Assembly (NCBI RefSeq): GCF_900108185.1
Contig: NZ_FNVA01000002.1
Coordinates: 620,001 to 684,000, forward strand
Source: Bryocella elongata
GTDB lineage: Bacteria > Acidobacteriota > Terriglobia > Terriglobales > Acidobacteriaceae
Direction of reading: 5' to 3'
Length of the DNA stretch: 64,000 nt
Part shown: positions 1 through 64,000 of the stretch, one piece after another
How the letters are laid out: every line of letters starts with the position of its first letter
Position numbering within the stretch: the stretch's first letter is position 1
Notes under the pieces: model-generated
Told to the model about the DNA's origin: nothing
Seen by the model: only the letters and a program-made list of their open reading frames with translations
The model's database searches: none
Translations under genes and position numbers: made by a program

Positions 1-1
1 G

Positions 2-367
2 CGGCAGATCGCGCAGGTGATTGCGGACGACTCGCATGTCACGCTGGATACGACGGTCAAACTGCCCGCGCAGCATACGTATCACTACGAGACCACGCAC
101 CATCGCTCGAGCGGCGGCGGGTGGGTGGGGATCATCATCTTCATCGTCATCATCCTGCTGATCTCGCGTGGTGGACGCGGCGGCGGTGGTGGCGGGTGGA
201 TGTGGTTCCTGCTGGGCAACCTGCTTGGCGGCGGTGGGCGTGGTGGTGGATTTGGCGGCGGTGGCGGGCTCGGCGGAGGCGACTCTGGCGGCGGCGGTGG
301 CGGTGGGGACTTCGGTGGTGGATTTGGCGGCGGCTCCGGCGGTGGTGGAGCGAGTGGCGACTGGTAG
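2..367 (+). CDS. TPM/YgcG-like membrane protein, C-terminal part (5' cut by window edge)
   Basis: The reading frame is open to the left edge, so only the last 121 residues are present and the true start lies outside. The visible part has a short soluble stretch, one hydrophobic segment (GIIIFIVIILLIS, about residue 43) and then a long, almost pure Gly tail with Ser, Asp and Phe ending in GASGDW. A TPM (YgcG-type) domain followed by a membrane helix and a Gly-rich tail is a known arrangement. The adjacent lemA gene supports this, since TPM and LemA genes are often paired. The TPM domain itself is not visible, so the family call is inference. A GTG at position 17 is probably an internal valine, not the start. 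Confidence 0.6.
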   Translation, partial: RQIAQVIADDSHVTLDTTVKLPAQHTYHYETTHHRSSGGGWVGIIIFIVIILLISRGGRGGGGGGWMWFLLGNLLGGGGRGGGFGGGGGLGGGDSGGGGGGGDFGGGFGGGSGGGGASGDW

Positions 368-423
368 TGAAGGGCTTGCCGTAGGATGAGAACGACCTGT
401 AGGAACGAACGAAAGGAATAACG

Positions 424-1008
424 ATGCGTGGAATGATCGCAGTGCTGGGCGTGGTGGGTGTTCTGGTCGTGCTGGTGCTGATTGGTGGCTACAGCTACGT
501 GAGCACGAAGAACAACCTGGTTGGGCTGAACGAGGCTGTGAACCAGTCGTACTCGCAGGTGGATGTCGAGCAGCAGCGGCGGCTCGACCTGATTCCGAAC
601 CTTGTGGCCAGCGTGAAGGGCTACGTGAAGGAAGAAGAGGTCGTGCTGACGAACATCGCGAACGCTCGTGCGGCGGTGGTTGCGGCTTCGAGCGACCGGG
701 CGAGCTCGATCGACGCGAACAAGCGGCTCGATGTGGCGATCAGCCCGTTGCTGCGGCTGCAGGAGACTTATCCGGAGCTGAAGGGCAACGATCAGTTCAT
801 GCGGCTGGAGGATGAGCTGGCGGGGACGGAGAACCGCATCCAGGTTTCGCGCATGCGCTACAACAAGGCGCTGGAGACGTACAACGTCGCGGTGCAGCAG
901 TTCCCGGCCAGCATCTGGGCGAACATGGCGGGCTTCAAGTATCGCGACCAGTACTTCAAGGGCAATCCGGAGAACAAGGTTGCGCCTACGGTGGACTTCT
1001 CGAAGTAG
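424..1008 (+). CDS. lemA: LemA family protein
   Basis: Protein of 194 residues with an N-terminal membrane helix (residues 5-23, Val/Leu-rich) followed by a helical domain that begins NNLVGLNEAVNQSYSQVDVE and contains RRLDLIPNLVASVKGY, the typical LemA signature. The family usually has 185-200 residues, so this is full length. LemA proteins are membrane-anchored helical-bundle proteins of unclear biochemical role. The start ATG is preceded by GAAAGGAATAACG, an acceptable ribosome-binding site. The gene follows the Gly-rich TPM-like gene by 56 bp and probably forms an operon with it. A GTGAGTA heptad pair and a terminator hairpin follow the stop codon. Confidence 0.92.
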   Translation: MRGMIAVLGVVGVLVVLVLIGGYSYVSTKNNLVGLNEAVNQSYSQVDVEQQRRLDLIPNLVASVKGYVKEEEVVLTNIANARAAVVAASSDRASSIDANKRLDVAISPLLRLQETYPELKGNDQFMRLEDELAGTENRIQVSRMRYNKALETYNVAVQQFPASIWANMAGFKYRDQYFKGNPENKVAPTVDFSK

Positions 1009-1017
1009 GGGAATGCA

Positions 1018-1031
1018 GTGAGTAGTGAGTA
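1018..1031. repeat. Two heptads of GTGAGTA
   Basis: Two perfect tandem copies of GTGAGTA lie just after the lemA stop codon. The same 7-bp unit recurs at 9168-9188, 38860-38894, 41729-41756 and, inverted, at 41801-41835. Confidence 0.85.
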
Positions 1032-1039
1032 GAGATGTG

Positions 1040-1074
1040 GCGGTCGCGCTTGTTTGCGCGGCCGCTTTCATTTT
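1040..1074 (+). terminator. Intrinsic terminator after lemA
   Basis: A 10-bp stem with one wobble pair (GCGGTCGCGC at 1040-1049, GCGCGGCCGC at 1056-1065) has a TTGTTT loop and is followed by TTTCATTTT. It lies between the convergent lemA and udk genes and overlaps the last codons of udk. Confidence 0.75.
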
Positions 1075-1769
1075 GCGGGTAGTGGGTCCAGGAGGCCGCG
1101 GGATTTCATGGTCTTGAAGATGAGCTCGATGGACCAGTCGAGGGCTTCGGTGCCCTGGACGACGATGGAGGCGCGCTCCTGTGATGGGACAACGTAGAGC
1201 TCCGCCATGGGGCGTGCGGTGGCTTCGAACTGTGCGATGACGGACTCCTCGGTGCGGCCGCGTTCGCGCATGTCGCGATAGATGCGGCGACGCAGGCAGA
1301 TGGCGTTGGGTGCATCGACATAGATGGAGAAGTCGTAGAGCGGGAGCAGCTCTTCGTAGTGCAGGCCTAGAATGCCTTCGACCACGAGATAACGCTGCGG
1401 ATGTACGGGCTCGAACCTGCCGGGAACGCGCGAGTGGATGCTGAAATCGTAGACGGGCCGCTGGATGGATTGGCCCTGCTTGAGGGTGCGGATGTGCTCG
1501 ATGAAGAGCTCGCTTTCGAGCGAGTCGGGGTGGTCGAAGTTCTGCTTGTCGCGCTGCTCGAAGGGGAAGTGCGAAAGGTCGCGGTAGTAGAGGTCGAGCG
1601 GAAAGACGGTCGCATCGAGCTGGCGGGCGAGCTCGTGGGCGAGGGTGGTTTTGCCGGAGCCGGAGCAGCCGGCAATCCCAATGACTACGGGGCCGATGAC
1701 TGCGGGGCGGACCGGGGCAGGTGCGGATGAGGCGTCGGGCGGAAGTTCCACAGAGAAAGCGTAATGCAT
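1068..1769 (-). CDS. udk: Uridine kinase (P-loop phosphoribulokinase/uridine kinase family)
   Basis: Uridine kinase phosphorylates uridine and cytidine to UMP and CMP in pyrimidine salvage. From the ATG at 1769 the protein has 233 residues. It shows the P-loop GIAGCSGSGKTT (residues 31-42), then the FPLDLYYRDLSHFPFEQRDKQNFDHPDSL region typical of Udk, VVEGILGLHYEELL (the Walker B-like strand) and RRRIYRDMRERGRT near the lid. The frame is open about 42 codons further upstream, but that part overlaps the next gene's leader and has no family character. The gene is convergent with lemA and divergent from the M20 peptidase, 49 bp away. A broader P-loop nucleoside kinase is the main alternative. 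Confidence 0.85.
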   Translation of the reverse strand: MHYAFSVELPPDASSAPAPVRPAVIGPVVIGIAGCSGSGKTTLAHELARQLDATVFPLDLYYRDLSHFPFEQRDKQNFDHPDSLESELFIEHIRTLKQGQSIQRPVYDFSIHSRVPGRFEPVHPQRYLVVEGILGLHYEELLPLYDFSIYVDAPNAICLRRRIYRDMRERGRTEESVIAQFEATARPMAELYVVPSQERASIVVQGTEALDWSIELIFKTMKSRGLLDPLPAK

Positions 1770-1818
1770 CGCGCGGAGGTTTGTGCTGCGGCCTGCGCGC
1801 CGTGCTAGTTTTGGGAGC

Positions 1819-3336
1819 ATGACCCCCGTTCGTGTGTGCCTTCCCTGGCTGCTTGCTGCAGCTTCCGTTGCTGGCGTGTCTCCGGCCGTGTCCACGATGC
1901 TTGCGCAGGCTCCCGCGACGACCGCGCAGACCGCTGCTGTGGCGAAGGCGTATGCGTCGCCCAGGCACGAGGAGCTGACGAAGCAGTTTGAGGAACTGCT
2001 GTCGATGCCGAACGTGGCGGCTGATCCTGAAGGGCTGCGGAAGAATGCGGACTACCTCGAAGCGCAGCTGAAGGCGCTGGGCGCGGAGACGAAGCTGCTG
2101 ACGGCGCCGGGGCTGGAGAAGTATCCGCGCGTGGTGTGGGGCGAGGTGAAGAGTCCGGGCGCGACGCGGACGATCGTCTTCTACGCGCACTATGACGGGC
2201 AGCCGGTGACGCCTAGCGAGTGGGATGGCGGCAAGCCGTTTGCACCGTATCTGAAGACCGTGGACGGTGAGCCGCGTGTGTATGGCCGCGGCGCGGGTGA
2301 CGACAAGGCGACGATCATGGCGCAGCTCACCGCGTTGAAGGCGATTCGCGACGCGCATGTGAAGTTGAGCGCGAACCTGCGATTCATCTGGGAGGGTGAA
2401 GAGGAGAACGGATCGGAGCACCTGGAGGAGATTCTCAAAGCGAATCGTGAGCTGATTACGGGCGACATCTGGCTGGTGTGCGATGGGCCGGTGGACCAGT
2501 CGCGGCGGCAGTCGCTTGCGTTTGGAGCGCGCGGCGATGCGCATGTGCAGATCACGGTGTATGGGCCGAGCCATCCGCTGCATAGCGGGCACTACGGCAA
2601 CTGGGCGCCGAACCCCGCGCTGGAGCTGGTGCAGTTGCTGGCGGGCATGAAGGATGCGAACGGGCACGTGCTGATCCCGCATTACTACGACGGCATCCAG
2701 CCCCTGGGGCCGGTGGAGTTGAAGGCGCTGGCGGATGCTCCGAAGAACGACGAGATGCTGCGAAACGAGCTGGCGCTGGGGCACACGGATGGCAGCCCGC
2801 GGCACCTGCTCGAGCTGCTGAATGAGCCGTCGCTGAACATCAATGGCATCTCGGCGGGACAGACGGGGGCGCACTCGACGAATGCGGTACCTTCGACGGC
2901 GATTGCGAACCTCGACATCCGGTTGGTGGTGGGCAGCGAAGGCAAGCTGGAGCAGCAGCGCGTGGTGGACTACGTGAAGTCGCAGGGCTTCTTCGTGACG
3001 TCAGCTGAGCCCACCAAAGCTGAGTTGCTGGGGCATGCGAAGGTGGCGCGCATCGAACTGGGCGGCGTGGAACCGGCGGTGCGTACGCCGATGGATCTGC
3101 CGATTGCGAGTGAGGTGATCGCGGCGGTGAAGAGCGCTCGTGGCGAGGTGGTGCTGCTGCCGACGATGGGTGGGACCGTGCCTCTCGACGCGATGGAGCG
3201 GGCGTCAGGGACGCGGACGATCACGGTGCCTATTGCCAATCATGATGACAATCAGCATGCGGCGAATGAGAATCTGCGGATGCAGAATCTTTGGGATGGG
3301 ATTGAGACGATGGCTGCGTTGATGGCGATGAAGTAG
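1819..3336 (+). CDS. Secreted M20 family metallopeptidase
   Basis: A 505-residue zinc peptidase-like protein. An N-terminal signal peptide (about residues 1-30, hydrophobic LPWLLAAASVAGVSPAVS, probable cleavage after AQA) indicates export. M20 metal-binding motifs are present: HYDGQP (His124, Asp126), GRGAGDDK (Asp161/162) and WEGEEENGSE (Glu194-196). A dimerisation domain with LNINGISAGQTGAHSTNAVPSTAIANLDIRLV follows. M20 enzymes hydrolyse dipeptides, carboxypeptide bonds or acylated amino acids; the substrate here cannot be told. The ATG at 1819 is preferred to the upstream GTG at 1783 because it begins the signal peptide. The gene is transcribed away from udk. Confidence 0.9.
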   Translation: MTPVRVCLPWLLAAASVAGVSPAVSTMLAQAPATTAQTAAVAKAYASPRHEELTKQFEELLSMPNVAADPEGLRKNADYLEAQLKALGAETKLLTAPGLEKYPRVVWGEVKSPGATRTIVFYAHYDGQPVTPSEWDGGKPFAPYLKTVDGEPRVYGRGAGDDKATIMAQLTALKAIRDAHVKLSANLRFIWEGEEENGSEHLEEILKANRELITGDIWLVCDGPVDQSRRQSLAFGARGDAHVQITVYGPSHPLHSGHYGNWAPNPALELVQLLAGMKDANGHVLIPHYYDGIQPLGPVELKALADAPKNDEMLRNELALGHTDGSPRHLLELLNEPSLNINGISAGQTGAHSTNAVPSTAIANLDIRLVVGSEGKLEQQRVVDYVKSQGFFVTSAEPTKAELLGHAKVARIELGGVEPAVRTPMDLPIASEVIAAVKSARGEVVLLPTMGGTVPLDAMERASGTRTITVPIANHDDNQHAANENLRMQNLWDGIETMAALMAMK

Positions 3337-3393
3337 GGGCAGCGGGTCAGCTGGCTGGCGAGTTAGCGAGTCAGTGGCGCGAGTAGCGCCTCG

Positions 3394-3495
3394 GATGTGT
3401 CATCTCGAGCGACTGGCATTCGTAGCGGCACAGATGCAGGTCTCTCCACTGCGCGTGACGGTGAAGCTGTCCCGCTCCGGTCGAGATGACACATC
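3394..3495. mobile_element. MITE-like element with 15-bp perfect terminal inverted repeats (copy 1)
   Basis: A 102-bp non-coding element bounded by GATGTGTCATCTCGA (3394-3408) and its exact reverse complement TCGAGATGACACATC (3481-3495). Read on the minus strand it resembles the element at 44453-44565, sharing TCGACCGGAGCGG and AGTGGAGA near the middle. No open reading frame fits inside, so if mobile it would be non-autonomous. Confidence 0.65.
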
Positions 3496-3505
3496 ATCGC
3501 AGATG

Positions 3506-3540
3506 AGCCCGGGTCCCTGGAGGGACCCGGGGCACCCGAT
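3506..3540 (-). repeat. Palindromic repeat with GGGGCACCC flank, downstream of punA
   Basis: An 11-bp perfect stem (CCCGGGTCCCT at 3508-3518, AGGGACCCGGG at 3521-3531) is followed by GCACCCGAT. It lies 12 bp beyond the punA stop codon and could act as its terminator, although no U-run follows. Related copies are at 17466-17505, 40836-40874 and inside rimO at 61597-61626. Confidence 0.8.
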
Positions 3541-3552
3541 CTCTGCGCGGTT

Positions 3553-4419
3553 CTAGGCGGCGGAGACTTGCGGGATTAGCGCGACGAGCAGCGAGGTGAA
3601 CTGGCGTTCGACGCGTTTGCCGATTTCCATGACCTCTTCGTGATTGATGGCCTGGTCTAGGACGCCGGCGGCCATGTTGGTGACGAGTGAGAGGCCGAGG
3701 ACCTCGAGGCCCATGTGGCGGGCGATGATGACCTCGTGCACGGTGCTCATGCCGACGAGGTCGGCGCCGAGGGTGCGGAAGGCGCGGATCTCTGCGGCGG
3801 TCTCATAGCTGGGGCCGAGTACGGCGAGGTAGACGCCTTCGGGCAGCGGGATGTTCTGCTTCTCGGCCTCGGCGTGGGCGAGGGCGCGCAGGGTCTTCGA
3901 GTAGGCCGTCGTCATGTCGAAGAAGCGAGCGCCAGCGTTGGGCTTTGTGGCGAAGCGTGGCTCGTTGGGGCCGAGCGCGGCGTTGTGGCCGGTGAGGTTG
4001 ATGTGGTCGGAGATGGCGACCAGCGTGCCTTCGCCGTAGCTGACGTTGATGCCGCCGGCGGCGTTGGTGACGATGAGCTTCTCGCAGCCAAGCAGGCCGA
4101 GCACGCGGGTGGGGAAGGTCACCTCGGTCATCGCGTAGCCTTCATAGGCGTGGACGCGGCCCTGCATCACGGCGACTTCGACGCCGTTGATCTTGCCGAG
4201 GACGAGCTTGCCGGAGTGGCCTTCGACGGTGGAGAGCGGCCAGCCGGGGATGTCGGCGTAGGGAACGACGGTGGGGTTTTCGACCTGCGAGGCGAAGTTG
4301 CCGAGGCCGGAGCCGAGGATGATGCCGAGCGTGGGCTTCGCGGCGTGACGCGCGCGGATGGCTTCGACGGCGGCGAGGCAACGGGAGTAGTGGTCGGGAG
4401 TTTCGGTCGTCTGGGACAT
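3553..4419 (-). CDS. punA: Purine-nucleoside phosphorylase (class II, trimeric type)
   Basis: Purine nucleoside phosphorylase splits inosine and guanosine with phosphate to a base and ribose-1-phosphate in purine salvage. The 288-residue protein matches the usual length. Visible motifs: LGIILGSGLGNFAS (phosphate-binding), GHSGKLVLGKINGVEVAVMQGRVHAYEGY, VTNAAGGIN, and LVGMSTVHEVIIARHMG followed by SLVTNMAAG. The Glu and Asn in the last two segments are the purine-binding residues of the 6-oxopurine-specific class. The gene is transcribed alone, with the palindromic repeat 12 bp after the stop. The divergent side carries a GC-rich repeat region (4441-4518). Confidence 0.93.
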   Translation of the reverse strand: MSQTTETPDHYSRCLAAVEAIRARHAAKPTLGIILGSGLGNFASQVENPTVVPYADIPGWPLSTVEGHSGKLVLGKINGVEVAVMQGRVHAYEGYAMTEVTFPTRVLGLLGCEKLIVTNAAGGINVSYGEGTLVAISDHINLTGHNAALGPNEPRFATKPNAGARFFDMTTAYSKTLRALAHAEAEKQNIPLPEGVYLAVLGPSYETAAEIRAFRTLGADLVGMSTVHEVIIARHMGLEVLGLSLVTNMAAGVLDQAINHEEVMEIGKRVERQFTSLLVALIPQVSAA

Positions 4420-4448
4420 GGAGCGAGTAGTGTAGCGCGGGGAGCGGA

Positions 4449-4515
4449 GGCTTCGCCGTTAGCGGTCGCGCGGGGCGCTCCCGATAGCCGCTGCGCGGTT
4501 GGCGCTGCGCGTTAG
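4449..4515. repeat. GGCTTCGCCGTTAGCG / GCTGCGCGTTAGC repeat
   Basis: The punA-HxlR gap holds GGCTTCGCCGTTAGCG (4449-4464) and GCTGCGCGTTAGC (4503-4515). Both words recur together at 10274-10315 after murG, in the opposite order. They look like a small dispersed repeat family, and the second word supplies the murG stop codon. Confidence 0.55.
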
Positions 4516-4521
4516 CCCGCG

Positions 4522-4935
4522 TTACAGTTTCGTTGCTTTCATGGCGTGCTGGTCGAACTTCGCGCGGGATTTCTCGATCTTCTTCAGGTTCTTTTCGGCC
4601 CATTGCCAGACGCCGCAGAAGGCTTCGCCCAGCGAGGCGCCGATGGTGGTGAGCTCGTACTCGACGCGTGGGGGGATGACGGGAAAGACGGTGCGGGTGA
4701 CGAGGCCGTCGCGCTCCATCTGGCGGAGGGTTTGGGTGAGCATCTTCTGGCTGATGCCGGGGACGGCTTCCGCGATGCGGGTGAAGCGGAGCTTGCCCTG
4801 CGTCTCGAGGACCTCGAGGATGAGCATGGTCCACTTGTCGGCGACGCGGCCGATGACCTCGTCAACGAGGGCGCCGACGACGGGGTCAAGCTCTTCATAC
4901 GAGGGCGACGGTTTGTGGAGTAGCTTGGCTGGCAT
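4522..4935 (-). CDS. HxlR family transcriptional regulator
   Basis: A winged-helix regulator of 137 residues. The segment VVGALVDEVIGRVADKWTMLILEVLETQGKLRFTRIAEAVPGISQKMLTQTLRQMERDGLVTRT is the HxlR signature: ADKWTMLIL, then the recognition helix GISQKMLTQTLRQLE. The ATG at 4935 is chosen over the GTG at 4965 because GAAAGAGGCGATTCC gives it a good ribosome-binding site. It is divergent from an SDR oxidoreductase. HxlR proteins commonly control such a neighbour and themselves, and a large inverted repeat lies in the shared promoter region (4963-5018). The inducing signal is unknown. Confidence 0.92.
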   Translation of the reverse strand: MPAKLLHKPSPSYEELDPVVGALVDEVIGRVADKWTMLILEVLETQGKLRFTRIAEAVPGISQKMLTQTLRQMERDGLVTRTVFPVIPPRVEYELTTIGASLGEAFCGVWQWAEKNLKKIEKSRAKFDQHAMKATKL

Positions 4936-4962
4936 GGAATCGCCTCTTTCGGGTGGCGCTGA

Positions 4963-5018
4963 CACTCTCTTTCCGGTAACTATAAAACTTGAAAGTGCCT
5001 ACTTACGAAAAGAGAGTG
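4963..5018. promoter_or_regulatory. Candidate HxlR operator in the divergent promoter region
   Basis: A perfect 10-bp inverted repeat, CACTCTCTTT (4963-4972) and AAAGAGAGTG (5009-5018), is centred near 4990.5. A smaller palindrome, ACTTGAAAGT (4987-4996), is almost concentric with it. The arrangement sits between the HxlR start (4935) and the SDR start (5096), as expected for a dimeric regulator controlling both genes. Confidence 0.5.
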
Positions 5019-5095
5019 ACTGGCATAGAGTACGTGATGTGGCCGTCGAAGGCCAGAAAACATTGAGTGTCTGGAATAGAAGCGAGGAGAACATC

Positions 5096-5848
5096 ATGAA
5101 GCTGACAGGGAACACGATCTTTATCACGGGCGGCGGTTCGGGCATTGGGCGGGGTCTGGCCGAGGCGCTGCACAAGCTGGGCAACCAGGTGATCATCTCC
5201 GGCCGCCGTCAGGCTGTGCTGGCGGAAGTGATCGCGGCCAATCCCGGCATGCAGTCGGTGGAGCTGGATATCCAGGACCCGAGGAGCATCGCCGCGGTTG
5301 CCGAGAAGCTGATCGCGGAGTATCCGGCGCTGAATGTGGTGATCAACAATGCCGGGATCATGTCGCCGGATGCGGTGCAGGGTCCGGTTGACGATGCGCA
5401 GGTGGCGGCGATTCTAACGACGAACGTGCTGGGGCCGATCCGGATGACGTCGGCGTTCATCGAGCACCTGAAGGCACAGCCTGCGGCGTATGTGATCAAC
5501 GTGACATCGGGGCTGGCGTTCGTGCCGCTGGCGATCACGGCGACCTATTGTGCGACGAAGGCGGCGATGCACTCCTACACGCTGTCGCAGCGCTATCTGC
5601 TGAAGGATACGAGTGTGAAGGTGCTGGAGCTTCCTCCGCCGTATGTGCAGACGGAGCTGATGGGACCGGGGCAGGCCAGCGATCCGCGTGCGATGCCGCT
5701 GAAGGACTTTATCGACCAGACGATCGAGGCGCTGGGCACGGATGCGCCGGAGGTCAGTGTGGCGAATGTGGCGTTCCTGCGCAATGGTGCGGGTCCGGGC
5801 GATGTGGAGTTTACGGGCAAGTTCAACGACATGTTCGCGGGGCACTGA
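5096..5848 (+). CDS. SDR family oxidoreductase
   Basis: A short-chain dehydrogenase/reductase of 250 residues, the usual length. Motifs: nucleotide-binding TGGGSGIG (residues 11-18), NNAG (about 86-89), INVTSG with the catalytic Ser, and YCATK (catalytic Tyr and Lys near 147-151). The NTITGGGSGIGxxLA start and the C-terminal portion resemble the DltE-like group, but substrate and cofactor preference cannot be told. The ATG at 5096 has AGCGAGGAGA just upstream. The frame is open much further upstream, but that part runs antisense through the HxlR gene and is not coding. Probably controlled by the divergent HxlR regulator. Confidence 0.92.
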   Translation: MKLTGNTIFITGGGSGIGRGLAEALHKLGNQVIISGRRQAVLAEVIAANPGMQSVELDIQDPRSIAAVAEKLIAEYPALNVVINNAGIMSPDAVQGPVDDAQVAAILTTNVLGPIRMTSAFIEHLKAQPAAYVINVTSGLAFVPLAITATYCATKAAMHSYTLSQRYLLKDTSVKVLELPPPYVQTELMGPGQASDPRAMPLKDFIDQTIEALGTDAPEVSVANVAFLRNGAGPGDVEFTGKFNDMFAGH

Positions 5849-5861
5849 GGGCCAGGGCTCT

Positions 5862-5917
5862 CAGTTTTCAGTTGTCAGTTCCTGGTTGTTAGGTGTTTGG
5901 TGTTAGGTGTTTGGCTT
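5862..5917. repeat. Degenerate run of eight heptads
   Basis: The sequence parses without gaps into 7-bp units: CAGTTTT, CAGTTGT, CAGTTCC, TGGTTGT, TAGGTGT, TTGGTGT, TAGGTGT, TTGGCTT. It starts 14 bp after the SDR stop and extends into the last codons and stop of the MmcQ gene at 5903. Confidence 0.7.
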
Positions 5918-6340
5918 GGGCGTCCGCTTTTTGGCGGGCGCCTTCGCTTTTGTCGCGGTCTTCTTCGCGGCACTCTTCTTGGCAGCCTTCTTCGCAGGCT
6001 TCCTGTTCGCGCTGGTTGTCTTGCTGTTCTTCTCCATGCGGAGGATCCAAGCTACGCGGAGTGCGTCGGAGAGTTCGGCCTCGGTGGCGGAGGCGAGGCG
6101 GATGTGGGTGGCGCCCATGCGGCCCCAGCCGCCGGGTACGGGGAGGAAGAGGTGCGGGGCGTCGGCGAGGAGGTCCTGCTGGGCTTCGGGGGTGAGCATC
6201 AGGTTGCCGTAGCCCTGTGCGGCGTGGGCGAGGGTGGCGAAGATGCGGCCGCCGACGCGGAAGTCGATGGCGCCCATGTGCGCGCCTTGTTCGGCTCCGG
6301 GGAGGGCGAGTGCGAGGCGTTGGAAGTCGGCTGGGGTCAT
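5903..6340 (-). CDS. MmcQ/YjbR family protein with a histone H1-like basic tail
   Basis: A 145-residue protein in two parts. Residues 1 to about 103 form an MmcQ/YjbR-like domain (MTPADFQRLALALPGAEQ..., GRIFATL, GWGRMGATHIRL, ELSDALRVAWILR), a family often described as DNA-binding with a CyaY-like fold. The last 42 residues are an Ala/Lys/Pro-rich tail with KPAKK, KKSAAKK and APAKK motifs, like eukaryotic H1 and bacterial H1-like tails. The tail probably binds nucleic acid non-specifically. The final residues and stop overlap a heptad repeat, so the extreme C-terminus may be slippage-derived. Its target and role are unknown. Confidence 0.8.
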   Translation of the reverse strand: MTPADFQRLALALPGAEQGAHMGAIDFRVGGRIFATLAHAAQGYGNLMLTPEAQQDLLADAPHLFLPVPGGWGRMGATHIRLASATEAELSDALRVAWILRMEKNSKTTSANRKPAKKAAKKSAAKKTATKAKAPAKKRTPKPNT

Positions 6341-6374
6341 GGGAGGTGAGGCGTATCCAGGAAGATCAGGAATC

Positions 6375-6458
6375 CAGTTCTCAGTTCTCAGTTCTCAGTT
6401 CTCAGTTCTCAGTTCTCAGTTCTCAGTTCTCAGTTCTCAGTTCTCAGTTCTCAGTTCC
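6375..6458. repeat. Tandem heptamer CAGTTCT, 11 perfect copies plus one variant
   Basis: Eleven uninterrupted copies of CAGTTCT begin at 6375 and are followed by CAGTTCC (6452-6458). The run lies in the divergent region between the MmcQ gene and murD. It is the longest and cleanest heptameric repeat in the window. Confidence 0.97.
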
Positions 6459-6564
6459 CAGATTCCAGTTTCGAGCTGCGGGTTTTCTCGGGGAATTGTA
6501 GCTCCAGGTTTCGGAGGTGCATGGTCACATCCAATCGACGCGGGCTTCGATTAGGCTGTTAGGC

Positions 6565-7995
6565 ATGGCAGCGATCGACGTGAAGAACAAGCGGGTGTTG
6601 GTGGTGGGGCTGGGAGCGAGCGGGTTGGCCGCGGCGCGGTTCCTGAAGGCGCGTGGAGCGAAGGTAACGGTCAGCGACTCGCGGCCGGCGACGCTGATCA
6701 CGGAGCTGACGACCCTGCTGGATGAGGGCTTCATGGTCGAGACCGGGGGCCATGGGCTGCTGACGTTTCGGCGGCAAGAGCTGATTGTGGTATCGCCCGG
6801 CGTGCCGCAGACGGTGCCGGAGCTGAAGCAGGTGCGGGCGCTGGGAGCGCACATCATCGGCGAGCTGGAGCTGGGCGCGGAGTACCTGCAGGGCGAGATC
6901 GTGGCGGTGACGGGATCGAACGGCAAGACCACCACAACGACGCTGATCGGCGAGATCTTCAAGGCGGCGGGACGGCCGACGCTGGTGGGTGGGAACATCG
7001 GCAGGCCGGTAACGGCGATGGTGGATGAGAGCCTCGCATTGGGCGGAGGGAGTTCTGGAGAAGCAGGTCCTTCGCCTTCGGCTCAGGATGACAAGGCTAC
7101 GGTGTGGAGTGTGCTGGAGGTTTCCAGCTTTCAGCTGGAGACGGTGGAGAGCTTCAAGCCGCGCATTGCGCTGGTGCTGAACATCACGCCGGATCATCTC
7201 GACCGGCATGGGACGTTTGAAGCGTACTGGGCGGCGAAGGCGCGGATCACGGAGTTTCAGGATGCGGGGGACTTCCTGATCCTGAACGGCGAGGATGTGG
7301 AGACGCAGAAGGTCGCGGCGAAGACGAAGGCGCAGATCTACTGGTTCAGCGCGAAGCGGCAGATCAAGCAGGGAGCGTTTGCGTATGGCGAGAGCGTGTT
7401 CTTTGCGGCTCAGGAGGGCAAGGCTCCGGAGCCGGTGATGCCGCTGAGCGAGATTCCGCTGGCCGGCAAGCACAACGTGGAGAACGTGCTGGCGGCGGTG
7501 TGTGCGGCGAAGCTGGCGGGGATCTCGACCGAGGTGATCCGCGAGACGGTGAAGAGCTTCAAGGCAGTCGAGCATCGTCTGGAGTTCACGCGGGAGCTGG
7601 ATGGGGTGCGGTACTACAACGACTCCAAGGCGACGAATGTGGACGCGACGATGAAGGCACTGGAGTCGTTTGCGGGAGGCATCTGGTTGATTCTCGGGGG
7701 CAAGGATAAGGACTCGGACTACACGACGCTGACGCCGCTGATTCGCGAGCGGGTGAAGGCGGTTATCACCATTGGTTCGGCGGCGGAAAAGATTGAGCGG
7801 CAGCTGGCAGGGATCGCGAAGATAGAGAGTGCCGGGACGATGGACCGCGCGGTGGGCTATGCACGCGCGCAGGCCGCGGCGGGAGATACGGTGCTGCTGG
7901 CGCCGGCGTGCGCCAGCTTCGACCAGTTCAGGAACTACGAGGAACGCGGACGGGTCTTCAAGGCGCTGGTACAGGGATTAGGGATTAGGGATTAG
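6565..7995 (+). CDS. murD: UDP-N-acetylmuramoyl-L-alanine--D-glutamate ligase
   Basis: MurD adds D-glutamate to UDP-MurNAc-L-Ala in cytoplasmic peptidoglycan precursor synthesis. The 476-residue protein shows an N-terminal Rossmann motif VVGLGASGLAAARFL, the ATP loop TGSNGKTTTT (residues 116-125), GNIGRP, NITPDHLDRHG, HNVENVLAA, the ADP-proximal YNDSKATN and LILGGKDK. The ATG at 6565 is chosen because the Rossmann domain begins there. Two oddities: a low-complexity insert around residues 158-178 is encoded by a dispersed repeat (7066-7093), and the last residues GLGIRD plus the stop are encoded by GGGATTA heptads. It is the first gene of murD-ftsW-murG. Confidence 0.97.
   Translation: MAAIDVKNKRVLVVGLGASGLAAARFLKARGAKVTVSDSRPATLITELTTLLDEGFMVETGGHGLLTFRRQELIVVSPGVPQTVPELKQVRALGAHIIGELELGAEYLQGEIVAVTGSNGKTTTTTLIGEIFKAAGRPTLVGGNIGRPVTAMVDESLALGGGSSGEAGPSPSAQDDKATVWSVLEVSSFQLETVESFKPRIALVLNITPDHLDRHGTFEAYWAAKARITEFQDAGDFLILNGEDVETQKVAAKTKAQIYWFSAKRQIKQGAFAYGESVFFAAQEGKAPEPVMPLSEIPLAGKHNVENVLAAVCAAKLAGISTEVIRETVKSFKAVEHRLEFTRELDGVRYYNDSKATNVDATMKALESFAGGIWLILGGKDKDSDYTTLTPLIRERVKAVITIGSAAEKIERQLAGIAKIESAGTMDRAVGYARAQAAAGDTVLLAPACASFDQFRNYEERGRVFKALVQGLGIRD
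7066..7093 (+). repeat. GGTCCTTCG...AGGATGACA dispersed repeat inside murD
   Basis: GGTCCTTCGCCTTCGG followed by CTCAGGATGACA lies in frame inside murD. Intergenic relatives are at 25238-25290 and 37621-37648. It encodes part of a Gly/Ser/Pro insert that is unlike the rest of MurD. Confidence 0.7.
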
Positions 7996-8001
7996 GGATT
8001 G
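7974..8001. repeat. GGGATTA heptads covering the murD stop codon
   Basis: Three GGGATTA copies plus GGGATTG run from 7974 to 8001. Because 7 is not a multiple of 3, the array is read in shifting frames and supplies the final MurD residues and its TAG stop. Confidence 0.9.
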
Positions 8002-8045
8002 GGAAGCCAATCGCGTTCATCCCACGTCCGCAGGCGGGGGGCTGA

Positions 8046-9140
8046 ATGGCGAAGCGGGTCGGCGCGGACAAGTGGTTATTCGGGACGGTGCTGCTGCTGG
8101 TGCTATTTGGGCTGGTGAGTGTGTTCTCGGCCTCGGCGGTGATGGCCCAGGCGACGATGGGCTCGCCGTATGCCTTTGTGATCAAGCAGGCCGCGTATGT
8201 GACCGTGGGCATGGTCATCCTGTTTGTGCTGATGCGGGTGGACTATCGCAAGTACAACAACCCGCGGATCATCTTTCCGGCGATGGCGATCACGGGCATC
8301 CTGCTGCTGCTGGTGTTCTTCATGCACGGGATGAATGGAGCGCACCGCTGGGTGCGGTTCGCGGGTGGCTTTACGCTGGAGCCCAGTGAGCTGGCGAAGC
8401 CGATGACGGTGCTGTTCCTGGCGTGGTGGCTGCAGACGCGGCTGCACCAGATCGACAACGTGAAGGACACGATCCTGCCGGCGGTGCTGCCGCCGCTGCT
8501 GTTCATTGCACTCATCCTCAAGGAGCCGGACCTGGGCACTGCGCTGGTGTGCGCGGCGGTGATGATGATGATGCTTTACCTGGCAGGCATGCAGATGAAG
8601 TGGATCGGGGTGGCGCTGGCGGTGGCTGCGCCGGTGCTCTACTGGATGCTGTTCCACGTGGCCTTCCGCCGGAAGCGCATGCTGGTGTTCCTGGATCCGG
8701 AGTCCGACCCGAAGGGCGCGGGCTTCCACATTCTGCAATCGCTGATCGCGGTGGGCTCGGGTGGAGTGAGGGGACGCGGGCTGATGGAAGGCGTGCAGAA
8801 GCTGTTTTATCTGCCGGAGCCGCACACGGACTTTATCTTCGCGAACATCTGCGAGGAGCTGGGGATGATTGGCGGATTGTGTGTGCTGGCGGCGTTCTGC
8901 ATTCTCGGGTATCGAGGGCTGCGGACGGCGTTTTTATCGCGCGATCCGTTTGCCCGGTTCCTGGCGTTCGGGCTGACGTCGGTGCTGCTGGTGCAGGCGT
9001 TCTTCAACATGAGCGTGGTGCTGGCGCTGCTGCCGACGAAGGGAATTCCGCTGCCGTTTATCTCGTCGGGTGGCACGAGTGTGTTGGTGACGCTGGCGAC
9101 GATGGGCGTGCTTCTGAATGTGACGCGGGAGGTGGAATGA
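8046..9140 (+). CDS. ftsW: Septal peptidoglycan glycosyltransferase FtsW (SEDS family)
   Basis: A multi-pass membrane protein of 364 residues that polymerises lipid II at the division septum with its cognate PBP. SEDS hallmarks are visible: HRWVRFAGGFTLEPSELAKP, LKEPDLGTALV, GVRGRGLMEGVQKLFYLPEPHTDFIFANICEELGMIGGL, and the C-terminal LPTKGIPLPFISSGGTSVL. About nine or ten hydrophobic segments can be counted. The position between murD and murG supports FtsW over RodA. It starts 50 bp after murD in the same direction. Confidence 0.96.
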   Translation: MAKRVGADKWLFGTVLLLVLFGLVSVFSASAVMAQATMGSPYAFVIKQAAYVTVGMVILFVLMRVDYRKYNNPRIIFPAMAITGILLLLVFFMHGMNGAHRWVRFAGGFTLEPSELAKPMTVLFLAWWLQTRLHQIDNVKDTILPAVLPPLLFIALILKEPDLGTALVCAAVMMMMLYLAGMQMKWIGVALAVAAPVLYWMLFHVAFRRKRMLVFLDPESDPKGAGFHILQSLIAVGSGGVRGRGLMEGVQKLFYLPEPHTDFIFANICEELGMIGGLCVLAAFCILGYRGLRTAFLSRDPFARFLAFGLTSVLLVQAFFNMSVVLALLPTKGIPLPFISSGGTSVLVTLATMGVLLNVTREVE

Positions 9141-9167
9141 CGCTTCGCGTCCTTCCACCAGTGAAAA

Positions 9168-9188
9168 GTGAGTCGTGAATAGTGAGTA
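9168..9188. repeat. GTGAGTA-type heptads overlapping the murG start region
   Basis: Three 7-bp units, GTGAGTC, GTGAATA and GTGAGTA, run from 9168 to 9188 and are preceded by GTGAAAA. The last unit contains the GTG that opens the longest murG frame. Confidence 0.8.
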
Positions 9189-10285
9189 GAGGATCCAACA
9201 GCGCTCTGCGGGTGATGATCGCCGGTGGCGGCACGGGCGGGCATGTGATCCCGGCGCTGGCGATTGGTCGCGAGCTGCGCGACAAGCATGGCGCCGAGGT
9301 GATCTATGTGGGCACGGCGCGGGGCGTGGAGACGAAGCTGGTGCCGGAGGCTGGCTTCCGGCTGGAGCTGGTGAAGAGCGGGCAGCTGAAGAATGTGTCC
9401 CTGGCGACGCGGCTGAAGACGATGACGGACCTGCCGCTGGGCATCTTGCGGTGCATGGGGCTGATTGGCAGCTTCAAACCCGCGGTGGTGGTGGGTGTGG
9501 GCGGGTATGCAAGCGGGCCGGCGATGATCGCGGCGGTGCTGCGGGGCGTGCCGACGCTGGCGTACGAACCCAACGCGGTGCCGGGATTTACGAATCGCGT
9601 GCTGGGCAAGCGGGTGAGCGCGGCGGCGGTGAACTTTCCTCAAACGGCGAGCTTTTTTCGCAACGCGCAGGTGACGGGCGTGCCGGTGCGGCCGGAGATC
9701 TTTGCGGTGACGTCGAAGGGCGCGGGCGAGGCTCCGCGACTGCTGGTGACGGCGGGCAGCAATGGGGCGCAGGTGTTCAACGAGACGCTGCCGAAGATTG
9801 CGCTGCGGTTGATGGAGGCGGTGCCGGGGTTGACGATCGTGCATCAGTCGGGCGTGAGGCAGCTGGAGGCGACGCAGGCGGCGTACGCTGCGAGCGGAGC
9901 GGACCCGGCACGATGGACGGTAGCGGCGTTCCTGACGGACATGCCGGCGCAGTATCAGGCCGCAGATGTGGTCCTGGCGCGTGCGGGCAGCACCGTGGCG
10001 GAGCTGGCGGCGGCAGGAAAGCCGAGTGTGCTGGTGCCCTTGCCGACGGCGGCGGACGATCATCAGCGGAAGAATGCGGAGCTGCTGGTGCAGGCGGGCG
10101 CCGCAGAGATGTTGCTGCAGAGGGCTGTCACCGAGGAGTCGCTGCTGGGGGCTCTGGTGGGGTTGCTGAACGACGCGCCGAGGCGCGAGGCGATGTCTGA
10201 GGCGGCGCGGGCGATGGCGAAGCCCGGAGCGCTGGAGCGGATCGCAGGGATGGTTCTGGAACTCGCGGGAATCGCTGCGCGTTAG
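9182..10285 (+). CDS. murG: UDP-N-acetylglucosamine--MurNAc-(pentapeptide) pyrophosphoryl-undecaprenol GlcNAc transferase
   Basis: MurG converts lipid I to lipid II at the inner face of the membrane. The protein has up to 367 residues. Motifs: MIAGGGTGGHVIPALAIG (acceptor loop), GVGGYASGPAMIAA, EPNAVPGFTNRVL, VTAGSNGAQVFNETLP, FLTDMPAQYQAADVVLARAGSTVAELAAAGKPSVLVPLP and ADDHQRKNAELL (GT28 donor-binding). The start is uncertain: the GTG at 9182 lies inside a heptad repeat, while GTG 9212 or ATG 9215 begin directly at the first strand, which is where many MurG proteins start. The C-terminal IAAR and stop fall in a dispersed repeat word. Confidence 0.95.
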   Translation: MSRGSNSALRVMIAGGGTGGHVIPALAIGRELRDKHGAEVIYVGTARGVETKLVPEAGFRLELVKSGQLKNVSLATRLKTMTDLPLGILRCMGLIGSFKPAVVVGVGGYASGPAMIAAVLRGVPTLAYEPNAVPGFTNRVLGKRVSAAAVNFPQTASFFRNAQVTGVPVRPEIFAVTSKGAGEAPRLLVTAGSNGAQVFNETLPKIALRLMEAVPGLTIVHQSGVRQLEATQAAYAASGADPARWTVAAFLTDMPAQYQAADVVLARAGSTVAELAAAGKPSVLVPLPTAADDHQRKNAELLVQAGAAEMLLQRAVTEESLLGALVGLLNDAPRREAMSEAARAMAKPGALERIAGMVLELAGIAAR

Positions 10286-10315
10286 CGATTCTCGGCAGCG
10301 GCTTCGCCGTTAGCG
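10274..10315. repeat. GCTGCGCGTTAGC / GGCTTCGCCGTTAGCG repeat at the end of murG
   Basis: GCTGCGCGTTAGC (10274-10286) contains the murG stop codon, and GGCTTCGCCGTTAGCG (10300-10315) follows. Both words also occur at 4449-4515. Confidence 0.55.
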
Positions 10316-10353
10316 CTTCGCGTCAGGATCGGACCATTTCTAACAAAGCGAAA

Positions 10354-10378
10354 GGGCTGAGGTTGTTGACCTCAGCCC
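10354..10378 (-). terminator. Intrinsic terminator of the YXWGXW gene
   Basis: A perfect 10-bp stem (GGGCTGAGGT 10354-10363, ACCTCAGCCC 10369-10378) with loop TGTTG. On the minus strand it is followed by TTTCGCTTTGTTAG. The gene's stop codon is 31 bp upstream in that direction. The flank and loop match the hairpin at 25312-25335. Confidence 0.75.
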
Positions 10379-10408
10379 TCGGCTGTTTCGTACTTGTGAA
10401 GCTGCAGC

Positions 10409-11527
10409 TTAGTGGTGTCCACCACCGCCGCCACCGTGCGATCCGCCGCCCCCACCACCGTGGAAGCCACCACCACCGCCACCAGCGCTGGGACGGGCAC
10501 CGCCGCCTCCTCCTGAGTAGCTGGGACGGGCTCCGCCACCACCACCGGAGTAGCTGGGTCGTGCGCCGCCGGAGAAGTTGGCTCCGCCGTTAGGAGCAGC
10601 GAAGTGACCGCCGCCCTGGACGTTGCCCTGGGGGCGAGCTCCGCCCTGGTAGTTGCCGCCGGGGCGGGCTGCCGAGGTTGGGGAACCGCCGCGATAGCCG
10701 GAGACGGCACCACCGCCACGGAAGGCGCCTTCGTTGCCGCGGGCAGCGTAGCCTACGGGACGACCACCTGCTCCGACGCGGGCAAAGCCTGCACCGCCAG
10801 CGCGGTAGCCGCCGCCAAAGCCGGCATAGACGTGGTTGTAGAAGTGGCCGCCGAAGCCTGCGCCGAAGTGGCCGTAAGCGCGGTTGTACCAGAAGTGATT
10901 GCCGTACCAGTAGCCACCGAAGAAGCCGAGGCCGAAGTAGCCGAAGCCGTAGTTGATGCCGCCATAGTAGCCGACGCGGTAGCCCCAGTAGCCGGGGTAC
11001 CAGCCGTAGAAGCCGTCATACCAGCCCCAGTAGCCGGGGGTCCAGAGGCCGTTGGCGTAAGGAGGCATGACCCAGGCGCCGTTGACCCAGTAGTAGCCCT
11101 GCGGGCCCCAGGCCCAGTAGCCGGGCGTCCACAGGTAGCCGTCGCCGGGGCAGGGAGGCTGGTACTGGTCCGCCGGGATCGCCGGCGGAGCGTACTGGGC
11201 CGTGACCTGCGGCTGCGTGACGGGGTTCATCTGGTTGGGATCGTAGTTGTCGGGGTACTGGGGATCCGAGTAGCCCTGACCCTGGCCCTGATCCGCATAA
11301 GCTCCGTTCGGGTCGCCGTAGGGCTGCTGCTGCTGACCGGCGTATCCCTGCTGGGGAGCGTATTGCGGCTGCCCCTGATACTGGTCGTACTGCTGTTGCT
11401 GCTGAGGAGCGTATTGCTGCGCAGCGTACGGATCCTGCGCGAAGGCGGACTGGACGGGAGCGGCAGCGAGCGCTGCAACGGCAGCGGCTGCGAGAAAAGT
11501 GTTGCGCGATGTGCGTGGCGTGATCAT
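10409..11527 (-). CDS. Secreted YXWGXW-repeat, glycine/tyrosine/glutamine-rich protein
   Basis: A 372-residue low-complexity exported protein. A signal peptide ends near SAFAQ (residue 31). Then come a Gln/Tyr/Pro-rich stretch (to about 110), a Tyr/Trp/Gly-rich core with repeated W-TPGYW-W-G motifs (CPGDGYLWTPGYWAWGPQGYYW, LWTPGYWGWY), and a Gly-rich C-terminus with two direct GGARPSYSGG copies ending in GGGGHH. The W-x-PGYW core is typical of YXWGXW-repeat proteins, found at the surface of many Gram-negative bacteria with no known function. It lies antisense between murG and murC and ends at its own terminator. Confidence 0.85.
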   Translation of the reverse strand: MITPRTSRNTFLAAAAVAALAAAPVQSAFAQDPYAAQQYAPQQQQQYDQYQGQPQYAPQQGYAGQQQQPYGDPNGAYADQGQGQGYSDPQYPDNYDPNQMNPVTQPQVTAQYAPPAIPADQYQPPCPGDGYLWTPGYWAWGPQGYYWVNGAWVMPPYANGLWTPGYWGWYDGFYGWYPGYWGYRVGYYGGINYGFGYFGLGFFGGYWYGNHFWYNRAYGHFGAGFGGHFYNHVYAGFGGGYRAGGAGFARVGAGGRPVGYAARGNEGAFRGGGAVSGYRGGSPTSAARPGGNYQGGARPQGNVQGGGHFAAPNGGANFSGGARPSYSGGGGGARPSYSGGGGGARPSAGGGGGGFHGGGGGGSHGGGGGGHH

Positions 11528-11793
11528 TCGATCATCCTTCCCGGCCGACCTTCGGTTGCTGCACCACCCGCAGTTGCGAGGTGTGGTCCGGGAGTTGAGC
11601 CGGGGAATCTGCTTGTTCCCGGGCGCTCAATCGATTAGACACGCAAGTGCCGGAATTTGTTGCGCCAAAGTGAAGGGCTTCTTGCGGTGAACGCGGTGAA
11701 TGGTTCCGCGGCATCTAAGGGGTGCAAACACAGTATTTTGGGCGAAAGGGTCTACCTTAGTAGGAGCCCAGCAGTGAAGGAGCAAGACCGCAG

Positions 11794-13236
<1,443 letters not shown>

Positions 13237-13317
13237 GAGCGCGCTCTCCCCGAAGCTTGAGGGGCGTCGCTACCGGCCTCTTTCCATGGTTCACTACAGG
13301 GTCAGAGGACGACGATT

Positions 13318-13373
13318 GAGCTTCGGGTTTCGAGCTTCGGGTTTCGAGCTTCGGGCTTCGAGCTTCGGGCTGC
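13318..13373. repeat. 14-bp (2 x 7) tandem repeat GAGCTTCGGGTTTC, four copies
   Basis: Four copies with small changes: two GAGCTTCGGGTTTC, one GAGCTTCGGGCTTC and one GAGCTTCGGGCTGC. The unit itself splits into two related heptads. It lies between the convergent murC and methyltransferase genes. Confidence 0.92.
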
Positions 13374-13379
13374 GAGTTG

Positions 13380-14057
13380 TTACGCGACTGGCCGGACCCC
13401 CGCGAGGACAGCGAAGCGGTTGTCCTTGAACCAGCAATCGACGTCGATGAAGCCGGCCTCGCGCATCCATTGCAGCTGGTCTTCGACGGAGGCGGAGCGG
13501 TCTTCGGCCTGGCGATAGAGTGAGTCTTTGATCTGCTGCTCGGTGGCTCCGGCGGCGCGGACCTGTTCAAGCCACAGGCGCTTGTAGGTCTCTTCGAGAT
13601 GCGGCGTGGGGCCGGCGACCTGCTCCGCATTGATGAAGATGCCGCCGTGCTTGAGCGCAGGCACGAGTCGCGCGAAGAGTTTGCGCTTGTTCCCATCTTC
13701 GAGGTGATGGATGGAGAGCGCGGAGACGATGGCGTCCCAGCCTTCACCGAGAGTTGCGGTGTTGTAGTCCGCGACCTCGAAGCTCACCATGTCGTCGCCT
13801 GCGAGGCGCGTCCGCGCGCGATCGAGCATGGCTGCAGAGAAGTCGAGCAGGTGAACGCGTGATGCCGGATGATGACGGCGCACCAACTCACTGAGGATGC
13901 CAGAGCCTGCGCCGAGATCGAGGATGCGCAGCGCGCCTGCGGGGATGAGCTCGATGGCCTTGCGATAGAAGGCATCGTTGCAGGGGATCAGCTTCGCGCG
14001 GTCGGTGTCGTAGGTGGCGGCTGTGGTGTCGAAGAGCTCTTGCGTCAGCGTCGTCAT
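13380..14057 (-). CDS. Class I SAM-dependent methyltransferase
   Basis: A 225-residue protein with the seven-beta-strand methyltransferase pattern: motif I RILDLGAGSGIL (about residues 44-55), motif II VHLLDFSAAMLDRAR, the VSFEVADYNTA segment, motif IV GWDAIVSALSIHHLED, then LKHGGIFINAEQVAGPTPHLEE. The SIHHLED wording resembles small-molecule methyltransferases of the UbiE/Trm9-like group. The substrate is unknown. The stop codon lies 7 bp beyond the heptad array at 13318-13373. Confidence 0.88.
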   Translation of the reverse strand: MTTLTQELFDTTAATYDTDRAKLIPCNDAFYRKAIELIPAGALRILDLGAGSGILSELVRRHHPASRVHLLDFSAAMLDRARTRLAGDDMVSFEVADYNTATLGEGWDAIVSALSIHHLEDGNKRKLFARLVPALKHGGIFINAEQVAGPTPHLEETYKRLWLEQVRAAGATEQQIKDSLYRQAEDRSASVEDQLQWMREAGFIDVDCWFKDNRFAVLAGVRPVA

Positions 14058-14169
14058 GGCATCAGCGTAGACCGCATGCCTGCGTGCTGTCGCGCGGAAT
14101 AAGCACTATTCATGCGGGGATTCGCGATGTCACTGGCGCTGATACAGGCATAAGGTGCGAGCCTGCGGG

Positions 14170-15264
14170 TTACTTTGCGGCCATGACCGTGGTGCTGCCA
14201 CCGATGCGCGTCTCGAAGACAGGCTCCTTCAATCCGTTGGTGATGGTGTTGCCGAGATCGTCGTTACCAAAGCGCGCGGCGTAGAAGACGAAGGGAGCGA
14301 AGTCGCTGCCTGCGAAGTCGATCATCTGCGCGTCGCTGGTGTAGGACTTCACGATGGTGGGATCATCCATGGCGTGGCCGAGGAAGCGGACGGCGTCGCG
14401 CAACGTGCGGCCGTTCTTTGCGTAGGCATACAGGTCGATGTGTTGGTGCTCTGCGAACTCGGCGATCATGACAAGCGGTTGCAGCGCGAAGGACTGGTAG
14501 TGGATGGCGCGCTCGTGCCGGGCCATTTCTAGGGGGAAGGCACCGTTCTTGTCGATCTGTGCGACAGCATCCTTGTAGGCAGTCACGCCGAAGTCGAAGA
14601 GGGAGTTATCTTTCGTGACGACGCCGATGGAGATAGCTGCGAGGGCACGCCAGTCGTGATGATTGTTGATGTCCTTCGGGCCTTCGAAGCCGATCATCCT
14701 GTGCGCGGAGGCGTTGAGCCATTTTTCGACGCGCGCGAGCTTTGCAGGGTCGAGGGCCTGGTCGTTGACAAGCACCGAGAGGGTGGTGCCGAGGCTGGAG
14801 AGCGTCCATTCGACCTGGAACCAGGACTGGCTGTTCTGGTTCACATGCGGGTCATAGTCCATGAGGGTGTTGGCCCTGGCCCAGGCGTCCATCTGGTCTA
14901 GCGCACATTGGGCTTCGGCGTGGCTGCCTGTCGCGAGGTACTGGTTCATGCCGGCAGTGGTGCGCCGCTCGAACGCACCGTAGACCTCAGTCTGCTTCTT
15001 CTCTTCAGGATTGGTGGGGCCGTGCGAACCGCTGAGGTAGTGATGCGGGATCTGCATGGGGCCTGAGGGAGGAGTAATGGGTGCTGTCGCGACGCAGGAC
15101 TTGAGGCCTTGGATGGCCGAGCGCTGCAGGGGATCGCTCGTGGACCGTAACAACGCGATCCGGGAGGGGACGCCGATCACGGAAGCTGTGGTCGAGGTCA
15201 CATGCTGCGCGCTGGCGAGGGCCGGGACGAGGGCGAGGGCGACGAGAAATGGAGCCTTGAGCAT
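14170..15264 (-). CDS. Exported alginate lyase-like protein (PL5-type)
   Basis: A 364-residue protein with a signal peptide (residues 1-19, ending ASAQ). The all-alpha body carries NQNSQSWFQVEWTLSSL, DINNHHDWRALAAISIGVVTKDNSLFDFGVTAYKDAV, and HERAIHYQSFALQPLVMIAEFA. The NNHHxWRA and YQSFALQPL segments correspond to the catalytic Asn/His and Tyr regions of polysaccharide lyase family 5 (AlgL-like). Such enzymes cleave mannuronate linkages by beta-elimination, usually in the periplasm. No alginate biosynthesis genes are nearby, so a degradative role is more likely. The exact polymer is uncertain. Confidence 0.8.
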   Translation of the reverse strand: MLKAPFLVALALVPALASAQHVTSTTASVIGVPSRIALLRSTSDPLQRSAIQGLKSCVATAPITPPSGPMQIPHHYLSGSHGPTNPEEKKQTEVYGAFERRTTAGMNQYLATGSHAEAQCALDQMDAWARANTLMDYDPHVNQNSQSWFQVEWTLSSLGTTLSVLVNDQALDPAKLARVEKWLNASAHRMIGFEGPKDINNHHDWRALAAISIGVVTKDNSLFDFGVTAYKDAVAQIDKNGAFPLEMARHERAIHYQSFALQPLVMIAEFAEHQHIDLYAYAKNGRTLRDAVRFLGHAMDDPTIVKSYTSDAQMIDFAGSDFAPFVFYAARFGNDDLGNTITNGLKEPVFETRIGGSTTVMAAK

Positions 15265-15363
15265 GTTCCTCCGAAGAACGAGACCATCTTAGTTCGGAGT
15301 CCGGACGATTGGATAGCGAAACGTGCAAAGAAAGCGTTTGTCTCGAAGTTCAATCGGGCCGAA

Positions 15364-16314
15364 CTACTTCCGCCGCAAAGCTTCCAGCTCGTCCAGCGTG
15401 CGTGGCCAATCGGAACCGAGGAGGCGGGAGAGTGAGCGATCGGCAAGGACCTTGCCTTCGGTCTGGCAGGTGGCGCAGTAGTTGGTCTCGTTGTCGGCGT
15501 AGCGGATTCGCTGCACGGGTGAGCCGCAGCGGGGGCAGGGAAGGTTGTGGCGTCCGTGTACGGCCATGTCGGGGCGAAACGCGGTGACCTTCTCGGGGAA
15601 GGACTTCGCGGCCTCGGTGTTGAAGCGCTCGATCCAGACCGTGAGCGTCTCGCGCGTGGCGTTGTAAAGGCTCTGCCACTGGGCATCGGTAAGCTTGCGC
15701 GTCTGCAGCAAAGGAGAGAGCTGCGCGGCCCAGAGGATCTCGTCCGAGTAAGCGTTGCCGATGCCGGAGAGGACGCGTGGATCGGTGAGGGCGCGCTTGA
15801 GGGTGCGGTTCTCCTGCGTGAGTGCGGCGCGTAACTCTTCGAGTGTGAGGGCGAAGATGTCGAGGCCTCCGGGATCAAGGTCATGCAGTGCCGCTTCGCC
15901 GCGGACGGCATAGAGGGAGGCGCGGCGCTTCGATCCCGCCTCGGTTAGCGTGAGCGTGCCGTTGGGGAAGTCGAAGGCGGCGAGGTTGCCTTTGGTCGCA
16001 ACCTTGGGCCGCGGCTTCTTCGGCGTGAGGTCATGCCAGTGAAGGCGGCCGGCGATCATCAGGTGCAGGACCAGGAACAGGGGGGCTGGGGTCAGGGCGG
16101 AGGGCCCAGAATGCGGATCGTCTTCGAACTCGAAGACGATCCGTTTTCCGATGCGGCGAAGAGCCTTGACGGGCTTGCCTTCGAAGGCGGCGAGTGGTGG
16201 ATCGACGGTGCGCAGCAAAAAGGGCGAAGCGATGCGGATGAACTCGAGGGGCTGATCGATCACGCGCGGCGCGAGGGCTGTGAGGTAGGCCGTGATGTCG
16301 GGGAGTTCGGGCAT
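15364..16314 (-). CDS. Formamidopyrimidine-DNA glycosylase/endonuclease VIII family protein
   Basis: A base-excision repair glycosylase of 316 residues. The N-terminus MPELPDI provides the catalytic Pro2 and Glu3. [11 protein letters not shown] contains the conserved Lys of the beta-sandwich domain. A helix-two-turn-helix region ([27 protein letters not shown]) and a C-terminal four-Cys zinc finger, [25 protein letters not shown], are intact. The first residues do not match canonical MutM exactly (Asp-Ile instead of Glu-Val at 6-7), so oxidised-purine versus pyrimidine specificity is open. The protein is slightly longer than usual, with an insert around 66-74 and a C-terminal extension after the finger. 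Confidence 0.9.
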
Positions 16315-16368
16315 AGGCGCCGTTCATCCTGTGATTCGCAAGCGGAAGGTACAGCCATCAATGCTGTT

Positions 16369-16770
16369 CTATTGCAGCTCCACGATCTTCTGGTCGGGTG
16401 TTGCGGGATCCCAGCGGACGAAGCACTGCTTCCCTTTGATGGCATCGGCTTCAGCGTGCGCTGCTTTGTCTGCTTTCGGCGATTCGGAGAGCGGCAGCCA
16501 GTCCTTGTGGGGCGCACCGTTCACGGTGTAGCTGGCGAGGACGTAGGTCTCGTAGAGAGGCTTGCTGCCATATTCAAGGGCGAAGCGGGAGACGGGCTGG
16601 AGGCGGACATCGTCGGCCGTTGCGTTGGTTGTTGTCCACGAGGTCAGTTGCCGATGCTTGTAGGCGTGCTCCTGATACACAAAGAAGCCGATGCAGAGCA
16701 GGGCCAGGACCGGCGGCGTCCAGATGCGGACGTGCGACTTCCAGCTGCGGGGCCGGGAATAGCGTGGCAT
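16369..16770 (-). CDS. Small membrane-anchored protein, DUF3592-like
   Basis: A 133-residue protein with a basic N-terminus, one membrane helix (WTPPVLALLCIGFFVYQEHAY, about residues 17-37) and an extracytoplasmic domain. The latter has YGSKPLYETYVLASYTVNG, DWLPLSESPKADKAAHAEADAIKGKQCFVRWDPATPDQKIVEL. The pattern Y-Y-V-x-G followed by a final VRWDPxxPxxxxL resembles DUF3592 proteins, assigned here by memory of the motif. Function is unknown. The small membrane protein at 16807-17013 lies just upstream in the same direction. Confidence 0.65.
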   Translation of the reverse strand: MPRYSRPRSWKSHVRIWTPPVLALLCIGFFVYQEHAYKHRQLTSWTTTNATADDVRLQPVSRFALEYGSKPLYETYVLASYTVNGAPHKDWLPLSESPKADKAAHAEADAIKGKQCFVRWDPATPDQKIVELQ

Positions 16771-16806
16771 GAGGGTGATTGTAGCGAAGGGACGGTGAGG
16801 GTTCGC

Positions 16807-17013
16807 TCAGTTGTCGAGGCTGTTGAGATTGTTGCGGCCGGTGGCTGCATACCAGAGGCAACGGATTGCCAGATAGCCGAGCCCGGCCATGGCAATATCG
16901 CCATATAGATCAAAGAAGCCGACGAACTCCCAGACGCCGATGACGAGCCCGAGGGCTGCGATGCCGCATACGAACTGCAGCCAGCGGCCAAAGGTATCGT
17001 CAGGTCCCCACAT
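16807..17013 (-). CDS. Small hypothetical membrane protein (68 aa)
   Basis: A short frame starting with ATG at 17013, with two predicted membrane helices (WLQFVCGIAALGLVIGVWEFVGFF and GDIAMAGLGYLAIRCLWYAA). The hydrophobic pattern and same-strand position between two genes support a real gene. I do not recognise a family. Confidence 0.5.
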   Translation of the reverse strand: MWGPDDTFGRWLQFVCGIAALGLVIGVWEFVGFFDLYGDIAMAGLGYLAIRCLWYAATGRNNLNSLDN

Positions 17014-17051
17014 GCGGCTTTGTCCAGGCTCCCGGCCTATGAGAGCCGATT

Positions 17052-17435
17052 CTAAATGCGGCCCGAGGCGCGGAGGGTGGCAATCTCTTCGTCGGTGAAG
17101 ATGCGGGAGCGGATGTGGAAGCGAACGCCTTCACCGTTCTCGAGCGAGAACATGCCGCCGCGGCCATTGACGACATCGAGCGTGAGCTGCGTGTGCTTCC
17201 AGTACTCGAACTGCGGAGCGGAGATGTAGAAGGGAGTACCGTTCAGCTTGCCCAGGAGCACGTCGTGATCGCTCAGAGGGAACTCGCCCTGGGGATAGCA
17301 CATGGGCGAGGAGCCGTCGCAGCAGCCGCCGGATTGATGGAACATGACAGGACCGTGCTTCGCTGCGAGCCTGTCGATCAGCTCGAGCGCAGCGGGGGTG
17401 GCTTGAACCTGGGCGGGTTGGATCGCGGTGGTCAT
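17052..17435 (-). CDS. DUF779 domain-containing protein
   Basis: A 127-residue protein that matches the DUF779 pattern: ATPAALELIDRLAAKHGPVMFHQSGGCCDGSSPMCYPQGEF, then VLLGKLNGTPFYISAPQFEYWKHTQLTLDVVNGRGGMFSLENGEGVRFHIRSR. The GGCCDGSSPMC cluster of three cysteines is the strongest feature and could bind metal or be redox-active. DUF779 genes are commonly found beside aldehyde dehydrogenases of the acetaldehyde/ExaC type, and here the ALDH gene lies just upstream on the same strand. Probably the two are co-transcribed. Biochemical role unknown. Confidence 0.88.
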   Translation of the reverse strand: MTTAIQPAQVQATPAALELIDRLAAKHGPVMFHQSGGCCDGSSPMCYPQGEFPLSDHDVLLGKLNGTPFYISAPQFEYWKHTQLTLDVVNGRGGMFSLENGEGVRFHIRSRIFTDEEIATLRASGRI

Positions 17436-17465
17436 GCGTTAGCGGGAAGGGCTATGTGGCAGGTT

Positions 17466-17505
17466 AGCCCGGGTCCGAGAGTCCGGACCCGGGGCACCCG
17501 ATTCG
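17466..17505 (-). repeat. Palindromic repeat with GGGGCACCC flank, downstream of the aldehyde dehydrogenase
   Basis: A 10-bp perfect stem (CCCGGGTCCG 17468-17477, CGGACCCGGG 17484-17493) followed by GCACCCGATTCGG. It begins 10 bp after the aldehyde dehydrogenase stop codon, between that gene and DUF779. The arms differ from the copy at 3506-3540 but keep base pairing. Confidence 0.8.
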
Positions 17506-17514
17506 GACGTTGGT

Positions 17515-19038
<1,524 letters not shown>

Positions 19039-19232
19039 GGGGAGGCTCCTTGGATGATTCCGGATGGATCGCGCGTGGGCTGACCTTCGTGGCGTGCGAA
19101 GGTGAAAGACCCGCCGCGCGCAGAATCATACGCTCCGGGAGTGATGGCTGGACACGGCCCGGCAAGCGGCTTTGACGGCGGCCACGAGGACGCACTCACT
19201 GTTTCAAGACGGTGAATTTCAGGTGTGGAGGT

Positions 19233-20255
19233 TCAGGCTGATGCCGGTTCCGTCGAGGAGCCTTGGATGGCTTCCCTGGCCTTCGCGGAACTCTTTGTGA
19301 AGGGCAGGAGATGCAGCAGGATGCCGAGTGCTCCGTTGCTGCAGGAGACGGCGGTCATCCAGCGGCTCTCGCGGTAGAAGCCGAAGGCGAAGAACAACAT
19401 CAGGAAGAACAGGTGGAAGTAGACGGGCGCGAAGGTGGCGAGTGAGGGGATGGTGCGGCGCGGTCTGGGTCTGCGCGCCCAGCCTGTGACGGCGGTGATC
19501 AACAGCAGCGCGGCGAAGAGAGAGAAGCGTCGCGGGGAGGTGATGCTGAGGTGACGCGCGACGAAGGGGTAGAGAAGTACTTCGTTGAAGGTGAGCACGA
19601 GCTGCGAGGCGATGAGGCTGAGTGCTGCGACGAGTGGGAACTGCCAGGCGGCGATCCTGTGGTGCTGGGTGTGGTCATGGCGGACGATGAGTCGCTCGAA
19701 CCAGCGGCTGAAGAAGGAGTAGCCGAAGACCACGGTGATCCAGCCGACGAAGTTGCCGTAGGGGATGCCGAACCACTGCGTGGTGAGCGCGTTGTATTGC
19801 GGGGGCCAGTTCCAGTGCCACATGTGCAGGCGGTAGGCGACGACATCGAGCGAGAGGTCAACGTTGAGCGCGAGCAGCGTATCGAGCGCGGCAGCGGCCT
19901 GCCAGGGCAGGCGAAGGGCGTCGCTGAAAATGCGCGAGACGTACATGATGACGGCCCAGTCGCAGCCGATGCAGAGAGGGATGTTGAACGGAGCGTGGCC
20001 GAGCATGATGCCGAAGTGGCCGTAGGTGTAGCTGTGCGAGCGGACCTCGAGGTACTCGAGCAGAAGACCGAAGCCGAGCCCGCCGAAGATGTACGAGAGT
20101 GAGCCGATGCGGCCGCGGCGGATGGCGTGCGCGAGGCAGAGCGCGAGCATCGCGTAGCTGGAGAGCTCGAACGCGGGAAAGACCCACGCGGGCGCGGGGC
20201 CATAGGGAATGCCAGGGAAGGGCAGCATGGCTGCGGATAGTGTAGCCGCAGCCAT
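19233..20255 (-). CDS. Multi-pass membrane protein resembling carotenoid biosynthesis protein (DUF422/CruF-like)
   Basis: A 340-residue protein with about seven or eight membrane helices. The central part, SYTYGHFGIMLGHAPFNIPLCIGCDWAVIMYVSRIF and LALNVDLSLDVVAYRLHMWHWNWPPQYNALTTQWFGIPYGNFVGWITVVFGYS, resembles the DUF422 family that includes the bacterioruberin/carotenoid hydratase CruF. No carotenoid genes are nearby, so the biochemical role is uncertain. The gene follows the MoxR/ChlI-like ATPase gene by only 12 bp and may be co-transcribed with it. Confidence 0.6.
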   Translation of the reverse strand: MAAATLSAAMLPFPGIPYGPAPAWVFPAFELSSYAMLALCLAHAIRRGRIGSLSYIFGGLGFGLLLEYLEVRSHSYTYGHFGIMLGHAPFNIPLCIGCDWAVIMYVSRIFSDALRLPWQAAAALDTLLALNVDLSLDVVAYRLHMWHWNWPPQYNALTTQWFGIPYGNFVGWITVVFGYSFFSRWFERLIVRHDHTQHHRIAAWQFPLVAALSLIASQLVLTFNEVLLYPFVARHLSITSPRRFSLFAALLLITAVTGWARRPRPRRTIPSLATFAPVYFHLFFLMLFFAFGFYRESRWMTAVSCSNGALGILLHLLPFTKSSAKAREAIQGSSTEPASA

Positions 20256-20267
20256 GCGGGCAGCAGG

Positions 20268-21854
<1,587 letters not shown>

Positions 21855-22096
21855 GTTCTGAGTATAGATGTGGCGCGAAGGTCAAAGTTGCGCGCGGAGT
21901 GCTGGCGAGGCGTTTGGGATGCGCGATGCGCACGCAATGGCGCAACGGCATCGCCGCATGGAACGGCGCACGGATGCCGGAGCTTTCGTCCTGGCGTCGA
22001 TCGTGTTGAGTGATCTGTAGCCTGCAATGCCGTTTGGGCGACAGACTGGCGTATTCGGTCGGAGGCAGAAAGGTCCCAGGCGCGGGTGTCAGCCCG

Positions 22097-22930
22097 CTAG
22101 CAGTTGTCGGCGCCCGCGAGGCAACGACTATCCGGTGGAACCTGAGGCGGAGTTTCGTCGACGAGCTTGTAGTCGGTAGGCACCTGCATCATGTCGGCCG
22201 AAGGCTCCGCGCGCTCGATCTGGGTGACGGCGACGAGTTGCTCGCCGGTGCGGGGATCGTTGTGCCGAATGATGAGGTAGATCGAGAGCTCGGCCGAGTA
22301 CCAGTACTCGTCGGTGATGGTGACGGGTTTGCCGGTGCCGCTCTGGTCGGCGGGGACGATGCGGGTCTTGCGGGTTCCGGTGAGGGTAACGCCGCCGAGG
22401 TTTTGATCGCCGAGAGCCGTGACGGTGACGCCGGGAAACTTAGGCTGCTGGTCTGGCGGACGCATCATTGCCGGCGTTGACGGAGGCCGCGGCAGTACGC
22501 TCTGGCGCGCGATGTGCGTTGCCGTTTCGGTGTAGATGTTCTCGCGCGTGTTGGGGTCGTAGAAGTGCGCGGAGATGAGCCGGGGTTTGCCGTTGAACGT
22601 GGAGGGTACAAGCGCGCGGCGCTCGTTGCGGATGCGTCCCGAGGAGGAGCGCGCGATGTGGTTCTCCGTCTTGACGACACGCTCGGTGCCGTCGGGCATC
22701 ACCTGGTGGGAGACGATCTGGACCGAGGCAGTGAAGGGCGCGTTGGGGATGGGGGTGACGAAGATGCCGTCGATGTGGATCTGTACGCCACGGTAGTCGC
22801 GGGGCATAGGAGTGCGCGGGGTGGCCGGGGCGTTGGGCGCGGAGGTGATTGAGGGCGTCTGCGCGTGGCTGGTCAGCGCAGCGGAAGCGAAGAGGACAGG
22901 AGCCAGCAGAAGCCAGGCGCGACGCAGCAT
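22097..22930 (-). CDS. Exported hypothetical protein (277 aa)
   Basis: From the ATG at 22930 the protein begins with a clear signal peptide, MLRRAWLLLAPVLFASAALTSHAQ. A mostly beta-type body follows (VQIHIDGIFVTPIPNAPFTASVQIVSHQVMPDGTERVVKTENHIARSSSGRIRNERRALVP, later GVTLTGTRKTRIVPADQSGTGKPVTITDEYWYSAELSIYLIIRHNDPRTGEQLVAVTQIERAEP). I recognise this as a type common in acidobacterial genomes but know no function. The frame is open 34 codons further upstream without a signal-like start, so the ATG at 22930 is preferred. Confidence 0.75.
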   Translation of the reverse strand: MLRRAWLLLAPVLFASAALTSHAQTPSITSAPNAPATPRTPMPRDYRGVQIHIDGIFVTPIPNAPFTASVQIVSHQVMPDGTERVVKTENHIARSSSGRIRNERRALVPSTFNGKPRLISAHFYDPNTRENIYTETATHIARQSVLPRPPSTPAMMRPPDQQPKFPGVTVTALGDQNLGGVTLTGTRKTRIVPADQSGTGKPVTITDEYWYSAELSIYLIIRHNDPRTGEQLVAVTQIERAEPSADMMQVPTDYKLVDETPPQVPPDSRCLAGADNC

Positions 22931-23110
22931 CACAGGGGACCTCAGGAGATTGACGTCGCGAGAAGAATATAGCGCGCGGGCTTCCGGGTGAAGAGGCAAT
23001 TTGCGAAAGGTGCGGTTTCGTGTTGACGCCAAGTCCCGAAGGAAGGCCGTGGCCGGCGTCTGCGCGGTTATACTCGCAGCACATCAACACTTCAGCTGCT
23101 CGGGAGACGT

Positions 23111-24733
23111 ATGCGCCAGCGTGTTCGCGGTGGACTTGTCCTTGTTGCCTTGGTTGCGGTCGCGCTTGCCCATGGGCAGAAGTTGACGCCTGCACCTCCG
23201 CGCTCGCCGAGCGATGGCGGAGGCCCGTACACGCGGCTGGTGATTCGTGGGATCACGGTGATCGATGGCACGGGCGCGGCGCCGATGGGGCCGGTGGATG
23301 TGGTGGTGGAAGGCAATCGCATCGTGGATGTGGTGAGCGTGGGCGTGCCGCATCGGCCGATACGGGACAAAGGACGGCCAGCGAAGGGTGAGCGGGAGAT
23401 CGATGGTACCGGCAAGTACCTGATGCCGGGATTCGTCGACACGCATGTGCACTACGGCACTCCGGACAAGGCTCCGGATGCGGAGTACATGAACAAGCTG
23501 TGGCTGGCGAGTGGTGTGACGACGGTGCGTGGCGTGCCGGGCGGCGGGCTCGACTGGACGCTGAAGGAGCGCGAGCGCAGCGCGAAGAACGAGATCACGG
23601 CGCCGAGGATCTATGTCTATCAGCCGGCGTTTACGGGCGATGGATGGAAGGACAAGCCGGAGAAGACTCCGGAGCTGGGGCGGGAGTGGGTGCGGTTCCT
23701 CGCAGGCAAAGGCGCGGATGGCATCAAGCTGTTTGGCGGAGATCCCGATGTGGTCGCGGCGATCCTGGATGAAGGCAAGAAGTACAAGCTGGGATCGCTG
23801 GCGCACCTGGGACAGGAGAGCGAGCCGCGGCTGACGGCGATCGACGCGACGAGGCTGGGGCTGCGCACCGTGACGCACAGCTATGGGTTGTTCGAGTCGA
23901 TGCTGACGCAGACCACGGTGCAGGATTATCCCGCGGACCAGAACTACAACGACGAGCAGATGCGTTTTGGGCAGGTGGCGAGGAACTGGGACAAGATTGC
24001 GCAGCGCGGCAGTCCGCAGTGGAATGGATTGATCGACGAGTGGGTGAAGGGCGGCACGGTGCTGAACCCGACGTTCACGATCTACTCGGCCGGGCGCGAC
24101 CTGATGCGCGCCTACACTGCGGAGTGGCACGACCAGTACACGCTGCCGTCGCTGATGCAGTACTACCAGCCCAATCGCGAGAACCATGGATCGTTCTTCT
24201 ATAACTGGACGACCGAGGATGAGGTCGCGTTCAAGAACTACTTCCGCATCTGGATGGAGTTCATCAACGACTTCAAGAACGCGGGTGGGCACGTGACGGT
24301 GGGCACCGACGCGGGCTTCATCTATCAGACGTATGGGTTCACCTACATCCAGGAGTTGGAGATGCTGCGCGAGGCGGGGTTTACGCCGCTGGAGGTGATC
24401 CGGTCGGCGACGCTCTATGGCGCCGAGGAACTGCAGAGCCCGAAGCAGGACACGGTGGACTTTGGGATCATTCGCCCGGGCAAGCTGGCGGACATGGTGA
24501 TCGTCGGGGAGAACCCGCTGGCGAACCTGAAGGTGCTGTATCCGACGGGATGGATGCGGCTGAACGATGCGACCGGAAAGACGGAGCGCGTGGGTGGGAT
24601 CGAGTACACGATCAAGGATGGCATCGTGTTCGACTCGAAGAAGCTGCTGGGGGATGTGGCGGAGATGGTGGCGAAGCAGAAGGCCGCGATCAAGGGGCCG
24701 GTTACGTTGCAGGGGGTCAGTAAGACTTACTAG
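23111..24733 (+). CDS. Exported amidohydrolase family protein
   Basis: A 540-residue secreted amidohydrolase. A signal peptide (MRQRVRGGLVLVALVAVALAHG) precedes VIRGITVIDGTGAAPMGPVDVVVEGNRIVDVV. The metal-binding start DTHVHYG (about residues 110-116), DGIKLFGG with the likely bridging Lys, HLGQES, THSYG and GTDAGFIYQ with the catalytic Asp give the full subtype pattern of the urease/imidazolonepropionase superfamily. The C-terminal IIRPGKLADMVIVGENPL is typical. The substrate is unknown; a cyclic amide, ester or dipeptide is possible. It stands alone, divergent from the hypothetical gene at 22097. Confidence 0.9.
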   Translation: MRQRVRGGLVLVALVAVALAHGQKLTPAPPRSPSDGGGPYTRLVIRGITVIDGTGAAPMGPVDVVVEGNRIVDVVSVGVPHRPIRDKGRPAKGEREIDGTGKYLMPGFVDTHVHYGTPDKAPDAEYMNKLWLASGVTTVRGVPGGGLDWTLKERERSAKNEITAPRIYVYQPAFTGDGWKDKPEKTPELGREWVRFLAGKGADGIKLFGGDPDVVAAILDEGKKYKLGSLAHLGQESEPRLTAIDATRLGLRTVTHSYGLFESMLTQTTVQDYPADQNYNDEQMRFGQVARNWDKIAQRGSPQWNGLIDEWVKGGTVLNPTFTIYSAGRDLMRAYTAEWHDQYTLPSLMQYYQPNRENHGSFFYNWTTEDEVAFKNYFRIWMEFINDFKNAGGHVTVGTDAGFIYQTYGFTYIQELEMLREAGFTPLEVIRSATLYGAEELQSPKQDTVDFGIIRPGKLADMVIVGENPLANLKVLYPTGWMRLNDATGKTERVGGIEYTIKDGIVFDSKKLLGDVAEMVAKQKAAIKGPVTLQGVSKTY

Positions 24734-24806
24734 AAATTGGGGCTGCCGACGTCGCCGTTGGTTTGACTAACAATTCATGAGACCGCAGGCACTGACGTGT
24801 CTCCGG

Positions 24807-25130
24807 CTACCGAAGCTCGAAGGACTCCAGACTTTGGGGATGGAGCGGTACGTAGTCGTCCTCGTTGAAGTCACGGTATCCGGCCCTCAGTTCCGCTCCG
24901 GGGCGCGCGCCCTCGATGATCGCCAGAGTTTTCTCAAACGTCGGTTCGGGCGTGTTGGTGTGAATGAAGATGTTGAAGATGCCCGTGCCGAAGTCATGTC
25001 CGTCGACCAATACATCCGGATCGTCTCCGAAACCGGAACGGAGTAGTTCCTCAAGGGGCTGCAGTTCGTTGAAGCTTTCCATTGTTGAAGATTCAAACTC
25101 AATCACGAGTTGATGCTGTGGGGCGCCCAT
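24807..25130 (-). CDS. Hypothetical protein (107 aa)
   Basis: A small acidic protein starting MGAPQHQLVIEFES at 25130. The pattern LVIEFES...LEELLRSGFGDDPDVLVDGHDFGTGIFNIFIHTNTPEPTFEKTLAIIEGARPGAELRAGYRDFNEDDYVPLHPQ looks like a compact alpha/beta single-domain protein resembling some immunity-type proteins, but I cannot name a family. The frame is open further upstream, where it runs into a dispersed repeat. Same-strand neighbour is rho, 359 bp upstream. Confidence 0.6.
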   Translation of the reverse strand: MGAPQHQLVIEFESSTMESFNELQPLEELLRSGFGDDPDVLVDGHDFGTGIFNIFIHTNTPEPTFEKTLAIIEGARPGAELRAGYRDFNEDDYVPLHPQSLESFELR

Positions 25131-25237
25131 GCCCGCATTATCGCTACCGAATTTTGGGACCACAAGCCAGGTGCGCAGAAAGATACGTGCGGTCGTGGCT
25201 GAAACGGTTGATTCGTGTCGGTGCAGTGAATGACTTC

Positions 25238-25290
25238 GGGGTCCTTCGGCTTCGGCTCGCAAAGGCGCGAGCCTTCGCTCAGGATGACAA
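25238..25290 (+). repeat. GGTCCTTCG...AGGATGACA dispersed repeat, long version
   Basis: GGGGTCCTTCGGCTTCGGCTC, a hairpin-forming spacer (GGCTCGC...GCGAGCC) and CTTCGCTCAGGATGACAA. It shares both ends with 7066-7093 and 37621-37648, but has a longer middle. Confidence 0.65.
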
Positions 25291-25311
25291 TTTTGGGGGA
25301 AGAAAGCGAAA

Positions 25312-25335
25312 GGGCGCAGCTTGTTGGCTGCGCCC
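25312..25335 (-). terminator. Intrinsic terminator downstream of rho
   Basis: A perfect 9-bp stem (GGGCGCAGC 25312-25320, GCTGCGCCC 25327-25335) with loop TTGTTG. On the minus strand it is followed by TTTCGCTTTC. It lies 154 bp after the rho stop codon. The 13-mer AAAGCGAAAGGGC (25303-25315) is identical to 10345-10357. Confidence 0.7.
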
Positions 25336-25489
25336 TTCTTCCTCTCAGTACCACCCGAGAGATGCCGGTGAACGCTTGGCTCGCGGTTGCGAGGGCGTTC
25401 GATTTGGTTTGAGCTCGTGTTTGAGGGCCCGGGGCTGAAGCCCTTTTCCGGGCGGCCTGTTCCGCGAGCTAACGCCCGCTGCTACTCCC

Positions 25490-26767
25490 TTACAGCGAGC
25501 TCATGTTGTGGAGGAACTCCTGGTTGTTGCGGGTCTTGCCGAGCTTGTCGGAGAGAAGCTCCATGGCTTCGACCGGCGAGAGCGGGTTGAGGACCTTGCG
25601 GAGGATCCAGGTGCGCTGCAGATCGTCCTTGGGGATGAGCAGCTCTTCCTTACGGGTTCCCGAGCGCTGGATGTCGATCGCGGGGAACACTCTCTTATCG
25701 ACCAGCTTGCGGTCGAGGATCACTTCCATGTTGCCGGTGCCCTTGAATTCTTCGAAGATGACTTCGTCCATTCTGGAACCGGTGTCGACGAGGGCGCTGG
25801 CAATAATCGTCAAGCTACCACCTTCCTCGATGTTGCGGGCCGCGCCGAAGAAGCGCTTTGGCCTTTGCAGCGCGTTGGAATCGACACCGCCGGAGAGGAC
25901 TTTGCCTGAGGGCGGGACGATGGTGTTGTAGGCGCGGGCGAGGCGGGTGATGGAGTCAAGCAGGATGACGACGTCGCGCTTGTGCTCGACGAGGCGCTTG
26001 GCCTTTTCGATGACCATCTCGGCGACCTGGACGTGGCGTGCTGCGGGCTCGTCGAAGGTCGAGCTGATAACTTCGCCCTTGACGCTACGCTGCATGTCGG
26101 TGACTTCTTCCGGGCGCTCGTCGATGAGCAGGACGATGAGGACGACTTCGGGGTGGTTCGCGGTGATCGAGTTGGCGATCTGCTGCATCAGGACGGTCTT
26201 GCCGGTGCGCGGCGGAGCGACGATGAGACCGCGCTGGCCCTTGCCGATGGGGCATAGCAGATCCATGACGCGGCCGGAGATGGCCTCGCGCACGGTCTCC
26301 ATCTTGATGCGCTCCTGCGGGTAGAGCGGCGTCAGGTTGTCGAAGAGAATCTTGTTGCGGGTCTCTTCGGGCGACTCGAAGTTGATGGCCTCGATCTTAA
26401 CCAGGGCGAAGTACTTTTCGCCTTCGTGGGGGCTGCGGACGTTGCCGCTGATGGTGTCGCCTGTCTTGAGGTCGAACTTGCGGATCTGCGAGGGCGAGAC
26501 GTAGATGTCATCGGGGCCTGGCAGGTAGTTGTAATCGGGCGAGCGGAGGAAGCCGTAGCCATCGGGGAGGATTTCGAGCACTCCCTCGGCGAAGATGTGG
26601 CCTTCTTTTTCGCTCTGAGCCTGAAGGATTTTGAAGATGAGGTCCTGCTTGCGCAGGCCGCTGGTGCCGGCGATATCGAGGGCGCGGGCCAGCTTGCCGA
26701 GCTCGGCAATGGACTTCTCTTTAAGCTCGGCGATGGTCATGAGTTCCTGGGTGCTTTCAGTGGACAT
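25490..26767 (-). CDS. rho: Transcription termination factor Rho
   Basis: Rho is the hexameric RNA helicase that ends transcription. The 425-residue protein has the Rho_N segment ([39 protein letters not shown]), the RNA-binding cold-shock-like domain ([38 protein letters not shown]), and the ATPase core with P-loop APPRTGKT (about 184-191), [18 protein letters not shown] and [23 protein letters not shown]. The start could also be the ATG nine codons later (26740), which has AGGAACTC just upstream. A 367-bp leader with a structured element lies between rpoZ and rho. Confidence 0.97.
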
Positions 26768-27134
26768 GGTTCAACTTTTCTTTGGAAGGGGATATGGGTC
26801 TTGCAGGGAGCGGGAACCCGCTCGGGTGTTGCGGCAAGGATGTTGCAGAGGAACGAACGGACGACAGATGAGAACAGCAACAGCGGACGTGCTCAAACCT
26901 GAAAGGTCTTGGCAACCTCAGCGCAGAAGGTAGGAACTAGGAAGATTGGAGACAGCCTAGCAGAGAAGCGTTGCTTGCGAAAGAGCCGCGATGCCTCCCG
27001 GAGTGCCCTGATTTGCACAGGATGGGTACTTCCGGGAGGTGGGAGCGCCACGGTTCGGTCCGGTTGGACCTCGTTGGCGGGCGGCGAAACGACAAGCTGA
27101 TCAAGTCTGTGGCTGGAGTCTGAGTGGAGTGAAA
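26768..27134. other. Gap without a gene; probable rho leader
   Basis: The 367-bp region between rpoZ and rho, both on the minus strand, has no convincing frame. It contains the folded element at 26994-27039 and is otherwise featureless. Confidence 0.6.
26994..27039 (-). ncRNA. Candidate structured leader RNA upstream of rho
   Basis: A perfect 9-bp outer stem (CCTCCCGGA 26994-27002, TCCGGGAGG 27031-27039) encloses an inner CCTG/CAGG hairpin with loop TGCAAAT on the minus strand. It is not followed by a U-run, so it does not look like a simple terminator. It lies about 230 nt before the rho start and 95 nt after the rpoZ stop. Confidence 0.35.
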
Positions 27135-27347
27135 CTAAGCGGCACGCCGGGAAGGAATCGCGAGGTCCGCCTCGACCTGCTCGCTCATCGGGACGGTGTC
27201 CTTGAAGCGATCGAGAACCTCATTGGTGGTGTCCTGGAGGCGGGTGTTCGGCTTATGCAGCTTGCGGGTCGCCTTGGAGGCGAGCTGGCAGAGCTTATAG
27301 CGGTTCGTGACGTGGGTGAGGGCTCCAAAAATCAGATCTGAGCGCAT
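27135..27347 (-). CDS. rpoZ: DNA-directed RNA polymerase subunit omega
   Basis: A 70-residue protein, MRSDLIFGALTHVTNRYKLCQLASKATRKLHKPNTRLQDTTNEVL..., matching the omega core: the VTNRYKLCQLASKATRKLH segment corresponds to the RYxLVxxAAKRARQL motif. Omega assists RNA polymerase assembly and, in some phyla, ppGpp response. The ATG at 27347 follows AAGGAGAAAACATCTC, a good ribosome-binding site. A longer open frame upstream has no omega character and is not used. In many bacteria rpoZ follows gmk, but here it stands with a 622-bp gene-free region upstream. Confidence 0.88.
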   Translation of the reverse strand: MRSDLIFGALTHVTNRYKLCQLASKATRKLHKPNTRLQDTTNEVLDRFKDTVPMSEQVEADLAIPSRRAA

Positions 27348-27969
27348 GAGATGTTTTCTCCTTGGCAAGGGATTGGCCTGGGTCGTCTTGTCCGTTTGGG
27401 ACCCTTTGGGCGAATAGCTTGAGCGGTGATTCAGCTGGGGACGTTCGTACTTGCAACAGGGCTGCACGCTGAGGATCCCGCTTCGCTGGCGAGGCCAGCT
27501 TCTTGATCCTCGTTCCTTGATTAGACGTGTCCGGAGGGTGCAAGGGCGCAAGTCCTTTGCGAGCCGGACAGGCGATAACGTCATCGGCCCAGGTCCGCCT
27601 GCTGATCAGGCCTGTTCCTCAAACTTTATCGGGTTCCCGCAGATACCCAGAACTCGAGCATGCACACGAAGGGGTAAACCGCCGATCGGGGGCGAGCACT
27701 ACGAACTGAGGCTGGCTGTGGGGATGCAGCAGAGCCGCTGGTGTCAGTCAAAGGAAAGCCCGGGAAGCGAACCGCAAGGAACGCAGACGGGAGGAATTTC
27801 GTGCCTCTGGCTGACTACCTTATGCACCATACCGCTTGCTATGGCTCGGGTCAATCCCTTTTTCTGTTGGAAAGATCGGGGGAAATTCCAAAATCGGGAG
27901 GTTTTGGAAGCGGGAATCAAACAAGGGCTTTGTTTTTCAGTGGGATACCTGATGACGCGAGTGATCGTA
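27348..27969. other. 622-bp gap upstream of rpoZ, unexplained
   Basis: No frame here looks coding on either strand. The longest plus-strand frame merely continues through comM in antisense. A TGTCCGG/CCGGACA stem (27528-27534, 27564-27570) with an inner GCAAGG/CCTTTGC helix suggests a folded RNA. I compared the region by eye with RNase P RNA, tmRNA, SRP RNA, 6S RNA and common riboswitches and found no match. Confidence 0.5.
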
Positions 27970-29610
27970 TCACGACCAATGGCTCCGGTCGAGGGTCCTG
28001 TATTGAATGGCTTCGGCGAGGTGCTGGACGGTGATGGAAGGTGCGGCGGCCAGGTCGGCGACGGTGCGGGCGACCTTGAGGATGCGGTCGTGGGCTCGGG
28101 CGGAGAGCCCCTGGGAGACCATGGCGCGTTCCAGCAGGCGCTCGGCTTCGCTGGAGAGCTCGCAGAAGATTCTGATCTGCTGGGTCGACATCTGGGCGTT
28201 GGAGAAGACCTTTTGCCTGGGTGCGGTGCGGGAGGAGCCTCGACTGCGGGGATCGGAGGCCGGTGGGGGAGGCTGTCTGCCGGAATCCGGAGCGTTGGCG
28301 TGGAAGCGGGCGTGCTGGCGCTCGCGCGCGGCGAGGACGCGGGAACGGATCTCGGCGGAGCCTTCCTGGGCGGAGCCGCCGCGCAGCTCCTTATATTGCA
28401 CGGCTGGGACCTCGATATGGATATCGATGCGGTCGAGAAGAGGGCCGGAGACGCGGGAGATGTAGCGCTGGATGAGGGGCGCAGTGCAATGGCAGCGGCC
28501 GGAGGGATCTCCGCGGTAGCCGCAGGGGCAGGGGTTCATCGCCGCCGCAAGCATGAAGCGCGCCGGGAAGCTGAGCGACATGGAGGCGCGGGCGATGGTG
28601 ACCTGCCCGTCTTCGAGCGGCTGGCGCATGACCTCGAGGACGTTGCGGGGAAACTCGGGGAGCTCGTCGAGGAAGAGCAGGCCGTTGTGGGCGAGAGAGA
28701 CCTCGCCGGGGCGGGGGATGATGCCTCCGCCGATGAGGCCTGCGTCGGAGACGGTGTGGTGAGGCGCGCGAAAGGGGCGCTGTGTGACGAGGCCCGCATC
28801 CTTATCCAGCACGCCCGCGACAGAGTGGATCTTGGTGGTCTCGAGGGCTTCCTCGAAGGTGAGCGGAGCGAGGATGGAGGGCAGCCGCTTGGCGAGCATG
28901 GTCTTGCCGCTGCCGGGCGGGCCGATCATGAGGATGTTGTGGCCGCCAGCTGCGGCGACCTCGAGGGCACGTTTGGCCACGAGCTGTCCCCGGACGTCGC
29001 GGAAGTCGGGGAGCGCATGCTCGGAGCCCGCGAGAAGCTGTTTCGTGTCGACGCGCAGTGGCTTGGCGAACATGGACTGCTTGCCCGAGGCAAAGCCGTT
29101 GAGGAGCTCGCGGACCTCGAGCAGCGAGCGGACGGGGAAGACGTCGACTCCATCGACGACGGCGGCTTCGCGGGCGTTTGCGGCGGGCAGGATGACGTTG
29201 CGGATGCCGGCGGCTCGCGCGGCGATGGCGATTGGAAGCACGCCCTGGACCTCGCGGAGGGTGCCGTCGAGTCCGAGTTCGCCGACGAGGACGAAGTCGT
29301 GGACTTCCTTGATCGTCAGCGCGCCATAGGCGCCGAGGATGCCGATGGCGATGGGGAGATCGAAGCCCGAGCCTTCCTTCTTCAGGTCGGCGGGCGCGAG
29401 GTTGATGGTGATGCGGGTGGTGGGGAGATCGAAGCCGGAGTTGCGGATGGCGGAGCGGACACGGTCACGCGACTCGCGTACGGCGGCATCGGGCAGACCT
29501 ACGGTGGAGAACTCGTCCTTCTCGGTCTTGTATCCGGCGAAGTCGATCTCAACGTCGATGAGGTGCGCGTCGATCCCATAGACCGCGGCGCTGCGAGTCT
29601 TGAAGAGCAT
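27970..29610 (-). CDS. comM: YifB/ComM family magnesium-chelatase-like AAA+ ATPase
   Basis: A 546-residue protein of the YifB/ComM type. ComM is a hexameric helicase that promotes branch migration during natural transformation; its role elsewhere is less clear. The order is an N-terminal Lon-like fold ([26 protein letters not shown]... through [21 protein letters not shown]), the AAA+ core with P-loop GPPGSGKT (about 230-237), [23 protein letters not shown] and [18 protein letters not shown], and the C-terminal Mg_chelatase_C part ([19 protein letters not shown]). A Pro/Arg-rich insert (about 425-455) is longer than usual. The ATG at 29610 begins the conserved N-terminus. Confidence 0.93.
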
Positions 29611-29869
29611 GATTTGAACCGGTACTCGGAGTAGGAAGCGGTTGCGGGTGAGTGTAGCACCCGGTACCGGCGGTGGAGGGAAGTTGTGGGCGACGGTCGT
29701 CGTGGGATGGGGTAGGCTGTGGGCTGAGAAAACAGCGGAAGGGCCGGTGAACCAAAGGAAGGCTGAGCCGCATCGAAGTCCCTGACCCGTTTGTGACGCA
29801 TGATGTTGAAGGGCAAGGCCGATTGCTGCTGCGGCAGCCGGACGAAAGAAGGTGGCGAAGGTGAACGAG

Positions 29870-30862
29870 ATGACGACGAGGAAGTACACCGGGCCCGTGG
29901 CGGAACTGCGGGGGAGCCTCGCATGGCGCCGCGTGCCGCGGCTGGGATTGGCGGGCGTTGCGGCGATGGCGCTGATGAGCGTGGCCGCGGGCGTAGCGCA
30001 GGGACAGGGCAAATCGAAGCCTGCAACGAGCAGTGCGGACGGGGCCGTGGTGGGCGAGGTGACTCGCACCAAGGCCGACGCTATCGCGCAGTCGTGGCAG
30101 CTGCTGTCCGACGCGGTGCATGACGACAAGCACGTGGATCTTCAGATCCAGGCGCTGGGTGCGCTGGGCACGCTGGGTACAAACTCCAAGGCGGCTGAGC
30201 TGATCACGGATGCTTTCTCGGCGAAGGATGTTGATACGCGAACCGCAGCGGTGCTGGCGGCCGGGCAGACAGGGAACCACGCGCTGGATGGGCACCTGCG
30301 CGAGGCGCTGAATGCTCCAGAGCCGCAGGTGGCGTTTGCCGCAGCGACGACGCTGTGGAAGATGGGCGACCACTCGGGAGAGGACCTGCTGCTGGCCGTT
30401 GTCGATGGAGACCGCAAGGCCTCGGCACCGCTGGTGGGTGGAAGCATGCACCAGGCGAGTCGCGAGATGCACAACCCTGCGTCGATGGCCAAGCTGGGTG
30501 CGGAGACGGGAGCTTCGCTGCTGCTGGGGCCGTTTGGTTTCGGCGTGACGGCGTATGAGTACATCAAGAAGAACGGCGGCGATACGGCGCGGGTGCAGGC
30601 GGTGGAAGACATCGCGCAGATACATCTGCCGGAGACGCGAGCCACGCTGGAGGCGGCGCTGGAAGACAAGGACCCGACGGTTCGTGCGGCGGCGGCCAAG
30701 GCGATGCGCAGCTATCACGATGAGAAGGCGCAGCACTCGCTGGCGCAGCTGTACTTCGATACGAAGAAGCCGGTGCAGTTCAGCGGAGCGGCGGCGTACC
30801 TGGTGAGTGCGGGTGCGGTCGCGATGCCCGCGCCGAGTCCTGCGGACCACACGGGCAACTGA
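29870..30862 (+). CDS. Membrane-anchored or exported HEAT-repeat protein
   Basis: A 330-residue protein with an N-terminal basic stretch and hydrophobic segment ([23 protein letters not shown]), probably a signal peptide or anchor. Then come several helical repeats of HEAT type, for example [60 protein letters not shown] and [39 protein letters not shown] arrays bind other proteins; no target is known. The ATG at 29870 is preferred because GAAGGTG lies just upstream, but GTG at 29852 is possible. A terminator follows at 30887-30910. Confidence 0.75.
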
Positions 30863-30886
30863 GCGGGGAAGACTAAGGGGCGTCGA

Positions 30887-30910
30887 GGCGGGTCGGAGTA
30901 TCGGCCCGCC
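30887..30910 (+). terminator. Intrinsic terminator after the HEAT-repeat gene
   Basis: A 9-bp stem with one wobble (GGCGGGTCG 30887-30895, CGGCCCGCC 30902-30910), loop GAGTAT, followed by TTGTTGTGTTTGG. It separates the HEAT-repeat gene from sdaA. Confidence 0.7.
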
Positions 30911-30996
30911 TTGTTGTGTTTGGTTCGTCCGACCAACCGGTCTGAGGATGGGACGTGGAGCGCGCAGCGCCCTACAATGGAGCATCGGGCGGGTGC

Positions 30997-32490
30997 ATGC
31001 AGACAAGTCTCTTCGAACTCTTCAAGATTGGTATTGGACCTTCGAGCTCACACACGGTGGGACCCATGCGCGCGGCGCTGGCGTTCGTGCGCGAGCTTGC
31101 GCGTCGTGCAGAGTATGGCTCGAGGATCACGGTGGACTTGTATGGTTCTCTGGCGCTGACAGGCGTGGGACACGCGACGGATCGCGCCATCGTGATGGGG
31201 CTGCTGGAGGAGTCGCCGGACACGGTGGACCTCGATGGCATTGAGGCACGGATCGACGCGCTGAAGGAATCGAAGACGTTGACGTTGCTGGGCAAGCATG
31301 CGATCGCGTTTGATCCCGCGACGGACCTGCGCTTTCATCGCGACCGGATGTATCCGGATGGCGTGGAGACGCACCCCAACGGGATGCGCTTTGCGACGCT
31401 CGATGAGGCCGGAGCGGTTCTCTTCGAGCAGGTGTACTACTCCATCGGAGGCGGGTTCATTCTTACGGCTGAGGAGTTCGCGAACAAGGCCAGTGCTGCA
31501 GGGGATCGCGTAGTGCCGTATCGCTTCACGAGTGCAGCGCAGTTGCTGCAGCTTGGCGTCGAGCATGGCAAGACCATTGCGGAGATGGTGCTCGCGAACG
31601 AGGTCGCACTGCTGAGTGATGCGACGATCGCGCGCCGCATCGACCGCATCGTGTCGCCGTTTCGTCCGGGGAATGAAGCTCCGCCATCGCTGGAATCGAT
31701 GACCCCGGAGGAGCAGATTGAGGCTGCCGTGCTGACGTTGTGGCGGGCGATGGAGGACTCGATTGAGCGCGGCAAGCAGACGGAAGGCACACTGCCGGGT
31801 GGGCTGAATGTGCGGCGTCGTGCTCCGGGTTTGGCTCGCCGGCTAGCGAGGATGGATGAGGCGGGAGCGCATCGCGACCCGCTGGCTCCGCTGGATGATG
31901 TGACTCTGGCCGCGATGGCGGTGAACGAAGAGAACGCTGCGGGGGGGCGCGTGGTGACTGCACCGACGAATGGCGCGGCAGGTGTTGTGCCGGCGGTGGC
32001 GTACTACTTTCTGCGCCATGCTTCGCACGGACTGAGCGATATCGAGAAGGAACGCGGGTTGCTGCGATACTTCCTGGCCTCGGCTGCGATCGGCGTGCTC
32101 TATAAGGAGAACGCGAGCATCTCCGGTGCGGAGGTTGGCTGCCAGGGTGAAGTGGGTGTGGCGTGCTCGATGGCGGCGGGTGGTCTTGTTGCGGCGCTGG
32201 GTGGCGACAACGACGCAGTAGAGCATGCGGCTGAGATCGGCATGGAACATAACCTCGGGATGACGTGTGATCCGATTGCGGGGCTGGTGCAGATTCCGTG
32301 CATCGAGCGCAATGGCATGGGCGCGGTGAAGGCGGTCAATGCCTCGCGCCTGGCGATGAACGATCCGGGCGTGCACAAGATCTCGCTGGATCAGATCATC
32401 GATACGATGTACCGCACGGGGATGGATATGCAGTCGCGGTACAAGGAGACTAGCCTCGCGGGGCTGGCGCTGAACATCATCGAATGCTGA
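30997..32490 (+). CDS. sdaA: L-serine ammonia-lyase (iron-sulfur type)
   Basis: L-serine dehydratase converts L-serine to pyruvate and ammonia using a [4Fe-4S] cluster. The 497-residue single-chain protein has the beta domain start SLFELFKIGIGPSSSHTVGPMRAA and the alpha domain with APTNGAAGVVPAVAYYF, NASISGAEVGCQGEVGVACSMAA, and HNLGMTCDPIAGLVQIPCIERNGMGAVKAVNASRLA. The Cys residues of GCQGE, MTCDP and IPCIERN are the expected cluster ligands. The ATG at 30997 starts at the conserved N-terminus. The last 50 bp (32441-32490) are duplicated, in degenerate form, at 33153-33201. Confidence 0.96.
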   Translation: MQTSLFELFKIGIGPSSSHTVGPMRAALAFVRELARRAEYGSRITVDLYGSLALTGVGHATDRAIVMGLLEESPDTVDLDGIEARIDALKESKTLTLLGKHAIAFDPATDLRFHRDRMYPDGVETHPNGMRFATLDEAGAVLFEQVYYSIGGGFILTAEEFANKASAAGDRVVPYRFTSAAQLLQLGVEHGKTIAEMVLANEVALLSDATIARRIDRIVSPFRPGNEAPPSLESMTPEEQIEAAVLTLWRAMEDSIERGKQTEGTLPGGLNVRRRAPGLARRLARMDEAGAHRDPLAPLDDVTLAAMAVNEENAAGGRVVTAPTNGAAGVVPAVAYYFLRHASHGLSDIEKERGLLRYFLASAAIGVLYKENASISGAEVGCQGEVGVACSMAAGGLVAALGGDNDAVEHAAEIGMEHNLGMTCDPIAGLVQIPCIERNGMGAVKAVNASRLAMNDPGVHKISLDQIIDTMYRTGMDMQSRYKETSLAGLALNIIEC

Positions 32491-32550
32491 GGTTGTGACG
32501 AGGGGCGTGCATCTGCATTTTCATCCTGTCCCTGAATGGAGCGCTGGCCT

Positions 32551-32603
32551 AGCCGCCATGCGGATGACGCTCGTCATGGCTTCGCTATGCCTCAGTGGCG
32601 GCT
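32551..32603. promoter_or_regulatory. Candidate operator of the toxin-antitoxin operon
   Basis: A nested palindrome upstream of the antitoxin: outer arms AGCCGCCA (32551-32558) and TGGCGGCT (32596-32603), inner arms ATGACG (32564-32569) and CGTCAT (32572-32577). The antitoxin starts 36 bp downstream. Antitoxins of this kind usually repress their own operon through such sites. Confidence 0.4.
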
Positions 32604-32638
32604 TGACTCGGTAAACGAGGGGGGGCTAGTTTTTTCTT

Positions 32639-32866
32639 ATGTCGGTCGCCCTTACCCCCGAACAGGAACAACGACTGCAGCACCTGGCCGCTCAAACATC
32701 CCTCTCGCCTGACGAACTGGCGCAGAGGGGTGTTGACCGATTCCTCGATCAGGAAGAAGAGTTGCTCCTTGCGGTGAAGCGCGGAGATGAAGACATCGCG
32801 GCAGGCCGGACAGTTGAGCACGAGGTCGTTGTGGCTCGAATCGAGAACCTGCTTCACGGCCGATGA
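32639..32866 (+). CDS. Antitoxin of a type II toxin-antitoxin pair (ParD/RHH-like)
   Basis: A 75-residue acidic protein: MSVALTPEQEQRLQHLAAQTSLSPDELAQRGVDRFLDQEEELLLAVKRGDEDIAAGRTVEHEVVVARIENLLHGR. The N-terminal short strand followed by two helices fits a ribbon-helix-helix DNA-binding fold, and the acidic C-terminus fits a toxin-binding tail that commonly ends VxxxLENLL. Its stop overlaps the toxin start by 4 bp (ATGA), showing translational coupling. The pair would autoregulate from the palindrome at 32551-32603. Confidence 0.82.
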   Translation: MSVALTPEQEQRLQHLAAQTSLSPDELAQRGVDRFLDQEEELLLAVKRGDEDIAAGRTVEHEVVVARIENLLHGR

Positions 32867-33141
32867 GAATCGTCTGGACAGAGAGCGCGGCGGACGATCT
32901 TGCTTCGATTGTGGAACACATCTCTGAAGATAGTGTCGAGGCTGCAAGATCGGTGGCTCGGGCCATCTTTGCGGGCGTTCTGAACCTACGCCAGATGCCG
33001 CATGTTGGACGAAAACGATCCGCGGACAATTCGAGAGAACTTGTCTTTGCTCCGTGGCCCTATGTGGTCTTGTATGAGGTCTCCGGCGACCGGATCTACG
33101 TGAAGGCGATCCGACACACCTCACGCGACTGGTCCAGATAG
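32863..33141 (+). CDS. Toxin of a type II toxin-antitoxin pair (RelE/ParE superfamily)
   Basis: A 92-residue protein with the ParE/RelE pattern: IVWTESAADDLASIVEHISEDSVEAARSVARAIFAGVLNLRQMPHVGRKRSADNSRELVFAPWPYVVLYEVSGDRIYVKAIRHTSRDW. The A-x-x-D-L-x-x-I-x-x-Y/H start, R-x-L central segment, Y-V-V-L-Y-E-V strand and final I-R-H-T-S-R are typical of ParE. ParE toxins poison DNA gyrase, while RelE toxins cleave mRNA on the ribosome; I favour ParE from IRHTSR and PYVVLYEV. It is translationally coupled to the antitoxin and followed at once by the duplicated sdaA tail. Confidence 0.88.
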   Translation: MRIVWTESAADDLASIVEHISEDSVEAARSVARAIFAGVLNLRQMPHVGRKRSADNSRELVFAPWPYVVLYEVSGDRIYVKAIRHTSRDWSR

Positions 33142-33152
33142 GCTTCCACGCT

Positions 33153-33201
33153 ACAAGGAGACGAGCCTTGCGGGGCTTGACGCAACATCATCGAGTGCTG
33201 A
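33153..33201 (+). pseudogene. Degenerate duplicate of the sdaA 3' end
   Basis: ACAAGGAGACGAGCC... aligns to 32441-32490, with about 44 of 51 aligned positions identical including a one- or two-base gap that breaks the frame. It ends at the same TGCTGA. The copy flanks the toxin-antitoxin pair on the far side from sdaA. Confidence 0.85.
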
Positions 33202-33231
33202 GCGCGTCGAGGCTGTGATACCGTCTTTCGC

Positions 33232-33753
33232 ATGCGATGGCAGAGCCTGATCTTCGCCGCAGCGCTTCTCTGTGCGCGCATGGCCGTGGCACAGGGCAAT
33301 CGGGGGCCATCGACTGCGGCCGAGCGTGCGCGGGCTCTCGCTGCGATTGGGGATCTGGAGCAGCACCCTTTGGGCGACAAGGCGCAGGAGGAGCGGTCAT
33401 GGCTGCTTCGGTGGTTGACCGAGGTTCCTGATGTGCATGTGCTCACGTGCATCGTGGTGCCGGGCATGAGCAAAGGGAACAACCGTACGGGGTCGCTGAT
33501 CCTCTTCCAGATGATGGCGGGCGGAGCGCGCTATGCGATCGAGCACAAGGACGAGCCGGACAATCCTGTGGCCCAGTTTCAGGCTGGAGTGCGCAGCGGC
33601 CTGAGGGCGTACGAGATGGTAGTAGCGGCGAACCCGAGCAATCGGCAGGCCGGGATGGAAGAGGTTCTGCAGCTGAGCAAGGCAGGCGAACTGGACGCGT
33701 GGGTGGCGCAGCGAGTCGCGACGGTCTGCATGTCCGCCCCGAAGGGTCACTAG
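33232..33753 (+). CDS. Exported hypothetical protein (173 aa)
   Basis: A secreted protein: signal peptide MRWQSLIFAAALLCARMAVAQ, then a helical domain (STAAERARALAAIGDLEQHPLGDKAQEERSWLLRWLTEVPDVHVLTCIVVPGM, QAGVRSGLRAYEMVVAANPSNRQAGMEEVLQLSKAGELDAWVAQRV). It has two cysteines, one near the centre and one near the C-terminus. I recognise the general look of an acidobacterial exported protein but cannot name a family. Its stop overlaps the convergent methyltransferase stop by 4 bp (CTAG). Confidence 0.7.
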   Translation: MRWQSLIFAAALLCARMAVAQGNRGPSTAAERARALAAIGDLEQHPLGDKAQEERSWLLRWLTEVPDVHVLTCIVVPGMSKGNNRTGSLILFQMMAGGARYAIEHKDEPDNPVAQFQAGVRSGLRAYEMVVAANPSNRQAGMEEVLQLSKAGELDAWVAQRVATVCMSAPKGH

Positions 33754-34508
33754 AACCGGCCGACGTTGATCCAGTAGCGTGTCGCGAGGGTGATGCGGTC
33801 CTCGACCGCATAGCGTGAGAAGACGTCACGAAGGCGGCCTTCGAATTCGGGGAAGCGTGGATCCTCTGGTAACGGGGAGTGCGACAACGAGCGCATGAGA
33901 CCCAGGAGTTCAGGCCAGGTGAGGAGCATTGCGCCTTCGATCTGTTCCTGGCGATAGTCGCGGACGAGGAACTCCGGGAGCCTTGCGTACTTCGCGTAGG
34001 CGTCGCGTGTGCTGTTGCCGCTCGAGGTCATGGAACGGAGCAACGCCTCGATAGCGAGGTTGGCGTCGAGCGCATCATCGGCGCGTCCGAAGGCGACGCT
34101 GACGAACCAGCCATCGGTCCTGAGGATGCGGCGGGCTTCGGCCATTGCCTGGTCGACATCGAACCAATGGAAGGCGCGGCCGCAGCAGACGAGATCGATG
34201 CTGTGCGCGGCGATGGTGGTGGCTTCGGCGGTTCCATCGACGACCTGGAGAAGATGCTGACCGGGGTGAAGCAGGATGCAGGCCCGACGCATCTCGGCGT
34301 TGGGTTCGACGGCGAAGACCGAGTTGCCGTTGGCGAGGAAGATGTCGGCGAGCATGCCGGTGCCTGCACCGATGTCGGCGATGAGCCAATCCGGCGTGAG
34401 GTCGCACCATTCGCGAAGGCGTGGCAGCACGATCGATGCGTCGTAGCGCTCGCGATACTGGTCGTAGTCGGCGGCGCGACCAGTGAAGCGGCGGGTGTTG
34501 TCGAGCAT
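33750..34508 (-). CDS. Class I SAM-dependent methyltransferase
   Basis: A protein of about 252 residues with DNTRRFTGRAADYDQYRERYD at the N-terminus, motif I WLIADIGAGTGMLADIFLANG, VFAVEPNAEMRRAC, and IDLVCCGRAFHWFDVDQAMAEARRILRTDGWFVSVAFG. The FHWFD and EPNAEMR wording fits UbiE/Coq5-like small-molecule methyltransferases. The substrate is unknown. Start choice is difficult: four in-frame ATGs lie 15 bp apart (34508, 34523, 34538, 34553) in a tandem repeat. I take the innermost, at 34508, because it begins the conserved domain. It is divergent from the VOC gene. Confidence 0.85.
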   Translation of the reverse strand: MLDNTRRFTGRAADYDQYRERYDASIVLPRLREWCDLTPDWLIADIGAGTGMLADIFLANGNSVFAVEPNAEMRRACILLHPGQHLLQVVDGTAEATTIAAHSIDLVCCGRAFHWFDVDQAMAEARRILRTDGWFVSVAFGRADDALDANLAIEALLRSMTSSGNSTRDAYAKYARLPEFLVRDYRQEQIEGAMLLTWPELLGLMRSLSHSPLPEDPRFPEFEGRLRDVFSRYAVEDRITLATRYWINVGRF

Positions 34509-34557
34509 GGAAGTTTGACCCATGGAGGTTTGACGCATGGAAGTTTGACGCATGGAA
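34506..34557. repeat. 15-bp tandem repeat carrying successive ATG codons
   Basis: CATGGAAGTTTGACC, CATGGAGGTTTGACG, CATGGAAGTTTGACG and the start of a fourth copy. On the minus strand each unit supplies an in-frame ATG, encoding a repeated MRQTS/MGQTS if the longer form is translated. Confidence 0.9.
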
Positions 34558-34603
34558 GCGCAGCGACGCACGCGTTTCGGATGACTATGATGGATGGCGA
34601 ATC

Positions 34604-34984
34604 ATGATGACCTTCGATCACCTGGCGATCTTTGTTGTGGACGTGGAGCGCAGTGCGGCGTTCTATGAGCAGGTTTTCGGCTTTGCGCGAATCGCTGAAC
34701 CCTTCGAGGATGGGCTGCACATCTGGCTCGAGATCGGGCCTGGGAACTCACTGCATATTGTTGGAAATGCGGCGACCGCGAAGACGCAGGAGATCACGCA
34801 TCACATGGCGTTTCGCACGGACGATCTGCGCGGCTTCATGGAGCGCCTGGATGGGATGGGCGTGGTGTACCGCAACTTTCGAGGCGATGGGAAGGTTGGG
34901 CCGCGACGGGACGGAGTGCGACAGCTCTACTTCCAGGATCCAGACCAGTACTGGATCGAAGTGAACGACGGACCCAAGGCGTAG
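34604..34984 (+). CDS. VOC (glyoxalase/dioxygenase fold) protein
   Basis: A 126-residue protein with two beta-alpha-beta-beta-beta modules: FDHLAIFVVDVERSAAFYEQVFGFARIAEPFEDGLHIWLEIGPGNSLHIVG and THHMAFRTDDLRGFMERLDGMGVVYRNFRGDGKVGPRRDGVRQLYFQDPDQYWIEVND. The metal-ligand positions of the superfamily (His at residue 6, Glu at the end of the second module) are retained. Members include glyoxalase I, bleomycin-resistance proteins and extradiol dioxygenases; the substrate here is not evident. The gene lies between a methyltransferase (divergent) and a thiolase (convergent). Confidence 0.88.
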   Translation: MMTFDHLAIFVVDVERSAAFYEQVFGFARIAEPFEDGLHIWLEIGPGNSLHIVGNAATAKTQEITHHMAFRTDDLRGFMERLDGMGVVYRNFRGDGKVGPRRDGVRQLYFQDPDQYWIEVNDGPKA

Positions 34985-35006
34985 CTTCCGAAGGCAACGG
35001 AGAGAG

Positions 35007-36203
35007 TCAGCAGCGCTCGAGGGCCATGGCGACGGAGTTGCCGCCGCCGAGGCAAAGGGCTGCGATGCCTTTGCGTGCATCGCGGCGCTGCATCTCGTAG
35101 AGCAGTGTGACCAGGACGCGAGCGCCACTGGCTCCGATGGGATGACCGATCGCGACTGCGCCACCGTTGACGTTGACCCGAGTGAGATCCAGACCGAGTT
35201 CCTTCGTGACGCCAAGGGCCTGCACGCTGAAGGCCTCGTTGAGTTCGAAGAGATCGACTTCGTCGATGGCCCAGCCAGCGCGAGCGAGTACCTTCTGCAC
35301 ACCGGTGACGGGAGCCAGGAGCACCCACTTCGGCGCGACGCCGCTTGTGGCCTGTGCGCGGATCGTTGCAAGCGGCTGGAGGCCGAGCTCGCGTGCTTTG
35401 TCCACTGACATGAGGATGACGGCTGCGGCAGCGTCGTTCACGCCGGGGGAGTTGCCGGCGGTGACGGTGCCGTCATTTTTGAAGGCAGGCTTAAGGGAAG
35501 CGAGTGCCTCGAGGGATGCATCGTCCCGGATGCTCTCGTCGTGTTGCACGACGGTGGGATGGGCCCCGCGCTTTGTGGAGGGGATGGTGACGGGAACGAT
35601 CTCTGCGGCGAAGCGACCTGCAGCGCGAGCGGCGGCAGCTTTGCGATGTGAGGCGAGTGCGTACTCATCCTGTTGCTCGCGGGTGATGTTGAGTTTCTCG
35701 GCGACGAGCTCGGCGGTCATGCCCATGTGCCAATCATCGCAGGCGCACCACAGGCCATCATGAATCATGGAGTCGATGGCCTGGGCGTCTCCCATGCGTG
35801 CGCCTTTGCGCATGGATGGAAGAAGATAGGGCGCGTTGGACATGGACTCCATGCCGCCGGCGACGACGATTTCGCTGTCGCCCTGCGCGATGGCTTGCGC
35901 TGCGAGGCCAATGGCCTTGAGCCCGCTGCCGCAGACCATGTTGATGGTGAGAGCTTCCACCGTGTTGGCGAGACCACCACGTAGTGCAGCCTGTCGCGCG
36001 GGGTTTTGTCCGAGTCCGGCGGGAAGCACGCAGCCCATGATGCAGTTGTCCGGATCAGAAGAGTGGATGCGGGCACGTTCGACGGCGGCACGCACGGCGA
36101 TGGCACCCAGATCGATGGTGGTGAGCGAGCTGAGTGCGCCGAGAAATTTTCCGACCGGCGTTCGTGCGGCGCTCACGATGACGACGTCGCGTGATGAAGA
36201 CAT
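35007..36203 (-). CDS. Acetyl-CoA C-acyltransferase (thiolase)
   Basis: A 398-residue thiolase. It contains [20 protein letters not shown], the nucleophilic Cys of [42 protein letters not shown], the catalytic His of [24 protein letters not shown] and the second Cys of [15 protein letters not shown]. The last motif reads CLGGGNSVA instead of the common CIGGGMGIA. Biosynthetic acetoacetyl-CoA thiolases (PhaA/AtoB type) are of this length, and degradative FadA is also possible. No beta-oxidation or PHB genes are adjacent. The motif pattern favours acetyl-CoA C-acetyltransferase. Confidence 0.93.
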
Positions 36204-36510
36204 GCGATGCGACTCCTCTACGATGCGAAGCCTTCAGCCTCGGCGCGACAAAGTATACGGCGCAGAGTGGAGCTCTAGCGAGTGGGTTCCGCTCTTGCGG
36301 GCTTGATGAAGAATCGCCAGTGTTTATGGGGTGATTTGCGCGCAGGGCAAAGCGAGTGCGTCGAGTGAAGAGCCTCTCGTTGCATCTTCATGCAGGAGGT
36401 CGAAGCTGACCGGTGTGATCGGCGACACACGTGACGCACGAAAGTTGCGCGCATGAGGAGGTGAACTCGAGTTCGAATGGATCACTTGCATCGCGACGTG
36501 CAACCGTTCC
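36204..36510. other. Gap without a recognised gene upstream of the thiolase gene
   Basis: No convincing frame is visible. An AGGAGGTGA word and a GAACTCGAGTTC palindrome lie near 36460-36476 and are followed by the strong terminator at 36511-36535, so a short plus-strand transcript may end there. A frame starting at 36477 runs through that terminator and is not credible. Confidence 0.5.
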
Positions 36511-36535
36511 TGCGTGCGTTCGCATGCATTTTTTT
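36511..36535 (+). terminator. Strong intrinsic terminator in the thiolase-rsmE gap
   Basis: A 7-bp stem with one wobble (TGCGTGC 36511-36517, GCATGCA 36522-36528), loop GTTC, then seven T residues (36529-36535) and CTT. No plus-strand gene is annotated upstream, so it may end a short untranslated transcript. Confidence 0.65.
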
Positions 36536-36536
36536 C

Positions 36537-36565
36537 TTGACTCTGTGTCGCGCTAAATCTATACC
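36537..36565 (+). promoter_or_regulatory. Sigma-70-type promoter
   Basis: TTGACT (36537-36542), a 17-bp spacer and TATACC (36560-36565). The -35 box directly follows the T-run of the preceding terminator. Expected transcription start is near 36572. Confidence 0.6.
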
Positions 36566-36571
36566 TTCGTT

Positions 36572-36690
36572 AGTTGCATCACTGCTCGTGATCGCGACAT
36601 GGGAGCGCAGGCAAACGCAACCAAGGCAAGGCAACCAAAAAAGGCAACACACTCGGGGACGCCATAGGCGTCCCCGAGGTGTTTAAGAAA
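36572..36690 (+). ncRNA. Candidate small RNA or rsmE leader
   Basis: Between the promoter at 36537-36565 and the hairpin at 36652-36678 lies about 110 bp that has no coding frame. The region contains an A-rich, GGCAA-repeated stretch (CAACCAAGGCAAGGCAACC, AAAAAAGGCAACA), typical of an unpaired sRNA segment. If transcription continues, it would be the 5' leader of rsmE at 36797. Confidence 0.35.
36652..36678. terminator. 12-bp perfect hairpin, probable terminator
   Basis: CTCGGGGACGCC (36652-36663) and GGCGTCCCCGAG (36667-36678) with loop ATA. On the plus strand it is followed by GTGTTTAAG; on the minus strand by a TTGCCTTTTTTGG run. It could terminate either way. Confidence 0.55.
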
Positions 36691-36796
36691 TGTGCGGACA
36701 GTAGACAGTAGAGACGTAGGCAGAGAGAAGAGATGAGCGGAAAGCGATGCGAAGGGTGACGGCGTGATCGCCGAAGGGACGCAGTATCCTGTTGGT

Positions 36797-37507
36797 ATGA
36801 CGCGACGTCGATGGATCGCCGATGAGTGGAACGACACAACCGCAACGCTGACGGGAGACCAGGCAGTGCATCTCGCGCGTGTGCTGCGTGCGCAGGCCGG
36901 GCAGGTGTTCGATGTGGTCGCAGGTGGATTTCTCCGCCGCGCTGAGATCACGAGTGTGGGTGAGCGCGAGGTGGTCTTCTCGCTGGGCGAAGAGCTGGAG
37001 ATGGATGCATCGTTGCCGGTGCATCTGCTGATGGCGGTGTTCAAGTTCGATCATCTGGAGTGGGGGCTGGAGAAGGCGACGGAGCTGGGCGCGGCGCGCA
37101 TTACTCCGGTTCTCGCGCGGCGCACGGAGAAGCACCTGGCGCAGGCAGCGGCGAAGCGTGTGGAGCGGTGGCGGAAGATTGTGCGCGAGGCCGCGCAGCA
37201 GTCGCGACGCAGCGATGTGCCGGTGGTGGATGATCCTCTGGTCCTGAAGCTCGTAGTGCCTACGGTGGAAGCGACGACGAAGCTGCTGCTCGCGGAGACG
37301 GAGCAGGAGAACTCGTTGAGCAGCGTGCTCGCGAGTCAGCCAGTCAGCGAGTTGGCGATGGCCATCGGACCCGAAGGTGGTTGGGCTCCGGATGAGATGA
37401 AGCTGTTTGATGAGTCGGGATGGAGAGCGGTGACGCTCGGGCCGCGGATTCTTCGCGCGGAGACTGCGGCGATCGCGGCGCTGGCGGTTTGTGGGGCATT
37501 GCTCTAG
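36797..37507 (+). CDS. rsmE: 16S rRNA (uracil-1498-N3)-methyltransferase
   Basis: RsmE methylates U1498 of 16S rRNA. From the ATG at 36797 the protein has 236 residues: MTRRRWIADEWNDTTATLTGDQAVHLARVLRAQAGQVFDVVAGGFLRRAEI (PUA-like N-domain), MAVFKFDHLEWGLEKATELGAARITPVLARRTE, WRKIVREAAQQSRRSDVPVVDDPL, and the SPOUT knot AIGPEGGWAPDEMKLFDESGWRAVTLGPRILRAETAAIAALAVC. These are all RsmE hallmarks. The start follows GTTGGT, with a weak ribosome-binding site; an open stretch 11 codons upstream lacks family character. It stands alone. Confidence 0.95.
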   Translation: MTRRRWIADEWNDTTATLTGDQAVHLARVLRAQAGQVFDVVAGGFLRRAEITSVGEREVVFSLGEELEMDASLPVHLLMAVFKFDHLEWGLEKATELGAARITPVLARRTEKHLAQAAAKRVERWRKIVREAAQQSRRSDVPVVDDPLVLKLVVPTVEATTKLLLAETEQENSLSSVLASQPVSELAMAIGPEGGWAPDEMKLFDESGWRAVTLGPRILRAETAAIAALAVCGALL

Positions 37508-37620
37508 CTGGTTTCCTGGGGAGTTCAAACCAGATTGCTGTAGAGGTCTGAGGTTTGAGGGGAACAGGTATGAGGTACTCAGCGCTGCGGGGTGGTGTGC
37601 ATGGGCGGAACGAATTCGGG

Positions 37621-37648
37621 GGTCCTTCGCCTGCGGCTCAGGATGACG
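37621..37648 (+). repeat. GGTCCTTCG...AGGATGACG dispersed repeat
   Basis: GGTCCTTCGCCTGCGG followed by CTCAGGATGACG, intergenic between rsmE and dnaJ. It closely matches the copy inside murD at 7066-7093. Confidence 0.7.
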
Positions 37649-37659
37649 ACGAAAGACAA

Positions 37660-37685
37660 GAAGGGCGGCCGCATGGCCGCCCTTC
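37660..37685 (-). terminator. Intrinsic terminator of dnaJ
   Basis: An 11-bp perfect stem (GAAGGGCGGCC 37660-37670, GGCCGCCCTTC 37675-37685) with loop GCAT. It lies 24 bp after the dnaJ stop and is followed on the minus strand by TTGTCTTTCGTC. Confidence 0.7.
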
Positions 37686-37708
37686 TGCATTGCTGTTGAG
37701 TGTCCGAA

Positions 37709-38848
37709 CTAGCTGAACATCTCCTTGACCTTGTCGAAGAGTCCGCGCGAGGTGGGGGTGTTCTCCATCTTGATCTCGTCGGAGAGCTGCCGAAGGAGAT
37801 CCTTCTGCAGCTTGTTGAGTTTGGTTGGCGTCTGCACGCGGACCTCGACGATGAGGTCGCCCTTGCCATAGGAGCTGAGGTGCGGCACGCCCTTGCCCTT
37901 GAGCTTGAACTCCTTGCCGGACTGCGTACCTTCGGGGACCTTGAGGGTCTCCTTGCCGTCGAGGGTCGGGACTTCGATCTCCGCGCCGAGGGCGGCCTGC
38001 GTAAAGCTGATGGGGATCGAGCAGTGGATGTCGTCGCCATCGCGCTCGAAGAACTTGTGCGCTTTGACGGTGAGGACCACGTACAGATCGCCGGGTGCGC
38101 CGCCGAAGCGGCCCGCATCGCCTTCGCCGGTGTAACGGATGCGTGTGTCCTGCTCGACGCCGGCGGGTACCTTGACGAGGATCTTGTGCTCGCGCTGAAT
38201 GCGGGCTTCGCCGTGGCAGGTCTTGCAGGGGTTGCGGACGACGGTGCCGGTACCGCTGCAGATGGGGCACGTGCGCGCGATGGAGAAGAAGCCCTGCTGC
38301 GAGCGGACCTGTCCTCGACCGCCGCACTGCTGGCAGGTCTCGGGAGCCTTGCCACCTTCGGAGCCTGAGCCTTCGCAGACTTCGCAGGCTTCGGCGCGAC
38401 GGATGGTGACTTCGCGCTCGACGCCGAAGACGGCTTCTTCGAACTCGAGGCGCATGTCGAACTTGAGGTCGCGGCCACGCTGCTGACGCGAGGCGCGTCG
38501 TCCACCCTGGCCGCCCATGTTGAACATCTCGCCGAAGAGATCGCCGAAGATGTCGTTCAGGTCGGCGCCCTGCTGGAAGGGGCTGCCCTGTCCACCGGGG
38601 AAGCCACCGGAGCCGTTGACGCCGGCGTGGCCATAGCGGTCGTAGGCGGCGCGCTTGTCGGGATCGCTCAGTACCCCATAGGCCTCGCTGCAGGCCTTGA
38701 ACTTCTCTTCGGCCTCAGGATTGTTGGGGTTGCGATCGGGATGATACTGCATCGCGAGCTTGCGATAGGAGGTCTTGATCTCCTGGTCGGAGGCGGTGCG
38801 CTCGACGGAGAGGATCTCGTAGTAGTCAAGTTTCATCGTAGGGGGCAT
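37709..38848 (-). CDS. dnaJ: Chaperone protein DnaJ
   Basis: The Hsp40 co-chaperone of DnaK, 379 residues. Domains in order: J domain with MKLDYYEILSVERTASDQEIKTSYRKLAMQYHPDRN (HPD motif), Gly/Phe region (GGFPGGQGSPFQQGADLNDIFGDLFGEMF), a zinc-binding domain with four CxxCxGxG-type repeats (CEVCEGSG, CQQCGGRG, CPICSGTG, CKTCHGEA), and the C-terminal substrate-binding domain. The ATG at 38848 or the one four codons later may be the start; neither has a strong ribosome-binding site. It is the last gene of hrcA-grpE-dnaJ; no dnaK is in the window. Confidence 0.97.
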   Translation of the reverse strand: MPPTMKLDYYEILSVERTASDQEIKTSYRKLAMQYHPDRNPNNPEAEEKFKACSEAYGVLSDPDKRAAYDRYGHAGVNGSGGFPGGQGSPFQQGADLNDIFGDLFGEMFNMGGQGGRRASRQQRGRDLKFDMRLEFEEAVFGVEREVTIRRAEACEVCEGSGSEGGKAPETCQQCGGRGQVRSQQGFFSIARTCPICSGTGTVVRNPCKTCHGEARIQREHKILVKVPAGVEQDTRIRYTGEGDAGRFGGAPGDLYVVLTVKAHKFFERDGDDIHCSIPISFTQAALGAEIEVPTLDGKETLKVPEGTQSGKEFKLKGKGVPHLSSYGKGDLIVEVRVQTPTKLNKLQKDLLRQLSDEIKMENTPTSRGLFDKVKEMFS

Positions 38849-38859
38849 GAATCGATTCC

Positions 38860-38894
38860 AGTGAGTAGAGAGTAGTGAGTAGAGAGTAGAGAAA
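38860..38894. repeat. GTGAGTA/GAGAGTA heptads between grpE and dnaJ
   Basis: Five consecutive 7-bp units: GTGAGTA, GAGAGTA, GTGAGTA, GAGAGTA, GAGAAAG. The array fills most of the 59-bp gap between the two genes. Confidence 0.9.
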
Positions 38895-38907
38895 GACGGT
38901 ACGGAGA

Positions 38908-39474
38908 CTACTCGCTCTTCTGGGCTGGGTTGATGGCGATGCGTACAAGTGCGGGACGGAGGAGCTTGTCGCGCAGCTTATAGCCGCGGCGGATCTCTTC
39001 GAGTACCGAGTGGTCGGGATGCTCGAGCGTCTCGATGCTGCCGAGGGCCTCATGCACGCGGGGATCGAACTCTTCGCCAACGGTTGCGACGGGCTGCACG
39101 TTCAGGTTGCGAAGCGCGTCTTCCATCTGCTTCAGGATGAGCTCGACGCCGGTGCGAAGCTGTGCGGCGTCGCCCTTACTGTTGAGCGCAAGGGCGAAGT
39201 TGTCCATGACGCCGAGGAAGGGCTCGACGGTCTGCTGGACGGTGTAGTCGCGCGCGTCCTGGCGCTCCTTGGCTTCGCGCTTGCGGGCGTTGTCGAATTC
39301 GGCCTGCAGACGAGCGAGGCGATCCTGCGACTGGAGGAGCTGCGAGGCGAGCTGGTCGCGCTCGCCGCGAAGCTGCTCGAGCTCGGCGTGGCTCTCGTTG
39401 GTGTTTCCGGCTTCGGCCTGGGCAGCTTCGTGCGCTGCTTCCTGCTCGGGGGTAAGGGTGGTGTTTTCGGACAT
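38908..39474 (-). CDS. grpE: Nucleotide exchange factor GrpE
   Basis: GrpE releases ADP from DnaK. From the ATG at 39474 the protein has 188 residues: an acidic N-terminus (MSENTTLTPEQEAAHEAAQAEAG), a long coiled coil (ELEQLRGERDQLASQLLQSQDRLARLQAEFDNARKREAKERQDARDYTVQQTVEPFLGVMDNFALAL), and the beta domain ending HEALGSIETLEHPDHSVLEEIRRGYKLRDKLLRPALVRIA. An alternative ATG at 39552 also has a good ribosome-binding site (AGGAAGCGAT) and would add 26 residues. The AAGGAAC before 39474 supports the shorter form. It lies between hrcA and dnaJ. Confidence 0.94.
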   Translation of the reverse strand: MSENTTLTPEQEAAHEAAQAEAGNTNESHAELEQLRGERDQLASQLLQSQDRLARLQAEFDNARKREAKERQDARDYTVQQTVEPFLGVMDNFALALNSKGDAAQLRTGVELILKQMEDALRNLNVQPVATVGEEFDPRVHEALGSIETLEHPDHSVLEEIRRGYKLRDKLLRPALVRIAINPAQKSE

Positions 39475-39634
39475 GTTCTGTTCCTTTCCGTCTTGTCCGC
39501 GCGACCAGCGCGCGAAGCGATCTTTGAGGCCTTCGGAGTTGAGCGGTGGCATATCGCTTCCTGTTCATCGCAGCACTTGGACTGCGGGGATTCGCTCGGG
39601 CTCGAGAGGCCGGTTGCAGAGAGTTGGATGTTGG

Positions 39635-40702
39635 CTACGGCGTTGCGGGATCACGCAGCCGGTCGAAGACCTCTGCGACATAGCCCACGGCGTCGATGGT
39701 GCGGTTGTACTGCATACGGCGCGGGGCGAGAACGCCCACGGCGCCGGAACTTCCGTCGGCCACGCGCGCTGGCGCGGCGACGAGGACGAGGCCTGCCATA
39801 CCGGGCTGCTGGTCTTCGAGATCGAAGACGACGCGAACGCTGGTTTCGCGGGCATCGATGTAGGCGTTGAGGAGTTCGACGAGGCGCTGCTTTTCTTCGA
39901 GCGCGGCGAGCAGGGCGCGAAGGCGCTCGCGGTCCTGCGGATGCGCGAGCAGATTGGTGATGCCGTCGAGGTAGACGACGGGCTGCGACGCGGAGGCCGG
40001 GATCGCACTGGCCCAGAGCTCGATGGCGTCGTGGAGTTCCTGGTAGGTGTGGCGCTCGGTCTCAAGACGCCGTGCCAGGTCGGCACGGACGCGTTCGATG
40101 TTCCAGCCGCGAAAGTGCTCGTTGAGGAAGTTGGAGGCGCTGTTGAGCTCGACGGGAGTGAGGTCGCGGCTGAGCGCGAGGACGCGATCGCGCACCATGC
40201 CGCTGCGCGTGACGACGACGGCGAGGATGCGGCTGGGAGCGAGCCGCGAGAAGTGCACATGCTCCAGGAGATCGGCAGCGGTGGAAGCTCCGATGGCGAA
40301 GCCCACGCCGGAGCTCAGCGCGGCCAGTACCTGGGAGGTGCACTCCAGCAGGGCATTTGCGCCGGCGACGCCGGCGAACTGCGAGTCGATCTGGGACCTC
40401 AACTGGGAGCGGACCTCGGCCTGGCCGGCGAGCTGCGCGGTCGTGGGCGAGACCTTGAGCTGCGAGACGTAGAGACGGAAGCCGGCAGCTGAGGGGATGC
40501 GGCCTGCGGAGGTATGGGGCTGGTCGAGAAGCCCGGCGTCGGCGAGCGATGCCATCTCGTTGCGGATGGTGGCGGAGCTCATCGCGTGGTCGAAGGCGAC
40601 GTGCGCGAGCGTACCTGAGCTGACGGGCTCGCCGGTCTCGATGTACTGCTCGACGATGGCGATGAGGATCTCGCGCTGCCGGGTTGTAAGAGGGCCGGAC
40701 AT
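39635..40702 (-). CDS. hrcA: Heat-inducible transcription repressor HrcA
   Basis: HrcA represses heat-shock genes by binding the CIRCE inverted repeat. The 355-residue protein has the winged-helix start LTTRQREILIAIVEQYIETGEPVSSGTLAHVAFDHAMSSATIRNEMASLADAGLLDQPHTSAGRIPSAAGFRLYV, the central GAF-like domain, and the C-terminal part with PARVADGSSGAVGVLAPRRMQYNRTIDAVGYVAEVFDRL. The wording SSATIRNEMASLEDxGLLxQPHTSAGRIPT is strictly HrcA. It leads hrcA-grpE-dnaJ on the minus strand. I see no CIRCE sequence in its upstream region. Confidence 0.95.
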   Translation of the reverse strand: MSGPLTTRQREILIAIVEQYIETGEPVSSGTLAHVAFDHAMSSATIRNEMASLADAGLLDQPHTSAGRIPSAAGFRLYVSQLKVSPTTAQLAGQAEVRSQLRSQIDSQFAGVAGANALLECTSQVLAALSSGVGFAIGASTAADLLEHVHFSRLAPSRILAVVVTRSGMVRDRVLALSRDLTPVELNSASNFLNEHFRGWNIERVRADLARRLETERHTYQELHDAIELWASAIPASASQPVVYLDGITNLLAHPQDRERLRALLAALEEKQRLVELLNAYIDARETSVRVVFDLEDQQPGMAGLVLVAAPARVADGSSGAVGVLAPRRMQYNRTIDAVGYVAEVFDRLRDPATP

Positions 40703-40727
40703 AAGGGGTCTCGGGCGGAGAGAGCGC

Positions 40728-40756
40728 CGCTATGTCTATTTTACTGATGTTGTCAA
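40728..40756 (-). promoter_or_regulatory. Possible hrcA promoter
   Basis: On the minus strand TTGACA (40751-40756) is followed after 17 bp by ATAGCG (40728-40733). The -35 is good, the -10 poor. It lies 26-54 bp before the hrcA ATG, and no CIRCE element overlaps it. Confidence 0.3.
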
Positions 40757-40765
40757 AAGGGCGAG

Positions 40766-40814
40766 GGGTCAGGGCCCAGGGCTTAGGGTCCAGAGGGACT
40801 GGGTTCAAGGTTTT
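40766..40814. repeat. Degenerate heptads between hrcA and the Mrp-like gene
   Basis: GGGTCAG, GGCCCAG, GGCTTAG, GGTCCAG, AGGGACT, GGGTTCA, AGGTTTT in succession, approximating a GGNYYAG heptad that decays rightward. Confidence 0.6.
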
Positions 40815-40835
40815 CCGTGATTTCGGTGCAACGCA

Positions 40836-40874
40836 AGCCCGGGTCCCTTGAGGGACCCGGGGCACCCGATTCGG
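40836..40874 (-). repeat. Palindromic repeat with GGGGCACCC flank, downstream of the Mrp-like gene
   Basis: An 11-bp perfect stem (CCCGGGTCCCT 40838-40848, AGGGACCCGGG 40851-40861) followed by GCACCCGATTCGG. The arms are identical to those of the copy at 3506-3540. It lies 8 bp beyond the Mrp-like gene's stop codon. Confidence 0.85.
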
Positions 40875-40882
40875 TGGCCGAC

Positions 40883-41716
40883 TTAGCTGATCTCGAGTAC
40901 GTCCTCGGTGCTTTCGGCTATCTCCTTGGAGCGTGCTGCGACCTTTTCGGCGATGGCAATGAACTCCTGGCCGCGTTTGGTGGCGCCGCCGGCGAGGGCA
41001 GCGGGCAGGCCACGGTCGCCGCCTTCCCGGACGTGCGGATCCATGTCGATGGAGCCGAGGAACGGCAGCTTGAACTGCTTTGCGGTCTGTTCGGTGGCGC
41101 CAGCGCCGAAGATATCCATGATCGTGCCATCGGGCAGCGTCATCTGGCTCATGTTCTCTACAAGTCCCATCACTTCCACGTTCACCTGCGCGAACATGCC
41201 GAGGGCCTTGCGCGCGTCTTCCAATGCGACCGAAGATCCGGTCGAGACCACGACAGCGCCGGTGAGGGGTACCGTCTGTACCAACGAGATGACGACGTCG
41301 CCGGTGCCGGGGGGCAGGTCTACGAGGAGGAAGTCGAGCTCGCCCCAGGCCACCTGGGTGAGGAACTGGCGGATGATCTGGTGGAGCATCGGTCCGCGCA
41401 TGACCATGGGCTTGTCGCCGGGAGCGATGAGGCCGATGGAGATGAACTTGACGCCGTGCGCGGTCAGCGGCTCGATGGTGTTCTCGCCGACGATGTTGGG
41501 CTGGCGCGTAGCGCCGAGCATGGTGGGCACGTTGGGGCCGTAGATGTCGGCGTCGATGAGGCCGACCTTGTAGCCCAGCTTGGAGAGCGCGATGGAGAGG
41601 TTCACCGCGACGGTGGTCTTACCGACACCGCCCTTGCCGGAGCCGACGGCGACGATGTGGCGGATGCCACGAAGAGGAAGGGGAGCGGGGGGAGCTGGTG
41701 CGTGTCCGTGTGCCAT
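40883..41716 (-). CDS. Mrp/NBP35 family P-loop ATPase
   Basis: A 277-residue ParA-type ATPase. A deviant Walker A, VAVGSGKGGVGKTTVAVNLSIAL (about residues 22-44), is followed by VGLIDADIYGPNVPTMLG, VMRGPMLHQIIRQFLTQVAWGELDFLLVDLPPGTGDVVISLVQTVPLTGAVVVST and VALEDARKALGMF. These are typical Mrp/ApbC segments involved in iron-sulfur cluster carriage. Two features are missing: there is no N-terminal MIP18 domain, and the usual CxxC after ENMS is replaced by MTLPDGTIMDIFG. The name Mrp is therefore by sequence, and cluster transfer is not assured. The gene is followed by a palindromic repeat. Confidence 0.88.
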   Translation of the reverse strand: MAHGHAPAPPAPLPLRGIRHIVAVGSGKGGVGKTTVAVNLSIALSKLGYKVGLIDADIYGPNVPTMLGATRQPNIVGENTIEPLTAHGVKFISIGLIAPGDKPMVMRGPMLHQIIRQFLTQVAWGELDFLLVDLPPGTGDVVISLVQTVPLTGAVVVSTGSSVALEDARKALGMFAQVNVEVMGLVENMSQMTLPDGTIMDIFGAGATEQTAKQFKLPFLGSIDMDPHVREGGDRGLPAALAGGATKRGQEFIAIAEKVAARSKEIAESTEDVLEIS

Positions 41717-41728
41717 GGAAACCTCAAA

Positions 41729-41756
41729 GTGAGTAGAGAACAGTGAGTAGTGAGTA
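41729..41756. repeat. GTGAGTA heptads, forward half of a 17-bp inverted repeat
   Basis: Units GTGAGTA, GAGAACA, GTGAGTA, GTGAGTA. Positions 41741-41757 are the exact reverse complement of 41800-41816. Confidence 0.88.
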
Positions 41757-41800
41757 GTGGTTTTGCGGTGCGTACTGCTTCTGGTCAGCGAGAAGGAGTC

Positions 41801-41835
41801 TACTCACTACTCACTGCCGTCTGCTCACTCGCTTC
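41801..41835. repeat. TACTCAC heptads, reverse half of the inverted repeat
   Basis: TACTCAC, TACTCAC, TGCCGTC, TGCTCAC, TCGCTTC: the same heptad in inverted orientation, ending at the thioesterase stop codon. Confidence 0.85.
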
Positions 41836-42365
41836 TAGACGTGCCACTCCGGCGGCAAGGTCGCGCGGAGCTGTTTCTTGCGCATCACCTCGGCGGAGCG
41901 CATCTCGCGGCGGCGGCCTGCATCTTCGAAGCGGCGCTTCTGGTGGTTGGTCTCAGGGATCACCTGCGGTACGGGGACGCGGTTGCCGAGGGGGTCGAGC
42001 GCGACGAAGGTGAGGTAGGCGGAGGAGACGTGGCGCAGGATGTTGCCGCGCGGCTCTTCGACCATGCACTTCACGCCCACCTCCATGGAGGTGTTGAAGG
42101 CGCGGTTGACGCTGGCCTTGAGGATGAGGATGTCGCCGACACGGACGGGTGCGACGAAGTCCAGGTGGTCCATGCTGACCGTAACCGGGATGGCGTGCGA
42201 GTGGCGGCTGGCGGTGAGCGCGCCGACGAGGTCGATGAACTGCATCAGGCGGCCTCCGAAGAGGTTGCCGAGAGGGTTGGAGTCGGCCGGAAAGATGATC
42301 TCGCTGCGTTCGGACTGCGACGCGGAGACGAGACGCGGCGCGGGGGCTTGCATCGCTTCACTCAT
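41835..42365 (-). CDS. Acyl-CoA thioesterase (hotdog fold, YciA/BFIT type)
   Basis: A 176-residue hotdog protein. It contains SERSEIIFPADSNPLGNLFGGRLMQFIDLVGALTASRHSHAIPVTVSMDHLDFVAPVRVGDILILKASVNRAFNTSMEVGVKCMVEEPRGNILRHVSSAYLTFVALDPLGNRVPVP. The NPLGNLFGGRLMQFID start (with catalytic Asn and Asp) and the VDHLDFVAPVRVGDI and SAYLTFVALD strands mark the acyl-CoA thioesterase group YciA/BFIT. It hydrolyses acyl-CoA to free acid and CoA. The C-terminal 35 residues are basic (RRFEDAGRRREMRSAEVMRKKQL). The start is ATG at 42365. Confidence 0.92.
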   Translation of the reverse strand: MSEAMQAPAPRLVSASQSERSEIIFPADSNPLGNLFGGRLMQFIDLVGALTASRHSHAIPVTVSMDHLDFVAPVRVGDILILKASVNRAFNTSMEVGVKCMVEEPRGNILRHVSSAYLTFVALDPLGNRVPVPQVIPETNHQKRRFEDAGRRREMRSAEVMRKKQLRATLPPEWHV

Positions 42366-42407
42366 AGCATCTTTATTCTATCGGTCCGTTGTCTTTATGC
42401 TATCGAC

Positions 42408-42716
42408 ATGGACAGGATTGCGATGTTGCGAGAGATTCTTGCCGCCAACCCGGCGGACGCGTTTGCCCGCTATGGGTTGGCGATGGCGTTGGCTGGCGAA
42501 GGCAAGACGGATGCGGCGCTGGATGAGTACAACGAGATCATCGAGCGAACGCCGGACTACGTTCCGGCGTACCAGATGTCGGCGCAGGTGCTGGTGAAGC
42601 TGGGGCGGATCGACGACGCGAAGGCGCGGATTGCCGCGGGGCTTGAGGCTGCGGAACGGACGGGCAATGCTCATGCTGCCAGCGAGATGACCGGGATGTT
42701 GGACGAGCTGGGGTAG
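42408..42716 (+). CDS. Small tetratricopeptide-repeat protein
   Basis: A 102-residue protein composed of about three TPR-like units: RIAMLREILAANPADAFARYGLAMALAGEGKTDAALDEYNEIIERTPDYVPAYQMSAQVLVKLGRIDDAKARIAAGLEAAERTGNAHAASEMTGMLDELG. The A-x-Y-x-L/G-x-A-L-A and P-D-Y-V-P-A-Y residues are typical. Such small TPR proteins bind partners; none is known. The ATG at 42408 starts the repeat, and the longer open frame upstream lies antisense to the thioesterase gene. It is divergent from the thioesterase gene by 42 bp. Confidence 0.85.
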   Translation: MDRIAMLREILAANPADAFARYGLAMALAGEGKTDAALDEYNEIIERTPDYVPAYQMSAQVLVKLGRIDDAKARIAAGLEAAERTGNAHAASEMTGMLDELG

Positions 42717-42755
42717 CTTGCCTGCGTGGTGGGTCTGGGATTTCCTGGGCGATGT

Positions 42756-42837
42756 GTCGGGCTTTCAGCCCTATGCCATCTCTTGTGCCGCAGCCTGGGC
42801 CTTCGGCCCAGGCTAGTATCTGTCGGGCCTTTGGCCC
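42756..42837. repeat. Cluster of three small GGGC...GCCC hairpins
   Basis: GGGCT-TTC-AGCCC (42759-42771), GCCTGGGCC-TTC-GGCCCAGGC (42793-42813) and GGGCC-TTT-GGCCC (42825-42837). The first and third follow the same TGTC word. All have three-base TTC/TTT loops. A related GGGCTGAAGCCC lies at 25432-25443. Confidence 0.7.
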
Positions 42838-42903
42838 TGCTACATGACGCGCCGATGGACAGCGTTGCGCTGCGAACAGTTCCGCGATTTGTGGGGCGGG
42901 GCG

Positions 42904-43671
42904 CTAGTTCGGTGTTGGCACGGCGTCGACGCTGTCGATGACCAGCACCTGGACGGGGACCTTGGCTGCGTTGAGCTTGAGGCCGCAGGTCTCTTCGAGC
43001 GCGGTGAAGAGCGACGGGAGCGTCGAGGTCGCGTCGTCGTCGCGGGCGAACTCGATGCTGAAGTCGTACCTGCCCGTGAGGCCGGTGCGGTCGACGACGG
43101 GCTTGGCGATCAGCGATGAGGTGTAGGTCGCGAGGTCGGTCATCGACCAGTTGAGGCCCTTCAGGTTGCCGGGATTGACGTTCTGACGGAAGCCCGGGAA
43201 GGTCGCGCCGTGCGTGGGCGTCAGCTTCGCTCCGTGCTTAGCGATGACGAGGATGTAGCCGGGTTCGTCGCGCGTTTCGGTGTGGCAGACGAGGTGGAAG
43301 CGCTGCTGCAGCAGGTCCTGCAGGCGCGGGCGCAGCTCTTCGCGCGAGAGGGCGACGCCGGCCTCGGGCTTGGCTGTGATGTCGTAGAGGTTGCCGGTGA
43401 GCCAGCGGGGCTCGTTGAGGATCTGCTTCGCATCGACGCCATAGGCGAGGCGGATGAGCATCTCCAGCGAGAGGTGTGAGGCCTTGAAGGTACCCATGCC
43501 GGGGCGCGACCAGCTGCCTTGCCGGGGATCGCCGTCGGGATCGGGGCGGATGGTGGCGACTTCGAAGGCGGGCAAGGCTGGTTTGTCGGTAGGAGCCTGC
43601 GCGGAGAGGCTGCAAGTCAGGATGCAGCAGAGCGGGATCGCGAGGAAGCGATGGCAGCGGCTGAGGGGCAT
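42904..43671 (-). CDS. TIGR03435 family exported protein
   Basis: A 255-residue secreted protein: signal peptide MPLSRCHRFLAIPLCCILTCSLSAQ, then PAFEVATIRPDPDGDPRQGSW, LEMLIRLAYGVDAKQILNEPRWLTGNLYDITAKPEAGVALSREELRPRLQDLLQQRFHLVCHTETRDEPGYILVIAKHGAKL, and VVDRTGLTGRYDFSIEFAR, TALEETCGLKLNAAKVPVQVLVIDSV. These are the diagnostic blocks of TIGR03435, a family expanded in soil Acidobacteria and known for the Dxx(T/V)GLxGxYDF motif. Function unknown. From the ATG at 43671 the signal peptide is complete. Minus-strand neighbour ribE is 40 bp upstream. Confidence 0.93.
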   Translation of the reverse strand: MPLSRCHRFLAIPLCCILTCSLSAQAPTDKPALPAFEVATIRPDPDGDPRQGSWSRPGMGTFKASHLSLEMLIRLAYGVDAKQILNEPRWLTGNLYDITAKPEAGVALSREELRPRLQDLLQQRFHLVCHTETRDEPGYILVIAKHGAKLTPTHGATFPGFRQNVNPGNLKGLNWSMTDLATYTSSLIAKPVVDRTGLTGRYDFSIEFARDDDATSTLPSLFTALEETCGLKLNAAKVPVQVLVIDSVDAVPTPN

Positions 43672-43711
43672 GGTGGAGTGTAGACGCTGCCTGCGGCCGA
43701 AGAGTAGCGGA

Positions 43712-44380
43712 TTAGTAGCCGCGTGCGAGCAGGGAAGCTGCGGTGAGTTCCGACGTGGACTTCGATGCGTGCATCTGGGCGGCGTACTTGGCGAGGGCGT
43801 CGGTCTCGATGTTGACCTCTGAGCCCGTCGCGAGCGCGTGCAGATTGGTGACCTGGTAGGTGTGCGGGATGATGGCAATCTCGACGAAGAAGCCGTCTGC
43901 CTCGTTGCGGACTTTGGCGACGGTGAGGGAGATGCCGTTGACGGTGATCGATCCCTGGGAGATGACGCCCGCTGCGAGCTCGCGGGGGAGTTCGAGGGTG
44001 AGCCGCCAGTCGGTGGTGGTCAGGTCGTCGGTGAGCGGAACGAGGGAGATGAACTTCGCGGTGCCGTCGACGTGGCCCTGCACGACATGGCCGCCGAGCG
44101 GCGCGCCGGCGGGCGTGGGCAGCTCAAGGTTCAGCACCGAGCCGTGGGGGATCGCGCCGAGCGTGGTGCGGGCCAAGGTCTCGGCGGCGAGGTCTGCAGC
44201 GAAGTGCGTGGGGTCGCCTTCGACGACGAGCGCCGTGAGGCAGACGCCGTTGACGGCGATGCTGTCGCCCTCGCGCCAGCGACCCGCCAGCGAAGGCGCG
44301 TTGACGATGAGCAGGGGAGCGCCGCCGGTGTGGGCGCGCGAGACGAGCTTTCCAGTGGCTTCGACGAGGCCGGTAAACAT
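43712..44380 (-). CDS. ribE: Riboflavin synthase subunit alpha
   Basis: Riboflavin synthase dismutates two lumazine molecules to riboflavin. The 222-residue protein has two tandem homologous domains. The first holds MFTGLVEATGKLVSR, GDSIAVNGVCLTAL and FAADLAAETLARTTLG. The second holds LGGHVVQGHVDGTAKFISL, GSITVNGISLTVAKV and FFVEIAIIPHTYQVTNL. This is the canonical RibE pattern with the MFTGLVE start. Length fits (about 200-220). ribD lies upstream on the same strand 234 bp away; the gap holds a MITE-like element. Confidence 0.95.
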   Translation of the reverse strand: MFTGLVEATGKLVSRAHTGGAPLLIVNAPSLAGRWREGDSIAVNGVCLTALVVEGDPTHFAADLAAETLARTTLGAIPHGSVLNLELPTPAGAPLGGHVVQGHVDGTAKFISLVPLTDDLTTTDWRLTLELPRELAAGVISQGSITVNGISLTVAKVRNEADGFFVEIAIIPHTYQVTNLHALATGSEVNIETDALAKYAAQMHASKSTSELTAASLLARGY

Positions 44381-44452
44381 AGTTCTAGGGTAGCAAGGTG
44401 GTCAAGAGGTCGCGGAGAGTTAGGCTGGATCGACCTATGCGGCTCCGCATGG

Positions 44453-44565
44453 TGTGTCATTTCGACCGGAGCGGTGCAGTTTCATCGCACCGCGTAGTGG
44501 AGAAACCCGCATCGTTGCTTGCATCGGCAAACTGCAGCTCCCTCGGCTTCGCTCGGGATGACACA
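44453..44565. mobile_element. MITE-like element with imperfect terminal inverted repeats (copy 2)
   Basis: A 113-bp element between ribD and ribE. Ends are TGTGTCATTTCGA (44453-44465) and TCGGGATGACACA (44553-44565), an inverted repeat with 11 of 13 positions matching. The interior shares TCGACCGGAGCGG and the AGTGGAGAAACC segment with the reverse strand of 3394-3495. Confidence 0.6.
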
Positions 44566-44614
44566 GCTTGCTGAGAACAAAACCAAAGAGCCCAGATATA
44601 TCTGTCGATACGTC

Positions 44615-45790
44615 CTAAACCTTCGCCCACGGGTTGTGAAGGTAGCCGGTGATGCGGACGTCGTCTTCGGTGCCGATGGGATCGCCGTGCGGGAAGGTCG
44701 AGCGGGTGACCTCGGTGAGGCTCTCCTGCAGCTTGTACGGCGAAGGGAAGCGCGTGGAGAAGGGGATGGCGTCGCTGCCCAGCTCGGTGTCGGCGTAGTA
44801 CAGCACGACGTGGTCGACCAGGTTGCGCTGCAGGAGCGCGTCGGTGAGCCCGGTGCCTGCTTCGACGATGACGCTGGTCATCTTGAGCTCTTCGTAGAGC
44901 TTCCGCAGCGTGAGATGGATGTTGGGGCGATTGGCCTCGGTGGGCAGCCGCCAGATATCCGCGCCCGTGGCTTTGAGGGCTGCATCGCGATCCTCATCGG
45001 CGTTCTCCGCGCAGACGAGGATGGCGTTGCCTCCAGCCAGGACTTTTGCATCGGCAGGCGTGCGCAAGGCCGAGTCGAAGATGACGCGGAGCAACGGGCG
45101 GCGGCGCGGAAGGCCGCTGCGGTCGGTGAGTGAAGGATCGTCGGCGAGGATGGTGCCCACGCCGGTCAGCAGGACGTCGGAGGCGTGGCGCAGCTGCTGT
45201 ACGCTCTCACGGGCTGAGGGGCCGGTGAGCCAGTGTGGCGAGACCTCGCTACGCGTGGATGCGGCGGGAGCGATCTTGCCGTCGAGGGAGACGGCGGACT
45301 TCAACGTGACGAAGGGCCGCTGATTCTGGATGGCGAAGGCAAAGGCGTCGTTGAGCTCGCGCGCCTGCTTTGCCTGCGGTGAGTTGCGGCCCGCGACGTC
45401 AACGGTGAGGCCGGCGTCGCGCATCTTTGCGAGGCCCTTATTGCGGGTGAGCGGGTTGGGGTCGATGGCAGCGACGACGCAGCGCTGGATACCGGCGGCG
45501 ATGAGTGCCTCCGAACAGGGGCCGGTGCGTCCATGGTGGGCGCAGGGCTCGAGCGTCACATAGGCGGTCGCTCCGGCAACATCATGGCCTTGCGTTGCGG
45601 CCTGTTTGAGCGCGGCGATCTCGGCGTGGTCGAATGCGTCGTAGTGGTGCGCGCCTTCGCCGAGCACTTCGCCCGTGGGGGATGTGATGACGCAGCCAAC
45701 GGTGGGATTGGGCGAGGCGAGGCCGACGGCTGCCTGCGCGAGATCGAGCGCGCGCTGCAGGTGGATCTCGTCCTGGGGAAGAACTGGCAT
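44615..45790 (-). CDS. ribD: Bifunctional riboflavin biosynthesis deaminase/reductase
   Basis: RibD deaminates then reduces the pyrimidine intermediate of riboflavin synthesis. The 391-residue protein has the CDA-type deaminase domain with zinc ligands HAEIAALKQA and PCAHHGRTGPCSEAL, then the RibD C-terminal reductase domain with PFVTLKSAVSLDGKIAPA, HASDVLLTGVGTILADDPSLTDR, SVIVEAGTGLTDALLQRNLVDHVVLYYA. Catalytic and Zn residues are intact. It is 65 bp upstream of ftsY in gene-strand order. No FMN riboswitch is evident. Confidence 0.95.
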   Translation of the reverse strand: MPVLPQDEIHLQRALDLAQAAVGLASPNPTVGCVITSPTGEVLGEGAHHYDAFDHAEIAALKQAATQGHDVAGATAYVTLEPCAHHGRTGPCSEALIAAGIQRCVVAAIDPNPLTRNKGLAKMRDAGLTVDVAGRNSPQAKQARELNDAFAFAIQNQRPFVTLKSAVSLDGKIAPAASTRSEVSPHWLTGPSARESVQQLRHASDVLLTGVGTILADDPSLTDRSGLPRRRPLLRVIFDSALRTPADAKVLAGGNAILVCAENADEDRDAALKATGADIWRLPTEANRPNIHLTLRKLYEELKMTSVIVEAGTGLTDALLQRNLVDHVVLYYADTELGSDAIPFSTRFPSPYKLQESLTEVTRSTFPHGDPIGTEDDVRITGYLHNPWAKV

Positions 45791-45855
45791 GGGGGCCTTA
45801 CTGAATGTTGGCGGTGCGGCGACTCGAGCCGAGTGAGCTATTCGAGCCGCGTGAG

Positions 45856-46860
45856 CTACTCCAGCATGGAGTCGACGAAGGCTTCGGGCTCGAAGGGGAG
45901 GATGTCGTCGATCTTTTCGCCGACGCCGGCGTAGAGCACCGGCAGGCCGAGCTCATGCGCGATGGCGACGACGATGCCGCCCTTGGCGGTGCCGTCGAGC
46001 TTGGTGAGAACGATGCCGGAGACCTTCGCGGCCTCGGTGAAGAGGCGGGCCTGTTGCAGGCCGTTCTGTCCAGTGGTGGCGTCGATGACGAGCAGCGTCT
46101 GGTGCGGCGCGCCGGGGATGATCTTGTTGGCGGTGCGCACCATCTTGTCGAGCTCCTTCATCAGGTCGCTCTTGGTGTGCAGACGTCCGGCGGTGTCGAC
46201 GATGAGGATGTCTTTTCCCCTCGCCTTGGCTGCCGTAGCTGCGTCGAAGAGCGCGGCGGAGGGGTCGCCACCCTGCTTGGTTTTAATGAGCTCGACGCCG
46301 GAGCGCTGCGACCAGACTTCGAGCTGCTCGATGGCTGCGGCGCGGAAGGTGTCGGCGGCGCAGAGGAGGACGCTGCGGCCTTCGGGGAACTCGCGTGTGG
46401 GCTTGCGGAAGAGCGCGGCGAGCTTGCCGGTGGTGGTGGTCTTGCCGGTGCCGTTGACGCCGACCATCATGATGACCTCGGGCGGCGTGGCGGGGTGCGC
46501 GACGGGGTGGGCGACGGCATCGAGGATGCGGAGGATCTCGGACTTGAGTGCCTGCTTAAGCTGGGCACCGTCGGAGATGCCCTGGCGGAGGGCGCGGTCG
46601 CGCAGGCGGGCGATGATCTCCTGGGTGGTGGGCGCGCCGATGTCGGAGGCGAGGAGCGCGAGCTCGAGGTCGTCGAGGGAAGCGTCATCGACCTCGCGCG
46701 TGAGGGCGACGACGGCGGAGAGCGACTGCGAGAAGGAGTCACGCGTGCGGGTGACCGCCTTCTTCATGCGGTCGAAGAAGCTGCGGGGTGCCTCTGGTTC
46801 GGAGTTGTTAGCCGCCGGTTCGGGCTCGCGGTCGCGCTTGCCGAAGATTGAGAAAGCCAT
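45856..46860 (-). CDS. ftsY: Signal recognition particle receptor FtsY
   Basis: FtsY is the membrane-associated GTPase that receives SRP-ribosome complexes. The 334-residue protein has a short acidic N-terminus (REPEPAANNSEPEAP), the N domain helix bundle (SFFDRMKKAVTRTRDSFSQSLSAVV...DLELALLASDIG), and the G domain with P-loop GVNGTGKTTTTGKLA, LLCAADTFRAAAIEQLEVW, DILIVDTAGRLHTK, TKLDGTAKGG and GVGEKIDDILPFEPEAFVDSML. All GTPase motifs are complete. It is transcribed towards ribD, 65 bp away, and its start is divergent from the KimA-like permease gene 131 bp away. Confidence 0.97.
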   Translation of the reverse strand: MAFSIFGKRDREPEPAANNSEPEAPRSFFDRMKKAVTRTRDSFSQSLSAVVALTREVDDASLDDLELALLASDIGAPTTQEIIARLRDRALRQGISDGAQLKQALKSEILRILDAVAHPVAHPATPPEVIMMVGVNGTGKTTTTGKLAALFRKPTREFPEGRSVLLCAADTFRAAAIEQLEVWSQRSGVELIKTKQGGDPSAALFDAATAAKARGKDILIVDTAGRLHTKSDLMKELDKMVRTANKIIPGAPHQTLLVIDATTGQNGLQQARLFTEAAKVSGIVLTKLDGTAKGGIVVAIAHELGLPVLYAGVGEKIDDILPFEPEAFVDSMLE

Positions 46861-46991
46861 CGCCCTCTAGTGTAGCGTTGCCGCGGCGCGGAGGTGGATT
46901 TGCCAGCCTTTACGGCTTCCTGTGGACGTCTTTACGGACTTTTAGCGGGTTGCGGCCCTAGATTGACGGATGGCGCAGAGGAGCGCCGCGC

Positions 46992-48854
46992 GTGTCCTTC
47001 TTCGATGTGGTGTTGGGCCGTCCGATTGCGACGGTGGATGAGCATGGTGAACACATTGGCCCGATTGCGGGCATTCCTGTCTTTGGGCTGGATGCGCTGA
47101 GCTCGGCGGCATATGGCCCGGAGGCCGCGCTGACGCTGCTGATCCCGCTGGGGCTGGCGGGATTGCACTACATCCTGCCAGTGACGGCGGCGATTCTTGT
47201 GCTGCTGGTGATCGTCTTCTTCTCATATCTGCAGACGATCGACGCGTATCCGAACGGCGGCGGCAGCTACACCGTGGCGACGGAGAACATGGGCGAGCGG
47301 GCGGGACTCTTGGCCGCCGCGGCGCTGATGATCGACTACATCCTGAACGCGGCGGTGGGTATTTCGGCTGGCGTTGGAGCGATCATCTCGGCGTTCCCTG
47401 CGCTGCAGCCGCACACAACGATCCTGTGCCTGGCTGTGCTGGCGGGGCTGACGTTGGTGAACCTGCGCGGGATCAAGGATTCGGGGCTGGCGTTTCTTGC
47501 GCCGACGTATCTCTTCTGCGGCTCGTTACTGTTTGTGATCGGGCTGGGACTTTGGCGTGCGTACCAGGCTGGTGGGCATCCGGCGGCGATTGTGGCGCCG
47601 CCGCATCTGCCGATCGGTGTGGGCATGCTGCCGCTGTGGCTACTGGCGAAGGTGTTTGCCTCGGGCTGTACGGCGATGACTGGCGTGGAGGCGGTGTCGA
47701 ACGGTGTGATGGCGTTTCGCCAGCCGGCGTGTCGTAACGCCAAGAAGACGCTGACGATGATCATTCTGCTGCTGATGGCGCTGCTGGCGGGTATCGCGCT
47801 GCTGTGCCGCGCGTATGGCATTGGAGCGACGGACCCCAGCGGCGCAGGCTATCAGAGCGTGCTCTCGCAGCTGATTGGTGCGGTGATTGGGCGGGGATGG
47901 TTTTACTACGTCTCGATGGGCTCGATCTTCGCGGTGCTGGCGCTTTCGGCGAACACTTCGTTCGCGGACTTTCCGCGGCTTACGCGGGCGATTGCGATGC
48001 ATGACTTTCTGCCGCACGTGTTTCTCATTCGCGGACGCAGGCTGTTGTTTTCGCATGGCATCTACGCGCTGGTGGGTTTCACGGCGCTGCTGCTGATCAT
48101 CTTTCAGGGCGTGACGGACCGGCTGATTCCGTTGTTTGCGATTGGCGCGTTCCTTGCGTTCACGTTGTCGCAGGCGGGGATGGTGGTGCACTGGCTGCGC
48201 GTGGGCGGCCCGCGCGCGAAGCTGCGCATGGTCGTGAATGGCCTGGGCGCGGTGGCGACCGGGGTGACGCTGCTGGTTGTGTTGGTGGCCAAGTTCCGCG
48301 AGGGCGCGTGGGTGACGGCGCTGTTGATTCCGCTGCTGATCCTGCTGATGGCTTCGGTGCGGCGGCACTACGATGGCGTGCGTGAGGAGACGACGATCGA
48401 TCGGCCGATCCACACGGACAATCTTGTTGCCCCGCTGGTGATTGTGCCCGTGGATCGCTGGTCGAAGATTGCGGAGAAGGGCCTGCGGTTTGCGTTGAAG
48501 CTGAGCGATGAAGTCGAAGCGGTGCATGTGGATGCGGAGGACCGGCTGAGCGAGCTCGAGCAGCACTGGGAGGCGAACATCGCCGATCCGATCCGTGCGA
48601 TCGGGCGCACGCCGCCGAGGCTGATCTCGCTGCCGTCTCCGTTCCGATTTGTGATGTGGCCGCTGCTGGAACACATCCTGGCGGTGGAACGCGAGCACCC
48701 GGAGCGGCAGATCGCTGTGCTGATTCCGGAGCTGGTGGTGAAGCACTGGTGGCAGGCTCCGCTGCACAACCAGCGGTCGCAGATGTTGAAGTTACTGCTG
48801 CTGGTCAAAGGGAATCAACGAATTACGGTCATCAATATCCCGTGGTATCTGTGA
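46992..48854 (+). CDS. APC superfamily permease, KimA/YdaO-like potassium transporter
   Basis: A 620-residue protein with an amino-acid-permease-type membrane domain and a C-terminal cytoplasmic part. The membrane portion starts LGRPIATVDEHGEHIGPIAGIPVFGLDALSSAAYGPEAALTLLIPLG, a signature of KimA-like permeases, followed by about 12 helices (YPNGGGSYTVATENMGE, VEAVSNGVMAF, RLTRAIAMHDFLPHVF). The C-terminal region (VAPLVIVPVDRWSKIAEKGLRFALKLSDEVEAVHV) is soluble and UspA-like. KimA in Bacillus is a high-affinity potassium importer controlled by c-di-AMP. No ydaO riboswitch is visible upstream. The start is a GTG at 46992. Confidence 0.85.
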   Translation: MSFFDVVLGRPIATVDEHGEHIGPIAGIPVFGLDALSSAAYGPEAALTLLIPLGLAGLHYILPVTAAILVLLVIVFFSYLQTIDAYPNGGGSYTVATENMGERAGLLAAAALMIDYILNAAVGISAGVGAIISAFPALQPHTTILCLAVLAGLTLVNLRGIKDSGLAFLAPTYLFCGSLLFVIGLGLWRAYQAGGHPAAIVAPPHLPIGVGMLPLWLLAKVFASGCTAMTGVEAVSNGVMAFRQPACRNAKKTLTMIILLLMALLAGIALLCRAYGIGATDPSGAGYQSVLSQLIGAVIGRGWFYYVSMGSIFAVLALSANTSFADFPRLTRAIAMHDFLPHVFLIRGRRLLFSHGIYALVGFTALLLIIFQGVTDRLIPLFAIGAFLAFTLSQAGMVVHWLRVGGPRAKLRMVVNGLGAVATGVTLLVVLVAKFREGAWVTALLIPLLILLMASVRRHYDGVREETTIDRPIHTDNLVAPLVIVPVDRWSKIAEKGLRFALKLSDEVEAVHVDAEDRLSELEQHWEANIADPIRAIGRTPPRLISLPSPFRFVMWPLLEHILAVEREHPERQIAVLIPELVVKHWWQAPLHNQRSQMLKLLLLVKGNQRITVINIPWYL

Positions 48855-48989
48855 ACACGATTTCTCCTCGACAGCAAGTGGTCGAGCAACCCTTGCCGGA
48901 CCGCACCAAAATGGGCCAGATGTGCGCGAAATCACCGACATTCGTACTGTAACCGGGAGTATGCTTGCCGCAACGGGAGGTACGCGATC

Positions 48990-49547
48990 ATGTCAGCGAT
49001 TCCCTCAGGTGCAGTACAGAGCGCGCCAACGACGGCGCGGCGGGCACTGCCCGCAAGTGTTCGTGGTGGAGATATCGGCACAGCGCGGGAACCTCGTGAG
49101 CGCGCTGTCGGCGAGATGCACCACGCGAGCGTATTGAAGTTCCTCACCATCCATCTTGGTCAACATGAACGCGAGTGGCAGATTCGTGTTCTGCCGCGGC
49201 AGAACGTGCAGGTGAGTCCGCACGCAACGCGCGTGGCTGATCTCGCCGTGGCTCGCCGCGAGACGCGCTACGAGTCGCCACTGGCTACGCCGCCGTTGCT
49301 GGTGGTGGAGATCCTGTGCGACGAGGACCGCATGTCAGGCTCGCGGGAGCTGATTGAGGACTACGTCGCGATGGGAGTCGAGACGGTGTGGGTGCTCGAT
49401 CCGAAGCGGCGGCGTGCCTACGCGGCGGAGAAGGGCGGCGTGCTTACCGAAGAACGTCATGTTCTGACGGTGGAGGGGACGCCGATCCATGTCCCGGTGC
49501 GTGAGTTGTTCTCCGAGCTGGACGAGATGGAGTTCGTCGTCGAGTAG
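48990..49547 (+). CDS. Uma2 family endonuclease-fold protein
   Basis: A 185-residue protein with the Uma2 (DUF820, PD-(D/E)XK nuclease fold) pattern: MHHASVLKFLTIHLGQHEREWQIRVLPRQNVQVSPHATRVADLAVARRET, PPLLVVEILCDEDRMSGSRELIEDYVAMGVETVWVLDPKRRRAYAAEKGG. The VADLAVAR segment (catalytic Asp), LLVVEIL (catalytic Glu) and EDYVAMGVETVWVLDP are its hallmarks. Uma2 proteins are abundant in soil bacteria and cyanobacteria and their function is unclear. The N-terminal 40 residues (to RERAVGE) are less conserved. Not obviously coupled to its neighbours. Confidence 0.85.
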   Translation: MSAIPSGAVQSAPTTARRALPASVRGGDIGTAREPRERAVGEMHHASVLKFLTIHLGQHEREWQIRVLPRQNVQVSPHATRVADLAVARRETRYESPLATPPLLVVEILCDEDRMSGSRELIEDYVAMGVETVWVLDPKRRRAYAAEKGGVLTEERHVLTVEGTPIHVPVRELFSELDEMEFVVE

Positions 49548-49570
49548 AGGGCTACTCCAACAACTCTTTG

Positions 49571-50566
49571 TTATTCGGTGCGACCGGGGCGGGACATCAG
49601 CTCGCGGATCGCTTCCTGCGGCGACGTGTGGTCGAGCAGGATGGCGTTCATCTGCTCGGTGATGGGCATCTCCACGCCGTAGCGCGCGGCGAGGCCGAGT
49701 GCTGCGGTGGTGGAGCGGACACCTTCGGCGACCTTGCCGTTGAGCGAGGCGAGGATGGCTTCGAGCTTGCGCCCGCGACCGAGTTCGATGCCGACGGTGC
49801 GATTGCGCGAGAGATTTCCGGTGCAGGTCAGCACCAGATCTCCAACGCCGGAGAGGCCGGACATGGTGTCGCGACGTCCACCGCAGGCTACGGCGAGGCG
49901 GGTGATCTCGGCGATGCCGCGCGTGATGAGAGCGGCGGCGGCGTTGTGTCCGAGTTCGAGGCCGGTGACGACGCCAGCGGCGAGCGCGATGACGTTCTTG
50001 AGCGCGCCGCCAAGTTCTACGCCGGGCACATCGTCATTGCGGTAGACGCGGAGGGACGCGGAGCCAAGGTCGTCCTGGAGACGTTTGCTGAGGGGCTCGT
50101 TGTCGATGGCGACGGTGAGCGCGGTGGGCATCGCTGCTGCTACTTCCTGTGCGAAGGAGGGACCTCCGAGGACAGCGATGGGGTTTTCGGGAGCGAATTC
50201 GCAGAGCACCTGCGACATGCGCAGGAAGGTCTTTTCTTCGATGCCCTTGGCTGCGGAGAGAAGGACCTGGGCTTTCTTCAGGCTGGGAGCGATCTGCTGA
50301 ATGACTGGGCGCAGGGACTGCGAGGGTGTGGCAAAGAGGATGATCTCCGCGCCTTCGACGGCTGCGGCGAGATCGGCGGTGACGTTGACCGTGGCGGGGA
50401 GTACGAATCCCGGCAGATAGCGTTTGTTCTCCCCGCTGACGAAGAGTTCTTTCGCGTGGTCGGCGGTATGGGCCCAGAGGGTCAGCTGATGTTCGGTGCG
50501 GCGTGCAAGACTGACGGTCAGCGCGGTGCCCCAGGCCCCGGCGCCGATCACAGAGATGCGGCTCAT
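49571..50566 (-). CDS. gpsA: Glycerol-3-phosphate dehydrogenase [NAD(P)+]
   Basis: GpsA makes glycerol-3-phosphate from dihydroxyacetone phosphate for phospholipid synthesis. The 331-residue protein has the Rossmann start MSRISVIGAGAWGTALTVSLARR, KGIEEKTFLRMSQVL, LGGPSFAQEVA, NDDVPGVELGGALKNVIALAAGVVTGLELGHNAAAALITRGIAEITRLAVACGGRRDTMSGLSGVGDLVLTCTGNLSRNRTVGIELGRG. The ELGGALKN Lys and the SGVGDLxxTC block are diagnostic. It starts 8 bp after the plsY stop and is probably in an operon cinA-plsY-gpsA. Confidence 0.96.
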   Translation of the reverse strand: MSRISVIGAGAWGTALTVSLARRTEHQLTLWAHTADHAKELFVSGENKRYLPGFVLPATVNVTADLAAAVEGAEIILFATPSQSLRPVIQQIAPSLKKAQVLLSAAKGIEEKTFLRMSQVLCEFAPENPIAVLGGPSFAQEVAAAMPTALTVAIDNEPLSKRLQDDLGSASLRVYRNDDVPGVELGGALKNVIALAAGVVTGLELGHNAAAALITRGIAEITRLAVACGGRRDTMSGLSGVGDLVLTCTGNLSRNRTVGIELGRGRKLEAILASLNGKVAEGVRSTTAALGLAARYGVEMPITEQMNAILLDHTSPQEAIRELMSRPGRTE

Positions 50567-50574
50567 GCGTGCTC

Positions 50575-51204
50575 CTATCTGGAGGGGGCAGCTTTGTTGC
50601 TGCCAAACTTGCTTTCAGTGCCACTGAGCAGACGGCGAATATTGGCGTGGTGTTTCACAATGCTCAACAGCGAGATGAAGCTGACACCCGCGAGAAGCAC
50701 AGGCGCTCGCGTTGGAACGAGAAGCCAGGTGAACAAAGGCACGCTGAGCGCTGCCAGGATAGATGCGAGCGAAACGTAGCGAGTCAGTGCGAAGACGACA
50801 ATAAAAACTGCGAGACAAGCGAGAGCCATCATTGGCAATAAGGCAAGAAAGACGCCAAGAGCCGTCGCAATGCCTTTGCCGCCTTTGAATCCCAGCCAAA
50901 CGGTAAAGATGTGCCCGACGACAGCTGCCACAGCGGCAGCGACTGCAAGGTTTGAAGGGACGCCGTTCAGCCTCGGTGCGAAGTGCAGCGCGAGCAGGAC
51001 AGCGGCCACCCCCTTCAAGGTGTCCAGCAACAGTGTAAGCAGACCGAGGCCCTTGCCGCCAGAGCGCGCCACATTTGTTGCGCCTATATTTCCGCTTCCG
51101 GTCTGACGCACATCCTCGTGCTTGAGCATCCAGACCAGCACAAAGCCAAAAGGTATGGAACCAAGGAGGTACGAGACGACGAGAATGGAGGTCCAGAGGA
51201 TCAT
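50575..51204 (-). CDS. plsY: Glycerol-3-phosphate acyltransferase
   Basis: PlsY acylates glycerol-3-phosphate with acyl-phosphate as the first membrane step of phospholipid synthesis. From the ATG at 51204 it has 209 residues and about five or six helices, with SYLLGSIPFGFVL, DVRQTGSGNIGATNVARSGGKGLGLLTLLLDTLKG, VVGHIFTVWLGFKGGKGIATALG as the three conserved loops. The frame is open further upstream without membrane character, so ATG 51204 is preferred. It is directly upstream of gpsA, which supplies its substrate. Confidence 0.95.
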   Translation of the reverse strand: MILWTSILVVSYLLGSIPFGFVLVWMLKHEDVRQTGSGNIGATNVARSGGKGLGLLTLLLDTLKGVAAVLLALHFAPRLNGVPSNLAVAAAVAAVVGHIFTVWLGFKGGKGIATALGVFLALLPMMALACLAVFIVVFALTRYVSLASILAALSVPLFTWLLVPTRAPVLLAGVSFISLLSIVKHHANIRRLLSGTESKFGSNKAAPSR

Positions 51205-51277
51205 GGGCTGAAGGTTGAGTGTAACAAGACACAGGGGATAGATCGCCCTGCAATCGATGAATCGATGCCGGTCTTTG

Positions 51278-52546
51278 TTACTCGAGGGTGCGGCGCAGCA
51301 GCTCCAGCGCATGTTGCGTGGCCCACAGACGCACGCGATCGCGGTCGCCGGGGATCTGGACCTGCTTCACCTGGGTGTCCTCTCCATCGGACAATCCGAT
51401 GAAGACGAGCCCGATGGGCTTGTCGGCATCGGGGCCTTCGCCGCCTGCGGGACCTGCGAGCCCGGTGATGCTTACGCCGATGGAGCTCCCACTTATCGCA
51501 CGTATGCCTTCCGCCATGGCTCGGGCCACGGGGGCACTTACCGCGCCATGCTCTTCGAGCAGATCTTCAGGGACATGGCAGAGCATGACCTTCTGATCGT
51601 TGGCATAGGGCACGACGCCGCCATCGAAGACCCGCGAGGCGTTGGGAATGGCTGTGAGGCGCGAGGCGAGCAGGCCGCCGGTGCAGCTTTCGGCGACGCT
51701 GAGCTTCATGCCGCGCATGCCCAGCATGAGCAGGACGATCTCTTCCAGGGATTCCCCGTGCGAAGAGAAGATGTCGTCGCCCATCTCGCGCTCGATGAGT
51801 TCGGCGAGCTCGTCGACGCGCTGTTCGGCTTCTTCCTGCGTGGGGCGGGTGCAGCGAAAGTGGAGCTGGATCTCGCCGGAGCCGGCGAGGATGGTGGTCT
51901 CGACGTCGGTGTACGGCTGGTAGATGGGAGCGCAGCGGGCGTCGACCTGGGACTCCGGGATAAGAGCCATGCGCAGCATGCGGGAGGCCATGAAGTAAGC
52001 GGGCAGTACCTGCCGGAGCCGAGGCGCGGCTTCTTCGTCGAAGAGCGGCTTGAGCTCTTTGGGTGGGCCGGGAAGCAGGATCACGAGCTTGCGATGCACC
52101 TTGCCGGAGGGGCCGCCGTAGACGGTGTCGAGCCACTGGCCGGGCGCGCTGCCGTTGCGGTTCTGCAGGACGATGGCGCCGTCGAGGACTTCGGTCTGGC
52201 GAATGTTGTTGGGCGGCATCGCCATGCGCCGCGCGGCAAAGCGCTGCTGCAGCGCATGCATCACGTCTGCGTCTCGATGCAGCCCGAGTCCGAGCGCTTC
52301 GGCGACGCACTCGCGCGTAAGGTCGTCTTCCGTGGGCCCAAGGCCGCCTGAGAGCACGACGATGTCTGCACGTGAGAGAGCAATGCCGATGGCAGAGGTG
52401 AGGTGCTGGCGGTTATCTCCGACGATGGTCTTGAACGCGACGCTGACGCCGAGCGCGTTGAGGCCAGCGGTGAGGTAGAGCGAATTTGTGTCCTGACGAT
52501 GCGGGGTGAGCATCTCGGAGCCGATGGCGATGATTTCAGCGAGCAT
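51278..52546 (-). CDS. cinA: CinA family protein (nicotinamide-nucleotide amidohydrolase type)
   Basis: A 422-residue two-domain protein. The N-terminal MoCF_biosynth-like domain begins MLAEIIAIGSEMLTPHRQDTNSLYLTAGLNALG, with VVLSGGLGPTEDDLTRECVAEALG. The C-terminal CinA domain has SVAESCTGGLLASRLTAIPNASRVFDGGVVPYANDQKVMLCHVPEDLLEEHGAVSAPVARAMAEGIR and ITGLAGPAGGEGPDADKPIGLVFIGL. The C-domain deamidates nicotinamide mononucleotide in NAD recycling; the N-domain acts on ADP-ribose in some species. The name competence/damage-inducible protein is historical. It starts the minus-strand run cinA, plsY, gpsA. Confidence 0.95.
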   Translation of the reverse strand: MLAEIIAIGSEMLTPHRQDTNSLYLTAGLNALGVSVAFKTIVGDNRQHLTSAIGIALSRADIVVLSGGLGPTEDDLTRECVAEALGLGLHRDADVMHALQQRFAARRMAMPPNNIRQTEVLDGAIVLQNRNGSAPGQWLDTVYGGPSGKVHRKLVILLPGPPKELKPLFDEEAAPRLRQVLPAYFMASRMLRMALIPESQVDARCAPIYQPYTDVETTILAGSGEIQLHFRCTRPTQEEAEQRVDELAELIEREMGDDIFSSHGESLEEIVLLMLGMRGMKLSVAESCTGGLLASRLTAIPNASRVFDGGVVPYANDQKVMLCHVPEDLLEEHGAVSAPVARAMAEGIRAISGSSIGVSITGLAGPAGGEGPDADKPIGLVFIGLSDGEDTQVKQVQIPGDRDRVRLWATQHALELLRRTLE

Positions 52547-52705
52547 GCGATCGTCTTGTGAGCGGAGATTGGGTTGTGGCAGGCAGAGCGAAGACCTGTC
52601 TTCGATGATACTGTCTCGGCTGCGCGGGACCGGCGGGAATCGACTTACCCGTCTCTGTACGATTCGAGCGCGGAACCTCAGGTTGCGGGGCTATACTTCG
52701 CAAAA

Positions 52706-53119
52706 ATGCAGACACTGCTGAAATACCTTGAGGTGGTACTCACGGCCGCGGGCGTGTGCGTCGTCGCGATGGTGTTTCTGGTGTTTCGCGATATCGCTCC
52801 CTGGAAGGCTGCGGCGATCTGCGCCGTGGTCGTGGGCGTGCTCCATGGTGCGATCTTCTTTACGGTGCGGAATTCGCAGCGCGAGGCGCGCAAGGCAGCG
52901 CTGGAGGACATTCGTCACAAGCTCGATGACCTGGTGCGGAACAAGCTGCAGGTGGTGCTGTTCGCGAGCGAGATCCAGCATGAGGACTGGCGGCCTGCGG
53001 CGCAGCAGGCGGTCGAGGAGATCAGTTCGCGGCTGGACCTCATCCAGAGCGAGGCTCTGCGGTTGAAGTCGCAGCAACGCACGAAGCTTACCGGCGGACG
53101 GGGTTCGACTCTGCACTAA
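52706..53119 (+). CDS. Small membrane protein with a C-terminal coiled coil
   Basis: A 137-residue protein: MQTLLKYLEVVLTAAGVCVVAMVFLVFRDIAPWKAAAICAVVVGVLHGAIFFTV gives two membrane helices, followed by a helical tail (RNSQREARKAALEDIRHKLDDLVRNKLQVVLFASEIQHEDWRPAAQQAVEEISSRLDLIQSEALRLKSQQ). The end of the second half looks like a histidine-kinase-type dimerisation helix but no kinase domain follows. I cannot assign a family. Its 3' end overlaps the convergent J-domain-like gene by 32 bp. Confidence 0.7.
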   Translation: MQTLLKYLEVVLTAAGVCVVAMVFLVFRDIAPWKAAAICAVVVGVLHGAIFFTVRNSQREARKAALEDIRHKLDDLVRNKLQVVLFASEIQHEDWRPAAQQAVEEISSRLDLIQSEALRLKSQQRTKLTGGRGSTLH

Positions 53120-53921
53120 GCAGCGACTCAAGCTTCATGCCCTGGTCCGGCCGCTTGATGCGGCTGAGGTCGAGATCGTACTGACGCATAGCCATGCCGA
53201 TGCGGCCTTTGACCCGCGCGGCCATCTCGGCGAGCAGGTCGCGGCCGGCGAGCGAGGCCTGGATGCAGCTGCGTTCGAGGTCCGCGAGTTGCGAGGCGGC
53301 GAGGTTGGCGTGATCGGCCTCAGCGGACGCGATGTCGCGGCGCGTCTGCGCGATTGAATCGCGGGCTTCGGCGAGATCGGCTTCGATGTCGCGAACGAAG
53401 AAGGCGCCGCCGGGGTCGAAGCCGTGCAGCATGCGCCGCAGGATGCGGAGATCCTTGCGGCGAAAGGCATCGTTAGCCTGGGCCATAAGGCGGGTGCGGC
53501 GCGCTTCGTCGCTGGCATCCAGCGCGTGGTCGGGATGAATGCGAAGGGCGAGCTCGCGGAAGAGCGCACGGAGCGTGAGGGCCGGTCTGGGGTCGCGCGG
53601 GGCACTCTTTGCCGGCTCGGACGCGCCCGCCTCCGGATAGGCTTCTTCCTGCTCGGTGAAGGCTTCCTCGCGCTCGGGGTGCAGAGCTGCGACACGCTGC
53701 TCCCACTCATCCAGCTGCTTGTAGAGCTTGCCGACCTGGCGGATGTAGCGGCCTTCGAAGCTGATGAGGTGGCAGCGCAGATCGTCGAGCGCCTGCTCGC
53801 GGGCGGCGAGAGTAGACCGCAGCAGCGAGAGCTCCGCTCGCAGGCCTGCCAGCTCGGCCTCAGCCGGGGATGGAATGCGGAAGATGGCCGTGAATGGGGA
53901 GCTGGCGCGCACTGCTTCCAT
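53088..53921 (-). CDS. J-domain-like coiled-coil protein
   Basis: A 277-residue protein of three parts. Residues about 20-75 form a coiled coil (AELAGLRAELSLLRSTLAAREQALDDLRCHLISFEGRYIRQVGKLYKQLDEWEQRV). A short linker (EEAFTEQEEAYPEAGASEPAKSAPRDPRP) follows. Then LTLRALFRELALRIHPDHALDASDEARRTRLMAQANDAFRRKDLRILRRML, which keeps the HPD tripeptide of J domains. Last is a second helical segment (residues about 165-250). J-like proteins stimulate DnaK ATPase; the unusual context suggests a specialised co-chaperone. Function not known. Confidence 0.7.
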   Translation of the reverse strand: MEAVRASSPFTAIFRIPSPAEAELAGLRAELSLLRSTLAAREQALDDLRCHLISFEGRYIRQVGKLYKQLDEWEQRVAALHPEREEAFTEQEEAYPEAGASEPAKSAPRDPRPALTLRALFRELALRIHPDHALDASDEARRTRLMAQANDAFRRKDLRILRRMLHGFDPGGAFFVRDIEADLAEARDSIAQTRRDIASAEADHANLAASQLADLERSCIQASLAGRDLLAEMAARVKGRIGMAMRQYDLDLSRIKRPDQGMKLESLLSAESNPVRR

Positions 53922-53975
53922 TATCCGCGAGGTGTGCGCGTTGCAGGACCCTCGGGGAAGGTCGAGACCAGACGT

Positions 53976-54010
53976 GAGATCGGGTTTCGGGTCGTGAGTC
54001 TCGAGTTGCG
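53976..54010. repeat. Degenerate heptads between the J-domain-like and NHL genes
   Basis: GAGATCG, GGTTTCG, GGTCGTG, AGTCTCG, AGTTGCG in succession. It sits about 30 bp after the NHL gene's stop codon. Confidence 0.55.
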
Positions 54011-54040
54011 GGTGGATTGCGACGCCAGATCCCTGCGCCG

Positions 54041-55114
54041 CTAGATCAGCGAGCGTCCGGTGATGCCGAGGTCGGCGTGGAAGAGGGTGTTGTTGGTAGC
54101 GAGGGCAGCGCAGCCATCATCGAGGAAGCAGAGTCCGACGAGGTCATTGCCGCTGACGGTAAGCTCCGCGTCGCCATACGGGGTGATGCGAATGATGCCG
54201 CGCTGTCCGCGCCAGGAGGCGGCGACGTAGAGGTTGTCGTCCTCATCGAAGGCGATGCCCTGCGGGCGACCCAGGCCGCGGAAGAAGACGCTTACGCTGC
54301 CGTCGGGGTCGATCTGGTAGATGGGCTGGTTGGAGGAGGTGGTGGGAGCGCTGACGAAGAGCTTGCCGTCGGAGCGGAAGGCGAGGTGGTAGGCCGCGAC
54401 CGAGGGCTCAAGCGTGGCGAAGACGAAGATCTCGCGGGTGGCCGGGGCGTCGGGGGTCGCGCCTGGCCGTTCGTCGATCTTGAAGATGGTGCCCGAGCGG
54501 TCGCCCACGTAGAGTGAGCCTTTGGCGTCGAAGGCGAGGCCGGTGGCGACGCCCATGCCTTCCGCCCAGGCTGAGATCTCGCCCGTGGGGGTGAGGCGAT
54601 AGACGGTGCCTTCCTGGCGGGAGCTGGCGAAGAGATTGCCTTCGCGGTCGAAGGCGAGTGCAGAGATGTTCATCAGCTCGCGGGCGAAAGGGCGAATCTG
54701 AAGGTCCGGCGCGATCTTGTAGATGGCGATCGCGGTGCGCTCGCCGCGCGGGCCGCTGACCATGGCGAAGACGTTGCCTTCGGCATCGATCGCGGGGTTC
54801 GAGACGAGGTGCAGGTCCTCGGCCATGGGGACGCCGATGGAGGCGTGCAGGGGATTGCTGGCGTGGCCCTGGTGCTTCACGATGAGGTCCGAGGAGATGG
54901 CGCCTTCGGGCACGCGGACCAGCGCGCGGGAGGGGCGAACCATATCGAAGGTGGCTTCGATCTCGCCGAAGAAGGCGTTCGGGAGCTGCGGGCCGTCGTT
55001 GGTGATGGGCATCAGGTGGGAGCCGATCACCTCGAAGCTGCCGCCGGGGATGGCGGCACGTGGAGCGAGCCTGTCGAGGTGAGGAACGTCGGGCCTGTTG
55101 TAGAGCAGCGGCAT
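54041..55114 (-). CDS. NHL/SMP-30-type beta-propeller protein with N-terminal IPT/TIG-like domain
   Basis: A 357-residue protein from ATG 55114. The N-terminal part (VPHLDRLAPRAAIPGGSFEVIGSHLMPITNDGPQLPNAFFGEIEATFDMVRPSRALVRVPEGAISSDLIVKHQGHASNPLHASIG) looks like an IPT/TIG immunoglobulin-type fold. The rest is a repeated blade pattern with NPAIDAEGNVFAMVSG, ALAFDREGNLFASSRQEGTVYRLTPTGE, GLAFDAKGSLYVGDRSGTIFKI and GIAFDEDDNLYVAASWRGQRGIIRITPYG, typical of NHL/SMP-30 propellers. No signal peptide is seen, and upstream open sequence is shadow. It probably follows pgpA in one operon. Confidence 0.8.
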   Translation of the reverse strand: MPLLYNRPDVPHLDRLAPRAAIPGGSFEVIGSHLMPITNDGPQLPNAFFGEIEATFDMVRPSRALVRVPEGAISSDLIVKHQGHASNPLHASIGVPMAEDLHLVSNPAIDAEGNVFAMVSGPRGERTAIAIYKIAPDLQIRPFARELMNISALAFDREGNLFASSRQEGTVYRLTPTGEISAWAEGMGVATGLAFDAKGSLYVGDRSGTIFKIDERPGATPDAPATREIFVFATLEPSVAAYHLAFRSDGKLFVSAPTTSSNQPIYQIDPDGSVSVFFRGLGRPQGIAFDEDDNLYVAASWRGQRGIIRITPYGDAELTVSGNDLVGLCFLDDGCAALATNNTLFHADLGITGRSLI

Positions 55115-55160
55115 TGCGGTGATCGTAAGCCGGACTGAAGCCGGTTGCAAATGGACGGTG

Positions 55161-55661
55161 CTAGTAAAACCGGGCGACGAGGTGTGCCACGAGCAGGGCG
55201 AGCAGCCCGGCGCCAATGTCGTCGAGCATGATGCCGGTGCCTTCGGGCAGGGCTTCGAGCTTGCGGATGGGCCAGGGCTTGGTGATGTCGAAGGCGCGGA
55301 AGAGCAGGAAGCTGACGGCGGCGTGCTTCCAGTCGGGCGCGATGGCGATGAGAGCGACGAGCACACCGGCGGCCTCGTCCACGACGACGAAGCCGGGATC
55401 CTTGCGGCCGGACTCGCGCGCGACGATGGTGGAGGCCGGGATGCCGATGAGCGTCACGACGAGCGCGGCCACGGTGGTGGCGATGGTGAGGGTCAACGGT
55501 GCAGGCGCGAAGGCGTGAACGGCGAAGTACCAAAGGAGCGTCGCGGCAGCCGAGCCGTAAGTGCCGGGGCCAGGCTTGAGCAGGCCGGTACCGAAGAAGG
55601 TGCCCAGCACCCAGGCCCAGCGAGTCCTGTGGGCGGTTCGATCAGATGAAACGGAAGACAT
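55161..55661 (-). CDS. pgpA: Phosphatidylglycerophosphatase A
   Basis: PgpA removes the phosphate of phosphatidylglycerophosphate to give phosphatidylglycerol. The 166-residue membrane protein has the family order: WVLGTFFGTGLLKPGPGTYGSAAATLLWY, then VVDEAAGVLVAL (DEAAG near 95-99), FRAFDITKPWPIRKLEALPEGTGIMLDDIGAGLLA (R122/D125 and D147-D148). These acidic residues make the Mg-dependent active site. Length and four helices fit. It is divergent from the M3 peptidase gene, and its TPMs are uninterrupted. Confidence 0.94.
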   Translation of the reverse strand: MSSVSSDRTAHRTRWAWVLGTFFGTGLLKPGPGTYGSAAATLLWYFAVHAFAPAPLTLTIATTVAALVVTLIGIPASTIVARESGRKDPGFVVVDEAAGVLVALIAIAPDWKHAAVSFLLFRAFDITKPWPIRKLEALPEGTGIMLDDIGAGLLALLVAHLVARFY

Positions 55662-55765
55662 CGTTCTGATTGTACGAGGCGAAGGCGCGAGTGTCCGAAG
55701 GTCGTCCGGTCGTTGGCCAATTCGCTGCGCAGGCGTGACACTGAAGGCAGGAGATTCACAGCATC

Positions 55766-57946
55766 ATGTTTTGGGGCTTGGCAGTCTGGCAGCGGGGCAC
55801 GAGGAGATTCAAAGTGGCAGAGGTAACGGTAGCAGCGGCGGCGATGTTGGCGGCGAGTGGAGCGGCGGCACAACCGCAGGACGTGGCAAGGATGTTCGGG
55901 CCGCAGAACCCCTTCTATGCGGAGAGCAAGCTTCCGTTCCAGGCGCCGGACTTCGCGCATATCCACGACACGGACTATCCGCCGGCGATTGAGGCGGGCA
56001 TGACGCAGCAGCGACACGAGTGGTCGAAGATCGCTCACAATTCCGCGCCGCCGACCTTCGACAACACGCTGGTCGCGCTGGAGCGGTCGGGTGTTCTGCT
56101 GAATCGTGTTCTGGCGGTCTTCAATGGTCTCGCCGGGGCGAACACGAATCCTGTGCTGCAGAAGATGCAGGAGCTGGAAGCGCCGCGGCTGGCTGCGCAT
56201 TCGGACGCTCTGTATCTCGACGCAAAGCTGTTCGCGCGGGTGGAGACGCTGTACAACGAGAGGGCGTCGTTGAAGCTGAACGACGAACAGGCGCGGTTGC
56301 TCGACCAGACGTACCTGGCCTTTGTGCACGCGGGAGCCAAGCTGAGTGAGGCCGACAAGACCAAGCTGAAGAGACTGAACGAGGAAGAAGCGACGCTCTC
56401 CAGCGTGTTCGTGAACAAGCTGCTGGCGGCGACGAAGGCAGCAGCGTATGCGACCTCGGACAAGGCTGCTCTGGCGGGGCTGAGCGAAGCCGAGTTGCAT
56501 GCGGCAGAGCTTGCCGCGAAGGAGCGCAAGACGGCGGGTTATGTCGTCCAGCTGCAGAATACGACGCAGCAGCCGGACCTTGCCCTGTTGAGCGATCGTA
56601 CGACGCGGGCGGCGCTCTTCAACGACTCATGGACGCGCGCGGAGCGCGGCGGCGAGAACGATACGCGAGCTACCGTCGCGCGGCTGGCCGAGGTGCGCGC
56701 CGAGAAGGCTGCGCTCCTGGGCAAGAAGAGCTACGCCGCGTGGGCGCTCGAGACCCAGATGGCGAAGACTCCAGAGGCGGCGCTGAAGTTCATGGATGAC
56801 CTGGTGCCGGCAGCCACGGCGAAGGCTCATGCCGAGGCTGCGGAGATCCAGAAGCTGATTGACGCGCAAAAGGGGGGCTTTCAGCTTGAAGCATGGGACT
56901 GGAACTTCTATGCCGAGCAGGTACGCAAGGCGAAGTATGACCTTGACGAGAGCCAGGTGAAGCCGTACTTCGAGATCAACCGCGTGCTCGAGGATGGTGT
57001 TTTCTACGCGGCGACGCAGCTCTATGGCATCACGTTCAAGGAGCGGCACGATATCCCGGTCTACAACCCGGATGTGCGTGTGTTCGAGGTCTTCGACGTC
57101 GATGGCAAGCCGCTGGCGCTGTTCTACACGGACTACTACAAGCGCGATAACAAGAACGGCGGCGCGTGGATGGACCAGTTCGTGGGCCAGTCGAAGCTGC
57201 TGGGGACGTTGCCGGTGGTGTTCAACGTGGCGAACTTCGCCAAGGCCGCGCCGGGGCAGCCGCAGCTGCTGAGCTTTGATGACGTGACGACGATGTTCCA
57301 CGAGTTCGGCCACGCGCTGCATGGCCTGTTTTCGAACGTCGAGTACCCGTCGTTGTCAGGCACCAACGTGCCGCGGGATTTTGTGGAGTTCCCGTCGCAG
57401 TTCAATGAGCACTGGGCGACGCAGCCGCAGGTGTTTGCGCACTTTGCGCGGCACTACCAGACGGGCGAGCCGATGCCGCAGGAGCTGGCGGCAAAGCTGA
57501 AGCAGTCTGCCGGGTTCAACCAGGGATACGGGCTGACGGAGCTGCTGGCTGCGGCTGAGCTCGATATGCAGTGGCACACCATCCCAGCGGGCCAGCCTGT
57601 CGCGGACGTGGATGCGTTCGAGCGTGCGGCGCTGGAGAAGACGAAGCTGGCGTTGAAGACCGTGCCGCCGCGCTACCGGTCGAGCTACTTCATGCATGTG
57701 TGGGGCAACGGCTACGCGGCGGGTTACTACGCGTACCTGTGGGCGGAGATGCTGGACGACGACGCGTACCAGTGGTTTGAGGACAACGGCGGACTGACGC
57801 GAGCCAACGGCGACCGTTTCCGTTCGATGGTGCTATCACGCGGTAACAGCGAAGATCTTGGTCCGATGTATGAGCGGTGGCTGGGAGGAAAGCCCAGCGT
57901 GGCTCCGATGCTGAAGCAGCGCGGGCTGACCGGCACGGAGCGTTGA
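55766..57946 (+). CDS. dcp: M3 family metallopeptidase (peptidyl-dipeptidase Dcp-like)
   Basis: A 726-residue zinc peptidase. The catalytic segment TTMFHEFGHALHGLFSNVEYPSLSGTNVPRDFVEFPSQFNEHW holds HEFGH (about residues 512-516) and the downstream zinc-binding Glu, the M3 signature. The N-terminal two thirds are helical (FYAESKLPFQAPDFAHIHDTDYPPAIEAGMTQQRHEWSKIAHNSAPPTFDNTLVALERSG), typical of Dcp. An alanine-rich hydrophobic stretch at residues 17-37 (VAEVTVAAAAMLAASGAAAQP) suggests export if GTG 55814 is the real start. ATG 55766 is kept as the longer form. A perfect terminator follows at 58041. Confidence 0.93.
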   Translation: MFWGLAVWQRGTRRFKVAEVTVAAAAMLAASGAAAQPQDVARMFGPQNPFYAESKLPFQAPDFAHIHDTDYPPAIEAGMTQQRHEWSKIAHNSAPPTFDNTLVALERSGVLLNRVLAVFNGLAGANTNPVLQKMQELEAPRLAAHSDALYLDAKLFARVETLYNERASLKLNDEQARLLDQTYLAFVHAGAKLSEADKTKLKRLNEEEATLSSVFVNKLLAATKAAAYATSDKAALAGLSEAELHAAELAAKERKTAGYVVQLQNTTQQPDLALLSDRTTRAALFNDSWTRAERGGENDTRATVARLAEVRAEKAALLGKKSYAAWALETQMAKTPEAALKFMDDLVPAATAKAHAEAAEIQKLIDAQKGGFQLEAWDWNFYAEQVRKAKYDLDESQVKPYFEINRVLEDGVFYAATQLYGITFKERHDIPVYNPDVRVFEVFDVDGKPLALFYTDYYKRDNKNGGAWMDQFVGQSKLLGTLPVVFNVANFAKAAPGQPQLLSFDDVTTMFHEFGHALHGLFSNVEYPSLSGTNVPRDFVEFPSQFNEHWATQPQVFAHFARHYQTGEPMPQELAAKLKQSAGFNQGYGLTELLAAAELDMQWHTIPAGQPVADVDAFERAALEKTKLALKTVPPRYRSSYFMHVWGNGYAAGYYAYLWAEMLDDDAYQWFEDNGGLTRANGDRFRSMVLSRGNSEDLGPMYERWLGGKPSVAPMLKQRGLTGTER

Positions 57947-58040
57947 TCCGGTGGATTCGCTTCGTTTATCGCCCAGAGGCGCTCCGCGAAGTTTCTATTT
58001 GGTGAAATCCGTAAGCCTATATTTTTCAATGGTTTGAATT

Positions 58041-58072
58041 TGTCCGGCTAACTCAGCCGGACATTTTCTTTG
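58041..58072 (+). terminator. Intrinsic terminator of the M3 peptidase gene
   Basis: A perfect 9-bp stem, TGTCCGGCT (58041-58049) and AGCCGGACA (58055-58063), loop AACTC, followed by TTTTCTTTG. The M3 peptidase stop is 95 bp upstream. Confidence 0.9.
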
Positions 58073-58122
58073 TCAGTGCCGTAAAAAGTGACCCAATGTG
58101 ACAAATTACGTGCTCGGCACCC

Positions 58123-58152
58123 TTGCAAGATGTCATTGCTTAGGCGTAATGT
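58123..58152 (+). promoter_or_regulatory. Likely promoter of the small exported protein gene
   Basis: TTGCAA (58123-58128), an 18-bp spacer and TAATGT (58147-58152), in an AT-rich stretch between the terminator and the gene at 58229. Confidence 0.45.
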
Positions 58153-58228
58153 CGCACGTGGTTCAGGGCAAATGTGCCCGCCAAGCAAGTAACAATGCAG
58201 TAACAGGAAGTAATGAAGTAGAGGATCT

Positions 58229-58537
58229 ATGAAGAAGCTCATGTTGTTTACACCACTGATTGCAGTGGCGATGATGACCAGCGTACCGATGTCGTCGCTG
58301 GCCGAGAAGACCGCGGAGACCAACACCGCGGCCTCGAACGTAAAAGTCGACCAGAATTCGCTGGGTTACCGGAACGGCGTCGAAGCGTACCAGCTCGACA
58401 AGCTTGCCGGCCGCCAGATCGGAGCGAAGACGTCGCACCTGTACAAGAATCCCCCGGTGAAGTCTGGTCCGGAGCGTGATGACTATCGCGCCCAGTTCGA
58501 GGCCGGCTACAACGCCACGATGAACCAGGGCAGCTAA
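58229..58537 (+). CDS. Small exported hypothetical protein (102 aa)
   Basis: Signal peptide MKKLMLFTPLIAVAMMTSVPMSSLAEKT, then a polar, mostly unstructured-looking body (TNTAASNVKVDQNSLGYRNGVEAYQLDKLAGRQIGAKTSHLYKNPPVKSGPERDDYRAQFEAGYNATMNQGS). It has no cysteine. The gene has its own promoter-like sequence and an AT-rich leader of about 75 nt, and a hairpin terminator follows. Such isolation, with strong expression signals, suggests an abundant small secreted protein. I cannot name a family. Confidence 0.75.
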   Translation: MKKLMLFTPLIAVAMMTSVPMSSLAEKTAETNTAASNVKVDQNSLGYRNGVEAYQLDKLAGRQIGAKTSHLYKNPPVKSGPERDDYRAQFEAGYNATMNQGS

Positions 58538-58567
58538 GCCTGGTGGGATTCAAAACCCGCAAACCAT

Positions 58568-58620
58568 AAAGCCCCGGTAAAGAGCTGCCTCCAAAGCGAG
58601 GAGCTATTTGCCGGGGCTTT
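58568..58620. terminator. Bidirectional terminator hairpin
   Basis: An outer 10-bp stem (AAAGCCCCGG 58568-58577, CCGGGGCTTT 58611-58620) and an inner helix AGCT-CCTC/GAGG-AGCT. It lies between the small exported protein gene and convergent yacG and can serve both. Confidence 0.7.
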
Positions 58621-58676
58621 CGTGTGCCTGTTGGACTGCCCAAGGATTTGCCTGGGCGGCCTGATTCCGGAACGGG

Positions 58677-58916
58677 TCAGTTCTTCCAGCGGGACTGGTG
58701 CAGCTCGTCTTCCTGCATCAGGAGGCCGGCGTGTTCGCGGGCACGGGCTACCTCGTCCAGTACTTCGGGGTCATAGATGGGAGTCGAGATGGTGTACTCG
58801 CCGGAACACCACTTTCCCAGGTCGATGAGTTTGCAGCGCTCGGAACAAAACGGGAAGTCGTGCTCGGTCGGAGCGACGATCTTCTTGCAGGTCACGCAGG
58901 GGATAGGCTTCGCCAT
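58677..58916 (-). CDS. yacG: DNA gyrase inhibitor YacG (zinc-binding)
   Basis: A 79-residue protein: MAKPIPCVTCKKIVAPTEHDFPFCSERCKLIDLGKWCSGEYTISTP. The four cysteines of CVTC and FCSERC make the zinc site, and LIDLGKW is the family tag. YacG of E. coli inhibits gyrase by sequestering GyrB. The rest is a longer acidic tail (IYDPEVLDEVARAREHAGLLMQEDELHQ). It normally lies near coaE or pilD, but here is next to a glycosyltransferase. Confidence 0.9.
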   Translation of the reverse strand: MAKPIPCVTCKKIVAPTEHDFPFCSERCKLIDLGKWCSGEYTISTPIYDPEVLDEVARAREHAGLLMQEDELHQSRWKN

Positions 58917-59018
58917 GACAAGTCCATTTTAACCGATTGCAAAAGGTTGAGCGACGTCGCGATTTACGACAACCCGCAGGCGACGTGTTCCATCGCGTCC
59001 TGAGTGGAGACGATGCCC

Positions 59019-60335
59019 TCAGGCGGTTTGTTGCTCCGCCTCCGGGAGCAATTCCGCAGCGTGGGGTAATTGCGAGCCGACGTGCCGTGCCAACAGATCG
59101 CGCAGGCGGCTTGCGACCGACGGGCGGCTGAAGTGGGCGTCGTAGGTAGCACGCCCCGCGTCGCCGATCGCTTTGAGGCTCGTTGAGTCCTCAACCAGCT
59201 GACGCAGGCAGTTGGCGAATTGGAGTGGCTCGTCGACGAGGAGGATGTTGTGCCCGGGGGCCAGTTGTTCGACTCCGCCAGCGCCGACCGTCGTGCTCAG
59301 GACCGGAAACCCCATCGCCCACGACTCGATGATGCGGGTACGTACACCGGTGGCCTGCTGCGAGGCGACGAGCTGGAGGTGGTTCCGCCGGTACACGGCC
59401 TCGAGGTCTGGCGCGAACCCTGTAAATCGAACCTGGGGGTAGGGTCGCGCCATCGCCATCACCGCTTCGACGCTGGGGTCGCCGATTTCAAGCTTGCCGA
59501 CGACATCGAGTTCGAGTTGGGAGAGCGTTGCGGCGTCCAGCAGGGGAAATACCCTGGTGAGCAGAAACTCGAGCGACGTGAGAGTGGGAAAATGGGCCAC
59601 CTCGCCGAGGTGCAGGAGGCGCAGCGGTTCTCCCGGAGCGCGCACGGTGGCACCGATGGTGCGAGTGTCGTTCGCAACACTCAACGGAAGATACGCTGCA
59701 TTCGAGATGGCCCACCGACGGTTGATCTGGCAGGCCTCCGCGGCAGAGACACACAACACCAGCTTCGCTTCGGAGACAACCTGGCATTCCATCTCTTCCA
59801 CCCGTCGCAGCTTTCGTCTCTCCCATCGCAGGATGCTCCGCCCTTCGGCGGCACGGACGATGGCGTAGCTGCGCTCCAGGTATTCGGTCTCGATATCGTG
59901 GCACGCAAAGATGGCTCGGGTCTTGGGCAAAGCCGGGATGATATGTGCAGTCACAAGGTAGTTGAATACGTGCAATGCGTCGGGGTCTTTACGGATACGA
60001 GCACGCGCTTCCCGCAGCAAGGAACTCCTTCCGAAGAGCGGCCGCCAATTGAAACGCCGCGGCCACCCGACCAGGTAGAGAAGGCGCACGTAGAACGGGA
60101 CCTTGCCAATCTGGAGCGGGATCGCCGTATACGAAATTTCCTTGAAATGGCTTGGCGGTGCAGAGGGCTTGACCTGCAGGTGCACAAAATCGACCTCGAA
60201 ACCGAGATCGAGAAATGCCTGGATCTGCGAGCAGATAGCGAGACCTGGCCCTGTCGTATTCGGAGCCGGCGAGTGATGGCTGTAGATGTGCACTCGGGGT
60301 GGAACCTGGCGCGAGGGTGACACGGGGTTGATCAA
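59019..60335 (-). CDS. Glycosyltransferase family 4-type (GT-B fold)
   Basis: A 438-residue protein with GT-B features: PRVHIYSHHSPAPNTTGPGLAICSQIQAFLDLGFEVDFVHL near the N-terminus, AIFACHDIETEYLERSY, VSEAKLVLCVSAAEACQINR, LRLLHLGEVAHFPTLTSLEFLLTRVFPLL, LELDVVGKLEI, VRFTGFAPDLEAVYRRNHLQLVASQQATGVRTRIIESWAMGFPVLSTTVGAGGVEQLAPGHNILLVDEPLQFANCLRQLV. The conserved Glu-containing E-x7-E-type motif is replaced by RTRIIESWAMGFPVLS. It probably adds sugar to an exported polysaccharide; donor and acceptor unknown. A GT4 (not GT2) fold is clear. Confidence 0.8.
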   Translation of the reverse strand: MINPVSPSRQVPPRVHIYSHHSPAPNTTGPGLAICSQIQAFLDLGFEVDFVHLQVKPSAPPSHFKEISYTAIPLQIGKVPFYVRLLYLVGWPRRFNWRPLFGRSSLLREARARIRKDPDALHVFNYLVTAHIIPALPKTRAIFACHDIETEYLERSYAIVRAAEGRSILRWERRKLRRVEEMECQVVSEAKLVLCVSAAEACQINRRWAISNAAYLPLSVANDTRTIGATVRAPGEPLRLLHLGEVAHFPTLTSLEFLLTRVFPLLDAATLSQLELDVVGKLEIGDPSVEAVMAMARPYPQVRFTGFAPDLEAVYRRNHLQLVASQQATGVRTRIIESWAMGFPVLSTTVGAGGVEQLAPGHNILLVDEPLQFANCLRQLVEDSTSLKAIGDAGRATYDAHFSRPSVASRLRDLLARHVGSQLPHAAELLPEAEQQTA

Positions 60336-60508
60336 GAAATGCCATTCCCGAAGAAGCAGTCGTGCCTCAGCGTCTGCCTAGTCTACTTACCGGTCAAACT
60401 CTGCGATGAAGAAATCCTTGCCGTGGAACCGTTTTCGTATCGCGAAGTCAGCACGTCGCTGCAAGACGCGTCGAATGCGGCGGCTAGCGGGGTGGACAGA
60501 GTCGCAGC

Positions 60509-62179
60509 CTAATCGAGGATCTCCGCCACCACGTCATAGTCGTGGGATTCGGTGATGCGGGCGCGGTAGAAGGTGCCGGGGACGAGCTCCTCGTGGGGGC
60601 CGAAGTCGTTGATGAGGACCTTGCCGTCGATCTCGGGAGCCATGTTGAGCGCACGGCCCTGCCAGAGGAGGTCGGTCTCTTCGCTGGGGCCCTCGACGAG
60701 GACTTCGATCTCACGGCCGACCCACTGCCTGCGCTTCTTCCTGCTGATGGTCTGCTGGAGCTTCATCAGCTTGCGGCGGCGGGCTTCGATCGTCCTCTTC
60801 GGAACCTTCTCGTCGAGGTCGAAGGCCCTGGCGCCTTCTTCGTCGGAGTAGCTGAAGACGCCGAGCCAGTCGAGCTGGGCCTCTTTGACGAAGGCGAGCA
60901 GCTCTTCGAAGTCTTCCTCGGTCTCGCCGGGGAAGCCGACGATGAAGCTGGTGCGCAGGGTGAGATCAGGGACGATGTTGCGGGCCTTGTCGATGATCTG
61001 GAGGAAACGGTCGGCGGTGCCTCCGCGCTTCATGCGCTTGAGGACGGCGGCAGAGGCATGCTGCAGCGGCACGTCGAGGTACTTGGCCACGTTGTCGTGC
61101 TTCGCGATGGACTGGAGCAGGCGCGTGGTGATCTTGTTGGGGTACGCGTAGAGGAAGCGCAGCCAGTGCAGGCCCTCGATGGGGGCCAGCGCGTCGAGCA
61201 GGTCAGCTAGCTCGGGACGCTTGCCGGTAGCTGGATCCTTCGGGAGATCCTCGCCGAAGCAGGTGGTGTCCTGGCCGATGAGGGTGATCTCGCGGACGCC
61301 CTGGGCGATGAGCTGCTTTGTTTCCTTGACGATGGAATCGATGGGCCGCGAGCGGAACTTGCCGCGCAGCTGCGGAATGATGCAGAAGGTGCAGGGGTGA
61401 TCGCAACCTTCCGCGATCTTGATGTAGGCGGAGGCGCGCGGCGTGGTGAGGATGCGCGGGGTCTCTGCGGTGTAGAGGTAGGTAGGTAGGGCAGCGGTGG
61501 CGCCGTCCCAGCTCTCGCGGGAGAAGCGGCCGGACTGCTCGCGGGCGTCGCCTTCGGGTCTTGAGGCCGCTGCGCCGGAGGCCGTAGCGGCTCCTTCCCA
61601 CATCTCTTCGAGATGTGGGGCACCCGCCTCATGCTGGATCTGCGCGCCATTGCCTTCAGGGCGGGAGTGCTGGTTCACTGCGGAGGCGTGGCGGGCAATC
61701 TGGGCGCTAGAGAGGATCGCGAAGGGCGAGTCGGTGGGCGTCGGAGCGGGTCTGGAGAGGCCTGCGGCCTCGAGGATGGCGTCGAGCTCGCCGGTGCCGA
61801 CGACGGCGTCGACCTCGGGGATGTTCTTGCGGATCTCATCGCGGTAACGCTCGACGAGACAGCCGGCGACGATGAGGCGCTTCGCGCGGCCGCCGTTGGC
61901 GATCTTGTGCTGGACCATCTCGAGGATGGTGTCGACGGACTCCTGCTTGGCGGAGTCGATGAAGCTGCAGGTGTTGACGACGAGGATGTCGGCGTCCTCG
62001 GCTTTGGGCGTTAGTTCGCCGCCTGCCGAGTGGATGAGGCCCATCATGACCTCGGAGTCAACGAGGTTCTTGGGGCAGCCGAGCGAGACGAATCCTACCC
62101 GGGGAGTTCCGGGGATCTGCAGATCGAGGATGTCAGTCTCGGGAGCGGCGGAAATTTCGGCCGTGGGGGAGATACTCAC
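60509..62179 (-). CDS. rimO: Ribosomal protein S12 methylthiotransferase
   Basis: RimO adds a methylthio group to Asp88 of ribosomal protein S12 with two iron-sulfur clusters. The N-terminal MTTase domain contains SLGCPKNLVDSE (Cys35), NTCSFIDSA (Cys71) and IVAGCLVERY (Cys107). The radical-SAM motif CDHPCTFC (Cys259, 263, 266) follows AYIKIAEG, and a C-terminal TRAM domain is present. At 556 residues it is about 100 longer than usual. The extra length lies between TGELDAIL and YLYTAETPRILTT (about residues 140-232), a low-complexity Ala/Gly/Arg/His-rich segment encoded partly by a palindromic repeat at 61597. Confidence 0.96.
   Translation of the reverse strand: MSISPTAEISAAPETDILDLQIPGTPRVGFVSLGCPKNLVDSEVMMGLIHSAGGELTPKAEDADILVVNTCSFIDSAKQESVDTILEMVQHKIANGGRAKRLIVAGCLVERYRDEIRKNIPEVDAVVGTGELDAILEAAGLSRPAPTPTDSPFAILSSAQIARHASAVNQHSRPEGNGAQIQHEAGAPHLEEMWEGAATASGAAASRPEGDAREQSGRFSRESWDGATAALPTYLYTAETPRILTTPRASAYIKIAEGCDHPCTFCIIPQLRGKFRSRPIDSIVKETKQLIAQGVREITLIGQDTTCFGEDLPKDPATGKRPELADLLDALAPIEGLHWLRFLYAYPNKITTRLLQSIAKHDNVAKYLDVPLQHASAAVLKRMKRGGTADRFLQIIDKARNIVPDLTLRTSFIVGFPGETEEDFEELLAFVKEAQLDWLGVFSYSDEEGARAFDLDEKVPKRTIEARRRKLMKLQQTISRKKRRQWVGREIEVLVEGPSEETDLLWQGRALNMAPEIDGKVLINDFGPHEELVPGTFYRARITESHDYDVVAEILD
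61597..61626 (-). repeat. Palindromic repeat with GGGGCACCC flank inside rimO
   Basis: CCCACATCTC (61597-61606), loop TTC, GAGATGTGGG (61610-61619), then GCACCCG. It encodes about residues 187-195 (PHLEEMWE) of RimO, in the insert. The flank matches the three intergenic copies, and its orientation to transcription is the same. Confidence 0.8.
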
Positions 62180-62283
62180 TGGGGTTATTTTACCAGCCCG
62201 GGGCGATATCCGGTGCTGCGGCCGAGTTAGCCCGGGAAACCGGGTACGGCGAAGTCCTGCACGGGCGGCAAAGCCTTGTGTCC

Positions 62284-62613
62284 CTACATGATGTGGCGTG
62301 GAGGTAAGGGAAGCTCGATGGGCTCGGTCCTGGTGTGGGCAGTTACCGCGACGCCGTTGGTGTCGAAGTGGGTGACGCGGTGGCCTGCTCCGTGGCCACG
62401 GTTGATGGCGCGCTGGAGCAGCACGATGAAGCGGCGGGAATCGTCTGCGAAGAAACGGTCGGTGGCCCAGTCATAGGGAGCGACGAGGGAGTAAGCCGCT
62501 TCGCACTTGGGGCAGTAGAGCCAGGTATCGAGCGTGCGATGAAAGCTGGCCGGGGGCAACGGTCCCACGGGGTCGGTCCCAAGCTTGATGGCTGCGAGGT
62601 GTTGGTGCGGCAT
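62284..62613 (-). CDS. Hypothetical protein (109 aa) with a Cys pair
   Basis: Starts MPHQHLAAIKLGTDPVGPLPPASFHRTLDTWLYCPKCEAAYSLVAPYDWATDRFFADDSRRFIVLLQRAINRGHGAGHRVTHFDTNGVAVTAHTRTEPIELPLPP. The WLYCPKCEAAY segment holds a CxxC that could bind metal. The hydrophobic/charged balance and codon bias look coding, but I do not recognise a family. The frame is open on the upstream side beyond the ATG at 62613, antisense-like over the M13 gene, and is not used. Confidence 0.6.
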   Translation of the reverse strand: MPHQHLAAIKLGTDPVGPLPPASFHRTLDTWLYCPKCEAAYSLVAPYDWATDRFFADDSRRFIVLLQRAINRGHGAGHRVTHFDTNGVAVTAHTRTEPIELPLPPRHIM

Positions 62614-62622
62614 CCTGATAAG

Positions 62623-62650
62623 GATACGAGATGCGAGAGACGAGATGCGA
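62623..62650. repeat. GATGCGA-type heptads
   Basis: Four 7-bp units GATACGA, GATGCGA, GAGACGA, GATGCGA between the M13 peptidase and the small hypothetical gene. They form one arm of the hairpin at 62635-62670. Confidence 0.75.
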
Positions 62651-62670
62651 AGGTTTGCATCTCGTCTCTC
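62635..62670 (-). terminator. 14-bp perfect hairpin after the M13 peptidase gene
   Basis: GAGAGACGAGATGC (62635-62648) and GCATCTCGTCTCTC (62657-62670) pair perfectly with an 8-nt loop. It lies 8 bp after the peptidase stop codon. No U-run follows, so it may be a 3'-end stabiliser or a factor-dependent terminator. Confidence 0.6.
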
Positions 62671-62677
62671 ACCATGG

Positions 62678-64000
62678 TTACCAGATGCGTACGCGCTGCT
62701 CAGGTGTGAGGTAGAGCTTGCCGCCGGGCTGGACGTCGAAGGCCTTGTACCAGGCGTCGAAGTTGCGCACGGTCTCGGCGCGGTACTGGCCGGGAGCGTG
62801 AGGGTCGGTGAGCAGGCGGGCGCGCTCGGTGGCCTCGCGCATCTTCGTGCGCCAGATCTGGGCGAAGGCGAGGAAGAACTGCTGATCGCCGCTGAGGCCG
62901 TCGATCTCTTTTGCGGGCTTGCCCTTGAGCGCGGCGTGGAAGGCATCGTACGAGGCCGCAACGCCGCCGAGGTCGGCGATGTCCTCACCCAGCGTCTGAC
63001 GGCCGTTGACGTGGATGCCGGGGAACGGCTCGTAGCCATCGAACTGCGCTGCGAGCGCGTCGGTGACCTGCTTGAAGTGCGCGAAGTCGGCGGGTGTCCA
63101 CCAGTCGCGAACCTTGCCCGTGGAGTCGAAGGCCGCGCCTTCGGAGTCGAAGGTGTGCGAGATCTCGTGGCCGATGACGGCGCCGATCGCGCCGTAGTTG
63201 TAAGCGTCGGGAGCGCTGGCATCGAAGAACGGCGGCTGCATGATGGCTGCGGGGAAGTTGAGGCCGTTGTCGAGCGGCAGGTTGACCGCGTTGACCAGCT
63301 GCGGCTCCATGCACCACTCGGCGCGGTCGACGGGCTTGCCGATGCGCGAGAGGCTGTAGTGGTAGTCGAAGAGGTTGGCGCGATAGATGTTGCCAGCGAG
63401 GTCGTCGGACTTGATCTCGAGGCCGGTGTAAGAGCGCCAGTGATCGGGATAGCCTACGCCGACCTTCAGCGCATCGAGCTTCCTGATGGCTTCGGCTTTG
63501 GTCGCCGGCGTCATCCAGTCAAGCGCCTCGAGCCGCTTGTGGAAGGCGAGCAGGAGGTTCGCGACCATGGCCTGCGCGCGCTGCCTGGCCTCGGCGGAGA
63601 AATAGCGTTTCACGTAGATCTGCCCAACGGCATCGCCCATCGCGCCGTTCGCAAAGGCCACAGCGCGCTGCTCGCGAGGACGCTGCTGCGGCGCGCCAGT
63701 GATCACGGTGCCGTAGAAGGCGAAGCGCTCGTCGGCGAGGGCCTTGGAGAGCCCTGCGGCGTGTGTATCGAGCAGGTGCAGCAGCAGCAGGTCCTTCCAG
63801 GCGTCGATGGGATCGGAGGCGACCAGCGCTGATTCGCCGATGATGGCGGTGGGCTGCCATACGTAGAACTGCTTCTGCGTGCCGAGATCTGCCGCAGAGA
63901 AGAACGCCTTCCAGTCGAGCCCCGGAGCCTTCGCAGCGAAGTCGCTGGTGTTCCAGAGATTGTTGGCCTTCTTGATGTCTTCGGAGTCCGCGAGCGAGAG
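62678..64000 (-). CDS. M13 family metallopeptidase, C-terminal part (5' cut by window edge)
   Basis: The frame runs to the right edge, so the N-terminus is missing. About 440 residues are present, starting LSLADSEDIKKANNLWNTSDFAAKAPGLDWKAFF. The catalytic region shows NFPAAIMQPPFFDASAPDAYNYGAIGAVIGHEISHTFDSEGAAFDSTGKVRDWW (HEISH zinc motif), then NGRQTLGEDIADLGGVAASYDAF with the third zinc ligand Glu. The protein ends PGGKLYLTPEQRVRIW, the typical M13/PepO/neprilysin C-terminus. It is probably exported. A 14-bp hairpin follows the stop. Confidence 0.93.
   Translation of the reverse strand, partial: LSLADSEDIKKANNLWNTSDFAAKAPGLDWKAFFSAADLGTQKQFYVWQPTAIIGESALVASDPIDAWKDLLLLHLLDTHAAGLSKALADERFAFYGTVITGAPQQRPREQRAVAFANGAMGDAVGQIYVKRYFSAEARQRAQAMVANLLLAFHKRLEALDWMTPATKAEAIRKLDALKVGVGYPDHWRSYTGLEIKSDDLAGNIYRANLFDYHYSLSRIGKPVDRAEWCMEPQLVNAVNLPLDNGLNFPAAIMQPPFFDASAPDAYNYGAIGAVIGHEISHTFDSEGAAFDSTGKVRDWWTPADFAHFKQVTDALAAQFDGYEPFPGIHVNGRQTLGEDIADLGGVAASYDAFHAALKGKPAKEIDGLSGDQQFFLAFAQIWRTKMREATERARLLTDPHAPGQYRAETVRNFDAWYKAFDVQPGGKLYLTPEQRVRIW

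Follow-up and report, generated by a model that had tools for sequence, protein, structure and literature searches.

In-frame palindromic repeats are already known in bacteria. In Rickettsia, dispersed palindromes called Rickettsia palindromic elements (RPEs) are fused in frame into conserved protein genes, and a guanylate kinase bearing one is described as translated and active, with a changed substrate affinity (PMC2229807, PMC10969869). REPs of the GTAG/CGTC kind are presented as tagged palindromes of 20–40 bp that are mostly intergenic; some lie in frame in genes for repair proteins, helicases and tRNA synthetases, two Xanthomonas species have different REPs near one recB site, and the shorter RPE-4 and RPE-6 are placed among the CGTC REPs (PMC3733652). 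The same paper describes TIRYT, terminal inverted repeats linked to tyrosine transposases, in Acidobacteria including Granulicella mallensis, and Granulicella aggregans appears in a RepRanger table (PMC12306157). The main text of PMC3733652, whose intragenic REPs are listed in a supplement, mentions neither RimO nor MiaB, and a literature search on rimO with palindromic repeats gave none on this topic among the matches listed.

We analysed a 64-kb stretch of DNA (the window) from a genome whose closest named relatives are Acidobacteriaceae, in which a palindromic repeat lies inside rimO. This case is a variant of the known systems, with another tag and a reused slot. RPEs are described as specific to Rickettsia and 105–146 bp long, whereas the rimO repeat is about 30 bp, carries a GGGTGC tag and belongs to Acidobacteriaceae; that is, it is not an RPE. 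It qualifies as a REP in the broad sense, being a palindrome of 20–40 bp with many copies that are mostly extragenic, but its unpaired tag in the copies read is GGGTGC/GCACCC in place of the GTAG or CGTC of the superfamilies in PMC3733652, which places it outside those groups. Unlike the REPs described there, several unrelated families occupy one slot across the genus. TIRYT shares the phylum, and Y1 transposase genes flanked by inverted repeats also occur in the source genome; however, no copy of the rimO repeat was found within about 1.5 kb of the three Y1_Tnp genes recognised there, whereas a different repeat, AGGGGCTTYAGCCCCTGAGGG, flanks one of them and occurs in RimO of two congeners (G014 and G018). 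Within the literature searched, what is new is the tag, the kind of bacterial host and the sharing of one slot among several families.

A dispersed repeat lies in frame in rimO

The features of the rimO locus are as follows.

60509-62179, minus strand: rimO, ribosomal protein S12 methylthiotransferase, an ORF of 556 codons (556 aa; TIGR01125)
61463-61783, minus strand: inter-domain linker of RimO, residues 133-239, called slot 1, supported by pLDDT and linker comparison
61567-61623, minus strand: 57-nt (19-codon) insertion, from DNA alignment with the sister G009 and with G019, G016 and G026; its ends are ambiguous by a few nucleotides
61597-61626, plus strand: dispersed repeat unit, hairpin CCCACATCTC-TTC-GAGATGTGGG (61597-61619) followed by a GCACCCG tail
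61382-61405, minus strand: radical-SAM motif C259-x3-C263-x2-C266, intact and invariant in a 54-sequence alignment
61223-61243, minus strand: slot 2, residues 313-319 after GEDL, 7 aa in the source RimO, with repeats or variable sequence in several relatives

The inverted repeat at 61597-61619 is perfect, with 10-bp arms flanking TTC, and on the rimO strand the unit is read through an open frame as GAPHLEEMW; the peptide stretch relevant to the translation of the insert is GAPHLEEMWEGAATASGAAA. DNA folding of the repeat stretch gave -12.1 kcal/mol (z -4.0 relative to shuffles). The palindrome occurs once in the window, where 0.01 occurrences with up to three mismatches are expected by chance. 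We searched the source genome (G000; 5.67 Mb in 16 contigs) with GATGTGGGGCACCC, allowing one mismatch, and obtained 46 matches, compared with 0 for the reversed control. A blast search with 101 nt of rimO confined the repeated part to 61597-61626, which was identical at 30/30 positions to a copy on contig C15. A mere chance palindrome in rimO was ruled out by the low expectation, the 46 matches against 0 and the identical 30-mer elsewhere, and this reading retains practically no probability. The palindromic repeat that had been predicted in frame inside rimO is thus present and is a member of a genome-wide family.

The copies read are built approximately as ATCCTGCGAA, CCCACATCTC, a loop (usually 6 or 3 nt), GAGATGTGGG and GCACCCGG, with GGGTGC (GCACCC on the other strand) as the unpaired tag, and many show matched changes between both arms. 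At one mismatch, at least one family match was found in 37/41 genomes, the source genome included; the reversed control also gave 1-4 matches in many of these genomes, and only higher counts support the family there.

The original prediction had likened the rimO copy to intergenic copies in the same window, which are listed below.

3508-3537 (about), plus strand: intergenic hairpin with a different palindrome and the GGGGCACCCG tail in common with the rimO copy
17468-17499 (about), plus strand: intergenic hairpin with a different palindrome and the same shared GGGGCACCCG tail
40838-40867 (about), plus strand: intergenic hairpin with a different palindrome and the same shared GGGGCACCCG tail

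These hairpins sit between likely genes and have the palindrome CCCGGGTCC...GGACCCGGG. The likeness holds for the GGGGCACCCG tail and for the orientation; it does not extend to the palindrome, which differs within the window. In all three hairpins, 15 nt separate the end of the tail from the end of an ORF on the minus strand (3553, 17515 and 40883). The window also contains arrays of 7-nt units with a spacing of 14 (1003-1046, 6361-6463, 13318-13373 and 38846-38889), and heptamer-like arrays resembling them are found in frame in the RimO linkers of two congeners (G007 and G015).

Other in-frame copies in the source genome

At least 8/48 classified copies lie in frame in conserved genes, and the other copies were not recognised as genic. 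The in-frame copies are in RimO, ClpB, PheT, RdgB, an Fpg/Nei-like glycosylase, an ArnT-like transferase and, twice, an Lhr-like helicase (non-rimO loci L007, L028, L033, L035, L024, L184 and L027); both Lhr-like copies belong to one helicase frame on contig C14, reached through the overlapping loci L184 and L027. The classification covered 49 rows with 48 hairpins, L021 being dropped as it lacked a hairpin, and four of the 46 genome matches (L177, L178, L183 and L187) fall outside it. Fifteen rows (16 ORFs) were inspected residue by residue and the rest were judged by ORF score; L003, L011, L014 and L016 had middling scores, and eight intragenic copies is therefore a minimum. This share is far below the roughly 87% ORF coverage of the window, a shortage such as purifying selection would give.

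In an NCBIfam scan of the seven proteins, only ClpB scored above its curated cut-off; PheT, RdgB, Fpg/Nei, ArnT and Lhr were below theirs, some since the locus cuts the gene. Where ClpB, RdgB and PheT were aligned with solved structures, the repeat coincided with alignment gaps. The RdgB loop has 34 residues in the source genome vs 15-26 in 15 other parsable genomes (16/22 loci were parsable), in which no repeat was recognised by eye. Several of the non-rimO genes with in-frame copies are repair or quality-control genes.

All six in-frame copies in the GGGTGC sense use the frame GAP..., although another frame is open in each; if open frames were chosen with equal weight, this would have a probability of about 0.007. 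Both copies in the GCACCC sense use the frame TxQxRDVGH. Selection for a benign peptide would explain this bias, as would a bias in target sites.

The repeat lengthens an older linker of a RimO with an intact core

The protein was identified as RimO by TIGR01125 (515.5 bits against a cut-off of 356.95; profile positions 1-431/432). Its model matched 4jc0, the RimO of T. maritima, over residues 27-556 (Z 43.9, rmsd 2.0, 420 residues aligned), and the MTTase, radical-SAM and C-terminal parts of the RimO fold were all recovered in this match. The cluster cysteines C35, C71, C107, C259, C263 and C266 are invariant in the 54-sequence alignment. That is, the three N-terminal cysteines and the radical-SAM CxxxCxxC are kept, as originally predicted, and the catalytic residues are intact.

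Between VGTGEL and TPRIL, the linker of the source RimO spans 107 aa. In the AlphaFold2 model, 358/556 residues have pLDDT >=90, and pLDDT falls below 50 at residues 162-204 and 217-229; the insert, at about 185-205, overlaps the former stretch and no folded domain is predicted there, which was the outcome expected of this check. Granulicella sp. S156 RimO carries no repeat but an unrelated 11-codon spacer, and its pLDDT drops under 50 at 155-189 and 200-211. One modelled relative without the repeat is thus equally low in confidence in the linker. Linkers are 87-105 residues long in congeners without a recognised repeat there (217 in G012) and 57-89 residues in other genera of the family. An extra segment of about 90 residues had been proposed: the linker is present, at 107 aa, and 19 codons of it are an insertion relative to the sister genomes. 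Since congeners without the repeat have linkers of similar length, the repeat did not make this segment. The possibility that the whole linker was built from the rimO repeat was rejected, as the linker, itself variable, is older than the repeat and gained 19 residues from the insertion.

Insertion relative to sister genomes

The 57-nt insertion spans most of residues 185-205. From Q[ILVR]xxE to SR[PA]EG[DE], the spacer has 21 codons in the source genome vs 2 in the empty form, and 7/24 same-genus rows have the 2-codon spacer. In a tree of the RimO core, built without linkers, the source genome groups with (G009,(G006,G025)), all of which have the 2-codon spacer; the support of 91/94 for this grouping is moderate. 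The tree does not include G011, whose linker was examined separately. The predicted entry of a dispersed palindromic repeat into coding sequence, with the frame preserved, is supported, and the sister genomes are without it.

The repeat accounts for about 30 nt of the insertion. When the other approximately 27 nt (61567-61596) were searched by blast as a second repeat, only weak, short matches were obtained; as this part is not recognisable as a repeat, the 57-nt insertion need not be one event. No target-site duplication was evident by eye in the alignment.

Repeats in the RimO slots of relatives

Among 28 same-genus genomes searched, the source included, RimO was readable in 25; in G013, G020 and G021 it was split over two contigs or not found. 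Dispersed repeats occupy slot 1 or slot 2 in 8/25 genomes (G000, G001, G005, G007, G014, G015, G018 and G022), and they represent several unrelated families in these two slots only. For each of the seven congeners, the slot inserts correspond to repeats dispersed in that genome, with 0 matches for each control. GGGTGCCCNATCTTCGNCGA has 31 matches in G015, one of them seen in rimO, and three in G005, two of them in rimO; AGGGGCTTYAGCCCCTGAGGG has nine in G018 (2 in rimO) and three in G014 (1 in rimO). GTCATCTCGACCGNAGC gave 47 matches in G001, 81 in G007 and 27 in G022, with at least one in rimO in each among the matches listed, and CCTTCGCCNNNGGCGGAGGACC gave 46 in G022, two in rimO and two more just past it. 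We also tried GTCATCTCGACCGNAGC as the pattern of the G018 inserts and discarded it, as the rimO copies there differ; G018 is counted by its AGGGGCTTYAGCCCCTGAGGG matches only. Slot 1 of Granulicella bog_404 (L096) holds GAPRLDSETWV, a translated repeat copy, and by eye the heptamer-like arrays of G007 and G015 lie in slot 1.

Tentatively, the two RimO loops may be reusable docking slots in the genus, which unrelated families enter, and perhaps cleanly leave, near the same codon. The families concerned would be two kinds of GGGTGC hairpin, AGGGGCTTYAGCCCCTGAGGG, GTCATCTCGACC, CCTTCGCC-GGCGGAGGACC and the heptamer-like arrays. If true, this would be a genus-wide diversification of a conserved ribosome-modifying enzyme by mobile DNA.

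RimO as a target

MiaB, the RimO paralogue, was found in 24/25 genomes. It failed as a clean negative control, as in 2/24 (G007 and G015) the C-terminal domain contains a repeat of another family; the other 22 MiaBs were judged only by an unbroken full-length match. The MiaB inserts are in frame at about the same C-terminal place, ALKGTGFSPS...EGASAPEG and ALNGHGFSRA...RGALAPEG (L213 and L214; G007 and G015). For RimO 8/25 vs MiaB 2/24, Fisher's test gave p=0.07, or p=0.14 without the source genome and p=0.02 with RdgB pooled; as evidence of RimO enrichment these are post hoc comparisons with borderline outcomes. The insertion process is general, and a preference for RimO is at most suggested.

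We consider it rather unlikely that slot 1 is a sequence- or structure-specific hot spot, struck near the same nucleotide by GGGTGC repeats in several lineages. In G000 and G005, GGGTGC elements do start equally far past the Q[IL]xxE codons, and L096 deviates from this by no more than one codon; rimO takes a large share of the genome matches in G005 (2/3), G018 (2/9) and G014 (1/3), and the counts for RimO exceed those for MiaB. However, this last difference is not significant unless RdgB is pooled, RimO was chosen for study because of its repeat, and the presence of unrelated families and heptamer-like arrays in one slot is explained by a permissive linker without targeting. The inserts of G000, G005 and L096 at the same position could instead come from one old insertion. 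A single ancestral GGGTGC insertion, lost or overwritten in most lineages and kept in these three, would account for the nearly identical position and the same orientation and phase. We regard it as improbable, since the 2-codon spacers in 7/24 same-genus rows would need several clean losses, the G005 hairpin is unlike that of G000 and its pattern has 0 matches in G000, and the inserts of G000 and G005 each match repeats of their own genome. Least credible among the readings of a genuine repeat is a functional co-option of the hairpin in the mRNA, or of the inserted peptide, to tune the synthesis of RimO or its encounter with the ribosome; the hairpin is stable and the site is an inter-domain linker, but the repeat is absent from sister genomes and other families occupy the same slot.

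Proposed origin of the insertion

Very probably, judging from sequence comparison and structural modelling, a REP-like non-autonomous repeat (a hairpin with a GGGTGC tag, some 30 bp long or slightly longer) inserted into rimO, in a linker predicted to be disordered, and was kept in frame. We infer that it entered rimO in the lineage of the source species. Its landing site in the disordered linker between domains, together with an orientation and a phase that give no stop and no cysteine (GAPHLEEMW...), would have let the copy survive, and the 19 added residues would have little effect on the fold. RimO presumably remains active, and retention was probably near-neutral rather than adaptive.

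The family probably spread by transposition-like copying, the enzyme for which was not found: no GGGGCACC-tailed hairpin lies within about 1.5 kb of the three Y1_Tnp genes of the genome, a comparison in which a diverged enzyme could be missed. A different palindromic repeat flanks each of these genes (L039, L040 and L041). The same process has probably put other repeats into slot 1 and the second loop of congeners, and rimO-type repeats into other conserved genes of the source genome. The survivors would be those copies that lie in phase within disordered loops and contain no stop.

Significance

A genus of soil bacteria here provides a replicated natural experiment, with one enzyme, two slots, several families, and both empty and filled sisters. 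The RimO slots make it testable whether such a repeat is a neutral passenger in a disordered linker or changes the function of the enzyme, and the system makes testable whether the choice of frame has been selected.
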